A stretch of 64,000 nt of DNA from the NCBI GenBank assembly GCA_036504735.1, contig DASXUQ010000008.1:62001-126000 (forward strand), read 5' to 3'. The stretch comes from a bacterium (lineage in GTDB: Bacteria > Electryoneota > RPQS01). Below the pieces are notes generated by a model that ran no database searches, had not been told where the DNA came from, and saw only the letters and a list, made by a program, of their open reading frames with translations. A program made the position numbers and the translations under genes. This document shows, piece by piece, positions 1 through 64,000 of the stretch; position 1 is the first letter of the stretch, and each line of letters begins with the position of its first letter.

Positions 1-1
1 A

Positions 2-241
2 ACGGCTGGAGGTTACGGCGCGGGTTACTTTGTCACGGACAACCCGAACTTTGCCAGCAGCGGTGTTACACCGGATCCTTCACGCTATTATCTGCGAATT
101 TATCAGCCGGATGGTGTCACCGTGTTGTGGACCAGCCGTGCCTTTACGATTACCACAGGCGCCCAGGAAATCTGGATGCAGCAGAGCGACTGGACCTGCG
201 GAACCGGACCCCAGTGCGTGGTTCGGGACGAGCACGAATAG
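2..241 (+). CDS. 3' end of a secreted protein related to two type IX cargo proteins (partial)
   Basis: The reading frame enters from the left edge and stops at a TAG at 239-241, giving about 79 residues. The sequence (GYGAGYFVTD, SSGVTPDPSRYYLRIY, VLWTSRAFTI, a WTC triplet) aligns with the middle of the two proteins at 27077-28453 and 28819-30198 (GIGAGMFLTD, SSGITPSPARYYLVIN, IKWTSSVFTV, WTC). It is therefore the same domain in a third paralogue. Unlike those two it ends soon after WTC, with no sorting domain. It may be a shorter family member or a truncated copy. The function of the domain is unknown. Confidence 0.7.
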   Translation, partial: TAGGYGAGYFVTDNPNFASSGVTPDPSRYYLRIYQPDGVTVLWTSRAFTITTGAQEIWMQQSDWTCGTGPQCVVRDEHE

Positions 242-281
242 TTCGCGTTTGTGGCCTTAACAGCATATGAGACGTCTGCGA

Positions 282-308
282 GGCGCATCATCCGGTGCGC
301 CTTTTTCT
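282..308 (+). terminator. Rho-independent terminator
   Basis: A hairpin with arms GGCGCA (282-287) and TGCGCC (296-301) is followed by a T run, about 40 bases after the stop at 241. The rest of 242-552 holds no gene. It does contain a small palindrome around 497-514 (ATAAAGACTGAGTCTTTAT) shortly before the next gene. Confidence 0.7.
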
Positions 309-552
309 TCAGACGCGGCGAGGAATCGTCAGAAACGGGTGGGACTGAAGCGGAATTCGCGAGTGGAAGGCCGAATTATGAATCGGATACTATGGATCCG
401 GTTTGACGGATGATCTTGTCAGCGCACAATTTCCGAAGTGTCAAGACAAGGTCAGGCCTTGCAATTTTGAGGGAAACTTGGTACCTTTTCTTCCGTATAA
501 AGACTGAGTCTTTATTCGACATTAGAATACACACACAAGGCGTGGAAAGGCA

Positions 553-1599
553 ATGCAGAAACGATTAATTGCAGTGCTGGCTGTGGTGGTGGCGATGACC
601 GGCATGTTCATCACCAACGGCTGCGAGCGGGCCAAAGCGCAGGGCAAGCTGCAGATCATGTACAGCGGCAACATTCGGGGAAACGTCGTCCCCTGCGGTT
701 GACACGACAAAAAAGGTGGAGTGGCCCGGTGGGCTGCTTTTATCAACCGGCAGAAGAATCCCGACGCCTCATGGCTGACGGTGGACGCCGGAGACTATGT
801 GGATCGCGGTGGGAATGGCGGATGCACGAACAAGTGCCAGTTCATGGTGACCAGCTATAAGGATCTCCATTACGATGTGCTGAACATCGGCAAGCAGGAG
901 GTCTGGATGGGCTATGACGCGCTGGACTCGCTGATTCGGGCGACCAAGGCCGCCAAGGGCACGCAGTTCGTATCGGCAAACCTGGTGAACGTGAAGACCA
1001 AACGGCCGCTCACGAACCCCACGGTGGTCAAGGATTACGGTCATTTCCGCGTGGGCCTGATCGGCTTGCTGGCGGAGGCGGATTTCCCCAAGGGATCCAC
1101 GCTGCTGGACAGCACGCATCTGGCGGTCACGCCCTACATGGACGCGGCCAAAAAGTATCTGCCGTCTCTGCTCAAGAAGACGGACGCGGTGGTGGTGCTG
1201 GGTGAACTGACCTCAGGTCAGATCGACACGCTGGTGAAGGCCTATCCGGACATCGACGTGGTGATTTCCACCGGTGCGGTCAAGACCGGCGAGGCGCCGT
1301 ACGTCGTGGGCAAGACCCATGTCCTCGGAACAGGCAGCTCGGGCTACAGCGGCCATTATGCCATGCTGGAGTTTAATCCCTCCCGCTCGGACAGCGTGGG
1401 CTTTACCCAGTATCAGGATCAGTTGACGGAAACGTACGAAGAAAAGGGCCTGTGGGCGGACAAGATCGCCGCTTTCAGCGCCATGCCGGCTGCGCCGGCG
1501 CAGCCGCTGAAGACGCCGAACCCCGCACTGAACACGTTGCCGACCCAGCCGAAGCCGGCGGCACCGACAGGCGTATCTACGAAGCCCAACGCGGGCTGA
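553..1599 (+). CDS. UshA/5'-nucleotidase-like lipoprotein, predicted selenoprotein (C-G-U-H)
   Basis: The start is the ATG at 553. The frame is open to 1599 except for one TGA at 700-702 (codon 50), giving 348 residues if TGA is read as selenocysteine. The N-terminus is a signal peptide with a possible lipobox Cys at residue 24. The motif is P47-C48-G49-U50-H51. The neighbouring paralogue at 1722 has Cys in this column, and the paralogue at 2811 again has TGA. Downstream blocks TVDAGDY, NIGKQE and VSANLVN match the order of metal-site blocks in 5'-nucleotidase/UshA-type metallophosphatases, but key positions are altered (GNHE is replaced by GKQE), so phosphatase activity is doubtful. The C-terminus is Pro/Ala-rich. 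A SECIS-like hairpin starts 15 bases after the TGA. A redox or metal-binding role for C-x-U is inference. Confidence 0.85.
718..740 (+). promoter_or_regulatory. Bacterial SECIS-like hairpin for TGA 700-702
   Basis: The stem pairs 718-727 with 731-740: a G/C core of four pairs (GCCC/GGGC), then wobble and A-U pairs. The loop is GGU at 728-730. The loop starts 25 bases after the TGA and has G in its first two positions, which fits the known geometry of bacterial SECIS elements (loop about 16-37 bases downstream, G at loop position 1 or 2). Pairing was done by eye. Confidence 0.7.
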
Positions 1600-1668
1600 T
1601 CGCTGACTGGCGATTCCCATTGAATCCTGCCGGCGACTGCCTGTTGCCGGCCATCATTCGACTACAAC

Positions 1669-1694
1669 ACCTCTCCCGGTTCGCCGGGAGAGGT
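1669..1694 (+). terminator. UUCG-capped hairpin between paralogues
   Basis: An 11-base-pair perfect stem (ACCTCTCCCGG and its complement) is closed by a TTCG tetraloop. No strong T tract follows, so it may be a weak terminator or an mRNA-stability hairpin separating the genes at 553 and 1722. Confidence 0.55.
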
Positions 1695-1721
1695 CTTGCA
1701 CAGAATCGGATCAGGAATTCA

Positions 1722-2767
1722 ATGAAAGGGATCGTCATGCGAAAGTGTTGGACAATGCTGGGAGCGGCGGCGCTGTTGTTGATCGCCGCCGCTTTTCTTG
1801 CGTCATGCAGCAGCCGGAGTGAAGCACAGGGCAAGCTGCAAGTCATGTACAGCGGCAACATCCGGGGCAATGTCTCACCGTGTGGTTGCCATGTTTCCAA
1901 GGGCGGCGTGGCCCGGTGGGCTGCTTTTATCAACCGGCAGAAGAATCCCGACGCCTCGTGGCTGACGGTGGACGCCGGAGACTATGTGGATCGCGCGGGG
2001 ACCGGCGGTTGTACGAGCAAGTGCCAGTTCATGGTGACCAGCTATAAGGATCTCCACTACGATGTGCTGAACATCGGCAAGCAGGAGGTCTGGATGGGCT
2101 ATGACGCTCTGGACTCGCTGATTCGGGCGACGGAGGGCGCGAAAGGGACGCGATTTGTGTCGGCGAACCTGGTGAACGTGAAGACCAAACGGCCGCTCAC
2201 GAACCCCACGGTCATCAAAGAGTATGGTCATTTCCGCGTGGGCCTGATCGGCTTGCTGGCGGAGGCGGATTTCCCCAAGGGATCCACGCACTGGACAGTA
2301 CACGTCTGGCGGTCACGCCCTACATGGACGCGGCCAGGAAGTATCTGCCGTCTTTGCTGAAGAAGACAGACGCGGTGGTGGTGCTGGGCGAATTGAGTTC
2401 GGGTCAGATTGACACGCTGGTCAAGGCATTCCCGCAGATCACGATGGTGATTTCTGTCGGGTCGGTTCGATCTGGCGAGACCCCGGCGCTTTCCGGCAAG
2501 ACGCATGTTCTCGGAACGGGCAGTTCAGGCTATAACGGGCATTGGGCCATGTTGGAGTTTAATCCCGCCCGGCATGACAGCCTTGCCTTCACATCCTATC
2601 AGGACCCGTTAATTGACACCTACGACGAGAAGGGATCGTGGGCGGACAAACTGGCGGCCTTCACCGGCAAATCCACTGCGACTCCACAGACACCGCCCGC
2701 CAATAGCGTTACCCCCGGCACCGGGCCGAGTACCGCTCCCCCGACATCTGCGGCCTCCAAGGGCTGA
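1722..2767 (+). pseudogene. Cys-containing paralogue of the C-G-U-H protein, frameshifted
   Basis: A lipoprotein signal (lipobox LASC) is followed by the same block as the gene at 553, but with C-G-C-H: the Sec codon is TGC here. The start may be ATG 1722 or ATG 1737. Central DNA (about 1911-2280) is almost identical to 719-1090. At about 2289 one base is missing relative to the paralogue (CACGCACTGG here against CACGCTGCTGG). The frame is therefore lost and resumes in a second frame to the stop at 2767. Joined, the product would match its neighbour along its full length, including the Pro/Thr-rich tail. The cause is either a real inactivating deletion or a sequence error. Confidence 0.75.
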
Positions 2768-2810
2768 TCAGGCGGATCATTTTATGAACCTCATTCATTC
2801 AGGATTTCCC

Positions 2811-3962
2811 ATGCGACCACGCTGGCTGTTGATGATAGCAGCCGTTATCGCCCTGGGCAGCAGCTCGCTGTTTAGCGTTGCTCTCGCCCGCCGGACCGGC
2901 CCGGCCAGTGTGCCGGCGCGCATTCATTTTTCCAGCAACTTCGAAGGCGAACTGGAACCCTGCGGTTGACACGCGAAAAAAGGCGGGCTGGCCCGGAGGG
3001 CCGGCTATCTGGAACAACAGCGTGTGGACACGGCGGCCAACCTGACGGTGGACGCCGGGCGCTTTTGCGGCGTGGCGACTCTGCCGTACGGCGCCTTGGG
3101 CGTCAACGATACCGTGAAGGCCCGGGCCTTTATCGAGTTCTTCAAACAACTGCATTATGACGCCGTGGCGCTGGGCTCCAGCGAAATGGCGTATGGTCTG
3201 GATTTCTGGAAAGCCGAAGCCCGCGGCGGTTTGCCCGTGCTGGCGGCGAATCTGCTCTACAAAGGGAATGTGCTGACCTATCCGAAACCGGACCGGCCGG
3301 TCTTCCAGACGGCGCAGCCGCAGCATCGTAGCGATAACGGCCAGTATGTCATCCGCGAACAGAACGGTGTGCGGCTGGGTGTCATCGGCTTCCTCTCGCA
3401 GAGCGCATGGAAGGCTGCCAAGGATTCCACCTCGCCGGTCTCTTTCCACTCGCCCTTCGAGATGCACAGCCTTGTGCGTGACGTGGCGGGACAGTGCGAC
3501 CACCTGACGGTGGTGGGCGACTTCACGCTGCAGGAAGCGGATTCGTTGACGCGGGTCATGCCGGAAATCAATCTGGTGGTGGCCTCGAATATCCGGATCG
3601 ATCAGTCGCAGCGGCGCAGCCATGCGGTGATTGTCGGTCTGCCGCCCCGCGGCAACACCGGCAACTACGTGGAATGGAATCTGGCCATGCGCGACAGCGC
3701 GGATGCGACTTCGCGCACCGTGTCCCTGGAAACGGGCGCGCCCGAAGACACCAGCATCGCGCGGCTTTTGGTGCAGGTCAAAGAGAAGACTACCGGTCCG
3801 GCTCCCGTGCCGGCCAAACCGGCTATGGCTCCGGCGCCAACGCCGCCACTTACACCGCCGTCCAAGCCGGCGACTGCAACACAGACATCCAGTGCCATTC
3901 CGGCCAAGCCGGTCACTCCGGCTCCGTCCGTTCCGCCGGATCAGGACGGGACGAAGCAATAG
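2811..3962 (+). CDS. Exported UshA-like protein, predicted selenoprotein (C-G-U-H)
   Basis: ATG 2811 is preceded by AGGA with good spacing; ATG 2784 is an in-frame alternative. A TGA at 2967-2969 (codon 53) falls in P-C-G-U-H-A-K-K-G-G-L-A-R-R, the same column as the TGA of the gene at 553. Reading through gives 383 residues. A signal peptide without a clear lipobox comes first. Then come TVDAGRF, ALGSSE and LAANLL, in the order of nucleotidase-like blocks but degenerate at metal ligands. The tail from about residue 325 is Pro/Ala/Thr-rich, perhaps a spacer or wall-spanning region. It is a diverged third member of the tandem set and ends 16 bases before the GTG start of the next gene, suggesting an operon. 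Function is unknown. Confidence 0.85.
2987..3005 (+). promoter_or_regulatory. Bacterial SECIS-like hairpin for TGA 2967-2969
   Basis: An eight-pair stem (GCTGGCCC with GGGCCGGC, one G-U pair) carries the loop GGA at 2995-2997. The loop starts 25 bases after the TGA, the same distance as in the gene at 553, although the flanking coding sequence has diverged. Confidence 0.72.
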
Positions 3963-3978
3963 ACTTCAGGAGACACGT

Positions 3979-4638
3979 GTGAAGGTTAGAAACTCAACGA
4001 CTGTGCAATGGGTTGCGGCCATCGTGCTGCTTGCACTGCTGGCTCTGCCCGTCTTTGCCGCGGGCGCGCCGAAACTGGCGCTGGAAAAGGCGAAAATCGA
4101 CACCAACCGCCCTGTGCTGTTTGATTCCGTGGCAAATCCTCCGCCGTACGTGCCGCAGATCAATCCGTTCAGCATTCTGGCGTCGATGAACTCCTTTAAG
4201 ACGCCGGTGCTCGATCACAGCGGCAAGCCCCATCAGCATGGGCATGTTATTCAGGTGATTGTAGATGGCGGCAACGGCAGGCAGGATCCGCCGCAGACGG
4301 ATGGCATGCCGGGCGGCGACGATTCGCTGGCCTATGGCAACTTCAACTTGATTTGTCTGGACGGTCTGGACGATCCGCCGAAGATGAACGAAGCGACGGG
4401 TCTGTTCTTCTCGAAGCGGTATTTCATTCCGTTCCTTCCCAGCAGGGCATACTACTTGCGGGTATGGGAAGGGAATGATTATGCCACCGCTCCGTATTAC
4501 CAGGACTCGAAGGAATATGATGCGGGTGAAGATCGCGGCGGCGCGATGATCACCCTCGCCGTTCCCCACCCGATTGACGTGGACTGGAAGTTCGGACCCT
4601 CCATACCCCGGCCACAGCTCGCCAAGTCTACAAAATAG
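3979..4638 (+). CDS. Exported protein of unknown function
   Basis: A GTG start at 3979 has CAGGAGA upstream. The 219-residue product begins with a signal peptide (hydrophobic stretch at about residues 10-30, likely cut after VFAAG). No known domain is recognised. A C-terminal region has the block RAYYLRVWEG, echoed by RIYLRVWNA in the next protein (4716-5519), so the two probably share a fold. It follows the selenoprotein gene by 16 bases and ends before a strong terminator, so it is probably the last gene of that operon. Confidence 0.75.
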   Translation: MKVRNSTTVQWVAAIVLLALLALPVFAAGAPKLALEKAKIDTNRPVLFDSVANPPPYVPQINPFSILASMNSFKTPVLDHSGKPHQHGHVIQVIVDGGNGRQDPPQTDGMPGGDDSLAYGNFNLICLDGLDDPPKMNEATGLFFSKRYFIPFLPSRAYYLRVWEGNDYATAPYYQDSKEYDAGEDRGGAMITLAVPHPIDVDWKFGPSIPRPQLAKSTK

Positions 4639-4664
4639 ACGGCGGACAGGTCACCGGAATCTTA

Positions 4665-4700
4665 CGGAGTGGATGGCAACATCCACTCCGTTTTTTTATT
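4665..4700 (+). terminator. Strong Rho-independent terminator
   Basis: A ten-pair stem (CGGAGTGGAT with ATCCACTCCG) is followed immediately by seven T's and more T-rich sequence. It closes the operon of exported proteins. Confidence 0.9.
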
Positions 4701-4715
4701 TTTCCGGTAGACACG

Positions 4716-5519
4716 ATGAAACATTCCGTTGCCCTTGTTACGCTGATGTTGCTGCTTGGCCACCTGACCGCACGCGCCGATGGCTACCGCCTCGACGTGG
4801 GGCATTTCGACCCGCAGGGTCCGTTGACGGTGAGTGCCGCTGCGGAGACTCCCCTGGCGGATGGCTGTCTGGGTCAAATTCTGGTGGACATGGCCGGTGA
4901 CGGCATCAACGTGCCGGATCTGGCGGGGAATGCGGGAAAGGGCGATGCCTTGTTGACGGGCAGCGAGGATACGCGCCGCGCGCCGGAGAGCGGGTTCAAC
5001 TTTGCCGTGAATGGCGGCGCGCTGCTGACCATGCCGGGAAGCTTTTTGTTGTCCCCGGGATTTGCCGGCGCGACGGTTCCACGGCACCGGATCTATCTTC
5101 GCGTGTGGAACGCACCAGAGCCCTCTCAGGCCACGGGATATTGGGATTCGCCATTATATACGGTGCTGCCGGGAAATCAGCAGGTGAGCTTCCTGCGCAG
5201 CGAATGGTGCTTTAGCGCGACCATGCCCGACGGCGACACGCCGGTGACAGTGGCGGCGACTCAACCGCTGCAGGCTTTTCCCAACCCGTTCAACTCCTCA
5301 TCGCGGATCAGCTTTGCTCTTCAGCAGAAAGAGCATGTGCGGCTGGTCGTGTATGACTTGACGGGTCGACTGGTGACCACGCTGATGGATGGACCGATGG
5401 ATAATGGCCGGCATGACTTTGTCTTTGACGGCACGAATCTGCCTACGGGACTTTACTTTTTGAGATTGCAGGCGGGAAAAGAATTGTCGCAGGTGACGCG
5501 GCTGTTGTTGATCAGGTAA
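4716..5519 (+). CDS. Secreted protein with type IX sorting domain
   Basis: The 267-residue product has an N-terminal signal peptide (hydrophobic to about residue 20). The last 80 or so residues form a type IX secretion C-terminal domain: AFPNPFN, VVYDLTGRLV, a D-x-x-x-LPTGLYFLRL stretch and the ending LLLIR. The central part shares RIYLRVW with the protein upstream. In such families the C-terminal domain is recognised by the outer-membrane translocon and removed on export. The cargo part has no recognised activity. Confidence 0.8.
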   Translation: MKHSVALVTLMLLLGHLTARADGYRLDVGHFDPQGPLTVSAAAETPLADGCLGQILVDMAGDGINVPDLAGNAGKGDALLTGSEDTRRAPESGFNFAVNGGALLTMPGSFLLSPGFAGATVPRHRIYLRVWNAPEPSQATGYWDSPLYTVLPGNQQVSFLRSEWCFSATMPDGDTPVTVAATQPLQAFPNPFNSSSRISFALQQKEHVRLVVYDLTGRLVTTLMDGPMDNGRHDFVFDGTNLPTGLYFLRLQAGKELSQVTRLLLIR

Positions 5520-5543
5520 GAATCACCGCCCCGTGTTTCAGCA

Positions 5544-5598
5544 CAGCAAGCTGTGCAACTACGACCCGGTCAAAAAGGGGTAGTTGCGCAGCTTGCTG
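5544..5598. repeat. Long imperfect inverted repeat
   Basis: CAGCAAGCTG-T-GCAACTAC is answered by GTAGTTGC-G-CAGCTTGCTG, leaving a loop of about 17 bases. It lies after the type IX cargo gene. The rest of 5520-5842 shows no gene. No T tract follows, so termination is uncertain. Confidence 0.6.
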
Positions 5599-5842
5599 CG
5601 CTCTGGCACGTCCGTTCCTCCTGAGCCGCGAGCGGTACGGAACAGAGAGATCCTTTTAGAGCATGGTCCTCTGTTCAAAAGGGAACCTCCTCTGAGCGCG
5701 GGGAGTTTTTCAGATACAATAGAAGATACGAAAGTACCTCCCCGACATCTGGCTATCGCCGGATGTTTTTTCAGGGCACATGGAACTATTAAAGAGAACT
5801 CAGACGCGTATTCAAACAAGTCTGTAGTGGAAAGGATAGGTT

Positions 5843-6517
5843 ATGAAACGCTCATGGATGATTGCCCTTCTGCTCTGTACGCTGACGGCGGGCTCGGTCT
5901 GGGCGCAGTCGTATGTAGTGCTTCCCACGATCGGTATTCGCGGCGGAGCGGATTTCGCACGTTACCGGGACACCGGTTCCTCGAGTGGAATCAGCATGAA
6001 GAACCAGACCAATGGCACAGCGGCGCTGACCTTCGAACATGCCCTCTGGCATCCGGAGACTTACTGGTCCACGCTGTCGTTGAAGCATGACTTCATGTAC
6101 ATCCGCACGGGCGGCCGTTTCCAGATGGCCAACGGGGCCATTCAGAAGGACAAGGTGGACGAACTGCGCTTTGCGCCGAACCTGCTGTTCCGCTGGACGA
6201 CGCATGCTCCCGCGCCGTTTATTATGGGGGGCGGTTTTGTCGGCTATGACATCAGCAGCAAGTTTACCACCACCAATGCGCCTGGCGGAGCGAATGCCAG
6301 CGGCACGTTGCAGGACTGGAATAAATTGAACTACGGCGTGAGCGGCGGTGCGGGCTTCCAGATTCCCACGCCGGCGGGCGCGTTGAGTTTTGATGGCCGG
6401 TACAACCTTGGCTTGGCCAACAAGTTCAAGAGTGGCACCCAGAACGGTCTGAAGCGCCGCACCTCGGGTGTGGTGGTGATGGCCGGACTCGATTTCCGTC
6501 TGCCGGGCAGCAGATAA
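5843..6517 (+). CDS. Predicted outer-membrane beta-barrel protein
   Basis: The 224-residue product has a signal peptide cut after WAQ. The mature part alternates short amphipathic strands with Gly/Asn turns (GIRGGADFARY, LSLKHDFMYIRTGG, FIMGGGFVGYDI, GVSGGAGFQI, LSFDGRYNLGL) and ends in a strand, VVMAGLDFRLPGSR. This is the pattern of an eight- to ten-stranded outer-membrane barrel of the OmpA/porin-like type. It stands alone and is followed by a strong terminator. The ligand is unknown. Confidence 0.72.
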   Translation: MKRSWMIALLLCTLTAGSVWAQSYVVLPTIGIRGGADFARYRDTGSSSGISMKNQTNGTAALTFEHALWHPETYWSTLSLKHDFMYIRTGGRFQMANGAIQKDKVDELRFAPNLLFRWTTHAPAPFIMGGGFVGYDISSKFTTTNAPGGANASGTLQDWNKLNYGVSGGAGFQIPTPAGALSFDGRYNLGLANKFKSGTQNGLKRRTSGVVVMAGLDFRLPGSR

Positions 6518-6541
6518 TCCGCCCGACATCCCGGACTAAAC

Positions 6542-6578
6542 ACGCCCGCGAGGTTAGCTTCGCGGGCGTTGTTTTTTT
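6542..6578 (+). terminator. Rho-independent terminator
   Basis: The stem ACGCCCGCGA (6542-6551) pairs with TCGCGGGCGT (6560-6569) and is followed by TG and seven T's. Confidence 0.9.
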
Positions 6579-7349
6579 GTGCTTGTGGGGAGGTGCGAAA
6601 GGGACTGCTTAACAGGAAAATTATTTTGTACCAAACGAACTGCTTAACTTGAAGAAAACGCTGAAATTCTGAAACGCTGAAAGGCTGAAAAAGGGGCGAA
6701 AACACGGCGATTCTCGGGTTTCTTTCTCTTTGTTGCTTTGCAGACCTCTATCCCCCGGCCCCTTTGGTTTTGCCAGCAGACCCCCATCCCCCCGCCCCCT
6801 TTCCCCATAAAATAGGGAAAGGGGGAGCAGAAGAGAAGGGCGTGCGGCGGGCCTATGCTTCGCCGTGGCATGCGTCTGGGGGTTCGCATGCCCGGCTAAG
6901 GCAGGAGGGTGCGCGGCTCTTCTGCCCCCCATCTACTAGCCAGCACGCCGGCGTGCTGATCCATGGCCACGGTCTTGCCCAGCGGGGCAAGACCCCTATC
7001 CCCAGCCCTTTCCCCACTAAAGTGGAGAAAGGGGGAAAAACAAGAGCCCTGCCGCCGCGAAGCTTAAGGCCGCCGCGAAGGATTGGGGGGACATAATATA
7101 TGAACAGATGTTCCGAAAAGCAAGGGGGCAGGGGAACGGAAAAATAGGAAATTAGAAATTGGAAATAGGAAAACGGAGGGGCAGGCCTCGGGGGTTTAAA
7201 GGGGACAAGGGGGTCGGGTATGGGTGGGGTGTGAAGGATATATCGCAGCGGGGAATGCAAAACCCCCTTCGGTGGAAGGGGGTAGGACAAGTAAAGGAAT
7301 CCATAGTTGAAGACAACGCATATCCGTGCGCGCCAATGGTATCATGACC
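6579..7349. repeat. Intergenic mosaic of recurring modules
   Basis: No gene is seen. Recognisable units are: CTGAAA-type repeats (about 6655-6690); the CAGACCCCCATCCCCC module with its CCTTTCCCC/GGGAAAGGGG inverted pair (6778-6833, with a second variant at about 6993-7036); a CAGCACGCCGGCGTGCTG palindrome (about 6940); GGAAATAG-type repeats (7139-7177); and a CCCCCTTC/GAAGGGGG pair (about 7263-7283). All recur elsewhere in the window. The last part lies downstream of the minus-strand gene ending at 7350. Confidence 0.65.
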
Positions 7350-8192
7350 TCAAGCGACGCTAGACATGAGTCTAGTGGCGGCGGATTGATAGAACTGCTG
7401 CTCAAGTGGCGACACCTTCCACTTCTCGAGATATTGGAAGGTCATCACATATAACGTATGCTTTGGAAGCGGTGGCGGCTTGGTGCCTGGACGTTTGATT
7501 TTTGATTTTATATAGTTAATGACCGCGTTAGTCAGAAAATGACCCCTTATGATCGACCATCTTTCACGGTCCGAGTTCCGAACTTGCTCCATAATTGGTT
7601 CAAGTTCCGCATTTGTGAAGGCGGGCTGAGTGCGCTTGATATGGTGGCTTGTCTTGGTCCGGTCGATATAGCAAGAGTGATCACTTCGCAAGAATCTGGA
7701 GCAGTTGTCCCCCATTACCTCCAACCCTCTGCCATACTGTTGGTTCGCGATATCCAGAGCAAGTAAATCATCAACCTCCGCTTCCAAGCTTGACATCCAG
7801 ACACTTACCTCCTTCGCCGAAACGCCCGACGAGGCGTTGAACAACTTAACTATGTGAGCGATTGCTTGAGCGGTGAAAAGAGAGTTTTCGATTGAGTACC
7901 CATAGGTGTAGAGTATTCTGTCGTGTTGCTTTACACCACCTGTGAAACGTCCGTAATCACTATCTGCTGCGACTATGATGTCCGCATTTTTGTCCACGAT
8001 GTGGCTCATGTAGTGCTTAAGCTTCTCGACTCCGCCAGCCGGTTTGACATAGACCAATTCCACGCCGCATGCGTGCAGCACGATTCGCCAGAAATTGACA
8101 TCGTTGTCATCCTCAACAAAAAGGACGGAGTCGACTTTGTAGAATTTCTTTAGGTTGTTGAGGGCTCCCGCAGAATGTTCGAGGTTGCTCAT
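7350..8192 (-). CDS. DUF4435 (TOPRIM-like) protein, AriB-like defence effector
   Basis: The 280-residue protein has the DUF4435 arrangement: LFVEDDNDVNFW (acidic E27 to D31), then IIVAADSDYGRF (D77, D79), spaced like the TOPRIM acid triad. Its ATG overlaps the stop of the upstream ATPase gene as ATGA (8189-8192), so the two are co-translated. An AAA/ABC-type ATPase followed by DUF4435 is the layout of the PARIS anti-phage system, in which AriA holds the nuclease AriB until an anti-restriction protein triggers it. The DNA is visibly more A/T-rich than its flanks, which suggests transfer. Other ATPase/DUF4435 defence pairs exist, so the exact subtype is open. Confidence 0.72.
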   Translation of the reverse strand: MSNLEHSAGALNNLKKFYKVDSVLFVEDDNDVNFWRIVLHACGVELVYVKPAGGVEKLKHYMSHIVDKNADIIVAADSDYGRFTGGVKQHDRILYTYGYSIENSLFTAQAIAHIVKLFNASSGVSAKEVSVWMSSLEAEVDDLLALDIANQQYGRGLEVMGDNCSRFLRSDHSCYIDRTKTSHHIKRTQPAFTNAELEPIMEQVRNSDRERWSIIRGHFLTNAVINYIKSKIKRPGTKPPPLPKHTLYVMTFQYLEKWKVSPLEQQFYQSAATRLMSSVA

Positions 8193-9523
8193 GAAGTCAT
8201 TTTCCCTTGGAAGATCTTCTCCATGTCAATGATTGCGTCTCCGTGCTGGGAGGTGATTTCAGGTGCATGTGTAGCCACAATTATCTGCGCAGATGGATTC
8301 AGCCTATGAATGGCATCGAGAATCTGCTCTTGCCACCTGATGTGTAACGAAAGTTCTGGTTCATCGGCGAGAAAAATGAACGGAACTTCTTCCTGCAACA
8401 GGGTCTCAGCCAACAATACCATGAGTTGTTTCTCACCGGACGAGAGATCTCCAATCTCGATCGTGGCGGGATCTGCAGCCGCCAGTTCCTCGGCTGACTT
8501 ACCTTGTGGCTTGAGGACGACGTTCAAAAGGCCTTCCGAACTCAGGCCTATCTTTTTGTCATCGATAAACTCGTGGAGTATTGAGAAAAACAGGTTGAGA
8601 TTCTTAAAAATGTCGTTCTTTTTGGATTGAGCGTCCAAGGAAAGATCAACGATTTGCTGCGTTCTCTTTATCAACGGCAGCGGCATTATAGTGTCTATGC
8701 TGACCTTATCCTGCTTGTCTAGTTCCTTTAGGTCCGAGATGCATCGGCTTAGAACCTTGACATGCTCCTTGATCCGTTTCCTAACGGAATCGTCAAAGTA
8801 GTTGAGCTGTTGATAAGCAGTTGTGAGAAGTGCTTCACTTACGGCGGCCTGCTGAGCCGATTTCACATCAAACCGATCGAAGTCTTTCATGTACAAAACC
8901 GACAGAAGGATCTTATGTTGAAATTCCGTCGATACTACACTTGCGCGTTCCGCCAATTGAAGTTGGTATCGGGTTAGTTTATCAGTGATTTGATCTAATC
9001 GTCTGTCTATCGGCGGTTTGGCACCTGCAAGCCTTGACCTTGCATCCTCGTCATCTTCGTCTTTCCTAAAGGCTTGTCGGTGGACCGTGACGCTTGAGAC
9101 TTTCACAAGTTGAGCCATCGCGGTTCTAACCTCGAGACACCGCTGATGAAATTGATTTAGCGCGCTCAGACTGTGACTGACATATCGCCTCGCCTCCAGA
9201 TTGCGAGGTGACAATTCCAAGTCAAAACGCCTGCTCCCTACGCGGTATTTTATGGTATCGTACCCCTTTTGCTGGCTCAATATCTTCTCGACGCGCAACT
9301 TCCTCTTGTGGGTTCCGTCAGCCAATCTAACTTCTATCGACGTGAAATCATGATCGGCAAGAGCACGGAAATCAACTTGGAGCACCGACGAAAGCAAATT
9401 CATAAGGGTCGTCTTACCTGAGCCGTTCCGACCAATAAAGATATTGATGTGAGGCTTGAGATCGCACTCAACGATCTTTGATCCCCAGAATCCCTCTATC
9501 CTAAAACTTGAAATGTGATACAT
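8189..9523 (-). CDS. ABC/SMC-like ATPase, AriA-like defence sensor
   Basis: ATG 9523 is chosen because AAGGAG lies seven bases upstream; ATG 9556 has no ribosome site. The 444 residues show Walker A GRNGSGKTT (about 31-39), an ABC-type signature IGDLSSGEKQL, Walker B FIFLADEPELSLH and the switch IIVATHAPEI. A helical, coiled-coil-like insert of about 250 residues separates the two halves, as in OLD/RecF-type and AriA ATPases. It is the first gene of a two-gene operon with the DUF4435 gene. It probably senses infection and controls its partner. Confidence 0.78.
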   Translation of the reverse strand: MYHISSFRIEGFWGSKIVECDLKPHINIFIGRNGSGKTTLMNLLSSVLQVDFRALADHDFTSIEVRLADGTHKRKLRVEKILSQQKGYDTIKYRVGSRRFDLELSPRNLEARRYVSHSLSALNQFHQRCLEVRTAMAQLVKVSSVTVHRQAFRKDEDDEDARSRLAGAKPPIDRRLDQITDKLTRYQLQLAERASVVSTEFQHKILLSVLYMKDFDRFDVKSAQQAAVSEALLTTAYQQLNYFDDSVRKRIKEHVKVLSRCISDLKELDKQDKVSIDTIMPLPLIKRTQQIVDLSLDAQSKKNDIFKNLNLFFSILHEFIDDKKIGLSSEGLLNVVLKPQGKSAEELAAADPATIEIGDLSSGEKQLMVLLAETLLQEEVPFIFLADEPELSLHIRWQEQILDAIHRLNPSAQIIVATHAPEITSQHGDAIIDMEKIFQGKMTS

Positions 9524-10396
9524 CTTTGTTCTCCTTGGGATGTCTCCCCAATTCATGAACGCCGACAGGTTTGAGTCGGCTGTTCAACATACTCATTTCC
9601 CCCATCTTTATCAATCATAATGAGTCATTAATGCAAGGAAGTTGCAGGTCTGGGCAGGTTTGCAGAATTCGGCAGCGTATTTATACAGAGTGGGCTGGAA
9701 GTGACGGGAAAGTATGGAGAAAAGGGGAATGTGTGATTTCGAAAACAAGGGGTTCGGAGATGCGATGTGGTGGTGGGGCCGCGCCTTCTGGCTGAGGGAG
9801 ATCGCGCCTTGCGGACAGCAGTTGACGCAGATTCGCCCGAGGTTCTTCAGCCGAAGACGGCTTCAGAATGACAATGTTTAAGGAATGATGCGGGCAAGGA
9901 GAAGACACGGGGGTAGATGTGCAGAATGGGTGCGGGGAGCGCGATGAATCACGCGGCTACCAAGTCTTGGATGAACCCGAGGTCCTTCCCGAAGACGGTC
10001 AGGTCGAAGACTCCGTTGGAGTCCACGGACTCTAACGAGATGACAAATCATTGGGGCGGGGTTCAGGATGACAATATTTAGGGGTGGCGAGAGGAGTGGG
10101 GAAGGTGGGTTATGAAATGGGCAGGAATGCGATGAAGTAGCGCGGGGGTGGCGGGGTAAGCGGGGGAAATGGGTGGGGGGGAATCAGATGATCACGGGAC
10201 GGGCGGCGGCAGGGTGCAGTGCGATGGAGGGCATAGTACATCCACTATAGCAAAGGTCCATATTCAGAAAGAAATGTCTCGATGGCTTTGCGCTTGACTC
10301 TGGGGCAAATGCACCATATATTGAATCCACCAGTATAATTACGCTATTGCGTGGGTGAATTGCGTTTGATATTTGTGTTGAAGGTGTTGTGATTGT
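9524..10396. other. Gene-free region with G-rich tract and degenerate repeats
   Basis: No credible gene is seen. Two related stretches, around 9857-9885 and 10064-10088, share TTCAG-ATGACAAT-TTTA. A G-run cluster at 10144-10181 (runs of five, four, five, three and seven G's with short spacers) could form a quadruplex on the plus strand. CACTATAG occurs at about 10248, some 150 bases before the next start. Confidence 0.5.
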
Positions 10397-11233
10397 ATGA
10401 ATAGCAGTCGGATGTTACGAGCCGTCATCGCCGGGTTGACGCTGCTGGCCGTCATGTGGGTACTCCACCTGCTCGGAGAGCGGCGCTCGGCCCAGCCCAG
10501 CGTGACACAAGCTAAAAGCGTGGCGAAGGCAAGCTTCAGTCAGCAGCCAAGCAGCCAAGAAGCCGAGAAACCAAAAGAAACCGGGCAGGCGGGAGACGCT
10601 CGCGAGGTGCGGGAGTATCCGTTTGCTACGATGGATAACAGTTGTCTGGATGGGGAAGTGGCGGATCTGTCGGGTTGCACACGGATGCTGTCGGGCGGCA
10701 AGGCGATGGGCTATGTGCTGCATGTGACGGAAGGGCAATCCCTCAGAATCAGCGTCGAACCGATGTATGCAGATTTCGACGTCAGTTTTGCTTTCTTCAA
10801 AGAAGGCAACTGCATTGTGGGACGGGATGCGGCGGGCAAAGGTCAGAGTGAGCGCGCCAATGTGAGTCATCTGGCGGCAGGCGATTATCAACTGTGGGTC
10901 GGCGGGTATGACGGCGACTGTGGACCGTTTCTGCTGACCGTTACTGACCAGCCGCCCTCCCTGGCACAGATCCAGCATGCTACCGCCTTTGAAGGCCGCA
11001 ACGGCACGGTGCTGCGCTGGAAAAGCTTCGGCGAAGTTGACCTCGAACAGTACCAGATCTACCGCGTGGCAGGCGACAGCCGCCAGCGGATCGCCGTGCT
11101 GCGCGCCCACGGCAGCCCCGCCGGCTTTTCCGACTACCGTTTCATGGACCGCAGCCGCCTGCCGGGCGTTGGTTATGAACTGGAGATCGTGGCGCGGGAC
11201 GGCAGAAGCGAACGGGTGGAAATTGAGTCGTGA
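10397..11233 (+). CDS. Membrane-anchored or secreted protein with PPC-like and Fn3-like domains
   Basis: The 278 residues open with a hydrophobic segment (about 8-25) that is either a signal peptide or an anchor, followed by a Ser/Gln/Lys-rich linker. Residues of about 80-185 resemble a bacterial pre-peptidase C-terminal (PPC) beta domain (YVLHVTEGQSLRISVEP, FKEGNC, LAAGDYQLWVGGY). The rest looks like a fibronectin type III-like module (VLRWKSFGEVDLEQYQIYRV). No enzyme motif is seen. It is monocistronic and followed by a terminator. Confidence 0.65.
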   Translation: MNSSRMLRAVIAGLTLLAVMWVLHLLGERRSAQPSVTQAKSVAKASFSQQPSSQEAEKPKETGQAGDAREVREYPFATMDNSCLDGEVADLSGCTRMLSGGKAMGYVLHVTEGQSLRISVEPMYADFDVSFAFFKEGNCIVGRDAAGKGQSERANVSHLAAGDYQLWVGGYDGDCGPFLLTVTDQPPSLAQIQHATAFEGRNGTVLRWKSFGEVDLEQYQIYRVAGDSRQRIAVLRAHGSPAGFSDYRFMDRSRLPGVGYELEIVARDGRSERVEIES

Positions 11234-11261
11234 AGGATGAAGGCGGATGGATGAAGGATGA

Positions 11262-11287
11262 AAGCGAGCCGGAAGGGTCGCTTTTTT
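11262..11287 (+). terminator. Short terminator hairpin
   Basis: AAGCGA and TCGCTT arms around a GCCGGAAGGG loop are followed by a T run (to about 11287). Confidence 0.65.
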
Positions 11288-11299
11288 GTTGGGGGGAGC

Positions 11300-11830
11300 G
11301 TTCGAAAACGAGGAACGATGAACGAGGAACGAGGAAAGGCGGGCACGACATGTCGTGCCCCTACGGCGGATTCCTTAGCAGAGTGCGCCAAGCGGGAGCG
11401 TGACGCCTAGTGGATGTGAAAGCAGACCCCCATCCCCCGGCTTGTGCGTTACCCTCATCTAACTTCCCCCTAACCCTAACCTTTCCCCCACTAAAGTAGG
11501 GGAAGGGGACCAGAGCGGAACCCCCTTCTGATTCCCCCTTTTTCAAAGGGGAAGGGCAGATCGAAGAGCCCGCCAAGGCGGGCGCTACAAGCGCCTTGCC
11601 CCGCTTGTGGCGAGATCTCGGCTTCGCCGGACCTTCCGGCACTACATTCAGAATGTGGCGGCGCGGAGGCCGCCACCTAATCGCACAGGCTTAGACAATC
11701 CGGGCGGGATGGAACCCGCCTTTATGTCTTGGGACCGCGCGGTATTCCCGCGCTGTCCCCGCGGCGAAGCCGGCCCCGTGATCCAACGCACTGCGTTGGG
11801 GTCAAGGGCTTAGCCCTTGTGTTGAATTTG
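11300..11830. repeat. Intergenic mosaic of palindromic modules
   Basis: In order it holds: GAACGAGGAAC-type short repeats (about 11305-11338); a GGGCACGACATGTCGTGCCC palindrome plus CTACGGC (11341-11367); the CAGACCCCCATCCCCC module (11423 onward) with CCTTTCCCC/GGGGAAGGGG; a second CCCCCTTCTGATTCCCCC unit (about 11520); AGATCTCGGCTTCGCCGGAC (about 11612-11632); several GC-rich palindromes; and GTGATCCAACGCACTGCGTT with GGGCTTAGCCC (about 11778-11820). Most units recur near 14960, 19810, 37020-37215 and 43200-43400. No gene is seen. Confidence 0.7.
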
Positions 11831-11883
11831 CGTGGATTATTTGTTACATTGACATGATCGAACTGTACAATGCAGGGAAGTTC

Positions 11884-12279
11884 ATGACAGACCTTGACTT
11901 GGTCAATGCGGCTTGGAAGGCGCGGGAGTTTGCGCGGGCGGCATATTCGGGGTATCGGGTAGGGGCGGCGCTGCTCTCGGAATCAGGGCAAGTCTATACA
12001 GGCGCCAATGTGGAATCCAGCACCTATGGGCTGTCACTCTGTGCCGAGCGTGTGGCGCTGGTGAAGGCGCTTTCCGAGGGCGACAAGGGCCGGTTTATCA
12101 CGTGTGCCGTAGTGGCGGAAGGGCCGCTGACACCTGTGCCTTGCGGCGCGTGCCGGCAGCTCCTGGCCGATTATGCGCCGTTTGTGTCCTTCTTGCTGGC
12201 GCACAAGCGCGGCGAGTATGAAGTGGTGAGTCTGTTTGAACTGTTTCCGCGACCTTTCTCTTCCGATTTTTTGAAATAG
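11884..12279 (+). CDS. cdd: Cytidine deaminase
   Basis: Cytidine deaminase hydrolyses cytidine and deoxycytidine to uridine and deoxyuridine in pyrimidine salvage. The 131-residue length is usual for the family. The zinc and catalytic site is clear: C53-A-E55 in NVESSTYGLSLCAERVA and the P-C87-G-A-C90 motif. ATG 11884 is preferred (GGGAAG upstream and the family length); ATG 11854 would add ten residues. The next gene, udk, starts three bases after the stop, so the two form a salvage operon that converts cytidine to uridine and then to UMP. Confidence 0.92.
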   Translation: MTDLDLVNAAWKAREFARAAYSGYRVGAALLSESGQVYTGANVESSTYGLSLCAERVALVKALSEGDKGRFITCAVVAEGPLTPVPCGACRQLLADYAPFVSFLLAHKRGEYEVVSLFELFPRPFSSDFLK

Positions 12280-12282
12280 ATT

Positions 12283-12957
12283 ATGCATGAGACTCGAATT
12301 CCGCCGGCCATCAAAGAAGACCGGGTACATCACGGCTACGCCGGCTCCTATCTGATCGGCATCTGCGGCGGCAGCGGCAGCGGCAAGACCCTGGTGGCGC
12401 GCTCGGTGGAGAGCGCGCTGGGCCGCGACAATGTGCTGCTGATGGAGCAGGACAGCTATTACCGCGATCTGTCTTCGATGCCCTTCGAAGACCGGCACAC
12501 GGTGAACTTCGATCATCCTTCGGCTTTCGATAACGATTTGCTGATTGCCCATCTGCATGGGCTTTTGGCGGGACAGCCGGTAAGGATGCCGGAATATGAT
12601 TACACGCTGCACACGCGGTCGAATACGTACCGCGATATTCAACCGCGCGCGGTGATTCTGCTGGACGGCATTCTGGTGTTCGAGGACCATCGCCTGCGGG
12701 ACCTGATGGACATTCGCGTGTACGTGGACACGGACGCGGACATCCGGCTGGCGCGGCGTATCCGGCGGGATATTTCCGAACGGGCGCGCACGCTGGATGC
12801 GGTGCTGGAGCAGTATGAAACGCAGGTGCGGCCGATGCACGAGCAGTTCGTGGAGCCGTTCAAGCGGTTTGCGGATATTATTATTCCCCAAGGCGGGATG
12901 AATACCGTCGCGGTGGACATGCTGGTGACCAAGGTGCGCGCGCTGCTCCGGAAGTAA
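12283..12957 (+). CDS. udk: Uridine kinase
   Basis: Uridine kinase phosphorylates uridine and cytidine to UMP and CMP. The 224-residue protein has a P-loop GGSGSGKT (29-36), the nucleoside-site region QDSYYRD and NFDHPSAFD, PEYDYTLHTR, and the lid-region RIRRDISERART. These are all typical of the Udk/PRK family. The N-terminus is about 20 residues longer than the usual start. It is co-transcribed with cdd. Confidence 0.93.
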   Translation: MHETRIPPAIKEDRVHHGYAGSYLIGICGGSGSGKTLVARSVESALGRDNVLLMEQDSYYRDLSSMPFEDRHTVNFDHPSAFDNDLLIAHLHGLLAGQPVRMPEYDYTLHTRSNTYRDIQPRAVILLDGILVFEDHRLRDLMDIRVYVDTDADIRLARRIRRDISERARTLDAVLEQYETQVRPMHEQFVEPFKRFADIIIPQGGMNTVAVDMLVTKVRALLRK

Positions 12958-12995
12958 GAAAGCAGAAAACAGAGACGGCGAAACCAACATACTTT

Positions 12996-13562
12996 ATGAA
13001 CATGACGATGAAACGACTGTTGCTTGTGGCCCTCGGCGTGATGCTGGCCGGCGGCGTGTTTGCTCAGACGGCGGACTCTTTGGCCCATCAGAAAATTGCG
13101 CCGGAACACGGTTTTCTCGAGCGGCTTTCGGGGCGGTGGAATACGACGGTCATGTGGTGGCCTTCCGCGAAGGATACTCAGGCGGTGAAGGTGGTAGGCA
13201 AAAGTGAAACCCACATGATTCTGGATGGCCGCTTTCTGCTCGAACAGGACAGCACGCGGCTGTCGGAAAAGTCCTACTATACCTACGGGCTGATGGGCTA
13301 CGACAACCTCAAGAAAAAGTATGTGCTGAGTTGGGCGGACAATGTGGCCACAGGACTGTTGAATCTGAATGGCGCGGTCAATGACAGCGGCAATGTGCTG
13401 ACCTTTGAAGGGGAACGCGCGGAGCCTAAAGGTCCGAAGAGCACGGTGAAGTTTGTGCTGCGCAGTTTATCGGGCAACTACAGGCAGCTCGAGATCTGGG
13501 AAGGCCGCGCGGGCGGCAAGTCGCGCAAGACGATGGAGATTCAGTACGCGCGCGGAAAATAA
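12996..13562 (+). CDS. Exported DUF1579-like protein
   Basis: The 188 residues begin with a signal peptide (cut near VFAQT). The mature part matches the DUF1579 pattern: a short region ending LERLSGRWNTTVMWW, then DGRFLLEQ, TYGLMGYDNLKKKYVLSWADN and TFEGER, a lipocalin-like barrel of unknown ligand. Start choice lies between ATG 12996 and ATG 13008. It sits between udk and the pentapeptide-repeat gene, 12 bases before the latter. Confidence 0.7.
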   Translation: MNMTMKRLLLVALGVMLAGGVFAQTADSLAHQKIAPEHGFLERLSGRWNTTVMWWPSAKDTQAVKVVGKSETHMILDGRFLLEQDSTRLSEKSYYTYGLMGYDNLKKKYVLSWADNVATGLLNLNGAVNDSGNVLTFEGERAEPKGPKSTVKFVLRSLSGNYRQLEIWEGRAGGKSRKTMEIQYARGK

Positions 13563-13574
13563 GGAGCGCGATTT

Positions 13575-14927
13575 GTGAAAGACATCGGAGCCCCTGCGGC
13601 GGCGGATATCGTTCGCTGGCGGGCGCGCTGGACTCCGGAACGCACAGCCGAGGTGCTGCGCATTCTGGCGGAGGATCCGCAATGGGGCGCAAAGAAAATT
13701 GCCGGCTGCGTGTGGTACGCGCCCGAAGAGGGCTTCGGCTCCTGGCAGGATGAGGACGCCGCGCGGCACATGACGCTTTTCGGCTGGCCGGTGCTGGATC
13801 TGCGCGGGTTTGTGTTCTGCGATGTGCCGCTGCACGGGGCGCGCCTGATGGGAACGCATGCCGAAGGGGCGGTGTTTCTGGGCCGTATCAGTGATGCGGA
13901 TTTTTCACAGGCCCATCTGGCGGGAGTGAACGCGCGCAAGGCGGAGCTGGTGCGCCTGACCCTGTGCAGCGCGGATGTGTCCGGCGCGGACATGGCGGGA
14001 ACGATGGTGCGTGGTTCGGATTTGAGCCATTGTAACCTGCGCGGTGTGGATCTGGAGCGGGCGACGTTTCGCGACAGCCGTTTGAACGGAGCGACGCTGC
14101 TGGGGGCGAACCTCAAGCACACGGGATTTTTCAGTTGCCAGTTGCTGGGTTGCACGCTGCGTTCTCCGCAGAGCTACGCGCAGATGGACACCGGAACTTT
14201 TTTCGGACGCGCTTGGCGCTATTCGCTGGGGCGCAAGGTGCTGGGAACCGCCTTGCTGCCGTTCTACCGGCGCGGGCCGCATCTTTTGAAACCGGCGGCG
14301 TTGCACCGCTTCTCCCGCCGCAGGGAAAAGACGCGGCAGGTGTTCGATCAGCGGAGTCTGGGTGGACTGGTGGCGCGGGAACGGCGCGACGTTTGCGGCG
14401 AAATAAAACTTTGTCTGCGCGACAACGGCATCGTGCACAAGGCCGCGATTTACTATGAGCAGGAAGAATATTGGCGGACACGGGCGCGCTGGGACAAGAT
14501 CCACCGCTGGAAAGGCTGCCTGAAAAGCGGCAACCGCATCCGGTTCGGGTTGCTGTGCTGCCGCCTGGTGCTGGCCGAGCGGTTGATGGGTTACGGCGAG
14601 CGGCCGGGCCGGATCGTGCGCTGGAGTTTTGGCGTAATCGCGCTCTGCGCGCTGCTGTTCTTTTACTTGGGCTATGAGATTGAAACGCCGATGGGGTTGT
14701 GGGTGCCGTTCGGGCTGCATGACCACCAGTTTTCCGAAGCGGGCGGTGGGGTGGATCTGGCGCGCTGCCTGCTGTTTTCCATCGAACGCTTTACCACGGT
14801 CGGTTCCAGCATTTTGCGGGCCGCGCCGGGGTTCAGTCATGCCATCGCCAGCTTCGAAGCGCTGGTGGGTGTGCTGTTTGTCGCGCTGGCTACGGTGACG
14901 TGGGCGAGGAAGGCGATCAGGGACTGA
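13575..14927 (+). CDS. Pentapeptide-repeat protein with C-terminal channel-like membrane domain
   Basis: GTG 13575 starts a 450-residue protein. Residues of about 95-200 are pentapeptide repeats of the A(D/N)LxG type (ADFSQAHLAGVNARKAEL, ADVSGADMAGTMVRGSDL, VDLERATFRDSRLNGATLLGANL), which form a right-handed quadrilateral helix. The C-terminus has two membrane segments (about 350-370 and 425-445). The loop between them holds FTTVGSS, which resembles the TTVGYG selectivity filter of two-helix potassium channels but lacks YG. The join of the two domains suggests a gated membrane pore with a soluble repeat sensor, but this is inference. Confidence 0.75.
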   Translation: MKDIGAPAAADIVRWRARWTPERTAEVLRILAEDPQWGAKKIAGCVWYAPEEGFGSWQDEDAARHMTLFGWPVLDLRGFVFCDVPLHGARLMGTHAEGAVFLGRISDADFSQAHLAGVNARKAELVRLTLCSADVSGADMAGTMVRGSDLSHCNLRGVDLERATFRDSRLNGATLLGANLKHTGFFSCQLLGCTLRSPQSYAQMDTGTFFGRAWRYSLGRKVLGTALLPFYRRGPHLLKPAALHRFSRRREKTRQVFDQRSLGGLVARERRDVCGEIKLCLRDNGIVHKAAIYYEQEEYWRTRARWDKIHRWKGCLKSGNRIRFGLLCCRLVLAERLMGYGERPGRIVRWSFGVIALCALLFFYLGYEIETPMGLWVPFGLHDHQFSEAGGGVDLARCLLFSIERFTTVGSSILRAAPGFSHAIASFEALVGVLFVALATVTWARKAIRD

Positions 14928-14929
14928 AG

Positions 14930-15035
14930 GGAAAACGCTGAAAGGCTGAAACGGGAACGGCATGTCCGGCGAAGCCGAGATCTTGCTTTGCGGACCGTGC
15001 CCCTACGGCGGAGCAATGCCTGATGGTATTGCTTG
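14930..15035. repeat. Intergenic repeat modules before ppk2
   Basis: CTGAAA-type repeats (14938-14955) are followed by the inverse of the AGATCTCGGCTTCGCCGGAC module (about 14964-14985) and a CGTGCCCCTACGGCGGA half-module (about 14995-15012), all shared with 11300-11830. Confidence 0.6.
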
Positions 15036-15092
15036 GGCTCCGCTGGCTGGCACTTAAACGATTGCGGATGTAACCTCTGAAAGGGTTCTTCT

Positions 15093-15923
15093 GTGGATAC
15101 TGAACTTCGAACCTATCGTGTGCCGCTGGACGGCAAGGTCAGTCTGTCCGAATATGCGACAGATGACACAGGCGAATTTGGACGGACGGCGAAAGGGCGC
15201 GAGAAGGCGGAGCAACAGGGCGCGGAGCTGAAGGAGAAGATCGCCGACTTGCAGGAGCGGCTGTATGCCGAGGCGAAACAGACGCTGCTAATTGTGTTGC
15301 AGGGGATGGATGCCGGGGGCAAGGACGGCACGATCAAGCATGTGATGTCGAGCGTCAATCCGCAGGGGTGCGACGTGACATCCTTCAAGGTGCCGTCGTC
15401 GCTGGAACAGGCGCACGATTTTCTGTGGCGCGTTCACAACGCGGTGCCGCCGCACGGGTTTATCGGCATTTTCAACCGTTCGCACTATGAAGATGTGCTG
15501 GTGACGCGCGTGCATGGGCTGGTGGACGATGACCTGGCGAAACGCCGCTTCCGGCAAATCAACGATTTCGAGCGGATGCTCTCCGAGAACGGCGTGACGC
15601 TGGTGAAGCTGTTTCTGCACATCTCACGCGACGAGCAGAAGCGGCGGTTGGAAGCGCGGCTGCACGATGCGAAGAAGAACTGGAAATTCAATCCGGGCGA
15701 CCTCGCCGAGCGCAAACTCTGGAAAGAGTACATGCGGATGTACGAGGACGCGCTGGAGCACACGAACAAGGACGGTGCGCGCTGGTGGATTGTGCCGTCG
15801 GACGTGAAGTGGTACCGCAACTATGTGGTGGCGATGATTGTCGCCCGCGCGCTCAAAAAGATGGACCCGCAGTTCCCGCCGCCGCCGGCGGGAGTGGACC
15901 TGTCTTCGATTGTCATCGAATGA
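15093..15923 (+). CDS. Polyphosphate kinase 2 family phosphotransferase
   Basis: PPK2 enzymes transfer phosphate between polyphosphate and nucleotides. The 276 residues include Walker A GMDAGGKDGT (71-80), FKVPSSLE, the Walker B-type block FNRSHYEDVL, the lid-region arginines and W-x-V-P-S-D-x-K-W-Y-R-N near the end. The length fits single-domain class I or III members. The start is GTG 15093. Among genes for nucleoside kinases it could supply phosphoryl groups from polyphosphate. Class I versus III cannot be settled by eye. Confidence 0.88.
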   Translation: MDTELRTYRVPLDGKVSLSEYATDDTGEFGRTAKGREKAEQQGAELKEKIADLQERLYAEAKQTLLIVLQGMDAGGKDGTIKHVMSSVNPQGCDVTSFKVPSSLEQAHDFLWRVHNAVPPHGFIGIFNRSHYEDVLVTRVHGLVDDDLAKRRFRQINDFERMLSENGVTLVKLFLHISRDEQKRRLEARLHDAKKNWKFNPGDLAERKLWKEYMRMYEDALEHTNKDGARWWIVPSDVKWYRNYVVAMIVARALKKMDPQFPPPPAGVDLSSIVIE

Positions 15924-15925
15924 CA

Positions 15926-15963
15926 AAATACTGAAACGCTGAAATACTGAAAGGCTGAAACGA
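15926..15963. repeat. CTGAAA-type short repeats
   Basis: Four near-copies of a CTGAAACG/CTGAAATA unit directly follow the ppk2 stop. The same unit occurs at 6655-6690, 14938-14955 and, inverted, at 16708-16747. Confidence 0.65.
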
Positions 15964-15978
15964 AGAGAATCGAGAATT

Positions 15979-16290
15979 ATGGAACCGCGCATTGCCATAG
16001 ATCAGGAGAAGATCAAGACCTTCTGCGAGAAGTGGAAGGTGGTAGAGTTCTCGCTCTTCGGCTCGGTGCTTACGGATGAATTCAGGCCGGACAGTGACGT
16101 GGATGTGATAGTGGAGTTTGCAGAGGACACTCACTGGACTCTGTTCGATATGGTAGATATGGAGGACGAATTACGTGTTATCTTTGGTAGAGACGTAGAT
16201 CTTTTGACGCGTAGCAGTGTTGTTCGCAGCGAAAACTACTTGATGCGAAAGAGCATCTTGTCCAATGTGAGGACAGTTTATGCCGCGTGA
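15979..16290 (+). CDS. MntA-like minimal nucleotidyltransferase (antitoxin)
   Basis: The 103-residue protein has the pol-beta-type core: FGSVLTDEFRPDSDVDVIVEF, i.e. G-S-x(n)-D-x-D, with a third acid in GRDVDLL. It overlaps the HEPN gene by 11 bases. In MntA/HepT systems the nucleotidyltransferase neutralises the HEPN RNase by adding nucleotides near its active site. The A/T-richer base use points to acquisition. Confidence 0.85.
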   Translation: MEPRIAIDQEKIKTFCEKWKVVEFSLFGSVLTDEFRPDSDVDVIVEFAEDTHWTLFDMVDMEDELRVIFGRDVDLLTRSSVVRSENYLMRKSILSNVRTVYAA

Positions 16291-16624
16291 CGAGACGTAT
16301 CTCCTTTATATGCTTTTGGCAGCTCGTCGAGTTGTCAGATCAACGTCGCAAGTCTCCCGTGCCGAGTTTGATTCGAACGTTGAGAAGATGGATTCGGTAG
16401 TTCTCCAAATAGGAAACATTGGCGAGGCTGCAAGCCATATCAGCAGCGAATATTGCAATCTTCATCCGATGATTCCGTGGGGAGAAATCATCGGCATGCG
16501 GCACAGGGTATTTCACGGCTATGAGGTCATAGACTGGAATAAGGTGTGGGACACAGCCACCATCTCTGTGCCGAAATTGATTCCGATGATTGAACCGCTG
16601 GTGCCACCGGAAGAAGAGACATAA
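16280..16624 (+). CDS. HepT-like HEPN toxin
   Basis: The 114-residue helical protein of the DUF86/HepT type has GNIGEAASHIS and the HEPN RNase motif R-x4-H in MRHRVFHGYEVID, with a following Tyr that can be modified by the partner. It is translationally coupled to the mntA-like gene. Toxicity is expected from the family but not shown by the sequence. Confidence 0.85.
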   Translation: MPRDETYLLYMLLAARRVVRSTSQVSRAEFDSNVEKMDSVVLQIGNIGEAASHISSEYCNLHPMIPWGEIIGMRHRVFHGYEVIDWNKVWDTATISVPKLIPMIEPLVPPEEET

Positions 16625-16707
16625 GGGCTGCCAAATGTGCATCTGCATAATAAATGACTGGCGTTTCAGGCAATGGCACTATGGTGGCGGAATGTGATCG
16701 TTTGATT

Positions 16708-16747
16708 TTCATTTCAGCCTTTCAGAATTTCAGCGTTTCAGCGTTTT
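16708..16747. repeat. Inverted CTGAAA-type repeats before tdk
   Basis: TTTCAGCCTTTCAG and TTTCAGCGTTTCAGCG run up to six bases before the tdk start, where no clear Shine-Dalgarno is seen. Confidence 0.55.
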
Positions 16748-16753
16748 CTATAC

Positions 16754-17362
16754 ATGCATCCTTCACCACGTAATACCGGTTGGATAGAAATTATTTGCGG
16801 GCCGATGTTCTCGGGGAAGACCGAGGAGTTGATCCGTAGATTGACGCGGGCGAAAATCGCCAAGCAGGCGGTGGAGATTTTCAAGCCGCGGATCGACACG
16901 CGCTATGCCAAAACGGAAATCGTCAGCCACAGCAGGCTTTCGATTCCCACCGCGCTGATTGACTCACCGTGGGAAATTCTGGACCTTGCCAAAAACGCCG
17001 AGGTGGTGGGGATCGACGAAGCGCAGTTCTTAGGGCTGGATCTGGTGCCTGTGGTGCAGCAGCTTGCCGACGCGGGCAAGCGGGTGATCTGCGCGGGGTT
17101 GGATACGGACTATCGCGGCGTGCCTTTCGAACCGATTCCGCAGCTTCTGTGCATCGCCGAATACATCGACAAGACGCTGGCGATCTGCGTGCGCTGCGGC
17201 AATCCGGCCAAGCACACGCAGCGGATTATCGAAAGTTCGGAGCGCGTGCTGGTGGGCGAATACGAATCCTACGAGCCGCGCTGCCGCAAGTGTTTCGTGC
17301 CGCCGCAACCCGCGCCGCCTCCGGTGGAGCAGTTGACACTGCCCGATGTAAGAAAGCCATAG
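16754..17362 (+). CDS. tdk: Thymidine kinase (type II)
   Basis: Thymidine kinase phosphorylates thymidine to dTMP. The 202 residues carry the P-loop GPMFSGKT (16-23), the DEAQF Walker B, GLDTDYRGVPF, and a zinc site from C-V-R-C and C-R-K-C pairs, typical of the TK1-like class. The tail beyond the second pair is a Pro-rich extension. The stop TAG directly abuts the ATG of the next gene. It belongs with cdd, udk, the nucleoside permease and PNP as a salvage set. Confidence 0.93.
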   Translation: MHPSPRNTGWIEIICGPMFSGKTEELIRRLTRAKIAKQAVEIFKPRIDTRYAKTEIVSHSRLSIPTALIDSPWEILDLAKNAEVVGIDEAQFLGLDLVPVVQQLADAGKRVICAGLDTDYRGVPFEPIPQLLCIAEYIDKTLAICVRCGNPAKHTQRIIESSERVLVGEYESYEPRCRKCFVPPQPAPPPVEQLTLPDVRKP

Positions 17363-17776
17363 ATGAAATTCGAGCACAACACTGAAAAGCTGTTGCCACG
17401 CACCGCATACTACCGCCGACTGCTGGGGGCGGTGCTGTTCGGCGTCGTGATTACCACGATCTCTCTCGGATTGGGCGCGCTCGGGTACTGCTATTTCGGC
17501 CGCCTAAGTTTTGTGGACGGGCTGCTGAATGCTTCGATGATTCTCTTCAGCGAAGGTCCGGTGGACAGAATGGACACCACCGGCGGCAAGCTGTTCGCGA
17601 CCGTTTACGCGATGTTCAGCGGCGTGGCGTACATCAGCATCGTCGGAGTGATCTTCGCACCGGTCTTTCATCGCTTTATGCACAGATTTCATCTCGATAT
17701 CTCAGAAGATGAGCAGGAAGAAGATCGGGAAGAGGATCGCGCCGATAAGAATCGAAAGCCTAACTCCCGCGCATAG
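17363..17776 (+). CDS. Small two-helix membrane protein
   Basis: The 137-residue product has two hydrophobic segments (about 22-45 and 75-105) joined by a loop (SFVDGLLNASMILFSEGPVD), laid out like two-helix ion channels but without any TVGYG-type filter. The C-terminal tail is very charged (EDEQEEDREEDRADKNRK). Its start codon directly follows the tdk stop, so it is translated from the same transcript. Function is unknown. Confidence 0.65.
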   Translation: MKFEHNTEKLLPRTAYYRRLLGAVLFGVVITTISLGLGALGYCYFGRLSFVDGLLNASMILFSEGPVDRMDTTGGKLFATVYAMFSGVAYISIVGVIFAPVFHRFMHRFHLDISEDEQEEDREEDRADKNRKPNSRA

Positions 17777-17824
17777 GTCTCTCCATTTTCTCGTTCATCG
17801 TTCAGCGTTCATCGTTTAATCCTC

Positions 17825-19072
17825 ATGGAACAACTTCTTTCCTTTGTCTGCATTCCGGTGTTGATGTGCATTGCCTGGCTGATGTCCGATGACAAGCGAT
17901 TGTTCCCGTGGCGGGTGGTGCTGTGGGGGACGGGGCTGCAATTCGTGTTCGCGCTGATCATTCTCTGGTCGTCGTGGGGGCGGAGCGCATTCGAGTGGCT
18001 GGGGATGGTGATGACGAATTTCCTCGGCTTTGCGCAGAACGGGGCGGAGTTTCTGTTCGGCAATCTGGTGAAGCCGGAGTACACACAAACCTTCGGCTTT
18101 CAGTTCGCGTTTGCGATTCTGCCGACGATCATCTTCTTTGCGGCGGTGATGGGGGTGGGGTACCATCTGGGGATCATGCAGCGGGTGGTGAAAGGCGTGG
18201 CGTGGGTAATGGCCAAGAGCATGCGGACCTCAGGGGCGGAATCGCTCTCCTGTGCGGCGAACATTTTTCTGGGGCAGACCGAAGCGCCGTTTCTGATCCG
18301 GCCCTTTATCTCGAGCCTGACGCGGAGCGAACTCAACGCGGTGATGGTGGGCGGATTTGCCACGATTGCCGGCGGCGTGATGGCGGGGTACATCGCGCTG
18401 GGCATTCCGGCCAAGCATCTGCTGGCGGCGTCGGTGATGAGCGCGCCCGCGGCACTGGTGTTTGCCAAGATTATAGTGCCCGAGCGGGAGAAGCCGATGA
18501 CGGCGGGACAGGTGCGGCTGCCGGAAATGCCGCGCAACGCCAATGTGATTGACGCGGCGGCGGTGGGCGCGATGGACGGTCTGAAGCTGGCGGTGAATGT
18601 GGGCGCGATGCTGCTGGCATTTATCGCGCTGATTGCCGTAGTGAACTGGGCGCTCAGCTATTCCAGCGATCAGCTCAATGTGCTGGGCTTCTCCTATTTT
18701 CCGTCCAGTCTGAAACAGATTTTTTCGGTGGTCTTCTGGCCGATTGCCTTTTTGCTGGGTGTGCCGCTGAAGGAGTGCATGGATTTCGGCTATCTGCTGG
18801 GGACGCAGATGTCGGTCAATGAGTTTGTGGCGTTTGTGGATCTGTCGAATATGATCAAGGCGGGCACGCTTTCGCCGCGGGCAATTGCCCTGGCATCATA
18901 CGCGCTGTGCGGTTTTGCCAACTTTTCGTCGGTGGCGATTCAGATCGGCGGGATTTCCGGGCTGGCTCCGGACCGCCGCCGGGATTTGGCGCAATTAGGT
19001 TTGCGCGCGATGATCGCGGGGAATCTCGCCAGTTACCAGACGGCGGCGATTGCCGGAATATTGATAAAGTAA
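17825..19072 (+). CDS. Concentrative nucleoside transporter (CNT/NupC family)
   Basis: This inner-membrane symporter imports nucleosides. The 415 residues contain the family's conserved core: G-Q-T-E-A-P in SCAANIFLGQTEAPFLIRP, FATIAGGVMAGYI, the SAPAAL stretch and NEFVAFVDL with the late Asn/Glu substrate region. About ten membrane segments can be drawn. Family members have about 400 residues. Its position among salvage kinases supports nucleoside uptake. Confidence 0.92.
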   Translation: MEQLLSFVCIPVLMCIAWLMSDDKRLFPWRVVLWGTGLQFVFALIILWSSWGRSAFEWLGMVMTNFLGFAQNGAEFLFGNLVKPEYTQTFGFQFAFAILPTIIFFAAVMGVGYHLGIMQRVVKGVAWVMAKSMRTSGAESLSCAANIFLGQTEAPFLIRPFISSLTRSELNAVMVGGFATIAGGVMAGYIALGIPAKHLLAASVMSAPAALVFAKIIVPEREKPMTAGQVRLPEMPRNANVIDAAAVGAMDGLKLAVNVGAMLLAFIALIAVVNWALSYSSDQLNVLGFSYFPSSLKQIFSVVFWPIAFLLGVPLKECMDFGYLLGTQMSVNEFVAFVDLSNMIKAGTLSPRAIALASYALCGFANFSSVAIQIGGISGLAPDRRRDLAQLGLRAMIAGNLASYQTAAIAGILIK

Positions 19073-19111
19073 GTCCTCTTGCACTGTCACACGCGTGAAT
19101 CCGGAGGTCCT

Positions 19112-19621
19112 GTGTTCTTTTTCTATGTCATCGTCGGTATGGCTACGCTGCTGCTGCTCGGCATATTCAACGCGCGCCCAAAGCCGCGGGAAATTGATTC
19201 AGCGAATGCCGGGATCAAAGGCTGGCTCGCCATCTACCTGGGGTTCGTGTGGGTTTATGCGGCGTACTATGCGTCGCGCACAGTAGTTCTGTTCATCAAG
19301 GGACACGACGCGGCCGGGACAGGATTCGACATGTTAGCCTTTGTAATGCTCCTTTTCATCGCCAGCGCAACGCTGGGAAGACGTCGTCCCTTCGGGCTTG
19401 TCGTCGCCAGAACATTTCACTCTCTCGCAATCCTTGTCGTCATTATTGTGCTCATGACCGACAGGGCGGAGTGGGTACGATGGAGTTATTATGTGAGCGT
19501 TATGGTGATTAATGCGGTGTGGCTTGCCTATCTGCTCCGCTCCCGGCGAGTGAACGCGACCTTCCATGATGAAGCCGTGACCCACGCGGCGGGTGTGAGC
19601 GGGGGTGCCGCACAGCTATAG
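19112..19621 (+). CDS. Four-helix membrane protein (DUF2569-like)
   Basis: GTG 19112 is chosen because CGGAGG lies five bases upstream; a longer frame begins at 19079 without a ribosome site. The roughly 169 residues have four hydrophobic segments. The block GIKGWLAIYLGF and the C-terminal YLLRSRRVNATF resemble DUF2569 proteins. Function is unknown. Confidence 0.68.
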   Translation: MFFFYVIVGMATLLLLGIFNARPKPREIDSANAGIKGWLAIYLGFVWVYAAYYASRTVVLFIKGHDAAGTGFDMLAFVMLLFIASATLGRRRPFGLVVARTFHSLAILVVIIVLMTDRAEWVRWSYYVSVMVINAVWLAYLLRSRRVNATFHDEAVTHAAGVSGGAAQL

Positions 19622-19676
19622 CGAAAGTGCCCGAGCGATACCGTTTCCATCCTTCACTTAATCGAGGAGAACGCGC

Positions 19677-19754
19677 ATGCATTGGTTAGTAGTTGGAGCT
19701 CTGGTAGTTGTGTTGGTGGTGCTGTTTGTCTTTAAGGGCAAGGGCAAAAAGTAG
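19677..19754 (+). CDS. 25-residue single-span membrane peptide
   Basis: ATG 19677 is preceded by CGAGGAGA at the right spacing and the frame stops at TAG 19752-19754. The product is MHWLVVGALV, then VVLVVLFVF, then KGKGKK: one Val/Leu-rich helix and a basic tail. It sits directly before a strong terminator. The good ribosome site and clean membrane profile argue for a real small protein; no conservation could be tested. Confidence 0.55.
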   Translation: MHWLVVGALVVVLVVLFVFKGKGKK

Positions 19755-19761
19755 AAAAACA

Positions 19762-19789
19762 AAACAAGGGGCGGCAAAGCCCCTTGTTT
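19762..19789 (+). terminator. Rho-independent terminator
   Basis: AAACAAGGGGC pairs with GCCCCTTGTTT around a short loop (11 pairs). It ends the plus-strand run of genes that starts at cdd. Confidence 0.85.
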
Positions 19790-19809
19790 GGGAAATGGAC
19801 GCGCGAAGC

Positions 19810-19940
19810 GAAGCACCCCCCTTAGTCCCCCCTTATTCTAAGGGGGGAGACCCGACTGCCTTTCCCCCTTTGAAAAAGGGGGAATCGGAAGGGGGTTCTG
19901 CTCGGTTCCTTCCCCTACAGAAAAGGAGGAAGGGGAGGAG
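19810..19940. repeat. C/G-rich palindromic modules
   Basis: CCCCCCTTA...TAAGGGGGG (about 19818-19847), CCCCCTTTGAAAAAGGGGG (about 19864-19882) and further GGAAGGGGG/CCTTCCCC variants fill the convergent gap between the small peptide gene and the SulP gene. Confidence 0.6.
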
Positions 19941-19945
19941 GCAGG

Positions 19946-21601
19946 TTACATCTTCACGATTTGCTGGGCGCGTTGGACGGCGTCCTCGAAAGAGGCGGTG
20001 ACGTTTTCTTCGCCGAAGCGGTCGAGCAGGCCGGATTTCAGCAGGGCGGTGAAGGGCTGGGCATGGATCTCGGAGATGATCAGCGTGGAGCCTTCCTTCT
20101 TGCAGCGGTGGTAGAGTTCCTCGAGGGCATGCAGGCCGGTGCTGTCCATTACGTTGACTTTGCTCATGCGGATCATACGCACGCGCGGCTTTTTCGACGG
20201 CAGGCTGACGGCTTCGCGCAGTTTGTAGACCGCGCCGAAGAAGAACGGGCCGTTGATCTCATAGACTTCCACGCCGCGCGGGACGGTGAGCGGTGGGGCA
20301 TCGTCGGCACGCGGCACGCCGGCTTCGCGCTGGAATTCGCGGGTGACGACATTGACGTCGGTGGCGGCGGCCATGCGCTGGATGAAGAGCACTCCGGCCA
20401 GAGCCATGCCGACCAGCACGCCGGTACTGAGGTCAACAAGTACGGTGATGCCAAGGGTGACCATCAGCACAATGATGTCGCTGCGGGGATTCTTGAAGAT
20501 GGCGGAGATGGCGGGCCAGTTGAAGAGATTGTAGGCGACGACAAACAGAATCGCGCCCAGAACACACAGGGGAATCAGAGACGCCCACTTTCCCAGCACG
20601 AGGGCAATCAGCGCCAGCACGAGCGCATGAATCACGCCGGAAACGAAGGTGCGGCCGCCGTTGCGAACATTAGTCGCGGTGCGGGCCAGCGCGGCGCAGG
20701 CGGGCAGTCCGCCGAAAAGCGACGAGCCGATATTGGCCAAGCCTTGCGCCACAAGCACGCTTTTCGGATCGTGCGAGGTTCCGGTCATGCCGTCGGCCAC
20801 TACGGCGGACAGCAGCGATTCAATGGCCGCGAGCAGGGCAATGGCCATCGCGGGCTGAATCATTTCCCGCACGATTTCAAAAGAGAGTTGCGGAAAGACG
20901 GGACTGGGAAATCCCGCGGCGATTTCCTTGAAGCGGCTGCCGATGGTGTCCACGGGAAGATTGAAGATGTGCACGGCCAGCGTTGCCAGAATGAGCGCGA
21001 GAAAGGACTGCGGCACACGCTTGAGCCACTTGACGCGGATCATGATGAGTAGCACACTGCCGCCGGTCAGGATTACCGCATAAGGGTTGATGGTGTCGAG
21101 GGCGGAGAAATAGGCCTGCCACTTGGCGAGGATATTTCCACCCGCTACGGCCTGCAGGCCAAGCATGTCGCCGAATTCGGTGGTGAAGAGCAGAATGGCG
21201 ACGCCGGCGGTAAAGCCGGCGATGACCGGATAGGCGATGAATTTGATCAGCGAGCCCAAGCCCGCGCGGCCCATGATGATCAGCATCACACCGGCGGTGA
21301 AGGTGGCGATGATCAGGCCATTGATTCCCGCCTGATGCAGCACCCCGAAGGCGATGACCACAAAGGGTCCGGAGGGCCCGGCAATCTGCACATGGCTGCC
21401 GCTGAAGATGGCCACCAGAAAACTGGCGACGATGCCGGTGATGATGCCCTTGTCCGGTTCCAGCCCGCTGGCAATGGCAAAAGCAATGCACAAAGGCAAA
21501 GCGACAATGGCCACGATGAACCCCGCCGACAGATCCCCCATGAAGGCATGGCGGTTGTAACTCTTGAGGGTCTGGGCGATCTCGAGTTTCGGGAAAAGCA
21601 T
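19946..21601 (-). CDS. SulP-family anion transporter with STAS domain
   Basis: The 551-residue inner-membrane carrier has the SulP signature region near the start (GDLSAGFIVAIVALPLCIAFAIASG, with P and GLEPDKGIITGI following), QIAGPSGPF and about ten to twelve membrane helices. A cytoplasmic STAS domain (about 445-551) contains MSKVNVMDSTGLHALEEL, the conserved D-S-T-G loop. Substrates in this family include sulfate and bicarbonate, and some members transport other anions; the sequence does not decide which. It is transcribed towards the small peptide gene. Confidence 0.92.
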   Translation of the reverse strand: MLFPKLEIAQTLKSYNRHAFMGDLSAGFIVAIVALPLCIAFAIASGLEPDKGIITGIVASFLVAIFSGSHVQIAGPSGPFVVIAFGVLHQAGINGLIIATFTAGVMLIIMGRAGLGSLIKFIAYPVIAGFTAGVAILLFTTEFGDMLGLQAVAGGNILAKWQAYFSALDTINPYAVILTGGSVLLIMIRVKWLKRVPQSFLALILATLAVHIFNLPVDTIGSRFKEIAAGFPSPVFPQLSFEIVREMIQPAMAIALLAAIESLLSAVVADGMTGTSHDPKSVLVAQGLANIGSSLFGGLPACAALARTATNVRNGGRTFVSGVIHALVLALIALVLGKWASLIPLCVLGAILFVVAYNLFNWPAISAIFKNPRSDIIVLMVTLGITVLVDLSTGVLVGMALAGVLFIQRMAAATDVNVVTREFQREAGVPRADDAPPLTVPRGVEVYEINGPFFFGAVYKLREAVSLPSKKPRVRMIRMSKVNVMDSTGLHALEELYHRCKKEGSTLIISEIHAQPFTALLKSGLLDRFGEENVTASFEDAVQRAQQIVKM

Positions 21602-21721
21602 GTATAAGAAAACGATGTAGTTAGACCATTTGCGAAACTCCTAATTTAAGGGGTTTGAGGGGGAAATGCAAATGCAATCGTGTTTAGGCAGACCAAATGT
21701 GGGATCGAAAAAGGAGCGGAG

Positions 21722-22951
21722 ATGCCTGAAAACTTGGTGATACCCACACAGATCCCTTGGCAAAATGTCAAAGGAAAGGATCTCGAAGAGCTACTGTTCT
21801 GGCTATTTGACTCGATGGGGGCAAAGGACTTGGTATGGCGAATTGGCGGAGAAGGATCGGGAGCGGCAGACCAAGGTAGAGACCTCGAGTTCTCTTTCTA
21901 CACTTCGACTCCCGACGGAGATTTGGCGAAACAGATATGGTGGGCGGAGGCGAAGGGAAGCTCGTCAACCATACAGCCAGAGAAGGTGCAGCGGGCGGTA
22001 TTGAATGCGTCGGGGAAATCGCACGTAGACATTTTGGTCATCGCGACAAACACCGTGTTTTCCAACCCCACGCGCAACTGGGTGTCAGAGTGGCAAAATA
22101 GTCATCCAAGGCCAATCGTCAAATTGTGGGAGAAGGTGGACCTGGAGAAGCTATGCAGCAGGCATCCTTCAGCGGTGCTTCGAGTCTGTCCCAAAGCGCT
22201 AAGTCCTCAGGGTCAACTCCAATTTGTGACAACCAGATACCTGGACTACGCTATTTTAGCTGAGGCTCCAATTCTCGAAAGACTGTGGGACGTGAGAGAA
22301 GACCTGGAACTCTCGCAGGCGTCATTGCTTGCCCTCATTGCATCCGAAACTCGCAACGGGGATCTTAGCCGAAGGTCTTGGGGAGCTTTCATCAGCAAGC
22401 CCATGCTTGCAGAAGCGCTTTCTAGCGCACTCTTGAATTTTGTCTTTGTAGTGACACGTACACGAGCGGCAGATAAAGTTGAAACACCTCTTTTGAAAGC
22501 CGTCGCATACCTTGTACTACTTTGCGTTCACAGAATTGGTGTCCACGACACCCATAAGATCATGGATAACGCTTGGAAGAGACTTAGAGATGCTGATCAT
22601 ATAGACTTGGCGAAGTCAGTCGTTCTCGAGTCGGTATTCAAGTTGCTGCGCAATGAGTTGCTCGATGCATGTGCACGTGACTGCCGTAAGGTGCTTCTCA
22701 GTAACAACGTGACGCTAAGCGAATATGAAGTGAACCACTACTGGAGTCGTCTGCGAATGAGCGACACATTGTCAGAAGACGACAAGGGTGCATTGGTTAT
22801 CCAAGTGTGCGATCTACCGTGCAAGATAGGGCTTGCTGTCAAGGACTGTCCGCTGTGCGATCAAAATGGCGTGAAGGACCATCTGGAGTCAGGTTTGACA
22901 ATTGTGCATGACCTTATTACTCGACGTAGCGGCTCAGACAAGGGCAATTGA
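21722..22951 (+). CDS. Mrr-like restriction-endonuclease-fold protein
   Basis: ATG 21722 has AAGGAG upstream. The N-terminal ~130 residues look like a PD-(D/E)xK nuclease of the Mrr group: GKDLEELLFWLFDSMGA, then QGRD54LEF, then WWAE76AK78, with a strand IDVLVIA-like block (VDILVIATNTV). The following roughly 280 residues are helical and unassigned, with C-P-L-C near the end. The DNA is more A/T-rich than the flanks, suggesting transfer. Such proteins often cut modified or invading DNA, but no partner gene is seen, so the role is open. Confidence 0.6.
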   Translation: MPENLVIPTQIPWQNVKGKDLEELLFWLFDSMGAKDLVWRIGGEGSGAADQGRDLEFSFYTSTPDGDLAKQIWWAEAKGSSSTIQPEKVQRAVLNASGKSHVDILVIATNTVFSNPTRNWVSEWQNSHPRPIVKLWEKVDLEKLCSRHPSAVLRVCPKALSPQGQLQFVTTRYLDYAILAEAPILERLWDVREDLELSQASLLALIASETRNGDLSRRSWGAFISKPMLAEALSSALLNFVFVVTRTRAADKVETPLLKAVAYLVLLCVHRIGVHDTHKIMDNAWKRLRDADHIDLAKSVVLESVFKLLRNELLDACARDCRKVLLSNNVTLSEYEVNHYWSRLRMSDTLSEDDKGALVIQVCDLPCKIGLAVKDCPLCDQNGVKDHLESGLTIVHDLITRRSGSDKGN

Positions 22952-22993
22952 TTGAACGATCCGGCACGTGCAATTCAAACGGAAGATAGCAAC

Positions 22994-23803
22994 ATGTGCA
23001 ACACATTGGATTCAATAGCATGCAGAATTGATTCCCCAGTAGACGTCGCCATTATCCTTGGTTCGGGATTGGGGGCGTTTGCGGAGACGTTTGAGGATGC
23101 GACGGCGGTCAGCACGGGCGAGTTGCCGGGGTATCCGGTGTCGACGGTGCCGGGGCATGCGGGGAAGATTGTCACGGGACGGGTGGGAAAGCTGCGCGTG
23201 CTGGCCTTTCAGGGGAGAATTCACCAGTATGAGGGCTATGCGCCGTCGGAAGTGGTGATTCCTGTGCGGCTGGCGCACCGGCTGGGCGCGAAAATATTGA
23301 TTGTCACCAATGCATCGGGGGCGATGACCAGGCGGTTCTCGCCGGGGGATCTGCTGCTGATTGACGACCACATCAATTTGCAATTCCGCAATCCGCTGCG
23401 CGGACCACGCATGACGGGAGATCTGCGCTTTCCCGATATGGCGAATGCCTATGACCGCGAGTTATGCGATCTGGCGGAGCGCGTGGCCCTTGAACAACGG
23501 ATTCCGCTGCAACGCGGGGTGCTGGCGGGAATGCTGGGACCGACCTACGAGACTCCGGCGGAAACGAGGATGCTGGCAGGGATTGGCGCGGATGCCGGCT
23601 GCATGTCCACCGTGCCGGAGGTGATCTGCGCGGCGGGGCTGGGGCTGCGGGTGCTGGGGATCTCCTGCGTGACCAATTGGGCCGCGGGAATCAATGATGC
23701 ACCGCTGGACCATGAAGACGTGCAGCGTGTGGCGGCGGAAGCCAGTGAACGGTTTGCGGCGCTGCTTAGGGGAGTGCTGGGGGAAATAGGAAATAGGAAA
23801 TAG
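22994..23803 (+). CDS. Purine nucleoside phosphorylase (trimeric, inosine/guanosine type)
   Basis: It splits purine nucleosides with phosphate. Conserved parts are ILGSGLGAFAE (phosphate loop), FQGRIHQYEGY, TNASGAM, LGPTYETPAETRM, a variant of the GADAVGMSTVPE block (GADAGCMSTVPE), and C-V-T-N-W-A-A-G. ATG 22994 is chosen (GGAAG upstream); a TTG at 22952 is possible. The last residues G-E-I-G-N-R-K and the stop are encoded by the start of a GGAAATAG repeat array. Symbol left blank because the family has several names. Confidence 0.9.
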   Translation: MCNTLDSIACRIDSPVDVAIILGSGLGAFAETFEDATAVSTGELPGYPVSTVPGHAGKIVTGRVGKLRVLAFQGRIHQYEGYAPSEVVIPVRLAHRLGAKILIVTNASGAMTRRFSPGDLLLIDDHINLQFRNPLRGPRMTGDLRFPDMANAYDRELCDLAERVALEQRIPLQRGVLAGMLGPTYETPAETRMLAGIGADAGCMSTVPEVICAAGLGLRVLGISCVTNWAAGINDAPLDHEDVQRVAAEASERFAALLRGVLGEIGNRK

Positions 23804-23903
23804 GAAATAGGAAAGGAAGACTCGAGACCGGAGACTTGAGATTTGAAATCAGAAAATTGAGTCAACGGCAGGGTCCGGTTTCCTATTTCACATTTCCTAT
23901 TTC
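23783..23903. repeat. GGAAATAG array with inverted arms between convergent genes
   Basis: Direct GGAAATA copies (about 23785-23815) reach into the 3' end of the PNP gene. The inverted form TTTCCTATTTC recurs at about 23878-23908, reaching the stop of the cytochrome gene on the other strand. The two arms could pair as a long hairpin and serve as a two-way terminator. Confidence 0.7.
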
Positions 23904-24840
23904 ATTTGGCGGCCCACTGGTTGGTGGCGTAGGCGGCGGGGGGGACGGCTTGCAGATAGTTCCAGATGGCGCGCAGCTCGTCGTCGGTCATGGTGCCTGC
24001 CGTGCGCCAGGGCATGATAGGGCTCACGCTATCGCCGCCGGGGCGCAAGCCAGTGCGCAGGAGCTTGAAGAAATCGGCTTCAGTGTAATGGGCGAGCACG
24101 CCGCCTCTGGTGATGTTGGCCGCGGGTGCCCAATCGGGCGGGGCGGTGAAGATGGGACCGCCGGAAAGATTCGCGCGGTGACAGCCGATGCAGGACACCC
24201 GCGCCAGATATTCTCCATAGGCAGCAGTGGTGTCGGGTTTGGGCTTGGTGGGAGGCGGCGCCGTCTCATCGACGACCGGCGCCGCCATCAGATCCAGTTT
24301 GCCCTGAGCCATCAGCATGTTGCCGATGGGACCCAGTTTGCGCTCGGGCCACTCCTTGTCCACCGGAGGCACACTGCTGACATAAGCCCACAGCGCGGCG
24401 ACATCCTCATCGCAGATGTAACGGTAGTGATAGGCCGGCATCACCCACAGCGAGGTGCCATCATGCCGGATGCCATGCCGCAGGCCACGCTCGAAAGCGG
24501 CGATGTCATAGCCTTGGGGTAAGCCTCCCTTGCCGCGAGTGATATTGGGTGGATACAGCCTTCCAAAGGCGGGGTCATCCACCAGTTTTGTTCCCTCAAA
24601 GTGTGCGCCGTGACACTCCGTGCATCCGGCGATAGCCGTCGCCAGATGCTGTCCCCGCGCCCATGTGGTGCTGTCCGATGGCACATAGAGCGGACGCGAC
24701 GCCGATACCGCAACCTGCTTACTTACGACACGGTGTGACCTGTAGTACACTCCGGCAACGGCCGCCACAACCCCAATTACGATCACGCCGAGCCCGATAC
24801 CCGTCCACTTCAAAACTCTTTTGATAATGTTTCCAGCCAT
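23902..24840 (-). CDS. Membrane-anchored two-haem cytochrome c
   Basis: ATG 24840 gives 312 residues. An N-terminal membrane helix (about 12-32) is followed by two c-type haem sites, C73-T-E-C76-H77 and C217-I-G-C220-H221. Each lies in its own domain with a downstream Met that may be the sixth ligand (VMPAYH, PIMPWR). The pattern PPNITRG...Y is shared by both halves. This layout resembles the cytochrome subunits of periplasmic dehydrogenases, but no catalytic subunit is adjacent, so the electron partner is unknown. Confidence 0.88.
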   Translation of the reverse strand: MAGNIIKRVLKWTGIGLGVIVIGVVAAVAGVYYRSHRVVSKQVAVSASRPLYVPSDSTTWARGQHLATAIAGCTECHGAHFEGTKLVDDPAFGRLYPPNITRGKGGLPQGYDIAAFERGLRHGIRHDGTSLWVMPAYHYRYICDEDVAALWAYVSSVPPVDKEWPERKLGPIGNMLMAQGKLDLMAAPVVDETAPPPTKPKPDTTAAYGEYLARVSCIGCHRANLSGGPIFTAPPDWAPAANITRGGVLAHYTEADFFKLLRTGLRPGGDSVSPIMPWRTAGTMTDDELRAIWNYLQAVPPAAYATNQWAAK

Positions 24841-24867
24841 ACATAGATCCTTTCCGATATGGTTATA

Positions 24868-24901
24868 CATAAAATAAAGGCCGACTCAGTGAGTCGGCCT
24901 T
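24868..24901 (-). terminator. Minus-strand terminator after the selenoprotein gene
   Basis: An 11-pair perfect stem (AAGGCCGACTC with GAGTCGGCCTT) with a three-base loop is followed on the minus strand by TTTATTTTA. It separates the thioredoxin-like gene from the cytochrome gene. Confidence 0.85.
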
Positions 24902-24915
24902 CTTACGAATGATGA

Positions 24916-26046
24916 TCAGCCCTTGGGCTTGGGATTCTCGCCGCTTTGCTGCTTTTGGATTTCGGTGACCAGCCACTTGACGGTGGCCAGCGTATCCTTG
25001 GAATGGCCCTTTACGACACCGCGAACGCGTGCCTGCGAGTCAATGATGTAATAGCTGGGCAGGCCTTTGACTCCGCCGAGCTGTTTCTCAAAGTCGGGGC
25101 TGCTCCAGACAAAAGTGAGCGCCCACGCTTTGCCTTTGGCATCTTTGCCGTTGATAATCTTTACCGCTTGCGGTTTTTCGCCGCCGCGATGGAAGGCGAA
25201 TACCTGAAAGTTAAGCTGCTTGTCCTTCTGGGCCTGATTCATTTCCGGCAGCGACCGCTGCACACAGGTCCCTCAGGTGAAGGCCCAGTATTCGACCACG
25301 GTATTCTTGCCGAGCAGATCTGCCGTGGTGAGATGACCCTTGCCGTTGGCGCGGGGCAGGTCCATCGTGAGCGGCGTGGCCGGAAAGGCGGTCTGTGCCA
25401 GATCGAAATAGGCTTTGCCGTCCCGGAGCTGCGCGTAGGCGGTGAGCCGCTGATCGCGAGCGGTGGCGCTGGAGGGATCGGAAACGGCGGCGGCTTCAAA
25501 GGCCTGGCGCGCATCCTGCCACTTTTCCTGCTCCTCGGCAACGTAGCCCATGTAGATATAGGCTTCCGGGCGGGAAGGATCGACGGCGATGGCATCGGCA
25601 ATGTGTCCGGTCAGGGCCGCGTAGTTGACGTTTTCCTTATTCCACTCGGCATCGGCGGCCAGCATGTGCCCCCAGTAACTCTTGGGGTCTTTGGCCAGAA
25701 TCCATGCCGCTTCGCGCGCGGTGATCACACTGTCGCCGGCCAGATACCCATAGAGATAATGAGCGGAGATCGCATCGCTCTTTTCCGCCCGGGCTTTGAA
25801 GAAGGCCACCGGATCGGGCATGAGCTTGGTGATCACATCCTGCGCCATGCGGGCTGCAGGTACGTCCTCAGGATGCGCATTCAGAGCATCCTCCGCGATT
25901 TTCAGTTTGGCCGAGTCGGACGGCGCATGCTCGAGGGCAGCCGAGAGTGTTGTTTCGGCGGCGGACTTGGCAACAGGCACGGGGCTGTAAGCCCACGCCA
26001 TGGAGGCAACCGCACAGAACAGGGCTGCCACGAAAAGGAATCTCAT
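24916..26046 (-). CDS. Exported TPR-thioredoxin-like protein, predicted selenoprotein (U-G-T-C)
   Basis: ATG 26046 has GGAGG upstream. The frame is open to 24916 except for one TGA at 25275-25273 (codon 258). Reading through gives 376 residues. A signal peptide (cut near AWA) is followed by a helical TPR-like region (about 40-200), then a TlpA/thioredoxin-like domain: VVEYWAF-T-U258-G-T-C261-VQRSLPEMN, with LPSYYIID holding the cis-Pro position. The U-G-T-C sits exactly where thioredoxins have C-G-P-C, so Sec is very likely the attacking residue of a periplasmic redox enzyme. A SECIS-like hairpin follows at the right distance. It has its own terminator. Confidence 0.88.
25248..25261 (-). promoter_or_regulatory. 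SECIS-like hairpin for TGA 25275-25273
   Basis: GCAGC pairs with GCTGC around the loop GGTC. The loop starts 16 bases after the TGA and opens with GG, within the range known for bacterial SECIS elements. The stem is short (five pairs); a CC/GG pair below the mismatches may extend it. Confidence 0.6.
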
Positions 26047-26251
26047 CACACCTCCACTATAGATGGATCTCAATATAGACAGAAAACCTTAGATAATCCA
26101 GTGAAGTTCCGCAGAGGAGGAAATATCCCCCAATTGCGGTGGTTTTGAACGAGGGTATTTGAGCCACGTGGGCGAAGGACGGACGGGTAAGTGCTATTAT
26201 TCACGGTCCAATTGCGTGTATGTTTTGAAAAAACAGCGTAACAAAAGATGG

Positions 26252-26280
26252 GTTGGTAGCCCTACTATAGTCGGCATACT
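26252..26280 (+). promoter_or_regulatory. Conserved upstream element with TACTATAGT core
   Basis: About 60 bases before the lipoprotein start, GTTG-x2-AGCC-x-TACTATAGTCGGCATACT matches the sequence upstream of the second lipoprotein gene (58177-58149, minus strand). TATAGT could be a -10 box. The rest of 26047-26341 shows no gene. Confidence 0.6.
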
Positions 26281-26341
26281 GCTTGCTCATTGACAAGAAG
26301 AGCAATTAGAAAACAATAATCCAATTTATACGAGGCGACTT

Positions 26342-26941
26342 ATGAAGACTTTCAACCGATCCCTTGCCGCGATAGCCCTGGTGCTGCTATCGCTGGTTCT
26401 AATAACAGGATGTAACCGGCTCGACACGCCCACCTCCTCCCAGCCGACCACCGAAGATGGTATGGGGCTGTGGAATCCGGGAGCAGACGACCATGTTGTT
26501 CCGGGAGATCAGATTCCGATGTATCGCCCCGGATTTCTGGAGCGCGAGTGGGGCATGGCAGTCAATCCGCTGAACATACCGAATGCCACAGCGCACATTG
26601 GCCCGGAAGGCGGGATCATTCGTCTTGGGCGGCACAGCCTGACCATCCCGGCGGGCGCGGTCGACGCGGACATTACCTTTAAAATCTCGGGGGCCTCACT
26701 GACGGCGATTGCCTCCGATTGCGCCCCCAGCGGCCTTGTGTTCGCGATCCCCGCGACCCTGACGCTGTCCTACGCCGGGACCCAGTATGAAGATGCAGCG
26801 AATCCCGATCTAAGCATTTTCTACGCCCTGCCCGATGGCACCTATGAAGAGTACCCGAGCACGGTGGATCCGGTCAACAAGACGGTCAGCGCACCTTTGA
26901 ATCACTTCAGCCGGTACATCCTGAGCGGCATGATGCTGTAA
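26342..26941 (+). CDS. Lipoprotein with ZU5-like domain
   Basis: The 199 residues start with a lipoprotein signal (lipobox LITGC, Cys24). Residues of about 80-130 (IGPEGGIIRLGRHSLTIPAGAVDADITFKIS) look like the start of a ZU5-type domain (G-G-x-L-x-(I/V)-P-x-G-A). The C-terminus LNHFSRYILSG is shared with the lipoprotein at 57456-58076 (TNHFSRYILGG). The two also share an upstream element. It probably faces the periplasm or the cell surface. Its partner is unknown. Confidence 0.72.
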   Translation: MKTFNRSLAAIALVLLSLVLITGCNRLDTPTSSQPTTEDGMGLWNPGADDHVVPGDQIPMYRPGFLEREWGMAVNPLNIPNATAHIGPEGGIIRLGRHSLTIPAGAVDADITFKISGASLTAIASDCAPSGLVFAIPATLTLSYAGTQYEDAANPDLSIFYALPDGTYEEYPSTVDPVNKTVSAPLNHFSRYILSGMML

Positions 26942-26968
26942 GCGGAGGGTCTCCAGTCAGATTATGCG

Positions 26969-26996
26969 CAAGCGCCCGCGAGTTCGCGGGCGCTTG
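26969..26996. terminator. Strong hairpin between convergent genes
   Basis: CAAGCGCCCGCGA pairs with TCGCGGGCGCTTG (13 pairs) around a two-base gap. No T run follows on the plus strand. Confidence 0.7.
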
Positions 26997-27076
26997 GCGT
27001 TCTGCACATCCCCAAGAGAAAGCGGGACCTGGCGAGCCCCGCTTTGTCACGGATTAGACCGACGTAAGGAGACCAA

Positions 27077-28453
27077 TTACTTCAGCAGCATCATCTTCTT
27101 CGTCGCAGAATAGACGTTGCCAATCTTGATGGTATAGAAGTAGAGACCCGAGGTCAAAGTGGTCGCATCGAAATTGGCGATATTAACGCCCGCCGCGCGC
27201 TCGCCGTTAACGAGGGTTGCTACTTCCTGTCCCGTAATGTTGAAAATCTTCAGCGTGACGAAGTTTTTCTCCACGAGATCATAGCGGATGCTGGTCGTGG
27301 GGTTGAACGGATTCGGATAGTTCTGCCGCAACGAGTATTCGGTCACGAGCGCATGTTCGGCGCTGGGCGTTACCGCCTGCGTGGCCACTGTCTGGCTGCT
27401 GCCGTCGGCGTTGATCACCACGAGGTTATACGTGTAGCTGGTGCCGTTCAGCGCGCTCTCGTCCACATAGGAGTACTCGTGGCCGGTGGGCGAATTGGTC
27501 GCGTCGCGGAAGCCGATCAGCTTGCCATTCCGCACAATCTCAAACCGTGAAATGCTGTTTTCCGACCGCGTCGTCCAAGCGACGTTCACCGCGTTGTCGC
27601 CGGGTGTAATCGCCACGTTGCCCATTTCAACAGGCAAGACGAAGTCGAGATCCACAGTGACACAGCCGGGCACGCCGTTAGGGCCGAGGGAAATCGTGTT
27701 GCAGTAGTAGTTGTTATTGTTCTGCTGCGTAAACTGCCACATGGTGGTGTCGAAGACCCAGCCAGCGGCCGGCATGCAGGTGTCATTCAGACAACCGGCA
27801 AAGATGCGGACGACGGGGAAGCGGCTGGCATTGGGAATCGGGCCGACACAAATCGTCGTTATGCTATCCATGCAGAGGTGAGCGCAGGTGTCCTGATCCT
27901 GATTGCCTACCGGCGGATTGGGCGTAAAGCTGATATGCCGGGTCGGAGTGCATTCCACCGGAGTTCCCACGACTTCGCAGGTCCAATTGACAAGGCGGAC
28001 ATCCTGCGGCCCGACGGCAACGGTGAAGACGCTGCTGGTCCACTTGATCGTGGGGTGGTTGGCCGGATAGTTAATCACGAGGTAATACCGCGCAGGGCTG
28101 GGGGTGATACCTGAACTGGTCAGACAGGGATCGGTCAGGAACATGCCCGCGCCGATGCCTTGGGCCACACCGTTGATCGGGCTCTGGTTCATGTTCAGCG
28201 TTCCCGGAGGGCCGGACGGGCAGTCGGGCGGCTGATCACACACCGTGCCGGGCTGGTCCGAAGCGTCCGGGCCGTTGCTGTTGGCGTCATAGTAGACCGT
28301 CATCATCGTGCCTTCGGGCAGGGGAGTGCTGCCGCCGCACGTGGTGGTCAGCGTCAGGGAATCATCGTAGATACAGGCCACGAAATTCTGCGCAGAGGCG
28401 AAAGCCGTCAGTGCCAGCAAGGCAAACACAACGGATAGGAATTTGCGATTCAT
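27077..28453 (-). CDS. Secreted type IX cargo protein, paralogue of 28819-30198
   Basis: The 458 residues have a signal peptide (cut after ASAQ), a Cys-rich N-terminal domain with YYDANSNGPD and the block shared with the fragment at 2-241, a fibronectin type III-like region (GDNAVNVAWTTRSENSISRFEIVRNG) and a type IX sorting domain (LRQNYPNPFNPTTSIRYDL, LKIFNITGQEV, GLYFYTIKIG, ending MMLLK). The first third is almost identical at DNA level to the next gene, while the middle has diverged. No enzyme motif is seen. Confidence 0.82.
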   Translation of the reverse strand: MNRKFLSVVFALLALTAFASAQNFVACIYDDSLTLTTTCGGSTPLPEGTMMTVYYDANSNGPDASDQPGTVCDQPPDCPSGPPGTLNMNQSPINGVAQGIGAGMFLTDPCLTSSGITPSPARYYLVINYPANHPTIKWTSSVFTVAVGPQDVRLVNWTCEVVGTPVECTPTRHISFTPNPPVGNQDQDTCAHLCMDSITTICVGPIPNASRFPVVRIFAGCLNDTCMPAAGWVFDTTMWQFTQQNNNNYYCNTISLGPNGVPGCVTVDLDFVLPVEMGNVAITPGDNAVNVAWTTRSENSISRFEIVRNGKLIGFRDATNSPTGHEYSYVDESALNGTSYTYNLVVINADGSSQTVATQAVTPSAEHALVTEYSLRQNYPNPFNPTTSIRYDLVEKNFVTLKIFNITGQEVATLVNGERAAGVNIANFDATTLTSGLYFYTIKIGNVYSATKKMMLLK

Positions 28454-28760
28454 AATGCGTGCTCCTTTAAAGTGAGTGTGTCCTCAGGAATTTTTCGAAT
28501 AGATAAAACAGATCTCGTCACAGGGGATTCCGCGCTCTTCAAGATAGTAACTGCCATAGCGTACCGCAAGTGAATTCCCCGGCTAACGCAACGAGCCTGC
28601 ACGGAATCATAGTCAGTATACGGAGAGTACTGTGAGTCTGTGCGACCAATCGGCAGCGCGACGCGCGGTACTCCTTCCTGATCGCATTGAAGGCGCAGCC
28701 GCGGCGAAACGACAGAATGCATATTTGTGCGAGAGGCAACAGGGGACACGGCGGAATAGA

Positions 28761-28785
28761 CGCGGGGCTCCAGTGGAGCCCCGCG
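28761..28785 (-). terminator. Hairpin downstream of the 28819 gene
   Basis: CGCGGGGCTCC pairs with GGAGCCCCGCG (11 pairs) around AGT. The rest of 28454-28818 shows no gene; the promoter of the 27077-28453 gene should lie here. Confidence 0.7.
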
Positions 28786-28818
28786 CTGTCCGTCACCGCA
28801 ATCGATTGAAGCGCGGCC

Positions 28819-30198
28819 TCACTTCAACAGGAGCATCTTGCGGGTAGCGCTGAAATCATGTCCGATCTTGACCGTGTAGAAGTAAAGACCGGAGGGATAA
28901 TTTGCGGCATCGAATTCGACGGTATGACGACCGGCGTTCATCGCGCTGTTGTTCAGCAATGTCTGCACCACCTGACCGTTCACGTTGTAGATTGTCAGGG
29001 TGACCGCGTTGTTGTCCTTCAGGTCATAGACAATCTGCGTGGTGGGGTTAAACGGATTCGGATAGTTCTGGTGCAGGGCATAGTCGGTAATCAGCGCATG
29101 GTCCGTACCCGGAGACACGGCTTGGGTGGCTACCGTTGTCTGGCTGCCGTCAGTGTTGACGATCACCAATTGATAGGTATAGGTGGTGCCGTTCAACGCC
29201 GTGCGGTCCACATAGGAATATTCATGTCCGGTCGGTGAGTTGTTGGCGTCGGCGGATGTGAGCCGCTGCCCGTCACGCAGGATGTCGAACCGCGTGAATT
29301 CCGATTCGGAGAGAGTATTCCATTTCAAGCTGACCGCGTTGTCGAGGGGAACGATGGAGACCGTGCCCATTGTGACGGGCAGGATGAAGTCGAAGTCCAC
29401 GCGGGCACAGCCGGCTGTGCCATTGGGGCCCAGCGAGATCGTGTTGCAGTAGAAGTTCTGCCCGTTGATGTTCTGATACTGCCATGCGGTGGTGTCAAAC
29501 ACGAAGCCCGACGCCGGCGTGCAGGTGTCATTCAGACAGCCGGGATAGATACTGAAGGTGGGACGCATCGCCGGGCTGGTCAAGGGGCCGACGCAGACGT
29601 TCAGCACGCTATCCGGACAGAGGTGGGCGCAGGTATCCTGCTCTTGATACCCTACTCCATGCGGCGCAAAGGTCACCCGGCCTGTCGGGGTGCATGCCGG
29701 TGGAGTGCTGAGAGTCTGGCAGGTCCAATGGACAAGGCGAACATCCTGCGGCCCGACGGCAACGGTAAAGACTTCACTGGTCCACTTGATCGTGGGGTTG
29801 TTGGCCGGATAGTTAATCACGAGGTAATAGCGCGCAGGGCTGGGGGTGATACCGGAACTGGTCAGGCAGGGATCGGTCAGGAACATGCCCGCGCCGATGC
29901 CCTGGGCCACACCGTTGATCGGGCTCTGGTTCATGTTCAGCGTTCCCGGAGGGCCGGACGGGCAGTCGGGCGGCTGATCACACACCGTGCCGGGATGGTC
30001 GGTACTATCGGGGCCGTTGCTGTTGGCGTCATAGTAGACCGTCATCATCGTGCCTTCGGGCAGGGGAGTGCTGCCGCCGCACGTGGTGGTCAGCGTCAGC
30101 GAATCATCGTAGATACAGGCAACAAAATTCTGGGCAGATGCAAAAGCCGTCAGTGCCAGTATGGCTAAGGCAACCATCCATAGTTTTTTGGACAGCAT
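28819..30198 (-). CDS. Secreted type IX cargo protein, paralogue of 27077-28453
   Basis: ATG 30198 is preferred because AAGGAG lies six bases upstream; an in-frame start at 30222 is possible. The domain order is the same as in its paralogue: signal peptide, Cys-rich domain, Fn3-like region (LDNAVSLKWNTLSESEFTRFDILRDG) and sorting domain (LHQNYPNPFNPTTQIVYDL, LTIYNVNGQVV, ending KMLLLK). The 5' portion is near-identical to the neighbour, which points to recent tandem duplication or gene conversion. Confidence 0.82.
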   Translation of the reverse strand: MLSKKLWMVALAILALTAFASAQNFVACIYDDSLTLTTTCGGSTPLPEGTMMTVYYDANSNGPDSTDHPGTVCDQPPDCPSGPPGTLNMNQSPINGVAQGIGAGMFLTDPCLTSSGITPSPARYYLVINYPANNPTIKWTSEVFTVAVGPQDVRLVHWTCQTLSTPPACTPTGRVTFAPHGVGYQEQDTCAHLCPDSVLNVCVGPLTSPAMRPTFSIYPGCLNDTCTPASGFVFDTTAWQYQNINGQNFYCNTISLGPNGTAGCARVDFDFILPVTMGTVSIVPLDNAVSLKWNTLSESEFTRFDILRDGQRLTSADANNSPTGHEYSYVDRTALNGTTYTYQLVIVNTDGSQTTVATQAVSPGTDHALITDYALHQNYPNPFNPTTQIVYDLKDNNAVTLTIYNVNGQVVQTLLNNSAMNAGRHTVEFDAANYPSGLYFYTVKIGHDFSATRKMLLLK

Positions 30199-30550
30199 AC
30201 GTTTCTCCTTCACACTAATCACATCATAACTGAATGTTACACAACTTCATAATCACCACTTTTGAAGACACATCGCTGCCCAAAGATAGACGCACGACGA
30301 ACGTTTTGCAAGATCCTTGTCGACTCTTCGAGTCAAATTCAGCGGTGTGTATAGTCACTATAGGTGGGTAATTGTGCGTGTGTTGGATCAGTCGCGGTCC
30401 AATAAGAGGTGCAGAACAAGATGGATCTTTCTGCTGGCGCTAAAGTCATCAGCTAAAAGTCCCCGAGTGTTCAGTGATTTGCCTCTCAAGAGCCAGTGCT
30501 ATTCTGACGATATAACGAGAGACTGACCCAGCTTCAGCATATGAGGTGTA
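30199..30550. other. Divergent promoter region
   Basis: This 350-base gap lies between a minus-strand and a plus-strand gene and has no gene of its own. It is A/T-richer than its surroundings and contains TATAGTCACTATAGG at about 30351. A stretch GCGGTCCAATAAGAGGTGCA-AACAAGATGG (from about 30398) loosely resembles one at about 26200-26250. Confidence 0.45.
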
Positions 30551-33500
30551 ATGGCTTCCGCCGACCTGTTTGCATCGCGCTATAACATCCTCCGGAGAAT
30601 CGGCTCCGGCGGCATGGGAGAGGTATGTCTCGTGGAGGATACTCTTAGAGACAACAAAATCATGGCTCTGAAGACCATGAAGAATCCCGGGGATGAAGCG
30701 GCCGCAGAGGGATTTCGCGCGGAATTCCGCAATGTGCATGGCGTGGTGCATCCGAATATTCCGGAGGTTTTCGACTTTGGAGTGTTGCCGCCTCCCAACC
30801 GGCAGCTCTTCTTTACCTGCGAATTTGTGGACGGCAAGCCTCTTGATACACTGGCCCAGACCTGGTCGCCCGCGCAGCTCCATGTGATCCTCGTTCGTCT
30901 GTGCCGGGCTTTGTCTTTTCTGCACAGCCGCGGGCTGCTGCACCGCGACATCAAGGCGCAGAATATTCTGGGCAGGCTTGAAGCAGACGGGCAGATTGCG
31001 CTGCTGAAGCTGGTGGACTTCGGTCTGGCGGCGATGCGCGGACAGGGCACGGAAGCGGCGGGGACCATCGAATATATGGCGCCGGAAATTATCGGCGGCA
31101 ACGAAGCGACGGTGGCCTCGGATATTTATGCGGCGGGGATGCTGCTCTACCAGCTTGCCTGCGGACGCTTGCCGTTTGATAACGACGATCCGCTGGCGGC
31201 AGCGAAAGTGCGCTGTACAGCCGAAGCGCCCTCACCACTGCGGTTTCGTCCCGATTTGCCGGTGGGGCTTTCGGACGTGATCAGCGCACTGATCCGCATC
31301 AAACCCGAGGAGCGCCCGGCATCGGCGCGGCGGGTGATCGCGCTGCTGAACGAACGCGAGGGCACGGATTTCCCCTTTGAAACTCCGGAGAGCCGCACCG
31401 CCTATATCCGTTCCGCGTCGGTGGTCAGCAACAGCGAGGCGCGGGCGGTTCTGCAATGGCAATGCACGGAGCTGACCAAAGGCGGCGTACCGCCGGCGGT
31501 GCTGATTCACGCGGCGACAGGCTTGGGCCGCAGCCGGCTGGTGCGAGATTTTGTCTCCGAACTGACCCTGCAGGGCATTCGCTCCCGGCTGGTCAACAGT
31601 GACGCGGATCTGGTGGCGGACGATTTGCCGCAGGTGCTGGCGATTCCCAACGCCGACGCGATGGCCCAGGGAAAGCTGGCCATGCTGCTGGGTGCGGCGC
31701 GGGAGAGTGGGACGTGGTGCATCGTGGGCATGACGCGGGAAGACGCGGAACTGACGGCGCTGCTGGGTCCGTATGCGTCGATTACGCTGCGTCCGCTGGA
31801 CCGGGAAGGCGTGCAGGATTTTGTGAACGCGACGTTCCCGGAGAACACGTTCCCCGCGGAGTTCGCAGAGAATCTTTACAGCCGGTCCCTCGGATTTCCC
31901 GTGGCGATTCAGCGAATGCTCGATGGGCTGCTCGAATCGGAGCAGTTGCAGATCGGTCTGTCGGGCTGGGAACTGATGGTTGCGGGCCACTGGAATTTCC
32001 CCGTGGATCCGAGCGTGGCGCGGCACATTGCCACCGCTTACGCGACGCTGTCTGAAGCGGCGCAGTGGTTGATGTGCGGTCTGACGTGTTCGCGGACGCC
32101 CCTGCCCGAGAGTGTGCTGGCGGCTTTTATGGCGTGCAGCACTGAAGATCCGCAGGCGCTCTCCGCAGCGTTGAGCGCTGTCGAGCACCTGGGATGGATT
32201 CAATCGGGTGCGGAGGGCTGGAGCCTGCGGTTTACGGCGCTGGCCGATCACCTCGACGAATCTTTCAGCGCCGCACGGCGTTGCTCGATTCACGAGGCGC
32301 TGACTCTCGGATGGTCCAGCGAGGAGCTGGCGGAGCATCCGCACCGCAAACGCGAACTGCTGTACCACGATTTCTATGCGGGCACTTGGAAGACACCGGC
32401 GGCGGAGGCCGAGGCCACGTTGCGCGACGCGCTGGAAAACGATGATGTGCGCTGGGTGCGACGGCTGATTGAAGGCTGTCTGGATCATCATCCGCCGGCG
32501 GATCTGTGGGCCGTGATGCTTGATGCGCTGGTGCAGGTGGAATATGTCGAAGGCAATGTGGAAGCATCTTCGGCGCGGCTGGGGCTCCTGCTGGACAACG
32601 GCAAGGCGCTGGTCAGCGAAGAGAACCTCGAAAAGATGGCGCGCTACGGAATGTTCGAGGAGAAGCTGGGACGCGTGGAACGCTCGCAGCAGATCCTTGA
32701 GCGCTGTCTCGAGGTGCTGCCTGCCGGGCATGATTCCCGCGCGGGAATGATCTTCGGCACGTTGGCCTGGATTGCCTTCAAGGGCGGCGAGGCGGAGAAG
32801 GCGCGCCGGCTGGCGGAAGAGGGACTGGTGCGGATTCCGCCGCAGTCCGCCGATTCGGGCCAGGCGCTGCTGCTGAACACCGTGGCGACGCTGGCGTTTT
32901 ACCGCGGGGATAACGAGTCGGCGGCCCTGTTCTGGAAGCGGTGCCTTGAAGTCAACGAGGCGATTCATGACCGCAAGGGCATCGCCAACATGTACAACAA
33001 TCTGGGCGTGCTGGCGGCGCAGAGCGGCGACCGGCTGCGGTCGCGTTCGCTATGGCAGAAGTGCGGCGAACTCTCGCGGGAGATCAATGACCTGCACCGC
33101 CTCGCGGGCATCAACAACAATCTGGGCATCGACTCTCTGGAAACGGGGCAGCTTCCCGAAGCCGAAGAATATTATCTGAAATCACTGGCGCTGTTCCGCC
33201 GCATGAAAAGCCCGCGCGAGCAGGTGGAGATCCTCAGCAATTTAGGAGAGCTGGCCTACTACCGCGCCGACTATTCGCGCGCCCAATCGTATTTGCAGGA
33301 AGCGGTGAGCCTGGCGGAAACGCTGAATGACCATGAAGCCGAAGTGGAACCGCTGGTCTATCTGGGCAAGCTGATGCTGGCGCTCGAGCAGCTCGACAAG
33401 GCCGAGACGGCTCTGGAACGCGCGCGCCAGTTTGCCGGTGAAGTGGAGGCGAAGAAGGGCGAAGGGCAGGCATGGGAAGGGTTAGCGGTGCTGCATTCCC

Positions 33501-34018
33501 GGCGCGGCGAAATGGAACAGGCCGAGCAGGCGCTGGAGCATGCTCATGCGGTGCTTTCGGAAGACATCGACCCGCTGGCTGTACTGCATCTGTACCTGAC
33601 CGAATGCGCGATTGCCGCCGAGCGCAATAATGGATCAGCCGTGCAGGCATCGCTGGGCGAGGCGCGGAAGATTGCGGACATCAAGTGGGACCCGTTTACA
33701 GCGGCCCGGACGCTGGTGTATGGTCTTCTTTTTGCAGGAGAGAGCGTGGATGTCAGAGAGAGGCCGCGTGTGCTCAGGCAACTATCTGTTTATCCTGAGT
33801 TTTTGTGGAGGCTTCACTGGGCAACCGCTCGCCGGTTGACATCCGAAGGCGCGGCACGAAAGGCCCTCGATGAATACGGGCGGGGCGTATCGGTGTTGAA
33901 GGCGGTGGCGTCGCGACTGCCCGAGGACAGCCGTAATCTGTTCTTGAATTCGCCGCAGATTTCGCAGTTCAAGGCGGAAGCGGTTAGCATACGGAATACA
34001 CTTAAGGGAAACGGATAG
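30551..34018 (+). CDS. Ser/Thr kinase - ATPase-like - TPR signalling protein
   Basis: The 1155 residues start with a complete Hanks-type kinase: GSGGMGEV (18-25), K41, H131-R-D133 with KAQN, D156-F-G, and MAPE. Next comes an AAA_16/STAND-like region (about 300-600) whose P-loop is altered (AATGLGRSRL: Arg replaces the Lys). The C-terminal half is a long row of TPR helices (A-x-x-Y-NN-LGxL patterns such as IANMYNNLGVLAAQSGD). The histidine kinase gene starts eight bases later. Together they have the domains of the cyanobacterial and myxobacterial Ser/Thr-His kinases, split in two. Probably cytoplasmic. Confidence 0.88.
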   Translation: MASADLFASRYNILRRIGSGGMGEVCLVEDTLRDNKIMALKTMKNPGDEAAAEGFRAEFRNVHGVVHPNIPEVFDFGVLPPPNRQLFFTCEFVDGKPLDTLAQTWSPAQLHVILVRLCRALSFLHSRGLLHRDIKAQNILGRLEADGQIALLKLVDFGLAAMRGQGTEAAGTIEYMAPEIIGGNEATVASDIYAAGMLLYQLACGRLPFDNDDPLAAAKVRCTAEAPSPLRFRPDLPVGLSDVISALIRIKPEERPASARRVIALLNEREGTDFPFETPESRTAYIRSASVVSNSEARAVLQWQCTELTKGGVPPAVLIHAATGLGRSRLVRDFVSELTLQGIRSRLVNSDADLVADDLPQVLAIPNADAMAQGKLAMLLGAARESGTWCIVGMTREDAELTALLGPYASITLRPLDREGVQDFVNATFPENTFPAEFAENLYSRSLGFPVAIQRMLDGLLESEQLQIGLSGWELMVAGHWNFPVDPSVARHIATAYATLSEAAQWLMCGLTCSRTPLPESVLAAFMACSTEDPQALSAALSAVEHLGWIQSGAEGWSLRFTALADHLDESFSAARRCSIHEALTLGWSSEELAEHPHRKRELLYHDFYAGTWKTPAAEAEATLRDALENDDVRWVRRLIEGCLDHHPPADLWAVMLDALVQVEYVEGNVEASSARLGLLLDNGKALVSEENLEKMARYGMFEEKLGRVERSQQILERCLEVLPAGHDSRAGMIFGTLAWIAFKGGEAEKARRLAEEGLVRIPPQSADSGQALLLNTVATLAFYRGDNESAALFWKRCLEVNEAIHDRKGIANMYNNLGVLAAQSGDRLRSRSLWQKCGELSREINDLHRLAGINNNLGIDSLETGQLPEAEEYYLKSLALFRRMKSPREQVEILSNLGELAYYRADYSRAQSYLQEAVSLAETLNDHEAEVEPLVYLGKLMLALEQLDKAETALERARQFAGEVEAKKGEGQAWEGLAVLHSRRGEMEQAEQALEHAHAVLSEDIDPLAVLHLYLTECAIAAERNNGSAVQASLGEARKIADIKWDPFTAARTLVYGLLFAGESVDVRERPRVLRQLSVYPEFLWRLHWATARRLTSEGAARKALDEYGRGVSVLKAVASRLPEDSRNLFLNSPQISQFKAEAVSIRNTLKGNG

Positions 34019-34025
34019 GCTGCAC

Positions 34026-35729
34026 GTGTCGGATGATTTTTTCGACGATCTGGATGACATCACGTCCGGCGCAGAACCCGAGGGAACTCAGGAGGGCGCG
34101 GGCGGCGAAGAGCTGGGCCTGACCAAACTGGCTTCGCTGGTGGAGGATCTCAACCGGGATCTGTCTACCTCCACGATACTTGACCGCGCCATGAGCGCCG
34201 CCATTGAATTGACCGGGGCAGAGCGCGGGTTTCTGGTGCTCGTGAACGAACGGGGCGAGTGGAGTTTCGAGGTGGCGCGCAACATGGAGAGCGGGGAGAT
34301 CGCCAATGCGGAGAAGGCGGCCTCGCATACCGTGCTCCGCCGCGTGCTGGAAGGCCATGAGCCGATCCTGATCAACGACGTGGTGGGAGCGTCGGATCTG
34401 ACGCAGCAGCAATCTATCGCCAAAATGCAGGTGCGCTCCGTGATGGGCGCGCCGCTGGTGGCCAAGGGCAAACTGCTCGGCGCCGCCTATGTGGACACCT
34501 CGCGCCTGGCCGGCGTGTTCGACCAGGCCAGCCTGGTGCTGTTCGAAAGTTTTGTGCAGCTCGCCGCAGTGGCGCTGGAAAACGCGCGGCTGATCGAAGC
34601 GGAGCAGGCCTCTAAAGCGCGTTACCGTGATTTGCAGGAATATCTGAATACGGTGCTCAGCAGCCAGCCACACGGGATTATCATTCTCGATGACGCGATG
34701 CACATCGAGTACGCCAACCCGCAGGCGTCGGCCCTGATGGGATGCAGCCACTTAGCGCCGGGGACGCAGATCGGCGCCTGCGGCAGCCTGTCCGAAGAGA
34801 CGATGCTCTCGATGCTGGCGGATATGCACGCGTTCATGGAGGAAGATGAGGTCTGTCATACCGTCTTCGAACAGTGCGGCCGCACGCTGACCTATTCATT
34901 CTTTCACGTGTTTCGCGCGCTGGAAAGCGGCGTGCGCATCGGCGTAATCCTTGAAGACATTACCGCGCGCAAGCAACTGGAACGGAAACTGGTGGAATCG
35001 GAGAAGCGTTCGACCATCAACCAGCTCGCCAGCGGCATCGCGCATGAGATCAACAACAGCCTGCAGCCGGTGAAAGGGCGGGTGGAACTGCTGGGCATGC
35101 GGCTGAAGCGCGCCAACGTGTCGCTGGAAGGCGGGATCGACAAGGATCTGGAAACCATCGCCGCCCTCTCGGGCCGGATTGAGAAGATTGCCAAGAACCT
35201 GCGCCACCTGACCAAGCCGGCCAAATCGGAGTTTGAGCCGGTGGACCTGTCGAGGCTCGTGCGATCGACCGTGGAACTCATGGACAGCACCACGGGCAAG
35301 CTCAAGAATTTCTCGCCCGATCCGGGATCGATCTACCGCCTCGAACTGTCGCTCGATGATACCTGTCCGCGGGTGATGGGCGACGCGCACGGCCTGGAGA
35401 GCGCGATCATCAACATGCTTTTGAATTCCTCCTATGCGATTCTGGACAGGGAAGACGGGGGCACCCTGACGCTGAGTACCCAGTGGGTAGACGGCAAGGT
35501 GCAACTGGTGGTGGAGGACACGGGGGGCGGCATTCCGCCGGAAATTCTGCCGCACATTTTTGAACCGTATTTCACCACGCGTCCGGAGTCGGGCGGCACA
35601 GGGCTGGGGATGTGCATTTTGCAGAACATTGCGGAAATCCACAACGCCAAGCTGGATCTGCACTCGGAGTGGGGCGTCGGCACCAGAGTTACACTGACCT
35701 TTCCCGCGATCAAAGAGACCAGGGGCTGA
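34026..35729 (+). CDS. GAF-PAS histidine kinase
   Basis: GTG 34026 starts 567 residues. A GAF domain (about 45-190, VHVNERGEWSFEV-like stretch and SVMGAPLVAKGKLLGAAYVD) is followed by a PAS domain (about 195-310). The H-box LASGIAHEINNSLQPVKGR has the phosphorylated His near 337. The HATPase_c domain has the N box (INMLLNSSYAIL), G1 (EDTGGGIPPEI) and G2 (GGTGLGM). There is no membrane segment and no receiver domain. It is co-transcribed with the Ser/Thr kinase gene, which may feed signals into it. Confidence 0.9.
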   Translation: MSDDFFDDLDDITSGAEPEGTQEGAGGEELGLTKLASLVEDLNRDLSTSTILDRAMSAAIELTGAERGFLVLVNERGEWSFEVARNMESGEIANAEKAASHTVLRRVLEGHEPILINDVVGASDLTQQQSIAKMQVRSVMGAPLVAKGKLLGAAYVDTSRLAGVFDQASLVLFESFVQLAAVALENARLIEAEQASKARYRDLQEYLNTVLSSQPHGIIILDDAMHIEYANPQASALMGCSHLAPGTQIGACGSLSEETMLSMLADMHAFMEEDEVCHTVFEQCGRTLTYSFFHVFRALESGVRIGVILEDITARKQLERKLVESEKRSTINQLASGIAHEINNSLQPVKGRVELLGMRLKRANVSLEGGIDKDLETIAALSGRIEKIAKNLRHLTKPAKSEFEPVDLSRLVRSTVELMDSTTGKLKNFSPDPGSIYRLELSLDDTCPRVMGDAHGLESAIINMLLNSSYAILDREDGGTLTLSTQWVDGKVQLVVEDTGGGIPPEILPHIFEPYFTTRPESGGTGLGMCILQNIAEIHNAKLDLHSEWGVGTRVTLTFPAIKETRG

Positions 35730-35775
35730 AAGCCCCGGCAGGAGCAGATCGCGGCCGGAAGCGTTAAGTAAGCAG

Positions 35776-35801
35776 CAAGGGCACTCGAAAGAGTGCCCTT
35801 G
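35776..35801 (+). terminator. Hairpin after the kinase operon
   Basis: CAAGGGCACTC pairs with GAGTGCCCTTG (11 pairs) around GAAA. No T run follows. Confidence 0.75.
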
Positions 35802-35817
35802 TGTTGTCGGGGAACAA

Positions 35818-35886
35818 TAGGAGATAGGAAATGTGAAATAGGAAATAGGAAACCAGAGCAAGACGATTTTTCCTATTTCCTATTTT
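35818..35886. repeat. GGAAATAG array with inverted arms between convergent genes
   Basis: ATAGGAGATAGGAAATGTGAAATAGGAAATAGG-type direct copies (35818-35850) face TTCCTATTTCCTATTTT (about 35871-35886). The minus-strand esterase gene ends inside the second arm: its TAG stop is the TAG of the repeat. Confidence 0.7.
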
Positions 35887-36926
35887 GCTTTGAGCCAATC
35901 GGCGATTTTGGCGCAGACGGCGGAATCGAAGGCATGACCGGTGCCGAGCTGAGTGAAGGTGACATTCAGGCCGGACTGTTTCAGCATGTTGGACGCGTAC
36001 ACGCCCTCCATGTAAGCCACAGCGGGGTCGTCCTCGGCATGAGTGATCAGCACGCGGACCTTCTGCGTCTTTTCGGCGGCAAGTTGCTTATCGGAAATTG
36101 CACCCTTGATGATATAGCCGCCATGCGCGGCATAGCCGGCGATACGTTCGGGATAGCGCGCGGCGGTGATGTGTGCCAGCGCCGCTCCCTGGCTGAATCC
36201 GGCCAGCCACACGCGTTTGTCCGCAATGGGATAGCGCGTCATGACGTCATCTGCCACGTGCATCACCCAGCTTGCGGCCTGTGCAATGGAGGCCGTGTCT
36301 TCCCGGTAATTCTCCAGTTCCCGCAAAAAGCAGTAGCTTTTGCCGTCCGAATCCAGCGCGGTATAGGGGCCTTGGGGGACAGCATAGATGAAATCTTCGG
36401 TGTTGATCATCTGTGCGGCTTTGGCAAACTCCTGCGGACTCTGGCCGTAGCCGTGGAGCAGAATCAGAAGCTCGTACTTGCGGTTGGGGTCATAGGAATC
36501 GGGGAGCACCACCACGTACTCGCCAAGCCGCTCCTGCGCACAGGAATGCACAATATACCCTCCGCTGCGGGAGGAGGCATTGCCTGCGATCTGCTCGAGG
36601 ACACTTTGGAAATCCTTGCGGGTGCGCAGACTCTCCAGATCGGGATCCTCGGATGTATGGCCAGCGTCACTCCACCCTGCGGCGGCAGCCCGTTGCAGCG
36701 CTGCGAGGGCCTCATCGGGATGCTTGGCGAGGGCATAACAGCAGGCGAGGTTGTAAAGCGAGGTGGCATCGGTCGGATCGGCCTCGGTCCATTTTCGGTA
36801 GAACTCCGTGGCTTTAGCGATGTCGCCGCGTTTGATGGCGTCTTCGGCGATCTGCTTGTAGCTTTGGGGCGCGGCAAAGGCGGCCAAGGAGAACAGAAGC
36901 GCGCTCAGGAGCAGGAAGTGTTTCAT
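35880..36926 (-). CDS. Exported TPR-carboxylesterase/phospholipase-like hydrolase
   Basis: ATG 36926 begins a signal peptide (cut near FAAPQ); the longer open frame upstream has none. Residues of about 20-90 form TPR-like helices (AKATEFYRKWTEADPTDATSLYNLACCYA). The rest is an alpha/beta hydrolase: LLILLHGYGQ (oxyanion region), nucleophile elbow GFSQGAALA, acid in HAEDDPAV and His in GTGHAF, typical of the AB hydrolase 2 (carboxylesterase/phospholipase) group. 348 residues. The substrate is unknown. Confidence 0.82.
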   Translation of the reverse strand: MKHFLLLSALLFSLAAFAAPQSYKQIAEDAIKRGDIAKATEFYRKWTEADPTDATSLYNLACCYALAKHPDEALAALQRAAAAGWSDAGHTSEDPDLESLRTRKDFQSVLEQIAGNASSRSGGYIVHSCAQERLGEYVVVLPDSYDPNRKYELLILLHGYGQSPQEFAKAAQMINTEDFIYAVPQGPYTALDSDGKSYCFLRELENYREDTASIAQAASWVMHVADDVMTRYPIADKRVWLAGFSQGAALAHITAARYPERIAGYAAHGGYIIKGAISDKQLAAEKTQKVRVLITHAEDDPAVAYMEGVYASNMLKQSGLNVTFTQLGTGHAFDSAVCAKIADWLKAK

Positions 36927-36940
36927 AGGGATGAGATGTA

Positions 36941-36969
36941 AAAAAGGGATACGCTCGCGTATCCCTTTT
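36941..36969 (-). terminator. Hairpin with A/T flanks
   Basis: AAAAGGGATACGC pairs with GCGTATCCCTTTT around TC. It lies between rarA and the esterase gene on the minus strand and should end the rarA transcript; the A/T flanks allow function in both directions. Confidence 0.75.
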
Positions 36970-37014
36970 GTGTGGCGAAAAGTGTGCCGGAAATATGGGG
37001 GCGGGCGGGCTCGG

Positions 37015-37216
37015 GCAGACGGGCACGGCATGCCGTGCCCCTACGGCAGATTCCTATCCTCTTTAGATTGTGCTGGCAGACCCCCATCCCCCCACCCCTT
37101 TCCCCATGAAATAGGGAAAGGGGAGCAGAGCAGGCAGCTACCTCGTCTCCATGTAGAATCCCTACGACGCCGAGCAGGCGACCAGTGATCCAACGCATAG
37201 CGTTGGGGTGCAGGGG
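37015..37216. repeat. Mosaic of palindromic modules downstream of rarA
   Basis: It holds the GGGCACGGCATGCCGTGCCC palindrome plus CTACGGC (37021-37047), the CAGACCCCCATCCCCC module with CCTTTCCCC and GGGAAAGGGG (37077-37130), CCTACGACGCCGAGCAGGCGAC (about 37161-37182) and GTGATCCAACGCATAGCGTT with AGGGGTTACCCCT (37183-37219). The rarA stop (TAA, minus strand) lies inside that last palindrome. Confidence 0.72.
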
Positions 37217-38557
37217 TTACCCCTGCCGGCGCTTGGTCCACCAGCGTTTTAGCCTTTCGGCGATATCGCGCTCTTTGCCCTGATCGGAAGGATCGTAGAA
37301 GATGGTGTTGGTATAGGGATTGGGGAGGTTGTCAGATTCGACGAAATGGCCGGGGAAATCGTGGGGATAGACATAGCCTTCACCGTAACCTTCGGTCTTC
37401 AGAAGGCCGGTAACCGGATTGCGCAAGTGCAGCGGGACGGCGGCGGGGAAGGTTTCATTGTCGACAGCTTCCATCGCTTGCGTGATCGCCATGTAGGCCT
37501 TATTGGATTTGGGGGAGGAGGCGAGGTAAGTGGTGACCTGCGCCAGAATGATTCGCGCTTCGGGCATGCCGATAGCATGCACGGCCTGAAGCCCGGCTAC
37601 GGCGATGACGATGCCGTTGGGGTTGGCATTGCCGATGTCCTCACTGGCCAGAATGATCAGCCTGCGGGCCACGAACATCGGGTCTTCTCCGGCGGAGAGC
37701 ATGCGCGCCAGATAGTACATGGCGGCATCGGGATCGGAGGCGCGCACGGACTTGATGAAGGCCGAAATCGTATCGTAATGCGACTCGCCTTTCTTGTCAT
37801 AGATCGGCATGCGCCTGAGGACGCTGTGCTCGATGAGCTTCTGGTCAATGATCACGCCTTCCTTCCTCTGCGGCGCGATGTTTACCGCCAGCTCAAGGGC
37901 ATTGTAGAGCGCGCGGGCGTCGCCGCCGGAGAGGGCGAGCAGCGCGGTCTCGCCTTCGGGCGTGATCTCGATATGCTTCTCTTTGAGCTTGACGTCGGTT
38001 TTGAGGGCGCGATAAAGCAGCGTGCGCAACTGGTCGGCGGTAAGGGATTGAAACCGCAGCACGCGGGCGCGTGAGAGCAGCGGCGAAATGACTTCGAAGG
38101 ACGGATTTTCGGTGGTGGCGCCGAGCAGGGTTACGGTGCCGTCTTCCACGGCGTGCAGCAACGCGTCCTGCTGCGATTTGGACCAGCGGTGGATTTCATC
38201 CACGAACATCAGGGTGCGGCGGCCCTGCGCAGCGGAGCGGCGCGCGCGTTCGAGAATCTTGCGCAGTTCGGGAACGCCGGTAGTGATGGCAGATATCTGC
38301 ACCAGTTCATAGTTGGAGGAGTGCGCCAGAATCCGGGCCAGAGTGGTTTTTCCCGTGCCGGGTTCACCCCAGAAAATCAGGGAGGGCAGCGTGCCCCCGG
38401 CGATGAGTTGGGAGAGGATCGCGCCTTCACCGAGCAGATGCTCCTGCCCGGCAAACTCGGCCAGAGTCTTGGGCCGCATGCGCTCGGCGAGCGGCGCATC
38501 GGGAGTGGGCACCGCAGCATCCTGAAAGAGATCGTCGCCTGAATTGCCAGAATTCAT
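37217..38557 (-). CDS. rarA: Replication-associated recombination ATPase RarA/MgsA
   Basis: RarA acts at stalled replication forks. The 446 residues have Walker A GEPGTGKTT (64-72), Walker B FVDEIHRW, sensor TTENPSFEVISPLLSRARV, arginine-rich GGDARALYNALE, and the MgsA C-terminal region (MLSAGEDPMFVARRLIILASEDIGNANP, HDFPGHFVESDNLP). This is the full family layout. The C-terminus ends R-R-Q-G within a repeat module, so the last residues may not be conserved. Confidence 0.94.
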   Translation of the reverse strand: MNSGNSGDDLFQDAAVPTPDAPLAERMRPKTLAEFAGQEHLLGEGAILSQLIAGGTLPSLIFWGEPGTGKTTLARILAHSSNYELVQISAITTGVPELRKILERARRSAAQGRRTLMFVDEIHRWSKSQQDALLHAVEDGTVTLLGATTENPSFEVISPLLSRARVLRFQSLTADQLRTLLYRALKTDVKLKEKHIEITPEGETALLALSGGDARALYNALELAVNIAPQRKEGVIIDQKLIEHSVLRRMPIYDKKGESHYDTISAFIKSVRASDPDAAMYYLARMLSAGEDPMFVARRLIILASEDIGNANPNGIVIAVAGLQAVHAIGMPEARIILAQVTTYLASSPKSNKAYMAITQAMEAVDNETFPAAVPLHLRNPVTGLLKTEGYGEGYVYPHDFPGHFVESDNLPNPYTNTIFYDPSDQGKERDIAERLKRWWTKRRQG

Positions 38558-38642
38558 GTGCTTAGTTTTCCTTGATCCGCCATTCTTCCAGTTTCCATCT
38601 TAAGTTAGGAGATTCCATCCTGAATTGCAAGAGGCAAAGCAC

Positions 38643-38674
38643 AAAAAAGCGGGCTGTAAGCACAACCCGCTTTT
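38643..38674 (-). terminator. Minus-strand terminator
   Basis: AAAAGCGGG and CCCGCTTTT arms flank a 12-base loop, with a T run on the minus strand. It follows the small membrane protein gene at 38708. Confidence 0.8.
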
Positions 38675-38707
38675 GGATCCTGTCAAACCATGGCGCTCAA
38701 AGGGCCT

Positions 38708-38878
38708 TCATTCCACGATATCAATACCTTCCTCTTCACCACGATTCGCGCGCCAGCGCATATACGCACGCACGCCGTAGACCGCCGCCGTTGTGACACC
38801 CGCCGCCAGCAGACCCATGCCAACCTTTTTCATGGCCGAGCCTCTGCGTGACCGCCGTGATTTGTTCATGCCAAACAT
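38708..38878 (-). CDS. 56-residue membrane protein
   Basis: ATG 38878 has GAGAGGAAG seven bases upstream. The product starts with a basic stretch (MFGMNKSRRSRRGSAMKK), followed by one Gly/Ala/Val helix (VGMGLLAAGVTTAAVYGV), then basic and acidic residues ending EEGIDIVE. A terminator follows. It is probably a real small inner-membrane protein with an arginine-rich N-terminus. Function is unknown. Confidence 0.6.
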   Translation of the reverse strand: MFGMNKSRRSRRGSAMKKVGMGLLAAGVTTAAVYGVRAYMRWRANRGEEEGIDIVE

Positions 38879-39226
38879 GGTCAGACTTCCTCTCTGATAT
38901 GGTTCGTCGCCCCGTCGTGATTGCGCACCCTTTTCATTTTTACCTCACGTTCAGAGTGGAGGTTCCTCGAGGAACTGGAAAGATAACTGAGCAACGAGAA
39001 GCGCATGAATATGAAGAAGGTACTCCAGTCGAATGCCACGCGGCCTCTTGTGCAAAGTAGCACACGGTATTTGCGGCGACGAAGTGTATCAGACGGAGCT
39101 TCAATATGTCAGGTGATCTTTGTGAGTATAAGTGCAATCATTGTATGCACACGGCAGGATACCTATATTGGAGTCTCGTGTCTTCTTTGTTATTTGGGAC
39201 TCTGTTTCAAAAGATGAAAGGCGGAA
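38879..39226. other. Gene-free divergent region
   Basis: No gene is seen in this 348-base gap between a minus-strand and a plus-strand gene. GTTCCTCGAGGAAC at 38962-38975 is a perfect 14-base palindrome and could be an operator; it is the only notable site. Confidence 0.4.
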
Positions 39227-40306
39227 ATGATGAGAACATGCTTGACGTTGTGGGCAGCGATGTTGTTGGCCGTGGTGTCGGCGGTGCCGGTGTGGGCAAC
39301 GACGCGTTATGTGTCGGCCACGGGCGGGGGGCAGTACACACTGCCCAGCCAGGCGGAGGCGGCGGCCGTCAGTGGAGACACGATCCTGATCGGTCTGGGC
39401 ACCTACACTGAGAGTAGCGGCATTACCACCAGCAAGCGCTTGAACTGGATCGGCGCAGGATGGGATCAGACGATCATCACGGCATCGAGCCAATGGAACA
39501 TCAACAGTGCAGCCTCTAAAGGTACCACGATTGAAGGATTGCGCTGGGAGTCGAATTTCTTTCCGATCAACATTAACAGCAGTGCGGACTCGATCACGAT
39601 CCGCCGCTGCATAATGCGGGCGACGGGCTCGACGCCGGTTATTTCTTTGCAGGGTGGCCGGCTATATATGGAGGATGGCATCATCACGCTGACGACCTCT
39701 CAAGTTGCCGTGAATATCACCACGGCGGGCTCGGCACTGCTGCTGCGCAACGTGGTGCTTGCCCCGGCGGTGAACGGCGCATCCGTGGCGATCAATGCTG
39801 TGGCTGGAATCGGGACAATTGAATTATACAATTGTGTCTTCCTGAACTTCCAGAATGTGTTCAATGTGGCAACCGGCGCGCAGCCGGTTATTGCAATCAA
39901 CAATGTTTTCTATGACTGGAATGCATCTCCGGCATTCGGCACTTTCCCGCCGGCGAGCACTTTCGATTACAATGCATCGAGCGGACCTGCGGTGCCCGGA
40001 ACCAATGGCGTGGTGATTGCGGGCAATCCTTTTGTGAACTATGATGGGACGGCAAACTATGTGATCGGGACATCGGATCTGCACCTGATCGGCGGGTCGA
40101 ATCTGATCAACACGGGCAATCCGGGCTTGACGGACATTGACGGTTCTCGGTCCGACTTTGGCGTGTATGGCGGGCCGCGAGCGCTGGTGGACAACGGCGT
40201 GCCCAACTATCCGTGGGCGGTGAATATCCAGCTCAGCCCCAATGTGGTTGGACAGGGCACTCCTGTGAATGCGACGGCCATTGGCCGCGTTGGGCCGCAA
40301 TACTAA
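39227..40306 (+). CDS. Secreted right-handed beta-helix-like protein
   Basis: The 359 residues have a signal peptide (cut after VWA). ATTRYVSATGGGQYTLPSQAEAAAVSGDTILIGLGTYTES is the usual opening of pectate-lyase-like parallel beta-helix proteins. Repeated short strands with N/S turns follow (SITIRRCIMRATGS, LLLRNVVLAP, IELYNCVFLN). No sorting domain is present. It starts 16 bases before the next gene, so the two may be co-expressed. Substrate and activity are unknown. Confidence 0.72.
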   Translation: MMRTCLTLWAAMLLAVVSAVPVWATTRYVSATGGGQYTLPSQAEAAAVSGDTILIGLGTYTESSGITTSKRLNWIGAGWDQTIITASSQWNINSAASKGTTIEGLRWESNFFPININSSADSITIRRCIMRATGSTPVISLQGGRLYMEDGIITLTTSQVAVNITTAGSALLLRNVVLAPAVNGASVAINAVAGIGTIELYNCVFLNFQNVFNVATGAQPVIAINNVFYDWNASPAFGTFPPASTFDYNASSGPAVPGTNGVVIAGNPFVNYDGTANYVIGTSDLHLIGGSNLINTGNPGLTDIDGSRSDFGVYGGPRALVDNGVPNYPWAVNIQLSPNVVGQGTPVNATAIGRVGPQY

Positions 40307-40322
40307 ACCGCGAGGAAGGCAC

Positions 40323-41537
40323 ATGATCAAGAGCATAGTTATTTCCGCGCTGTGTATTGCCGCCCTGATGCCCGCCGCTTTTGCCGAGAGGATTTCGCAG
40401 TGCGAATGGTTTGTGGGAGCGGATCCGGGGCCGGGCAACGGCACGGCTATCAGTGTCGGTTCTCCCGCGCCGCAGGTGGCGGCGAATTTTACGGCAGGAA
40501 CGGGAAGCCTTGCCCCGGGGCTGTATCGAGTGAATATCCGGTGCCGCACGGACACGACGCAGCGCTGGGGGATGCCCAGTCCGGCGCTGCTGGTGATTGT
40601 CCCGGGTTTGCCGCCCACACCTATCGTTTGCACGCAGTTCGAATGGACGGTGGACAACGGTGCTCCCACGCCGGTGGACGTGACGGATGGTCAGATAATT
40701 ACGCTGAATCAGATTGTAGCAACGAATGGATTGCCGGTGGGATTGCACCGGCTGCGGGTGCGGACCACGGACAGCGGAGGTCGCACGGCTCAATTTTCGG
40801 ATAATTTCTTCGTGGTCACCTCTACCAACCCGGTTGTTGTTCGGCAGGTGACGTTGCTGGACTACTGGTTCGACACGGATTCACCGACGACGCTGGACGT
40901 GGCGGACGCGCCGAATGTGAGCTTCAATCAGATCCTCGCTACGGCCAATCTCTCCATCGGTCTGCACCGGCTGAATCTGCGGGCGCGAGATGACGTGGGG
41001 CGAAGCGGGCAGCCGTCGCAGGCCATTGTGATTGTGACGTCCCCGTTTGGGACGGCGCAGACGCGAACGATCACGGCGGCAGAATACTGGGTGAATGCGG
41101 ATCCCGGCCCGGGAAACGGTGTGGTCATTCCGTTGCCCACTGACAGCACATGGAACAGCCCACAGGAGAGTGTGAGCACGGTGCTGACGGGACTTCCGGT
41201 GGGGCTCTATCAGGTGGGCTTCCGCACGCGGGATGACCTTGGGCGGTGGTCTCAGTCCACGACGGATTCCCTGATCGTGGGGCCGGTGCTGGTGATCAGT
41301 TCGGCGGGGAATGATATTGTGTTGAATTGGCAGTCGGGCGCGGGAGCGAGTCAGTTCAAGATTTACCGCGCAGCGGCCATGAACGGAAGCTACGCACTGG
41401 TGGATTCGACGACCGCACAATCCTACACCGATGTGGGCGCGGCAAGTGTGGCGGCGCGGCAGTTCTACCGGGTGACTTTTCAGACGACGGCACTGTCCGC
41501 ATTTCGACTTCCCGAGGAAAGGCCGCTAAGGCCGTAG
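40323..41537 (+). CDS. Secreted protein with repeated E-Y/W-F-x-x-DPGPGNG modules
   Basis: ATG 40323 has GAGGAAGG upstream; the longer frame from 40269 is not supported. 404 residues: a signal peptide, then four related modules of about 80-90 residues. They open with CEWFVGADPGPGNG, FEWTVDNGAPTPVDV, LDYWFDTDSPTTLDV and AEYWVNADPGPGNG, and each closes with LPVGLHRLRVRTTDSGGR-type text. An Fn3-like end (VLNWQSGAGASQFKIYRAA) follows. Similar modules occur in FCB surface proteins. No sorting domain ending is seen. Confidence 0.7.
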   Translation: MIKSIVISALCIAALMPAAFAERISQCEWFVGADPGPGNGTAISVGSPAPQVAANFTAGTGSLAPGLYRVNIRCRTDTTQRWGMPSPALLVIVPGLPPTPIVCTQFEWTVDNGAPTPVDVTDGQIITLNQIVATNGLPVGLHRLRVRTTDSGGRTAQFSDNFFVVTSTNPVVVRQVTLLDYWFDTDSPTTLDVADAPNVSFNQILATANLSIGLHRLNLRARDDVGRSGQPSQAIVIVTSPFGTAQTRTITAAEYWVNADPGPGNGVVIPLPTDSTWNSPQESVSTVLTGLPVGLYQVGFRTRDDLGRWSQSTTDSLIVGPVLVISSAGNDIVLNWQSGAGASQFKIYRAAAMNGSYALVDSTTAQSYTDVGAASVAARQFYRVTFQTTALSAFRLPEERPLRP

Positions 41538-41561
41538 ATGTGGACGGATTGCAGGACGAGA

Positions 41562-41594
41562 GAAAGCGGGTGACCCGATGGGGTCACCCGCTTT
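41562..41594 (+). terminator. Terminator hairpin between convergent genes
   Basis: AAAGCGGGTGACCC pairs with GGGTCACCCGCTTT (14 pairs) around GATG. Confidence 0.85.
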
Positions 41595-41621
41595 GTATTC
41601 GGACAGGAGCCAAGCGATGCG

Positions 41622-43151
41622 CTACGCTTCGTCATCCTTGGCTTTGTAGACGGTCTTGATCATCTGGTCCAGGAAGGCATCGGGGGAGGCGAGGATCTCG
41701 GGCGTAATGCGCAGATTGGTCAGACCGGCGAGCTTCATGCCGTATTCATAGTTCTGGAACATCTGCATCAGCAGGTCTGTGATGTGTGCCAGATCGGAAC
41801 CGAAGTGTTCCTGAATCCACGGATAGGTCTCGGGGGTAAATTCGAGAATCAGGCTGCTGCGCTCGAGGAATTTCCGCTGGAACTGGGTGACGGCATCCTT
41901 GGTCAGCAACTCCTGCGCGACCTTCTCCGGATGGACGATCAAGTCTCGTGTCACGGTCAGTTTGCGGACAGAAGAGGTCGGCAGCAGCTTTTCGAACCGC
42001 ATCAGCGAGCGTTCGAGCACGGAGGTTAGACCGCGCGCGCCGATACCCGCGAAGTGAGCGCGGCGTGCGACTTCCCGTAGCGAATCATCATCGAAGTTCA
42101 GGTCCACGCCATAGGCGGCGAAGTCCTGCTTTTTGCCGCGCGCCACCGCCGAGTGCGGATTCTTCAGCACATCAAACAGGGCGGTCTCCGATAGTTCACG
42201 GAGCTGGGCGACCACGGGCAGACGGCCCACGAATTCGGACTCGAAACCGTATTCGAGGAAGTCGCCGGTGGTGACACGGGTGATGACTTCTTCATCAACC
42301 ACGGGAATCTCTTCGGCGCGGCGGAAGCCCATGGCACCGCGGGCAAGCCGGCGGCGGATGATCTCCGCCAAGCCACCGAAGGCGCCGGAGACGATAAAGA
42401 GCATGTTCTTGGTGGAGACCTTCTTGCGTTCCGCTTTGCCGGTGCGCTGGGTCTCGATCACGGCTTCCATCTGGCTGGCCAGATCATGCGGCGTGCGCAG
42501 ATCCACCTCGGTGTCTTCCATCAGTTTCAGCAGTGCGCGCTGCACACCGCTGCGGGAGACGTCTGGGCCATACATGCTGCCGGAGGATGCGATCTTGTCG
42601 ATTTCGTCGACGTAGATAATGCCGTATTCAGCAAGGGAAATATCTCCCTTGGCTTCGCGCACCAGCGAGCGCACAAGGTCCTCGACGTCGCCGCCGACAT
42701 AGCCGGTTTCGGAGAACTTGGTGGCATCACCTTTGACAAACGGCACACCGATTTTGTCGGCGATGAGCTTGACCAGATAGGTCTTGCCGACGCCGGTGGG
42801 GCCGATCATCAGAATATTGCTCTTGATCCGGCCCACAGCCGTCTCGCGGTCGGGATGGTCCATCTCCCATTTGCGGCGGTGATAGTGGGTGCAGATCTTG
42901 GTGGCGAGAATTTCAACGGCCTCGGTCTGATGCAGCACATACTGCTGCAGGTAGGCTTCGAGTTCGGTTGGTTTGAGCTGAAAATCTATCTGATCCAGCG
43001 AGGAGTTGTGCGAGGTTTCGGTGCCTTCGTGCGGGATGTTCAAATCCACATCGGCCACGGCGACGGCATTGCCATATTTGCTTTTCAGAAATTCGGCAAT
43101 TTCCTCGCGCACCTTCTCGGGAGAAGGCGGATTGGTCATGGTTTCTTTCAT
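41622..43151 (-). CDS. ClpX/HslU-like AAA+ ATPase without zinc finger
   Basis: ATG 43151 has AGGAAG upstream; ATG 43169 is possible and the much longer open frame is not. 509 residues: Walker A GPTGVGKT (117-124), GDATKFSETGYVGGDVEDLV (a ClpX/HslU hallmark), Walker B IIYVDEIDKIAS, sensor-2 GARGLTSVLERSLMRFE. The N-terminal ~100 residues lack the four Cys of the ClpX zinc domain, and the C-terminal region is extended. It is probably an unfoldase; whether it docks a protease is not decided. No clpP or hslV is nearby. Confidence 0.82.
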   Translation of the reverse strand: MKETMTNPPSPEKVREEIAEFLKSKYGNAVAVADVDLNIPHEGTETSHNSSLDQIDFQLKPTELEAYLQQYVLHQTEAVEILATKICTHYHRRKWEMDHPDRETAVGRIKSNILMIGPTGVGKTYLVKLIADKIGVPFVKGDATKFSETGYVGGDVEDLVRSLVREAKGDISLAEYGIIYVDEIDKIASSGSMYGPDVSRSGVQRALLKLMEDTEVDLRTPHDLASQMEAVIETQRTGKAERKKVSTKNMLFIVSGAFGGLAEIIRRRLARGAMGFRRAEEIPVVDEEVITRVTTGDFLEYGFESEFVGRLPVVAQLRELSETALFDVLKNPHSAVARGKKQDFAAYGVDLNFDDDSLREVARRAHFAGIGARGLTSVLERSLMRFEKLLPTSSVRKLTVTRDLIVHPEKVAQELLTKDAVTQFQRKFLERSSLILEFTPETYPWIQEHFGSDLAHITDLLMQMFQNYEYGMKLAGLTNLRITPEILASPDAFLDQMIKTVYKAKDDEA

Positions 43152-43199
43152 AGTAGTCTTCCTGTTCATGTCACAATATAACACTTCGGAAGAATAAAT

Positions 43200-43410
43200 G
43201 TTCCACGAGGGGTGACCCCGCAGGGGTGGCCCTGCACCCGGGTCGCCTGCTCGGCGTCGAAATAGTCTTGCGGGGGAAAACAAGGGCAAAGCACACCTTC
43301 GCCCCCAGCACGCGGGAGCGTGCTGGCTAGTTAATTGGGGGAAGCGTGGTGCATCCGGGGAATCCGGCACACAGTGCGTGCTGGCCAGTGGGGTGGAGAC
43401 GACGGGCACG
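43200..43410. repeat. Mosaic of palindromic modules
   Basis: It includes GAGGGGTGACCCCGCAGGGG and GGCCCTGCACCCGGGTCGCC (about 43208-43247) leading into GTCGCCTGCTCGGCGTCG (about 43244-43261; this last unit also near 45387 and, inverted, 37161). AGCACGCGGGAGCGTGCTGG occurs at about 43317. The rest of 43152-43763 has no gene, but has a GGACACGGCATGCCGTGTCC palindrome at 43719-43738, just before the phage-like cluster. Confidence 0.65.
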
Positions 43411-43763
43411 GCTGCGCAGTTCATTTCGCAGTAAAAAATTAAGCACTTAGCTCCCGCAGAAAGGAGGACGAGAGGCGAGGACAGCCTCTCTTTGGCCTCA
43501 TTTGGGGACGGCGTGGCGAGATTGAGGGAAAAGGTGCGATCTTGGTAAGCGCACAAAATTCAGCGGACTACTCTACACTTGAATTGAACATACGTTTAAT
43601 CTACATCGCTGATAATCTGTAGGTTGTGACATTTTGGAAAACGGTGTTGTGATCGGCTGGGTCAGATCGTATATTATGGGTGTTGAACATGTGTGTAAAA
43701 TGCTCGCACCAACCAACCGGACACGGCATGCCGTGTCCCACCCAAACAAAGAGAGGAACAGGT

Positions 43764-44207
43764 ATGACCACAACCTACAAAGTGACCAATGACGGAGCGG
43801 GGGCCAATCTGCTGCTGACCTTCGAGGTGGACGCCACCGCCAACCAGGACTTCACGCTGACGGATCTTGATAATGGCCTGTGCGCCGCGGTGATTACCGG
43901 CGACAACAAGGTCGGGATGGGCACCGCGGGCGGGCGGCTGATCGGCAAGGTGGTTAAGGTCTCAGAAGAATTGCAGGCGGGCACGGCGATTCCCGCTCTA
44001 TGCACGGTCCAGGTGACGGGCGTGGCCCGCTTCAAGTACGTGGCGACCACTCCGGTGATCGGCAACAAGGTGGAAGTGGACGGTGCGGGCAGGGTGCGGC
44101 AGGCCACGACGGCAACGGACGTTCCCGCCGGCGGCACCAAGCATCGCGGCTTGGTACTGGCGGTGAATACCACCGATACGACATGCGACGTGCTGCTGGA
44201 CGCATAA
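43764..44207 (+). CDS. Phage capsid-cement-like protein (DUF2190-like)
   Basis: ATG 43764 follows GAGAGGAAC. The 147 residues are beta-rich and Thr/Val/Gly-rich: DNGLCAAVITGDNKVGMGTAGGRLIGKV, TVQVTGVARFKYVATTPVIGNKVEVDGAGRVRQA. The pattern of a barrel followed by 'G-N-K-V-x-V-D' resembles small capsid decoration proteins of the DUF2190 type. It directly precedes the probable capsid gene, which supports the call. No signal peptide. Confidence 0.55.
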   Translation: MTTTYKVTNDGAGANLLLTFEVDATANQDFTLTDLDNGLCAAVITGDNKVGMGTAGGRLIGKVVKVSEELQAGTAIPALCTVQVTGVARFKYVATTPVIGNKVEVDGAGRVRQATTATDVPAGGTKHRGLVLAVNTTDTTCDVLLDA

Positions 44208-44222
44208 GCAAGGATGAAGGCA

Positions 44223-44255
44223 AGGCGGGTGGGTAGCGGACTGCCTAACCCGCCT
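44223..44255 (+). other. Hairpin between decoration and capsid genes
   Basis: AGGCGGGT pairs with ACCCGCCT around a 17-base loop. A weak terminator or processing site would let the two structural genes be made at different levels. Confidence 0.45.
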
Positions 44256-44292
44256 CTACAAACAGTTGTTCATTTCACATTTTGAGGTACCT

Positions 44293-45369
44293 ATGACCCT
44301 CGATTTTTCCAACGCGTATCCGTTGCGGGAGAAGATCAACGATCACTCGCGCAGTGCGAATCTGGCGCTGTACGCCGAAGCGCAGGAACGCGGACTGTCG
44401 CTTTCCGAACTGCTCGAAGAGATGGATCCGTCGCCGCGCAAGCCTGACGGCACCCTCGATTGCCCGCTGGACGCCTTTGAGCGGCAACTCTATCTGGCCA
44501 ACGTGATTGTGAGCGGACGCAGCGCAACCTCGCTGGAACAGTTTCTCAGCGGCGCGGGAATGATCCTCGCGCCCGAATATGTGAGCCGCGAAATTCAGCG
44601 CGGCTACCGCATGGTTCAGGATCCCTCCGAACTGGTGGCGGCCTCGGTTCCCGAGCGTGGACCTTCGGTCAAGCCGATCTACATCAAGACGGACCTGGCC
44701 AAGAAGCCTCTCGCCCGCCGCAATGAAGCCAGCGACTACCCGGTAGTGAAGCTGATGTACCGCGAGAAAGACGCCGCCATGGTGGACCGCGGGCGGCAGT
44801 TCGATTTCTCGTACCGTGTGCTGAAGAACCAGAAACTGGCGGAGTTCCGCGTGTTCCTGAACTGGATCGGCGCGGAACTGGCCTTTGATGAGATCAATGA
44901 GATCTACAGTATTATTCTCAACGGCGACGGCACTTCGCCTGCGCCGGCCAACAGCTTCAACGGCACGGCGGGGACGTTCACCTATGGCGACCTCGTGCAC
45001 CTCGCGCTGGCGTTCTCGGGTCCGGCCCATATGACGCATCTTCTTGGCTCCAAGGCGGACATCGAGAAGATCCTCGGCATCTCCGAGTTCCAGGATCCGC
45101 TGGCCTTTCAGGGACATCAGGTCTTCACACAGAGCGGTGACTATCGGACCTTCCTGCCGATCAACACCCGGCTGGTGGTGTGTCCGGGCGCGACGGCCAC
45201 CAAGTTTGCGGCCCTCGACCACCGCTTTGCGATCCGCGAGTCCGTGGCGCAGCCGCTGCTGATCGAAGCGGAGAAGGTGATCTCGCAGAAACTCGAATCA
45301 GCGGTGATCTCCAAGGAGAGCGTCTATACCATCATGGTGGATGACGCGATTGCCTTGAGCGACTACTAA
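44293..45369 (+). CDS. Probable phage major capsid protein
   Basis: ATG 44293 (GAGGTAC upstream) gives 358 residues without a signal peptide. The N-terminal third is helical and charged (REKINDHSRSANLALYAEAQERGLSLSELLEEM). The middle has FRVFLNWIGAELAFDEINEIYSIILNGDG. The end alternates strands (TRLVVCPGATATKFAALDHRFAIRESVAQPLL) with AISKESVYTIMVDDAIAL. This order fits HK97-fold capsid proteins, and the neighbours are terminase, connector and portal genes. No protease gene is seen upstream, so maturation may be absent. The identification rests mainly on context. Confidence 0.6.
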   Translation: MTLDFSNAYPLREKINDHSRSANLALYAEAQERGLSLSELLEEMDPSPRKPDGTLDCPLDAFERQLYLANVIVSGRSATSLEQFLSGAGMILAPEYVSREIQRGYRMVQDPSELVAASVPERGPSVKPIYIKTDLAKKPLARRNEASDYPVVKLMYREKDAAMVDRGRQFDFSYRVLKNQKLAEFRVFLNWIGAELAFDEINEIYSIILNGDGTSPAPANSFNGTAGTFTYGDLVHLALAFSGPAHMTHLLGSKADIEKILGISEFQDPLAFQGHQVFTQSGDYRTFLPINTRLVVCPGATATKFAALDHRFAIRESVAQPLLIEAEKVISQKLESAVISKESVYTIMVDDAIALSDY

Positions 45370-45440
45370 GCAGGGGCGACCCTGCACCCGTATCGCTGCT
45401 TGGTGTCGTAGGAAAGCTGCATGCAGGCAGTAGCTGTAGG
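45370..45440. repeat. Copy of the intergenic CAGGGGCGACCCTGCACCCG module
   Basis: The module follows the capsid stop at once and continues into ATCGCTGCTTGGTGTCGTAGG, a variant of the unit at about 43244 and 37161. The rest of 45370-45642 has no gene. Confidence 0.55.
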
Positions 45441-45642
45441 GGCGTCTTCTGCACCTGAGGCAGTCTCCGGTAGGGGACGGCGCAGAACACACGCATCTCT
45501 TTGAACCTCGCCGTTCCTCCGCCCATTAATCCCCACTCGTTGGAGTCAGGGGCTACTCTAAGACAAAGGGCGGAGGACGGCGGGGCAAAATCCAAAAAGC
45601 TAAAAAATCAACAGCCAAAACGAAAATACATGGAGTCCAGCC

Positions 45643-46011
45643 ATGGTGAATAATACACAATCCTACTTGATGGCGCGGGCGCCGATCTCGACGATGGCGT
45701 TCTCCGGAGCCGTTACCACCGCGTCCATCACTCTGAACGGGGCAGGCGGTCAGAGCGGCACAGGATTTCCTGTGACGCGCCACGGATTTGTTACGGGTCT
45801 GACGGTGTGGGATGGTACGACCTTGCGTACAGACAGTACGGAACTTGCCCTGAGCGCCGGCGACCGGATTTCGGTTTACTGTCAAAGCACCGGCAGCGAC
45901 TACACCGTCCGGGTGCGTATCAACGGCAGCAGCAGCACTCTGCTGCTGACCGGAGTGCCGTTCAATTCCACCTTGTTTGCGACCGTGGAATTCATGCTCA
46001 TCCGCGACTGA
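45643..46011 (+). CDS. Small beta-rich protein in the phage-like cluster
   Basis: 122 residues without a signal peptide: MVNNTQSYLMARAPIS, TVWDGTTLRTDSTELALSAGDRISVYCQS, YTVRVRINGSSSTLLLTGVPFNSTLFATVEFMLI. The alternation of strands and turns suggests a single beta-sandwich, as in head-fibre or decoration proteins. No family is recognised. The role is inferred only from its place between capsid and connector genes. Confidence 0.55.
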   Translation: MVNNTQSYLMARAPISTMAFSGAVTTASITLNGAGGQSGTGFPVTRHGFVTGLTVWDGTTLRTDSTELALSAGDRISVYCQSTGSDYTVRVRINGSSSTLLLTGVPFNSTLFATVEFMLIRD

Positions 46012-46072
46012 GAGCCGTGGCCGCTGGTTTGATGTTCTGAACACTCACCCTATTCTGTCCTGAGGTCTTACC

Positions 46073-46906
46073 ATGTCCTTTACAACCCTGTCTATCGTGA
46101 AAAAGCATCTGCTGTCCAGTGACGCGGGTGCATTGATAATCGAGAATGTACCGGTGACGCTGAGCGGCGAGAGCGAGGTGATGCTGCCGCACCAGAATCT
46201 GGTGGAGTCCAGCGGAGCCGTGAAACTGGATGCGACCGTGCTGCCGTATTGTGACGGTCCCGTGGTCTTGACGGACTATGACAAGACGCGGTTGGCCCTG
46301 GACCGTGTCGTGCCCGGCAGCGTGGTGGTGGCTCTCAGCGCCACTCTGGCGACGGTCTATGTTGAGGAGATCGACTACAAGATGAGCTACAGTGCAGGAT
46401 CGTTGTACCGTGTTCCCGGGGGCAGCATTCCCAACAATCAGCCGGTGTACGTGTACTACGGACGGTACACGATCTACAGCGCGAGCAGCGATTTCGAAAT
46501 CGACTATGTGCGCGGCACAGTGCGGCGCCGGGCGGGAAGCGCGATTCCGGACGGTGCGGACGTGCTGGTGGACTATTCGGTTGCCGCTGGTAGCGTTACC
46601 GATGAGCTCATCAGCCAGGCGATTGTCGAGGCGGAAGATCTGATCATGCGCGCGCTTTCGACGGATTACAATGCAAATTCAACCCAACAGGGTCTGCAGA
46701 CCGGAACCACGCTGCTGGTGCTTTCCGTGGTGGCGCGTGACATGGCCACCGAAACGCTGGGGCGACGCCTGAGTTCGGATGCCAGCGGACGGGCCAAGGA
46801 GTGGCAAAACCTGTCCACGCTGTATGAATCGAGAGCGTGGCAGACGCTGCGGCCCTATCTGGACCGCTTTCCAATGCATGCTCCGGAGCGGCACACCAAT
46901 GGCTAA
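46073..46906 (+). CDS. Head-tail-connector-like protein
   Basis: 277 residues. The first ~175 are beta-rich with repeated YVYYGRYTIYSASSDFEIDYVRGTVRR-like strands. The last ~100 are helical (VTDELISQAIVEAEDLIMRALSTDY, LLVLSVVARDMATETLGRR, YESRAWQTLRPYL), resembling gp6-like adaptor proteins that dock under the portal. It overlaps the next gene by eight bases. The beta-rich N-terminal half is unusual for adaptors. Confidence 0.5.
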   Translation: MSFTTLSIVKKHLLSSDAGALIIENVPVTLSGESEVMLPHQNLVESSGAVKLDATVLPYCDGPVVLTDYDKTRLALDRVVPGSVVVALSATLATVYVEEIDYKMSYSAGSLYRVPGGSIPNNQPVYVYYGRYTIYSASSDFEIDYVRGTVRRRAGSAIPDGADVLVDYSVAAGSVTDELISQAIVEAEDLIMRALSTDYNANSTQQGLQTGTTLLVLSVVARDMATETLGRRLSSDASGRAKEWQNLSTLYESRAWQTLRPYLDRFPMHAPERHTNG

Positions 46907-47162
46907 GCGCATCATCGAGACTCACACTGCCAAATCGCTGACGCCACGGAAGGGTGTGAAGAAGAAGGCGGCGGATCCGGTCAAGGATCTATTAGACAAG
47001 CTCTATGAGCTTGCCATGAAAGACGGCAACACAACCGCGGCGAAGATTTACCTCGATGTCATGCTGAAGCAGAAGGGCGCCGATCCGGAGGCCCTGACGG
47101 CGGAAGAGGCGCTGAAGATTCTGCAGGAAAGCGTTTCGGATAAGCCGGATCACACACGATGA
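46899..47162 (+). CDS. Probable small terminase subunit or packaging partner
   Basis: ATG 46899 lies inside the end of the upstream gene. The 87-residue product is basic at the start (MAKRIIETHTAKSLTPRKGVKKKA) and helical after (DLLDKLYELAMKDGNTTAAKIYLDVMLKQKG). Its stop is followed directly by the large terminase gene. Size, charge and position fit a small terminase, but no DNA-binding motif is clear. Confidence 0.5.
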   Translation: MAKRIIETHTAKSLTPRKGVKKKAADPVKDLLDKLYELAMKDGNTTAAKIYLDVMLKQKGADPEALTAEEALKILQESVSDKPDHTR

Positions 47163-48644
47163 ATGCGAAATGAGAGATCTATGAAAGCCTCCGATTTCTA
47201 TACGATGATCCGGGTCTCGCAGGACCCTTGGGCATTTCTGACGGAGTTTGTGAAGACGCAGGATCCGGCGCGCGGTGTGGCGGCCTTTCCGGATTATCCC
47301 TACCTGCACGATCTGATGGAGGCAACATTGCAGGAGCGGTTGCTGCTGGTGCCCAAATCACGGCAGATGCTAGTGACATGGTCGATGGTGGCGCTATCCG
47401 TGTGGCGGGCGCTGTTTCGCGACGCGGGGTTGTATCTGTTTCTCTCGCGCAATGAGCGCTGCGCCGAGGAACTGATTGACCGCGCGCGGTTTATTGTCAG
47501 TCACCTGCCGCCGTACATGCAGCCGAGGCTTACCGTCAACTCACGCGAGGAGATTGCTTTCGGAAAGTACGGCGCGCGGATTTTGTCGCTGCCGGCATCG
47601 GCGAACGGGCCGCGCATGTATTCACCCAGCGGTGTGTTCTGGGATGAGATGGCCTTCACACCGTACGATGAGCAGATCTGGGCGGCGCTGAAGCCGGCGC
47701 TGGATAGCGGAGGGACGTTTGCAGGCGTATCGTCGTCGGGTGGAGCGAATAATTTGTTTGCGAGATTCGTGCTGGCTACACTGGATGATTCTGCCGCACG
47801 GGGTAAGGGCACCCCGCGCGGCGAGACCAGACCTCTCTTTCTCCATGAGATAGGGAAGGAGGAGAAGAGGACGAATGGGAGCGCACCGGGCTCGCCGTTT
47901 CATGTGCATCGGGTGCACTATCTGGATCATCCGGGGCGGCAGACGGAGGAGTGGAAGCAGATGGCGGCGGCGGGGTTGTCGCAGACGCGGTGGCGGCTGG
48001 AGCAGGAGATCTCCTTCGAAAGCATGAGTGACCTGGTGTACAGCGAGTTCGATCCGCAAAAGCACATTCTGGCGGAAGAGTGGACGGTGCGGCCCGAGTG
48101 GGATCTGTACCGCACGATAGACTTCGGCTACCGGCATCCGTTTGTGCTATGGATACAGAGAACACCGGAAGATGAGTTCATCGTGTTCGACGAGTGGCAG
48201 GGCTCTGACCGCACCACAGAAGAGATGGTGATTGCGATCCGGAATATCGACTTCGCCCACGGGGTGGCGGAGAACGACATGGTGTGGAGTGCATGCGATC
48301 CGGCGGGGGAGGCAAAGCAGGATACGGGATTGTCCCCGGTGGATATTCTGCGGCGAGCGGGGTTGAAAGTGCGGAATCGGCCGTCGCGAATTGCAACGGG
48401 AGTGGAATATGTCAAATCGATGCTGACGGATGGCCGCGAACGGGTGCGGTTGAGGATCTCGCCGCGCTGCACCAACCTGATTGCGGATTTTGGCCGCTAC
48501 CGCTGGGCACCGACGGGAGACGAGCCAGTGAAGGACGGGCTGTGCGATCACAGCATGGACGCGCTGCGCTACTTCTTTGTGAACTACGAATCGACAGCAG
48601 ATGAGATGCCCTATGCACCAAGGATGTGCGGTGTGGGTCGATAA
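47163..48644 (+). CDS. Phage terminase large subunit
   Basis: This is the DNA-packaging motor. The 493 residues have an ATPase domain with the terminase-type Walker A PKSRQML (64-70), Walker B VFWD161E162MAF and coupling motif SSSGG. The RNase-H-like nuclease domain has ID320FGYRHP and WSACDP, and closes with DGLCDHSMDALRY. All landmark acids are present, so it looks functional. Residues 222-236 (TRPLFLHEIGKEEKR) are encoded by a copy of the intergenic repeat module. The start may be ATG 47163 or ATG 47181. Confidence 0.85.
   Translation: MRNERSMKASDFYTMIRVSQDPWAFLTEFVKTQDPARGVAAFPDYPYLHDLMEATLQERLLLVPKSRQMLVTWSMVALSVWRALFRDAGLYLFLSRNERCAEELIDRARFIVSHLPPYMQPRLTVNSREEIAFGKYGARILSLPASANGPRMYSPSGVFWDEMAFTPYDEQIWAALKPALDSGGTFAGVSSSGGANNLFARFVLATLDDSAARGKGTPRGETRPLFLHEIGKEEKRTNGSAPGSPFHVHRVHYLDHPGRQTEEWKQMAAAGLSQTRWRLEQEISFESMSDLVYSEFDPQKHILAEEWTVRPEWDLYRTIDFGYRHPFVLWIQRTPEDEFIVFDEWQGSDRTTEEMVIAIRNIDFAHGVAENDMVWSACDPAGEAKQDTGLSPVDILRRAGLKVRNRPSRIATGVEYVKSMLTDGRERVRLRISPRCTNLIADFGRYRWAPTGDEPVKDGLCDHSMDALRYFFVNYESTADEMPYAPRMCGVGR
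47827..47870. repeat. Intergenic repeat module inside terL coding sequence
   Basis: CTTTCTCCATGAGATAGGGA and the following AGGAGGAGAAGAG match the intergenic module at about 37100-37132 (CTTTCCCCATGAAATAGGGA, then AAGGGGAGCAGAG) at about 28 of 33 positions by eye. The reading frame stays open through it. Confidence 0.65.
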
Positions 48645-48648
48645 GAAA

Positions 48649-48674
48649 GGGCGGGCCCTTGGAAGAGCCCGCCC
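48649..48674. terminator. Hairpin between convergent genes
   Basis: GGGCGGGC pairs with GCCCGCCC around a ten-base loop, between the terL stop and the minus-strand gene at 48704. Confidence 0.75.
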
Positions 48675-48703
48675 CGAGTGAGGTGCTTTAGCGTGATGAG
48701 CCG

Positions 48704-51700
48704 CTACTGTGCCGCGTGTTCAACATCCATAGATACAGAGTGGAAGGGACTCGGCTGATTCAGCAGTCCGGGCGGCAGTTCGCCACACTGGCGGGTAATG
48801 GCGTAGCGCTTGTAAGGTGCGCTCGTTCCATCCAACCAATAGTAGGAGCCGATGGCACCCACCGAGCCGGATGCGAGCGGCACGAACGTGCTGGGGAATG
48901 ACGCCGTGTGGCTTGTGGTGCCCCAGATCGTATAGAGGCCCAGTTGCGGTGCGTTGAACACAACACGCATGCTCACGCCGTCGGTGAAGAGATCGGCGGT
49001 CACTGAGGTCGCCGTGGGGCAACCGACGCCAAGGCACATGGCGAAGTCCAATGGGATGGCTGCCGGCACGTTGTTCACATACTGCCACGCGGTCCCGTCA
49101 CCGGAATTGGCAGTGGCCCAGAAGAAGCTGCAATTGGGATCGCCATCGCCGGTGATGGAGACCCAACCCGAGGCGAGATTCACCGCCGGATAGAGTGTAG
49201 CGGAATACTCGAACAACGGATATGTGGAGCCGTAGGTGTAGCCCATCGTGCCATTCAGGGTTACATTATAGGTGGCCACGAGAGCGCCGACGTTGCCCGC
49301 GTTGTTCTGGTAGAAGCGGATGTGGAACGGCATGGGATCTTCTCCGCAGGGGGCGTTGCCGCTGTTGAAGTTGGCCCGGAAGCCCCAGAATCGAATTTCG
49401 CCGATGGGATTCGCGACGCCGGAGAAGTCCTCATAATTGGCAAACTGCGTTGCGACATCGCTGGCGTAGCCACCCCAGCCTTCCGTGGGAACGAAGGGAC
49501 GCTGGCTGAACTGGCTGCCTTCGACGCAGTTGGGACGCAGATAGCATGCCGTGGTGCCGCAGGTGGCGTCTTCGGTGTAGACACCGCTCAGTGCCTGACA
49601 GGCTGCATTGGTGATGCCATCCTGGCATTGCGGATCGAGCAGCGTGCCGTAGCAGCACTTGCCCGTGCACTCGGTAATGTTCAGCGTGTAGGAGCCACAG
49701 GCGGAGCTGTAGGCTTCCACATTAAGATAGTAGGTGCCGGGCAGGAGATGAACGCAATGAATGGTGGAGACGCCCACGCCGCCGCAGCCGTCGTCATCCT
49801 GAGCGATAATCCCGTTACAGCAGGAGCTGGTGAGGTAGATGTAGCTGTCCCAGTTGGGAGACGTGCCGCACATGGAGAAAGTCCAGTCGGCTTCACGCGG
49901 GATATTGATGCGCCAGTTCTGATCTTCACTGGGACGCAGCGAACAGTTGTTGACCGCGCCGCAGGTGTTGCCCGTAATGCTGACCGGGGCCATGTAGGTG
50001 CCGTCGGTGTAGCAACCCGAGCAGGGATAGGTGAGCAGGGCGAAGCGATAGGCGCGCGGCGTGGCAAGACCGGAATAGACGCTGGGGCCGAACCACAAAT
50101 AGTAATCTCCAGCGGGGAGACAGGTCCCGGTGGAGTAGGACATGAAGCTGCAGGGGATAGCCGAACCCTGCGCGAGGATTGCGCCTGCGGGGCAGTTCGC
50201 AGCGAAGATGTAGGATGTAATCGGGAATTCACTGAGGGCATTGACCTGCAGAGAGCAGGCTTCGCTCAGGGTGAAGCGGTACCAGTCCGTGTCACGGAAA
50301 CCCGCGTTGGTTGGCGATACATAGGTGAATGCGCTGCCGCAGTAAACCTGCCACGGGAAGACATACCCAAACAGATTGGGCGGGTTGTTCCAATCGCCGG
50401 TGTTGTTGCAGCCGCCATCGGGATCGGTGGCGCCGAAGGTCGGAGACGGAGTCTCTGCGGCTTCCAGCAAGTCGCCGGCCTGGCATGCTTCTGAGCAATC
50501 GTCGGTGATGTTCAGGACATAGGCGCCCGCGTTGGCGTTATAGCCGTCGACGATGATGTAGTAGGTGGTGCCGGCGGTCAGGTTGAGTACGAGACTCGAT
50601 TGCAGGCCGCAGGCGTCATCGTTACAGCTGAGCACCGTGGTGCCGGGGCAGGCGCCGCCGGTGCGCACGTAGAGTTCGGTGTCAAACGAGCTGCCGCAGA
50701 GGGAAATCGTATAGGATCCGGTGTACAGCGGGGTGAGGGTGTAGACCACATCCGGAGCGCCGTTGGCGTACCCGCAGGTGGGCTGAAAATCATCGGTCAG
50801 CCCCGAGGTGTTGCCGTAGTCTGTGTAAGGGACGCCGGGAACGTTGATGGCCGAGGAGCAGTTGTCGCCGACCAGATCCCGGATTGCCAGGGAATATGAG
50901 CCACTGTAATTGTAGAACCCGTCTACAATCACCCAGTAGGTCTGGCCGGCAACGAGGTTCAGATTCAGATAGGACTGCAGGCCGAAGTAATCATCATTAC
51001 AACCGACTTCGGTAGTGCCGGGGCAGGCGCCGCCGGTGCGCACGTAGATTTCGGTATCGAACGAGCTGCCGTTCAACGAAAAGTCGTGCGGGCCCGAATG
51101 GATAGCTGTAAACTGGTAGATAAGATCCGGTGCACCTGCCGCAGTGCCACAGGACGGCTGGAAGTCGTCGGTGTACCCTGCCGTGGTTCCGGAATCATAG
51201 AAGGGCAGACCGACGATGACCGTGACGCTGGAGCAGTTGTCGCCGCCCTGATCGAGGGGATTGCGGCGGGGACGGTTCTCCGGGCGCTGCTCGTAGAGGG
51301 TATTGAGTTGCTGCTTGATGGTGGTCGAAGCGGCTGCGCCTTCGCGGTTAAGCTGCTCTTCAAGCGTGCGAATCTGGCGCTCCAGAGCGGTATTGGGCCG
51401 CTGGGGAGTCTGCGCGCTATGGATCCGGTTTTCCGGACGCTGGGAATACAGCGCATTCAGTTGATCTTTTAAACTGCTGCTGATTACCGGCATGGCACCG
51501 GAGGTCGAGTAAAGCTGGTCTTCGAGTGCGCGGATCTGCTGCTCGAGCGGTGTGCTGGGCCGCTCGGACGGCATGGTTGTGCGAGTGGTGAACAGAGGGT
51601 CGGTGCGAAGAGACTGAGGATTGACAGGGACGGTGGTCGCTTCCGCGCCGGTCAGGGGCAGGAGTTCATCGATGCGCGCGGTCCATGCCGGATCGGGAGT

Positions 51701-51859
51701 CTGGCCGGTGGCTTTCGCCGCCGCGATGCGGGCTTGCAGTTGCTGAATTTCCGCGAGGGGTGATAAGATAGCTCCCCGGTTTTGAGGTGTGTCGCTGGCC
51801 GCATAGGCCAGACACACTGCTGTAACTACCAAAGCGACCAAAATTACAAATCTCTTCAT
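48704..51859 (-). CDS. Large secreted protein with coiled-coil repeats and PPC-like domains
   Basis: 1051 residues with a signal peptide (cut near AYAA). Residues of about 90-205 hold two copies of a helical unit (LEQQIRALEDQLYS...LYSQRPENR and LERQIRTLEEQLNR...LYEQRPENR). Then follow at least two PPC-like domains with DTEIYVRTGGACPGTT and Cys-rich D-D sites, then Cys-rich modules resembling surface or adhesive proteins (CCYGTLLDPQCQDGITNAACQ). No type IX ending is seen. It lies on the opposite strand between terL and the portal gene and looks like a host gene. Function is unknown. Confidence 0.72.
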   Translation of the reverse strand: MKRFVILVALVVTAVCLAYAASDTPQNRGAILSPLAEIQQLQARIAAAKATGQTPDPAWTARIDELLPLTGAEATTVPVNPQSLRTDPLFTTRTTMPSERPSTPLEQQIRALEDQLYSTSGAMPVISSSLKDQLNALYSQRPENRIHSAQTPQRPNTALERQIRTLEEQLNREGAAASTTIKQQLNTLYEQRPENRPRRNPLDQGGDNCSSVTVIVGLPFYDSGTTAGYTDDFQPSCGTAAGAPDLIYQFTAIHSGPHDFSLNGSSFDTEIYVRTGGACPGTTEVGCNDDYFGLQSYLNLNLVAGQTYWVIVDGFYNYSGSYSLAIRDLVGDNCSSAINVPGVPYTDYGNTSGLTDDFQPTCGYANGAPDVVYTLTPLYTGSYTISLCGSSFDTELYVRTGGACPGTTVLSCNDDACGLQSSLVLNLTAGTTYYIIVDGYNANAGAYVLNITDDCSEACQAGDLLEAAETPSPTFGATDPDGGCNNTGDWNNPPNLFGYVFPWQVYCGSAFTYVSPTNAGFRDTDWYRFTLSEACSLQVNALSEFPITSYIFAANCPAGAILAQGSAIPCSFMSYSTGTCLPAGDYYLWFGPSVYSGLATPRAYRFALLTYPCSGCYTDGTYMAPVSITGNTCGAVNNCSLRPSEDQNWRINIPREADWTFSMCGTSPNWDSYIYLTSSCCNGIIAQDDDGCGGVGVSTIHCVHLLPGTYYLNVEAYSSACGSYTLNITECTGKCCYGTLLDPQCQDGITNAACQALSGVYTEDATCGTTACYLRPNCVEGSQFSQRPFVPTEGWGGYASDVATQFANYEDFSGVANPIGEIRFWGFRANFNSGNAPCGEDPMPFHIRFYQNNAGNVGALVATYNVTLNGTMGYTYGSTYPLFEYSATLYPAVNLASGWVSITGDGDPNCSFFWATANSGDGTAWQYVNNVPAAIPLDFAMCLGVGCPTATSVTADLFTDGVSMRVVFNAPQLGLYTIWGTTSHTASFPSTFVPLASGSVGAIGSYYWLDGTSAPYKRYAITRQCGELPPGLLNQPSPFHSVSMDVEHAAQ

Positions 51860-52307
51860 TCCAACCTCTCTTAATTTGGATAAGCGGATATATCATGTCT
51901 AAAAATAAGCAAGCCAAATAGGATTGTCAACAGAGTATTTACAAAAAAGCAAGAATTGGTGGGGGTTCAGCGACGGATTTGTGACTGTATCACTACTATT
52001 CAAAAGAGTTTAGATAATACAAAGATGCCACACGTTGCCGACTCGAAATCACGGTCTGATTTGATGATATAAGTTAATGCTCTGTGCTCGTTGTTATCCT
52101 AGAGCTGGTGGCCGTTCCGGAATGGGCATAGTCTGCCCATCTTTTGGCGGGGGAGATGCCTCTTGCTGGCGCTTAGGCGGGAAGAAAAGATACCGCTCTT
52201 CAGGTTGCGGGCAGCGGTTTAAGGCGACAATGCGGCCGGGAGGCCCGATGGACCAGAATTACCGCAACTGAAGCGGGTTTTTGGAAATCTCAAACTTCGG
52301 AGTTCTT
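51860..52307. other. Gap before portal gene with a possible zinc-ribbon remnant
   Basis: No convincing full gene is seen. A short plus-strand frame at 52077-52271 encodes C-x2-C and KKRYRSSGCGQRFKA, reminiscent of the zinc ribbon of small phage or transposase proteins (Q-R-Y-x-C-x-x-C-x-x-x-F), but several Cys are missing. It ends just before the portal gene and may be a decayed gene. Confidence 0.35.
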
Positions 52308-53657
52308 ATGCTACCATTCTTCAAGAAAGTTATTCAGCGTCCGCTGGTGCCGCCACGGATTACAGCGAAGCGGGCGCCGTCGAACCGGGTGCCGTTTCCG
52401 CGTGGGAATCCGGCGCCGGCCACGGAAAAGCCGACGGTGTCATCCAATCTGTTTACCACCACACTGGATGGGCAGGACTTTGTGTGGATGGGAACCAACC
52501 GCGCGGAGTTCTACCGCTATCTGCGGGATCATGTGCCGATCATTTCGGCGGCGGTGTGGTCGTGGGTGCATCTGTGCGCCACACCTCAGAGCTACAGCCT
52601 CGAAGGCAGTGAAGGCGACAAGGCGAGGGCGATCAAACTGCTCGACGAACTGGAGAAGCGGCTGCTGGAAAACCCGCTGATCCGGCGCGACGGCATCAAG
52701 CAGCTTACCGAGCAGTTTTTCCTTGAGCTGTTTACCGTGGGGAGCTTTGCCGGAGAGATTATCCCGCTGCCGGACGGGAGCGGGATCGACTATTTCCGCA
52801 CGCTGGATCCGGATCTGATTCAGTGGGAGCGTGATGGCCGTTGGAAGCCGTACATCCTGAAAGAGCCGGAGAATCCGTTGCGCACGAACGCCAAGGAGAA
52901 CCGGATCTACCTCAATCCCGACCGGTTCTTTTTTGCGACGCTGGGGGCGGACATCATGAATCCGCGCGGGATCGAGCCCTTTGCCTCCATTCCGTTTGTG
53001 GCGCAGATTCAGGAAGCGATGCTCTCGGACATGGCGCGCAGCGCACGCAACGCGGGCACGCCGCGCATGCAGGTAAGGATCCGTCCACCCAAGGCGCAGA
53101 CGCACGAGAATGAAAAGGAATATCAGGCGCGGATCAACCGCTACTTCGACGACACGGTGCAGCAGTTCACGCGGCTGGAAGCGGACGACAACATCTTTAC
53201 GTGGGACGATGTGGAGGTGAGTATTATCGGCGGCGATATGAACCGAAACTTTACCTGGCGGCTGAACCGCGAGCAGGTGATCGAAGACGTGGTGACGGGG
53301 CTGCGGCTGTTCCCGTGGGTGCTGGGACGGTCCCACGGCACGACCAAGAACTGGGTGGAAGCGCAGTTCAACCTCCTGATGCAGATCGTCGACAGCGTGC
53401 AGAACCTTGGAGCATCACTCGGCAACTGGCTGCGCAATTCGGAGCTGAAGATGAAAGGGATTCCGGTGAGATCGGAGCACGTCTTTGCGCCGAATCAGGA
53501 TCCGTTCCTGCTCTCGCGGATGCAGGCGCACTCGGTGGAGTTCGACACGGTGGACAAGAAGGTCCGCGCGGGGTATATCTCCAAGGATGATGGTGCGCGA
53601 GAGTTGGGATACGCGGCGGCGTTTCGGAAGGAGATTGCAGAAGAGCCAAAAGATTAA
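52308..53657 (+). CDS. Phage portal-like protein
   Basis: ATG 52308 has CGGAG upstream. 449 residues without a signal peptide. RAEFYRYLRDHVPIISAAVWSWVHLCA, then LEKRLLENPLIRRDGIKQLTEQFFLELFTVGSFAGEIIPL and YFRTLDPDLIQW, match the start of portal proteins. WRLNREQVIEDVVTGLRLFPWVLGRSHGTTKNWVEAQFNLLMQIV resembles their helical stem. The end RMQAHSVEFDTVDKKVRAGYISKDDGARELGY is the usual portal closing motif. It is separated from terL by 3.7 kb with a reverse-strand gene. Confidence 0.72.
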   Translation: MLPFFKKVIQRPLVPPRITAKRAPSNRVPFPRGNPAPATEKPTVSSNLFTTTLDGQDFVWMGTNRAEFYRYLRDHVPIISAAVWSWVHLCATPQSYSLEGSEGDKARAIKLLDELEKRLLENPLIRRDGIKQLTEQFFLELFTVGSFAGEIIPLPDGSGIDYFRTLDPDLIQWERDGRWKPYILKEPENPLRTNAKENRIYLNPDRFFFATLGADIMNPRGIEPFASIPFVAQIQEAMLSDMARSARNAGTPRMQVRIRPPKAQTHENEKEYQARINRYFDDTVQQFTRLEADDNIFTWDDVEVSIIGGDMNRNFTWRLNREQVIEDVVTGLRLFPWVLGRSHGTTKNWVEAQFNLLMQIVDSVQNLGASLGNWLRNSELKMKGIPVRSEHVFAPNQDPFLLSRMQAHSVEFDTVDKKVRAGYISKDDGARELGYAAAFRKEIAEEPKD

Positions 53658-53667
53658 GGAGCAATAA

Positions 53668-53696
53668 AGGGGCGCATAGATAGTATGCGCCCCTTG
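53668..53696 (+). terminator. Terminator after portal gene
   Basis: AAGGGGCGCATA pairs with TATGCGCCCCTT (12 pairs) around GATAG. Confidence 0.8.
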
Positions 53697-53723
53697 GAGA
53701 AGAGAAGATAGGTGCCACAGACG

Positions 53724-55574
53724 TCACCTTATCAGGAGTACTTTCGTCGTGGCATGGAAATAATCAGTCTCAAGTGCGCACACATAAATTCCACTTGGGA
53801 GGTTCTCGGCATGGAAAACGGCAGAGTGCTCTCCGGGTTGCTGAATTCCCTCCACCAGAGTCGCAATCCTCGTGCCCAGCAAATTGTAGATGGCGAGTCT
53901 GGCTGCGGCGCGAACCGGAACTTCAAAGCGAATGGTCGTCTCAGCGTTAAAAGGATTGGGAAATGCACTATGGAGTGCGTACGTCGAAATCGCCGTACCT
54001 GTGTCCCATCTCGGAGTGGCATCGGCGCGGGCCAATTCCTCCCGTTGTCCCGACACATCCACAGCCCAGAGAGTATAATGGTACGCTCGGCCATTGGTCA
54101 GATGCCTGTCTGTCCACCCATAGTTATGTCCAGTCGTGTTGTTGTGCTCACTCGGGACCAATCCCACGACCGCATCGTCCCTAGAGATTTCGAATCGCCT
54201 ATTGTTTCGGTCGGATGCGGTTCGCCATGAAAGAGTAACCTCGGAGTTTCCAGGCACCGCAATAAAAGAGAGCAATTCAACGGGCAATGGTCCGTCTATG
54301 TCCTCGCAATACTCACCGACACAATACTGCACCAAGTCGCTGCACCACGGATGTGCGAGCCAGAATGTGCCAAGGGTGCCGCTTGCGAGCGGTTGGGTCG
54401 TGATGAAAATGATCGAATCACCGTCATTCCCGTCACCGTTATTCATTATTGACCAACTCGACGCCGCAGCACCGCTTACAGAGCCCACGGTTCCGGAGCA
54501 AAAATGCGTGAATATCAATCGGCTGATTGCTCCGGCCTCCCAGTCGAGTTGGTAGCCCCAATTCGGTGGCCCGGAGTGTGTCAACTCTACATATCCGCGG
54601 AATGATGGAGCGTTGCTGAGAGCGGCGGAACAATCGTAAGCGCGAAACCAGTCGTTGCCAACGGCGTAGACAGTGTTGCCGGAGACGGCCACTCCCCGTG
54701 CATCGTATGACATATTGTAGAATCCGACTTCCATTGGATGGGAGGGATCGGCCACATCTATGATCCGAAGTTCGCCGCGTGCATCAGCCGCGAAGACATA
54801 ATGGCTCTGTATGACCAAATCCTCTAAAATGCTGGGGGTGTCGCAGTGACCAACTTCTCGCGGTGCAGCCGGATTGGACACGTCCACAATAGTCAGCCCG
54901 TAATCGCCAGCCCCAAGATAAGCGAGTGTTCCGACCACAGCGACACCTGCTACGGCGCCACGATCACCATAACGGCCTGTCTGTAGCGGAGCAGCCGGGT
55001 TAGTGGCATCAATGATGCGAAGGCCGATTTCAGGAAAATTATCGGCTGCATACACGATATTTCCCACAACAGCTATCCCAGTTACCTGTCCTGTAGGGCA
55101 CGAGCCAACGAATGTGGGCGCGGCCAAATTCGAGATGTTGAGAATCTGCATGCTGTTGTAGTCGGCAACATAGACGCTGTTGCCGTAAACACAAACATTG
55201 TATGCGAAACCTGGAGTATCATACCTACCAAGTTGAACCGGGTACGCAGGATTGGCTATGCTGAGGATTCGCAATCCACCATACCCATCGGCCATGAACG
55301 CTACCGAGTCCCTGACTGCTATTCCCCATGTAAGGCCAGAGGTGTAATAGGCACCGACGAGCTGCGGGATCGACGGATTGCTAATATCAATAACTCGCAG
55401 ACCTCCTGATAAGTAACTCTGAACAATATAGGCATAATGCCCGGCAACGGCCACATGTACGGCGTTACCCGTGAGCGCCAATTGCCCCAACAAACGCACA
55501 TTCAGGCTATCTTGAGCCTGAACGGCGGAGCAGACAGTAAGCAACAATAACAATGCGGTTCTTCGGAAATACAT
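53724..55574 (-). CDS. Secreted LVIVD-repeat protein with type IX sorting domain
   Basis: 616 residues: a signal peptide (cut after VQAQ), then about six LVIVD-type beta-propeller repeats (GLRVIDISNPSIPQLVGAYYT, GLRIIDATNPAAPLQTGRY, GLTIVDVSNPAAPREVGHC). Next are a C-rich linker, an Fn3-like region (GNSEVTLSWRTASDRNNRRFEISRDD) and the sorting domain (LHSAFPNPFNAETTIRFEV, LAIYNLLGTRI, ending KVLLIR). It is probably a surface-exposed propeller. Ligand unknown. Confidence 0.85.
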   Translation of the reverse strand: MYFRRTALLLLLTVCSAVQAQDSLNVRLLGQLALTGNAVHVAVAGHYAYIVQSYLSGGLRVIDISNPSIPQLVGAYYTSGLTWGIAVRDSVAFMADGYGGLRILSIANPAYPVQLGRYDTPGFAYNVCVYGNSVYVADYNSMQILNISNLAAPTFVGSCPTGQVTGIAVVGNIVYAADNFPEIGLRIIDATNPAAPLQTGRYGDRGAVAGVAVVGTLAYLGAGDYGLTIVDVSNPAAPREVGHCDTPSILEDLVIQSHYVFAADARGELRIIDVADPSHPMEVGFYNMSYDARGVAVSGNTVYAVGNDWFRAYDCSAALSNAPSFRGYVELTHSGPPNWGYQLDWEAGAISRLIFTHFCSGTVGSVSGAAASSWSIMNNGDGNDGDSIIFITTQPLASGTLGTFWLAHPWCSDLVQYCVGEYCEDIDGPLPVELLSFIAVPGNSEVTLSWRTASDRNNRRFEISRDDAVVGLVPSEHNNTTGHNYGWTDRHLTNGRAYHYTLWAVDVSGQREELARADATPRWDTGTAISTYALHSAFPNPFNAETTIRFEVPVRAAARLAIYNLLGTRIATLVEGIQQPGEHSAVFHAENLPSGIYVCALETDYFHATTKVLLIR

Positions 55575-55794
55575 GAAAGGACTCCCTGCGATTATAAAAT
55601 TGCATCAATATACCACCAGATATTGGAATTGTCAAGACTTGTAATGGGTCAGGTTTATGTTACGTTTTTTTTTGCATAATCCGAATGGCAGGGATGTGGG
55701 ATATTCGGAACTGTCCCAGAAGTAAATAGCAGCTAACTTGTTGGCAGGGAATGCCCACATTCAAGATCTTTGAATCGGGACTGTACGGAGCGCA

Positions 55795-55822
55795 GGCGGC
55801 AGGCCTATGAAGGCCTGCCGCC
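55795..55822 (-). terminator. Hairpin belonging to a duplicated gene end
   Basis: GGCGGCAGGCCT pairs with AGGCCTGCCGCC around ATGA. A diverged copy stands at 57400-57427 after the intact lipoprotein gene. Confidence 0.7.
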
Positions 55823-55851
55823 GGGAGATTGGTCGTGTATGGACTTCGTGG

Positions 55852-55920
55852 TTACTCTGCCGGTCCGCCGAGAATGTAGCACGAGAAGTGACTGGTGTAG
55901 ACGATGAGGTAATCGTGACC
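55852..55920 (-). pseudogene. Leftover C-terminus of a lipoprotein paralogue
   Basis: The minus strand reads GHDYLIVYTSHFSCYILGG plus PAE and a stop, matching the end of the lipoprotein at 57456-58076 (YHDYLVVYTNHFSRYILGG plus PAE). The flanking DNA through the terminator also matches 57400-57520. No longer coding region precedes it. It is the tail end of a deleted or partly copied gene. The rest of 55575-56051 shows no gene. Confidence 0.75.
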
Positions 55921-55999
55921 GAGCCGTCCAGACGCCAAAACGCGGAAGACGGATTCACGGCGACGAGCAGATTTAGACGGCGGAGGAAGATCGCTCATA

Positions 56000-56026
56000 A
56001 GAAAGGGCGCACGGTGGTGCGCCCTG
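56000..56026 (-). terminator. Terminator for the 56052 gene
   Basis: AGGGCGCAC pairs with GTGCGCCCT around a four-base loop, with a T-rich minus-strand tail. Confidence 0.8.
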
Positions 56027-56051
56027 AAAAAAACGACCTGTGATTGGCGGC

Positions 56052-57296
56052 TTACTTCAGCAGCAGCATCGGTTGCTGCAAGGTGCGACCGGCATAGCGC
56101 AGCCTCGCCAGGTACGTTCCTGAGGCGCAGCCCGGGCAGGTCCATGATACCGAGTGGACACCGGGCTGCGCAATGCCGTCACGGAGTGTGGCAACCTTGC
56201 GGCCCAGCATATCGAACACCTCGAGGGAGACGTCGGCGGCCTGCGGCACGCCAAAACGCAGCGTGGTGCCGGGATTGAAGGGATTGGGGAAATTGGGTGC
56301 GAGGAAGAAATCGCCGGGAATGGCGGTTGCGCTCTTCACCTGATCGGGAGCCGGCGGAGTGTAGCGGAGAATTGTGCCGCTACTGCCGACGGCCCAGCCC
56401 ATGCCGTTATTCAGGAAGGTGACATCGGAGAGAAAGGCCGTCGTTCCGCTGGGCTGATTCTCCCACGTGTCGCCGCCGTTTTCCGTGCGCAGAATGGTAC
56501 CCCCATCGCCGACCACCCAGCCTGTAGTGTTGGCGGTGAAGGCGGCAGCGGACAGGTAAGCTGTCGAGCCGCTGGTCTGCTGAATCCACGTGTCGCCACC
56601 GTCTGTCGTGTGCAGGATGGCACCTTCATAACCCACAACCCAGCCGGTATTGGCGTTTGTGAACGCGCCATCGAAAAGATACCCCGTGTTGGCGCAGGGC
56701 TGTTGTTCCCAAGTGCTGCCGCCATCTGTCGTACGCATAATGGAACCGGAATATCCTACCATCCAGCCTGTGGTAGCATCAGCAAAGACAAACCCTTTTT
56801 GGTGGCTGACCTGTCCAACCGGTTGAGCGACCCATGTTGCACCTCTATCTGTGGTGCGCCGCACATCCCAACCGTTCTCCAAGGCTCCACCCATGATCCA
56901 GCCTGTGCTGTCGTTGGGAAAGGCTACATCCAAGCATCCGGCAGTTATGCCGAGATCCTGTTGTTCCCATGTATGTCCGTCGCTGGTATGAAGAATGGTT
57001 CCTTCCATACCAACGGCCCACCCGAATTGCGGGTTGGACATCGCGACCCGGTATAAGCCGAATTCCTGCTGGGGCAGCGGCTGCTGGTTCCACGTTGTAC
57101 CGCCATCGGTGGTGCAGAAAATGCTGCCACCGTTGTTTCCGCCGCCGACGGCCCAGCCATGCAGGCTGTCGGTAAACGCGACACCTTTGAAGTCATCTGT
57201 TGTTCCGCTGTTCTGGATTTGACAGGTTTGTGCAATGGCTGGCACGCCTGCGCAAAAGACGATGAACAGCACGAGAAATAAGACTCGCTTGTCCAT
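56052..57296 (-). CDS. Secreted YCF48-like propeller with type IX sorting domain
   Basis: 414 residues: a signal peptide (cut after AIAQ), then seven or so repeats of the BNR/YCF48 type (GWAVGMEGTILHTSDGHTWEQQ, GWMVGYSGSIMRTTDGGSTWEQQ, GWVVGDGGTILRTENGGDTWENQ). The sorting domain follows (LAPNFPNPFNPGTTLRFGV, LEVFDMLGRKV, ending PMLLLK). The propeller is related to the photosystem II assembly factor Ycf48, but in secreted bacterial proteins its role is unknown. Confidence 0.87.
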   Translation of the reverse strand: MDKRVLFLVLFIVFCAGVPAIAQTCQIQNSGTTDDFKGVAFTDSLHGWAVGGGNNGGSIFCTTDGGTTWNQQPLPQQEFGLYRVAMSNPQFGWAVGMEGTILHTSDGHTWEQQDLGITAGCLDVAFPNDSTGWIMGGALENGWDVRRTTDRGATWVAQPVGQVSHQKGFVFADATTGWMVGYSGSIMRTTDGGSTWEQQPCANTGYLFDGAFTNANTGWVVGYEGAILHTTDGGDTWIQQTSGSTAYLSAAAFTANTTGWVVGDGGTILRTENGGDTWENQPSGTTAFLSDVTFLNNGMGWAVGSSGTILRYTPPAPDQVKSATAIPGDFFLAPNFPNPFNPGTTLRFGVPQAADVSLEVFDMLGRKVATLRDGIAQPGVHSVSWTCPGCASGTYLARLRYAGRTLQQPMLLLK

Positions 57297-57399
57297 TGTT
57301 CCCTCCCTTTGCTGTTGCCGATCAGATAATCACGACTCTGTTCCAATATAAACATCGGCACATTGGAAAGCAAGATGAGTTCGCGTGCCCATGAGAAAG

Positions 57400-57427
57400 A
57401 GCGGCAGGCCTTCGTAGGCCCGCCGCT
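57400..57427 (-). terminator. Terminator of the lipoprotein gene
   Basis: AGCGGC/GCCGCT outer arms and GGCC/GGCC inner arms flank TTCGTA. It is a diverged copy of the hairpin at 55795-55822. Confidence 0.65.
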
Positions 57428-57455
57428 GGGGATTGATCATGCATGGACTCCGTGG

Positions 57456-58076
57456 TTACTCTGCCGGTCCGCCAAGGATGTAGCGCGAGAAGTGGTTGGT
57501 GTAGACGACCAGATAGTCGTGGTAGCCGATCCAGGTGTACTGCAGGGCGACATACTCGCCGGCTTCGGTTACATACCAGGGGACGATCCGCGAATAGTCA
57601 TAGTCACGCGGCAGATTCAGCGAATGGATGTTCCAGGTAATTTCCACCGTGCCGTTGAAGTGATACGGGTGCGGGTAGAAATCCGCCGCCGCAACACATC
57701 CGCGCGGGGCGACGATTCTGATCGTGGTGTCGGAACTCAAGTCACCGCGCGAAACCCGGACGGAGACCAGAGTGCCGAGGGGCACAATCTGTGTCCAATC
57801 GTCACGGCAGAGGCGCGACGTAGAGATGGAGTCGCACCAGCCGTCCGTGGCGGTTTCCGTGGTGGACAGGACGCGGAAGCCTGCGGGAGCCTTGGAGAGC
57901 AACTCATCGGTCAGGGGCGGATACTGATAGGCCGGTGTCTGTGCAGCGATCTGATGTTCTGCCGGACTTGCCGCCGGACCAAGCGGGCTGTTTTCCGTCG
58001 AGCATCCGATGACGAGCAGCACGGTGGCCGCCATCAACAGCATCAGGATGCTTGCGTTCTTAGTGTTTCGGTCCAT
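57456..58076 (-). CDS. Lipoprotein related to 26342-26941 at its C-terminus
   Basis: ATG 58076 has AAGGAG upstream; the longer open frame is not needed. 206 residues with a lipobox (LVIGC). The mature part has LSKAPAGFRVLSTTETATDGWCDS and a beta-rich end with WTQIVPLGTLVSVRVSRG and YTNHFSRYILGGPAE. No known family is recognised. The tail and the upstream DNA element are shared with the lipoprotein at 26342, and a truncated copy of its end lies at 55852. Confidence 0.7.
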   Translation of the reverse strand: MDRNTKNASILMLLMAATVLLVIGCSTENSPLGPAASPAEHQIAAQTPAYQYPPLTDELLSKAPAGFRVLSTTETATDGWCDSISTSRLCRDDWTQIVPLGTLVSVRVSRGDLSSDTTIRIVAPRGCVAAADFYPHPYHFNGTVEITWNIHSLNLPRDYDYSRIVPWYVTEAGEYVALQYTWIGYHDYLVVYTNHFSRYILGGPAE

Positions 58077-58148
58077 GACTGTCTCCTTACTGTATACTAA
58101 TTGAGATTTGTTTCGCTTCATCGGCCCCACCATCAGTAGAGCAACGAG

Positions 58149-58177
58149 TATGCCGACTATAGTAAGGCTGGCAACAG
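58149..58177 (-). promoter_or_regulatory. Second copy of the TACTATAGT element
   Basis: On the minus strand, GTTG-x2-AGCC-x-TACTATAGTCGGCATACT lies about 75-100 bases before the start at 58076, matching 26252-26280. The rest of 58077-58475 shows no gene. Confidence 0.6.
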
Positions 58178-58371
58178 GGTCTGCGATACTCGGGCAACAT
58201 AGACGCCAACGGAAGTTAGCGAGACTGACCCTTTTGGGCAGCGGTTGACATCGGAAAACAGCGTGGGGGATATAGGCCACTTTCGCGAACAGGGTCTTCA
58301 AATCAACCAATCAAAGCCTTGGTCCACGGAGCGTATTTGAACCAGAGCGGATCTCGGGCGCATCGGCATCA

Positions 58372-58405
58372 TAAAGAAAGGGCAGCCCTTGCGGGTGCCC
58401 TTTCG
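58372..58405 (-). terminator. Terminator for the 58476 gene
   Basis: AAAGGGCA pairs with TGCCCTTT around an 11-base loop, with a T-rich minus-strand tail. Confidence 0.75.
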
Positions 58406-58475
58406 GAAGATTGTCGAAATGATGGAGTGAGAGGGTGGACAGGCAGGAGCCTGCCCGAGTTCCCTTCAGAATGCG

Positions 58476-60005
58476 TTACTTCATCAGCAACATTTTCTGC
58501 GAGGCGGTGTAGTTGCGTGCGTTCATGCGGCAGAGGTAGACGCCGGAAGGCAGCTTGGACGCATCAAACTGCACGGAATGGCTGCCACGCTCCATCTGGC
58601 CATTGACCAGCGAAGCGACCTGCTTGCCCATCAGGTCATAGACCTTCAGCGTGACGAAGCCGCTCTGCGCGACATCAAACGTAAGGTTGGTGATGGCGTT
58701 GAAGGGGTTCGGGAAGCTGGCATGCAGGGCCGACGACGTGACCAGGCCGGCGCTCTGCGGATGATCCACGCCTGCGGCGCACACGGGGACATCCACGCTG
58801 AAGTCGGCAGAGTTCTGGGCACAGTTTCCGGCGGTGACCTGCACAGTGAAGTTGACCGTACCGCCTTCGGGATTCGGAGTGCTGAGCTGAGCCGTGAAGC
58901 TGACGGCCGAGCTGTTTCCGGGCTGGATCGCCTCAATAGTCTGCGGATTGGTTCCGGTGATGGTTGCCGTACCGCCGATGCCGCTGCCATTGCTCATCAG
59001 GACGCTGATGGTGTTGCAGGCGATGCCGGCGCTGTCGGTGACATTGACCAGAATCTGGAAGGGATTGGGCAGGATCTCGCCTTCGATGCAGGCCAGCGAC
59101 GGCTCGGAGACCGTGATATGGAGCGCACCCGCGGACGAGTTGATACCGCCGACACCGTAATAGGTCGCCACGTTGCGCGTCTGCCCCGAGGCGACCGGCA
59201 TTTCATTCCAGCGATAGAGCACGGCGGAATCGCCGTAGTCCTGACCGTCACACGTGTCGTCCCAGCATGTCGAGTAGAAGTCACCCCAACCGCCGAAGGC
59301 GAGGGCATCCGGGGTCACCGCCTGGCCGCCCGTGATGGTGCCGCGGCCAACCAGCGAACCGGAATAGGGAATGGCATCCCAATAGGGATAGGGGAACGGC
59401 GCGGTGTAACAGGTGGCGACGGTGATGTGATTCGGGCCAAGGTAAAGCGTGGCGGCGTCGTCATCATCGACCATGGTGTCATATTCATAGAGCACGCCGA
59501 TGTTGTGCGTGGCGCCGGAGTTGTTGGTTACTACGGTGCGCGTCAGCACGGCGGCGCTGGAATCGGAGAAGCTCACAACGGTATGGGTTACCGTCACGGC
59601 GATATTGCCCGGCAGCGTGTAGTTGTCCGCGATATGGATATTATCACTGACTTCGTTGACGAAGGTCGCTACACCTTGGCAACTGGCTCCGTCGGAGCCT
59701 TCCTGCGTCAGGTTATACACCTGGCCGTCCAAAGAGACGCGGACGCTGGTACTCCACGGATCATTGGGATAACCGTACAGCAATGTGCTGCCGCCGGCTG
59801 TGCCAATATTAAAATCGCCGTCTTCGTCGGTCTGCACGCAAACCAGACCGTTACAGAGGGTCGCATCAAGAGTGCTGTGAGCGGAACGAGCGTGGGTTAA
59901 CTTGGGGCTCACTCCATGCTTGTGACCTGTCAGCGGGGCGGCAATGACGCCGATCGCGAGAACCAGAACGGCCAAAATACTGTAAACGATTTTGCACTGT
60001 TTCAT
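58476..60005 (-). CDS. Secreted type IX cargo protein, paralogue of 60249-61784
   Basis: ATG 60005 starts 509 residues with a signal peptide. The mature N-terminal region (LCNGLVCVQTDEDGDFNIGTAGGSTLLYGYPNDPW, later NIGVLYEYDTMVDDDDAATLYLGPNHITVAT) is shared with the next protein. A beta-sandwich-like stretch and the sorting domain follow (LHASFPNPFNAITNLTFDV, LKVYDLMGKQV, ending KMLLMK). No catalytic motif. The Asp-rich stretches may bind calcium. Confidence 0.82.
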   Translation of the reverse strand: MKQCKIVYSILAVLVLAIGVIAAPLTGHKHGVSPKLTHARSAHSTLDATLCNGLVCVQTDEDGDFNIGTAGGSTLLYGYPNDPWSTSVRVSLDGQVYNLTQEGSDGASCQGVATFVNEVSDNIHIADNYTLPGNIAVTVTHTVVSFSDSSAAVLTRTVVTNNSGATHNIGVLYEYDTMVDDDDAATLYLGPNHITVATCYTAPFPYPYWDAIPYSGSLVGRGTITGGQAVTPDALAFGGWGDFYSTCWDDTCDGQDYGDSAVLYRWNEMPVASGQTRNVATYYGVGGINSSAGALHITVSEPSLACIEGEILPNPFQILVNVTDSAGIACNTISVLMSNGSGIGGTATITGTNPQTIEAIQPGNSSAVSFTAQLSTPNPEGGTVNFTVQVTAGNCAQNSADFSVDVPVCAAGVDHPQSAGLVTSSALHASFPNPFNAITNLTFDVAQSGFVTLKVYDLMGKQVASLVNGQMERGSHSVQFDASKLPSGVYLCRMNARNYTASQKMLLMK

Positions 60006-60189
60006 TCGAACATTTCCTTTATGAGTTACGGATTGTGCAGGTCGGCTGCCAAGCGGTCGAAAGACGTCCTTCTCGCCGTGGCGGTGAAAGTGCATCCGAA
60101 GGCAAAGCTGCAAGCAGTGTGCCGAACCTGCGCCGATGTGATCTATAATATACTAAATCGTACAGACTTCTGCAATGGATATGGGAGTA

Positions 60190-60223
60190 AAGAAACGGGC
60201 AACCTCTATCGAGACTGCCCGTT
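60190..60223 (-). terminator. Terminator for the 60249 gene
   Basis: AACGGGCA pairs with TGCCCGTT around a 14-base loop, with a T-rich tail on the minus strand. Confidence 0.75.
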
Positions 60224-60248
60224 GCGCATCGGCCAAGTACAGTAGATT

Positions 60249-61784
60249 TTATTTCATCAGAAGCATTTTCCGGACGGCGGTGTATTCGCCCGTATTCAGC
60301 CGGTAAAGGTAGACACCGGACGGCAGTTTTGACGCGTCGAACTGGACGACATGATGACCGCGCTGCACTGGCCCGCTGGCCAAGGTAACCACCTCTTCGC
60401 CGACGATATTGAAGACTTTCAGACTGACGGGGCCGTCCCGCACCAGATCGAAAGCAATGGTGGTTGTAGGGTTGAAGGGATTGGGGTAGTTCTGGTAGAG
60501 GGAATAGGCCGTGACCAGACCGCTGTTTGGCGGATCACCGGCGGCCAGTTCGCATTCCGGAACATCGACGCTGAAGTTCAGCGAGTTCTGCGCGCAGTTG
60601 CCGGCAGTGACGTTCACGGTGAAGTTCACCAATCCGCCGGCAGCGACGGGCGTCAATTGTGCGGTGAAGCTGACGGCCGCATTGTGTCCGGGCGTAATCG
60701 AATCGATGGTCTGCGGATTGGCTCCGGTAATCGTGGCTGTTCCGCCGGGTCCGCTGCCGCCGCTCATCTGTACGCTAATAGAGCGGCAGGCGATGGCCGC
60801 GCTATCGGTGACACTAACCAGAATCTGGAACGGATTGGGAGTGATCCGGTCATCGACACATTGCAGCGACGCCTGCGATACCGTAATTCGCAGCTCGCCC
60901 GCGGAGGTCTGGAAGCCGCCCACGCCATAGTAGGTGGCCACGTTGCGGGTCTGGCCTGCGGCGACCGGCATTTCATTCCAGCGATACAGCACGGCGGAAT
61001 CGCCATAGGGGTCTCCGGTGCAGGAGTCCGCCCAGCATGTGGCATAGAAATCGGGCCATGCGCCGAAGGCGAGAGCATCGGGCGTGACGGCTTCGCCGCC
61101 GGTAAAGGTTCCGCGTCCTACGAGGGATCCGGAACTGGGAATGGCATCCCAATAGGGATACGAAAACGGCGCGGTGTAGCAGGTTTCCACGGCGATCCGG
61201 CTGGGACCGAGGAAAAGCTGTGCGGCATCATCGCCGTCGACGGTGGTGTCGTACTCGTAGAGCACACCGATGTTGTGCGACGTGCCCGAGGTGTTGGTGA
61301 CCACCGTGCGCGTCAGCACGGCGCCGCTGGAATCGGAGAAGGTAACCGGTGTATGCGTGACGACGATGGTAAGACTTGGATTGGACATCGAGTACGTGTC
61401 CGTGATGTGTGTGGCGTCGTGGGTCTCGCTGACGAAGGTCACGACACCGGCGCAGTCGTTGCCGTTCTCACTGGTGAGGTTGTATTGCAGGCCGTCCACG
61501 GAGACGCGGATATCGGTGCTCCACGGGTCGTCGGGGTAGCCGTAGAGCAAGGTGCGCCCGTCCGGAGTGCCGATCGTGAAATCGCCGTCCTCATCGGTCG
61601 TGACGCAGACGTGGGCACTGCAGAGCGTATCGGTATCCAGAGTGTGGTGGCCGCCGCGCGCGGCTTTTTGCCGGGCATATTCCCGGCTGACCGTGTGGCT
61701 TGGGCTCACGGTCAGGCCGCCGGCAGCGTAGACCGCTGCGGCGGAGACGATAAGCAATGCCCAAACCCATGCGAATCTCTTCAT
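60249..61784 (-). CDS. Secreted type IX cargo protein, paralogue of 58476-60005
   Basis: ATG 61784 starts 511 residues with a signal peptide. The domain order is as in its paralogue: LCSAHVCVTTDEDGDFTIGTPDGRTLLYGYPDDPW, NIGVLYEYDTTVDGDDAAQLFLGP, and a sorting domain (LYQNYPNPFNPTTTIAFDL, LKVFNIVGEEV, ending KMLLMK). The two proteins align along their full length, so this is an older tandem duplication with its own terminators. Confidence 0.82.
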   Translation of the reverse strand: MKRFAWVWALLIVSAAAVYAAGGLTVSPSHTVSREYARQKAARGGHHTLDTDTLCSAHVCVTTDEDGDFTIGTPDGRTLLYGYPDDPWSTDIRVSVDGLQYNLTSENGNDCAGVVTFVSETHDATHITDTYSMSNPSLTIVVTHTPVTFSDSSGAVLTRTVVTNTSGTSHNIGVLYEYDTTVDGDDAAQLFLGPSRIAVETCYTAPFSYPYWDAIPSSGSLVGRGTFTGGEAVTPDALAFGAWPDFYATCWADSCTGDPYGDSAVLYRWNEMPVAAGQTRNVATYYGVGGFQTSAGELRITVSQASLQCVDDRITPNPFQILVSVTDSAAIACRSISVQMSGGSGPGGTATITGANPQTIDSITPGHNAAVSFTAQLTPVAAGGLVNFTVNVTAGNCAQNSLNFSVDVPECELAAGDPPNSGLVTAYSLYQNYPNPFNPTTTIAFDLVRDGPVSLKVFNIVGEEVVTLASGPVQRGHHVVQFDASKLPSGVYLYRLNTGEYTAVRKMLLMK

Positions 61785-61997
61785 GGTACTCATCCTCTTG
61801 CGCTTTGTTGTTCGGAGTATAGGTGACGGAATCCAAATCATGCTTTCTTGCAGATGCGCCGGAGTGTCACACCGGGCGCTCTTTGAGAACGCGGCAGGTG
61901 CCGGACAGGAACCGTTGCCTTGCTTGATCTCTACGGCACGGAGATGATCCGGCGGCGCGTGAACGGCGAGGACGAGGTTGGCTATAGTGCGTGCATC

Positions 61998-62027
61998 AAA
62001 AAAGGGCGGCCCGGAAATGAGCCGCCC
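61998..62027 (-). terminator. Terminator for the 62055 gene
   Basis: GGGCGGC pairs with GCCGCCC around a ten-base loop and is followed by six T's on the minus strand. Confidence 0.88.
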
Positions 62028-62054
62028 TGAACAAAGATCGAACGGAAAAGAATG

Positions 62055-63413
62055 CTATCGGCTGCCGGTTTCGCTGCTGGCGGTCGTCTTTTTCGCCCAG
62101 TTGACGATTACCGGGAGCACTTGATCGCTGAAGGTCTTGAACGCGGGGCCGCTGTTCAGGCTGTCGAAGCTGGCCTGCTGCGAGGAGACCTTGTTGAAGA
62201 AGTGATCCATATCGGGCACCTCTACGAACTCGGCATGGCCGGGATGGTAATGATTGATCTCATCGGCGGTGTACCGGTGCTCGCGCGCGTCGGTGACGAA
62301 ATCGGATTTGCCGTAGATCAGCAGGACGGGAGCGGTAACGGTCTTCCACTCGCGGGCAAGATTCAGACTGTCAAGTTGCTGCATGAAGCGGTAATCCACC
62401 GGATAGTCCACGTACTCTGCCAGCGTGGAGTCTTCGGCGATAATCTGCGCAGGGGATTTCTGCTCCACAAAGAGCTTGTGCGCGGCAAGTTCCTTTTTGT
62501 GGAAGGCGAGTTCGATGGAGTCGTAATCCATGTGGGAGAGCAGAAGCTGCCGCCGCTGATTGATAAGTTCATATTCGAACCAGGTGATCCCCGAGGTGGC
62601 AATCGCGATGATGCCTTTTACGGGCACGCGGTTGGCTACCACGGGAGCCTCGATGCCCCCCATGCTGTGGCCGAGCAGGATGACGCGGCTTGTGTCCATG
62701 TAGCTGAAGTTCGTGAGGGCGCGGATGGCGGTGACGAGACCGTTGACTTCATCATCAAAGCTCATCCGGGCGCAGGGCGGCCCTTCGCTGTCCCCCATGC
62801 CGGTCTTTTCAACGCGCACCGTGACGAATCCGTTGCGGGTGAGATCATAGAGAATGGTGCGGTAGGGCTGGGGCTGGTCGGCGGGAAGATCCAGCGAATA
62901 ACAGCCGAGACCGCCGAGCATGACCACCACGGGGAGCTTGCCGGGAAGACGCGGTTTGGTGATGACAATCCGGCGCAGAGAGTCGCCGATGGAGACGGCT
63001 TCATAGAGCACATCAAAATCGGGCGGCGTCTCTTTAGGAAAAGGTTTCAGGGCGACAGCGCGGGTCATGCGCTTGCCGCCGCGCAGAACATCGAACGCAA
63101 GCTTATCGCCGACCTTGTGGTTCCTGAGTTCGGCGGCCACTGCGGGTGCATTGCCTGCGAGCTTGCCGTTAAGGCGCAGCAGAATATCGCCGGTTTGCAG
63201 TCCGGCAGCTTTGGCGCTGGCGTTGTCGTAGATTTTGCCCAGCAGCACGCCACCGCTGTCAGGGACGCCGCCTTTGCCGCGCAGACTATCGGGTACCGGT
63301 TGCATCTGCGCGCCGAAAAAGGCGCGGCGGGGAAGCTGACGCGGTTTGGCGGGTGCGGCCACGGCCGCAAGGGCCAGAGACAGCGCCAGCAGTCCAACAA
63401 ACAAGGGTCTCAT
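62055..63413 (-). CDS. Exported PDZ - alpha/beta hydrolase
   Basis: 452 residues. A signal peptide (cut near VAAPA) is followed by a PDZ-like domain (about 40-125: GVLLGKIYDNASAKAAGLQTGDILLRLNGK). The hydrolase domain has LPVVVMLGGLGCYSLD near the oxyanion hole, the nucleophile elbow GHSMGGIEAP, the acid in YGKSDFVTD and the His in DMDHFF. The fusion suggests a periplasmic esterase or peptidase-like enzyme with a substrate-tethering PDZ. Substrate unknown. Confidence 0.83.
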   Translation of the reverse strand: MRPLFVGLLALSLALAAVAAPAKPRQLPRRAFFGAQMQPVPDSLRGKGGVPDSGGVLLGKIYDNASAKAAGLQTGDILLRLNGKLAGNAPAVAAELRNHKVGDKLAFDVLRGGKRMTRAVALKPFPKETPPDFDVLYEAVSIGDSLRRIVITKPRLPGKLPVVVMLGGLGCYSLDLPADQPQPYRTILYDLTRNGFVTVRVEKTGMGDSEGPPCARMSFDDEVNGLVTAIRALTNFSYMDTSRVILLGHSMGGIEAPVVANRVPVKGIIAIATSGITWFEYELINQRRQLLLSHMDYDSIELAFHKKELAAHKLFVEQKSPAQIIAEDSTLAEYVDYPVDYRFMQQLDSLNLAREWKTVTAPVLLIYGKSDFVTDAREHRYTADEINHYHPGHAEFVEVPDMDHFFNKVSSQQASFDSLNSGPAFKTFSDQVLPVIVNWAKKTTASSETGSR

Positions 63414-63501
63414 CTATCGTCATCCTTCAGGTGGGGGTGATGCCTTTCTGACGTTAGAGCCGGACAGGCAACAGAATGTTGCAGGGTGGCACCCGCTCGC
63501 G

Positions 63502-64000
63502 TCACCGTGCGGCTTGCGGCTTCTGCGCTGAGGGCGCATAATCATAAGGTATGAGCGGACGGAAGGTGACGGGTTGCGATGCTATGCGCGGGACCGGCAG
63601 TGCCTTGCCGGGCAAGGACATGGCCGGGGGCTGACCGGAATTGACGGCCGTTACTTCATACATCCGCACCGTCTCCGGGCCGCCAAGGCTGGCATCATCG
63701 GCAAAGGAGTTGCCCTGTGTAGTGCCGATCAGATGGCAGGGAACGCCGGGGCTGCAGTCGGCGCCGCCCGCGTAGACATTATAGGCTGACGCGCCGGGCA
63801 CCGGGCTCCAATCGAGCTGGATGACGCCGATATCCGGCTGGGCGGAGATCACCAGATCGGCAACCGCAGGCGGCGGGCCGCAAGGCGCAGAACTGCAACT
63901 GAGCACATAGGGGCCTTCGCTGCCGCCATAGCCCTCGACGATGATGTAATAGATGCGGCCGGGGTCTGCCTGCCAGGTGACGGTGGGATTGAGGGTAGGC
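63502..64000 (-). CDS. Secreted PPC/Fn3-like protein, 5' end beyond window
   Basis: The frame runs from the right edge to the stop at 63502. It encodes TWQADPGRIYYIIVEGYGGS and continues as EGPYVLSCSSAP, the end of a PPC-like domain similar to those in 48704-51859. A fibronectin type III-like part follows (GVIQLDWSPVPGASAYNVYAGGADC). No sorting domain follows; the end is Pro-rich. About 166 residues are in the window. Confidence 0.68.
   Translation of the reverse strand, partial: PTLNPTVTWQADPGRIYYIIVEGYGGSEGPYVLSCSSAPCGPPPAVADLVISAQPDIGVIQLDWSPVPGASAYNVYAGGADCSPGVPCHLIGTTQGNSFADDASLGGPETVRMYEVTAVNSGQPPAMSLPGKALPVPRIASQPVTFRPLIPYDYAPSAQKPQAAR

Follow-up and report, generated by a model that had tools for sequence, protein, structure and literature searches.

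Background

Experimentally proven gene transfer agents (GTAs) come from few lineages, why cells keep them is debated, and to our knowledge the well-described ones have tails. Capsid-forming phage-inducible chromosomal islands (cfPICIs) are mobile elements with an integrase and regulators, carrying head and packaging genes and no tail. GTAs are recognised by proteins derived from tailed phages, by endogenisation, often at multiple loci, and by mostly vertical inheritance with host co-diversification; their particles contain mostly random host DNA in a head too small for the whole element, and deliver it to other cells (PMC9662315).

We analysed a window of 64,000 nucleotides (positions 62,001 to 126,000 of contig DASXUQ010000008.1, assembly GCA_036504735.1) from a genome of Candidatus Electryoneota (PMC10439189), referred to below as G000. 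A preliminary description of this window had noted a reduced phage packaging module, either a domesticated, possibly GTA-like particle or a decaying prophage. The best reading of the present results is an ancient GTA-like element without a recognisable tail.

The module resembles the GTA of Rhodobacter capsulatus (RcGTA, Rhodogtaviriformidae; PMC9662315) in its phage-derived capsid, portal and large terminase (TerL), vertical inheritance, location at several loci and lysis function, and both have a small terminase (TerS) without a DNA-binding domain (PMC6854486). RcGTA differs in having tail genes and proven particles, whereas no tail was recognised in the Electryoneota module; gene order and host phylum also differ, and the Electryoneota module is conserved across a phylum, perhaps three. 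With the Brachyspira GTA (BhGTA, formerly VSH-1; PMC9662315) it shares a cluster with an endolysin and a scarcity of named viral relatives, and the BhGTA terL, which lies outside the main cluster, recalls the scattered state of two Electryoneota families (f4 and f7). BhGTA, however, has been demonstrated by experiment, bears a tail of 65 nm and is known only within a single genus. Like cfPICIs, the module encodes a head and its packaging machinery but no tail. cfPICIs are mobile, whereas the Electryoneota genes are fixed in the chromosome and passed on vertically.

Module genes in the window and their surroundings

The features of the locus are listed in Table 1. The cement-like, capsid, TerL and portal genes named in the preliminary description proved to be real and intact, each having PHROGs matches and TerL also matching T4 gp17. 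Homologues of the cement-like gene lie near the capsid gene across Electryoneota (40-76% identity), and capsid identity across the carriers, 34 of 39 genomes, was 56-85%. HMM searches and structure prediction for the genes starting at 44293, 45643 and 46073 returned a capsid, a beta-sandwich protein and a neck/adaptor-like protein, respectively. The beta-sandwich protein G122 keeps its position between the capsid and neck genes across Electryoneota; a Foldseek search against the PDB gave weak beta-sandwich matches, none of them significant. G122 is a candidate head fibre or decoration protein. The model of the third protein (CON), which had been called connector-like, combined beta domains with a C-terminal three-helix domain (AlphaFold pLDDT 81, pTM 0.50; moderate confidence). 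Its best Foldseek matches, with low TM-scores, were the phi812 baseplate (8e-6) and the YSD1 major tail protein (7e-4), which are consistent with a neck protein without proving it. The small terminase gene stood as described, but its start did not, 46899 being more likely than 46779. The true portal start may be the ATG at 52308.

Table 1 Features of the packaging module and the gene interrupting it (window coordinates)
Feature	Position	Strand	Evidence
CEM, cement/decoration-like virion protein, 147 aa	43764..44207	+	phrog_4588 5e-9
Major capsid protein, 358 aa	44293..45369	+	phrog_3922 3e-42 (major head protein)
G122, 122-aa beta-sandwich protein	45643..46011	+	AlphaFold pLDDT 88, mostly beta
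CON, neck/adaptor-like protein	46073..46906	+	alignment; AlphaFold; Foldseek; phrog_807 2e-6
TERS, short small terminase, 87 aa, without helix-turn-helix	46899..47162	+	profile comparison
TERL, large terminase	47163..48644	+	phrog_2 3e-18; T4 gp17 structures 7e-19
Secreted host protein with PPC domain; its gene splits the module and does not belong to it	48704..51859	-	PF04151 1.6e-6
PORT, portal protein	52281..53657	+	phrog_3753 5e-29
C7, protease-like, 228 aa (contig C8 127562-128248)	65562-66248	+	position; invariant His, Ser
Amidase_2 gene	66289-66675	+	Pfam 2e-11
XhlA-like holin candidate, 83 aa, overlaps amidase gene	66672-66923	+	weak match
Small membrane protein, 56 aa	66989-67159	+	

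In G000 (4.16 Mb, 98% complete) the module spans about 23 kb, and the module genes searched were present as single copies. No counterpart of the candidate scaffold gene of relatives (C12/C20) was found within the window. As previously noted, a minus-strand secreted-protein gene, 3.2 kb in length, splits terL from the portal gene. Secreted-protein genes of the same class lie at the same site in G007 and G010, where, as in G000, they appear as insertions or expansions separating terL from portal (48704-51859 and L065:2384-13062).

The module had been described as flanked by host secretome genes, host-like in base composition and without an integrase, which agreed with our results. The flanking genes tested were host genes, encoding type IX secretion cargo, LVIVD and BNR repeat proteins, RarA/MgsA, an AAA+ ATPase and an esterase, and none was an integrase. 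From 53724 to about 65000 the genes were mostly on the minus strand, and several encode cargo of type IX secretion. The GC3 of the module genes was 0.71-0.80 compared to 0.55-0.79 for other window genes, and GC content likewise matched.

Protease-like and lysis genes beyond the window end

The genes for C7, the amidase, the holin candidate and the membrane protein follow 1.6-3.2 kb beyond the window end, without a change of contig or strand. The lack of lysis genes reported previously was therefore a window-edge effect. The Pfam match of the G000 amidase stopped at position 108 of a 131-position profile; whether the protein is active is uncertain. C7 had no Pfam match, and profile searches of solved structures with C7 and the portal yielded nothing useful. 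Its place between portal and cement/capsid genes in phage contigs, together with the invariant His and Ser, points to a putative prohead protease.

C7 is longer in other phyla and in some phages (L282:6765-8960, L152:2301-4088), the Electryoneota protein corresponding to the N-terminal part of about 230 aa only, and C7 of G092 bears a DNA-ligase-like domain (PF01068, 8e-16). At 12 loci (e.g. L085:16010-16570) C7 is directly followed by small proteins (C13/C47) that seem to have signal peptides, which is unusual in a phage-like cluster.

Distribution and gene order in Electryoneota

Most of the genomes compared were metagenome bins, and gene calls in the relatives were ORF-based. Among 39 Electryoneota genomes the capsid gene was found in 34, TerL in 33, the portal in 33 and C7 in 35, essentially in single copy. 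At least one of the four was present in 37/39 genomes, confirming conservation of the gene set in relatives; only G001 (97% complete) and G004 lacked all four. Loss thus occurs but is rare, and since two genomes do without the module it is dispensable. Several absences coincided with the end of a contig or with a fragmented assembly, and in G005 and G023 the portal gene begins near a contig end. Contigs matching the module include those of Electryonea clarkiae, Tariuqbacter arcticus, LCP-89 and AABM5.125.24.

The usual order was cement, capsid, G122, neck, (TerS), TerL, portal and C7, followed by small secreted, holin-like and amidase genes. The position of the capsid before the terminase, remarked on earlier, is real and kept across the phylum. 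In family f7 the module genes were spread over tens of kb (54 kb in G017, where they lie on a single contig between 62 and 117 kb). In f4 they occupied separate contigs (in G014 capsid on C18, TerL on C36, portal and C7 on C17), yet they were retained in both families. One capsid frame contained a single in-frame TGA (G031:C85:43098-44153, L090), reflecting either recent loss or an assembly error. In families f5, f7 and f8 an Xre-like helix-turn-helix regulator gene was located upstream on the opposite strand (L084:7718-8155 and similar), a possible module regulator.

Inheritance and selection

The concatenated module tree of 31 genomes shared 23 of 28 splits with the RpoB tree, compared to a mean of 0.28 and a maximum of 3 after shuffling, and the distances in the two trees were correlated (r = 0.95, Mantel p = 0.001). 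Every family with at least two genomes formed a clade in both trees. RpoB is one marker and the trees came from a short search.

The dN/dS values (Nei-Gojobori) were about 0.08-0.18 for the capsid, 0.09-0.27 for the portal, 0.16-0.34 for TerL and up to 0.56 for G122; these figures are rough because dS was high and partly saturated. They are well below 1, and by these codon comparisons the module genes are under purifying selection. The landmark residues were intact as stated before: in TerL, Walker B D161/E162 and nuclease D320 were conserved in 38/38 sequences, D379 in 35/36 and D466 in 36/36, and a Walker A segment of a deviant KSRQ type was kept in 37/38. Neither a full prophage at this place in related genomes nor disabling mutations across the set were found.

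Truncation of the small terminase

When the TerS proteins of families f1 and f2 (68-91 aa, window included) were used as a profile, matches to the longer TerS of f7 and of the sister phylum were confined to some 55 C-terminal residues (9e-15 to 8e-8). The longer proteins carry an N-terminal helix-turn-helix (HTH), matching PF13022 at 3.5e-14 to 1e-7 in the sister phylum and giving weaker HTH matches in f7. TerS lacks the HTH in f1 and f2, the window included, and retains it in f7 and the sister phylum. No TerS reading frame was present before terL in f3 and f5. For RcGTA, the absence of the DNA-binding domain was proposed to remove sequence specificity and to define a GTA-type TerS (PMC6854486).

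Proposed function and alternative explanations

Phage descent is apparent from the PHROGs and PDB matches of capsid, portal and TerL, endogenisation from single-copy chromosomal genes with host flanks that are scattered in f4 and f7, and co-diversification from the agreement with RpoB. On these three features the module is named GTA-like here and not a proven GTA. For random packaging of host DNA, the TerS truncation offers indirect support only.

It is likely that the head and packaging genes of a tailed phage were acquired before the Electryoneota radiated and were kept as a host trait, packaging host DNA in a GTA-like manner. Retention throughout nearly the whole phylum suggests that the bacteria use the module themselves, most likely for packaging and sharing their own DNA. 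The domesticated, GTA-like particle considered in the preliminary description is strongly supported by conservation, host co-diversification, purifying selection and TerS truncation. The module would be expressed by a subset of cells, in which capsid, cement protein and protease-like C7 would build and mature a head. TerL would fill the head with host DNA taken at random via the portal, helped in this lineage by a TerS without the sequence-reading domain, and CON would close or extend the neck. The holin-like proteins and the amidase could then lyse the cell and release the particles. Since a tape-measure gene was not detected, recipient cells would need a minimal neck/fibre of module proteins or host uptake machinery to take up the DNA, and the host would presumably benefit from this exchange.

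A head module domesticated for a use other than transfer, such as anti-phage interference, supplying biofilm with exported DNA or forming a compartment for storage, appears unlikely, although no tail parts for delivery were found and the host retains the head genes whatever their linkage. The portal and the TerL ATPase and nuclease residues are conserved, and therefore DNA packaging itself appears to be selected; the linked lysis genes point to release, and the truncated TerS fits packaging without choice of sequence.

As judged from one tape-measure model (TIGR01760) and inspection of the neighbouring genes, the earlier impression that the locus has no tail held: the model had no match anywhere in G000, and no tail gene was recognised among the neighbouring genes. 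The same model scored above cut-off in 8/39 Electryoneota genomes, always on contigs other than that of the module, which would suit mixed particles with heads from the module and tails from other prophages in the same cell. As G000 is without a detectable tape-measure gene, borrowed prophage tails are not the general mechanism, and we regard such particles as very improbable. Equally hard to credit is a capsid-forming satellite that makes its own heads, uses helper-phage tails and spreads itself. The module's content of capsid, protease-like, portal, terminase and adaptor genes without a tail resembles that of cfPICIs, but a mobile satellite was rejected on the lack of an integrase in the flanks examined and on vertical inheritance at phylum depth, and the genes are scattered over separate contigs. 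A decaying or recently inserted prophage, the other reading of the preliminary description, would explain an incomplete phage gene set broken by host genes and missing from two genomes, but it is scarcely conceivable and was ruled out by intact genes conserved across the phylum, dN/dS, a host-congruent tree and host-like composition. An intact temperate prophage was also rejected, as no integrase, replication or tail genes were seen among the tested flanking genes and G000 has no tape measure.

Homologues in other phyla and among phages

Outside Electryoneota, the capsid profile found 13 carriers among 347 genomes. In centred searches, the capsid was present in 42/49 genomes around G333 (phylum X, which may be Zixibacteria, a guess from sequence motifs) and in 4/6 around G235 (phylum Y, the sister phylum). 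The clusters of phylum X were compact, with portal, TerL, C7, cement, capsid, a 474-aa protein and neck, and contained no tape measure. No earlier description of the module in Electryoneota or Zixibacteria was found in the open-access literature searched; description elsewhere is possible.

In the capsid tree Electryoneota paired with phylum Y, phylum X joined this pair, and the phage homologues fell outside (support 94); the closest named-phage homologues found had only 20-31% identity. In the RpoB tree Electryoneota grouped with phylum Y, and phylum X was nearby but beside some non-carriers. The two trees agree on ((Electryoneota, Y), X). This pattern fits one old capture with losses, and separate captures from related phages may also account for it. 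The capture probably predates the split of Electryoneota and the sister phylum. Going further, we tentatively propose, at slightly short of even chances, that a phage head-and-packaging module was domesticated once, in an ancestor shared by at least two and perhaps three phyla of the FCB group, and has since been retained as a tailless system of DNA-packaging particles.

A packaging system passed down vertically throughout a phylum, and with counterparts elsewhere, would make such elements older and wider than thought, and one of single origin would, if true, be among the oldest and taxonomically broadest GTA-like systems. It would offer many lineages for testing what selection keeps, repeated losses of the sequence-reading TerS domain included, and would account for some 'viral' contigs as chromosomal genes. 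Two contigs filed as viral in IMG/VR (L129 and L130) carry the module and are placed by the capsid tree within bacterial clades, with L130 and G333 having nearly identical capsids; both IMG/VR contigs are probably chromosome pieces filed as viruses.
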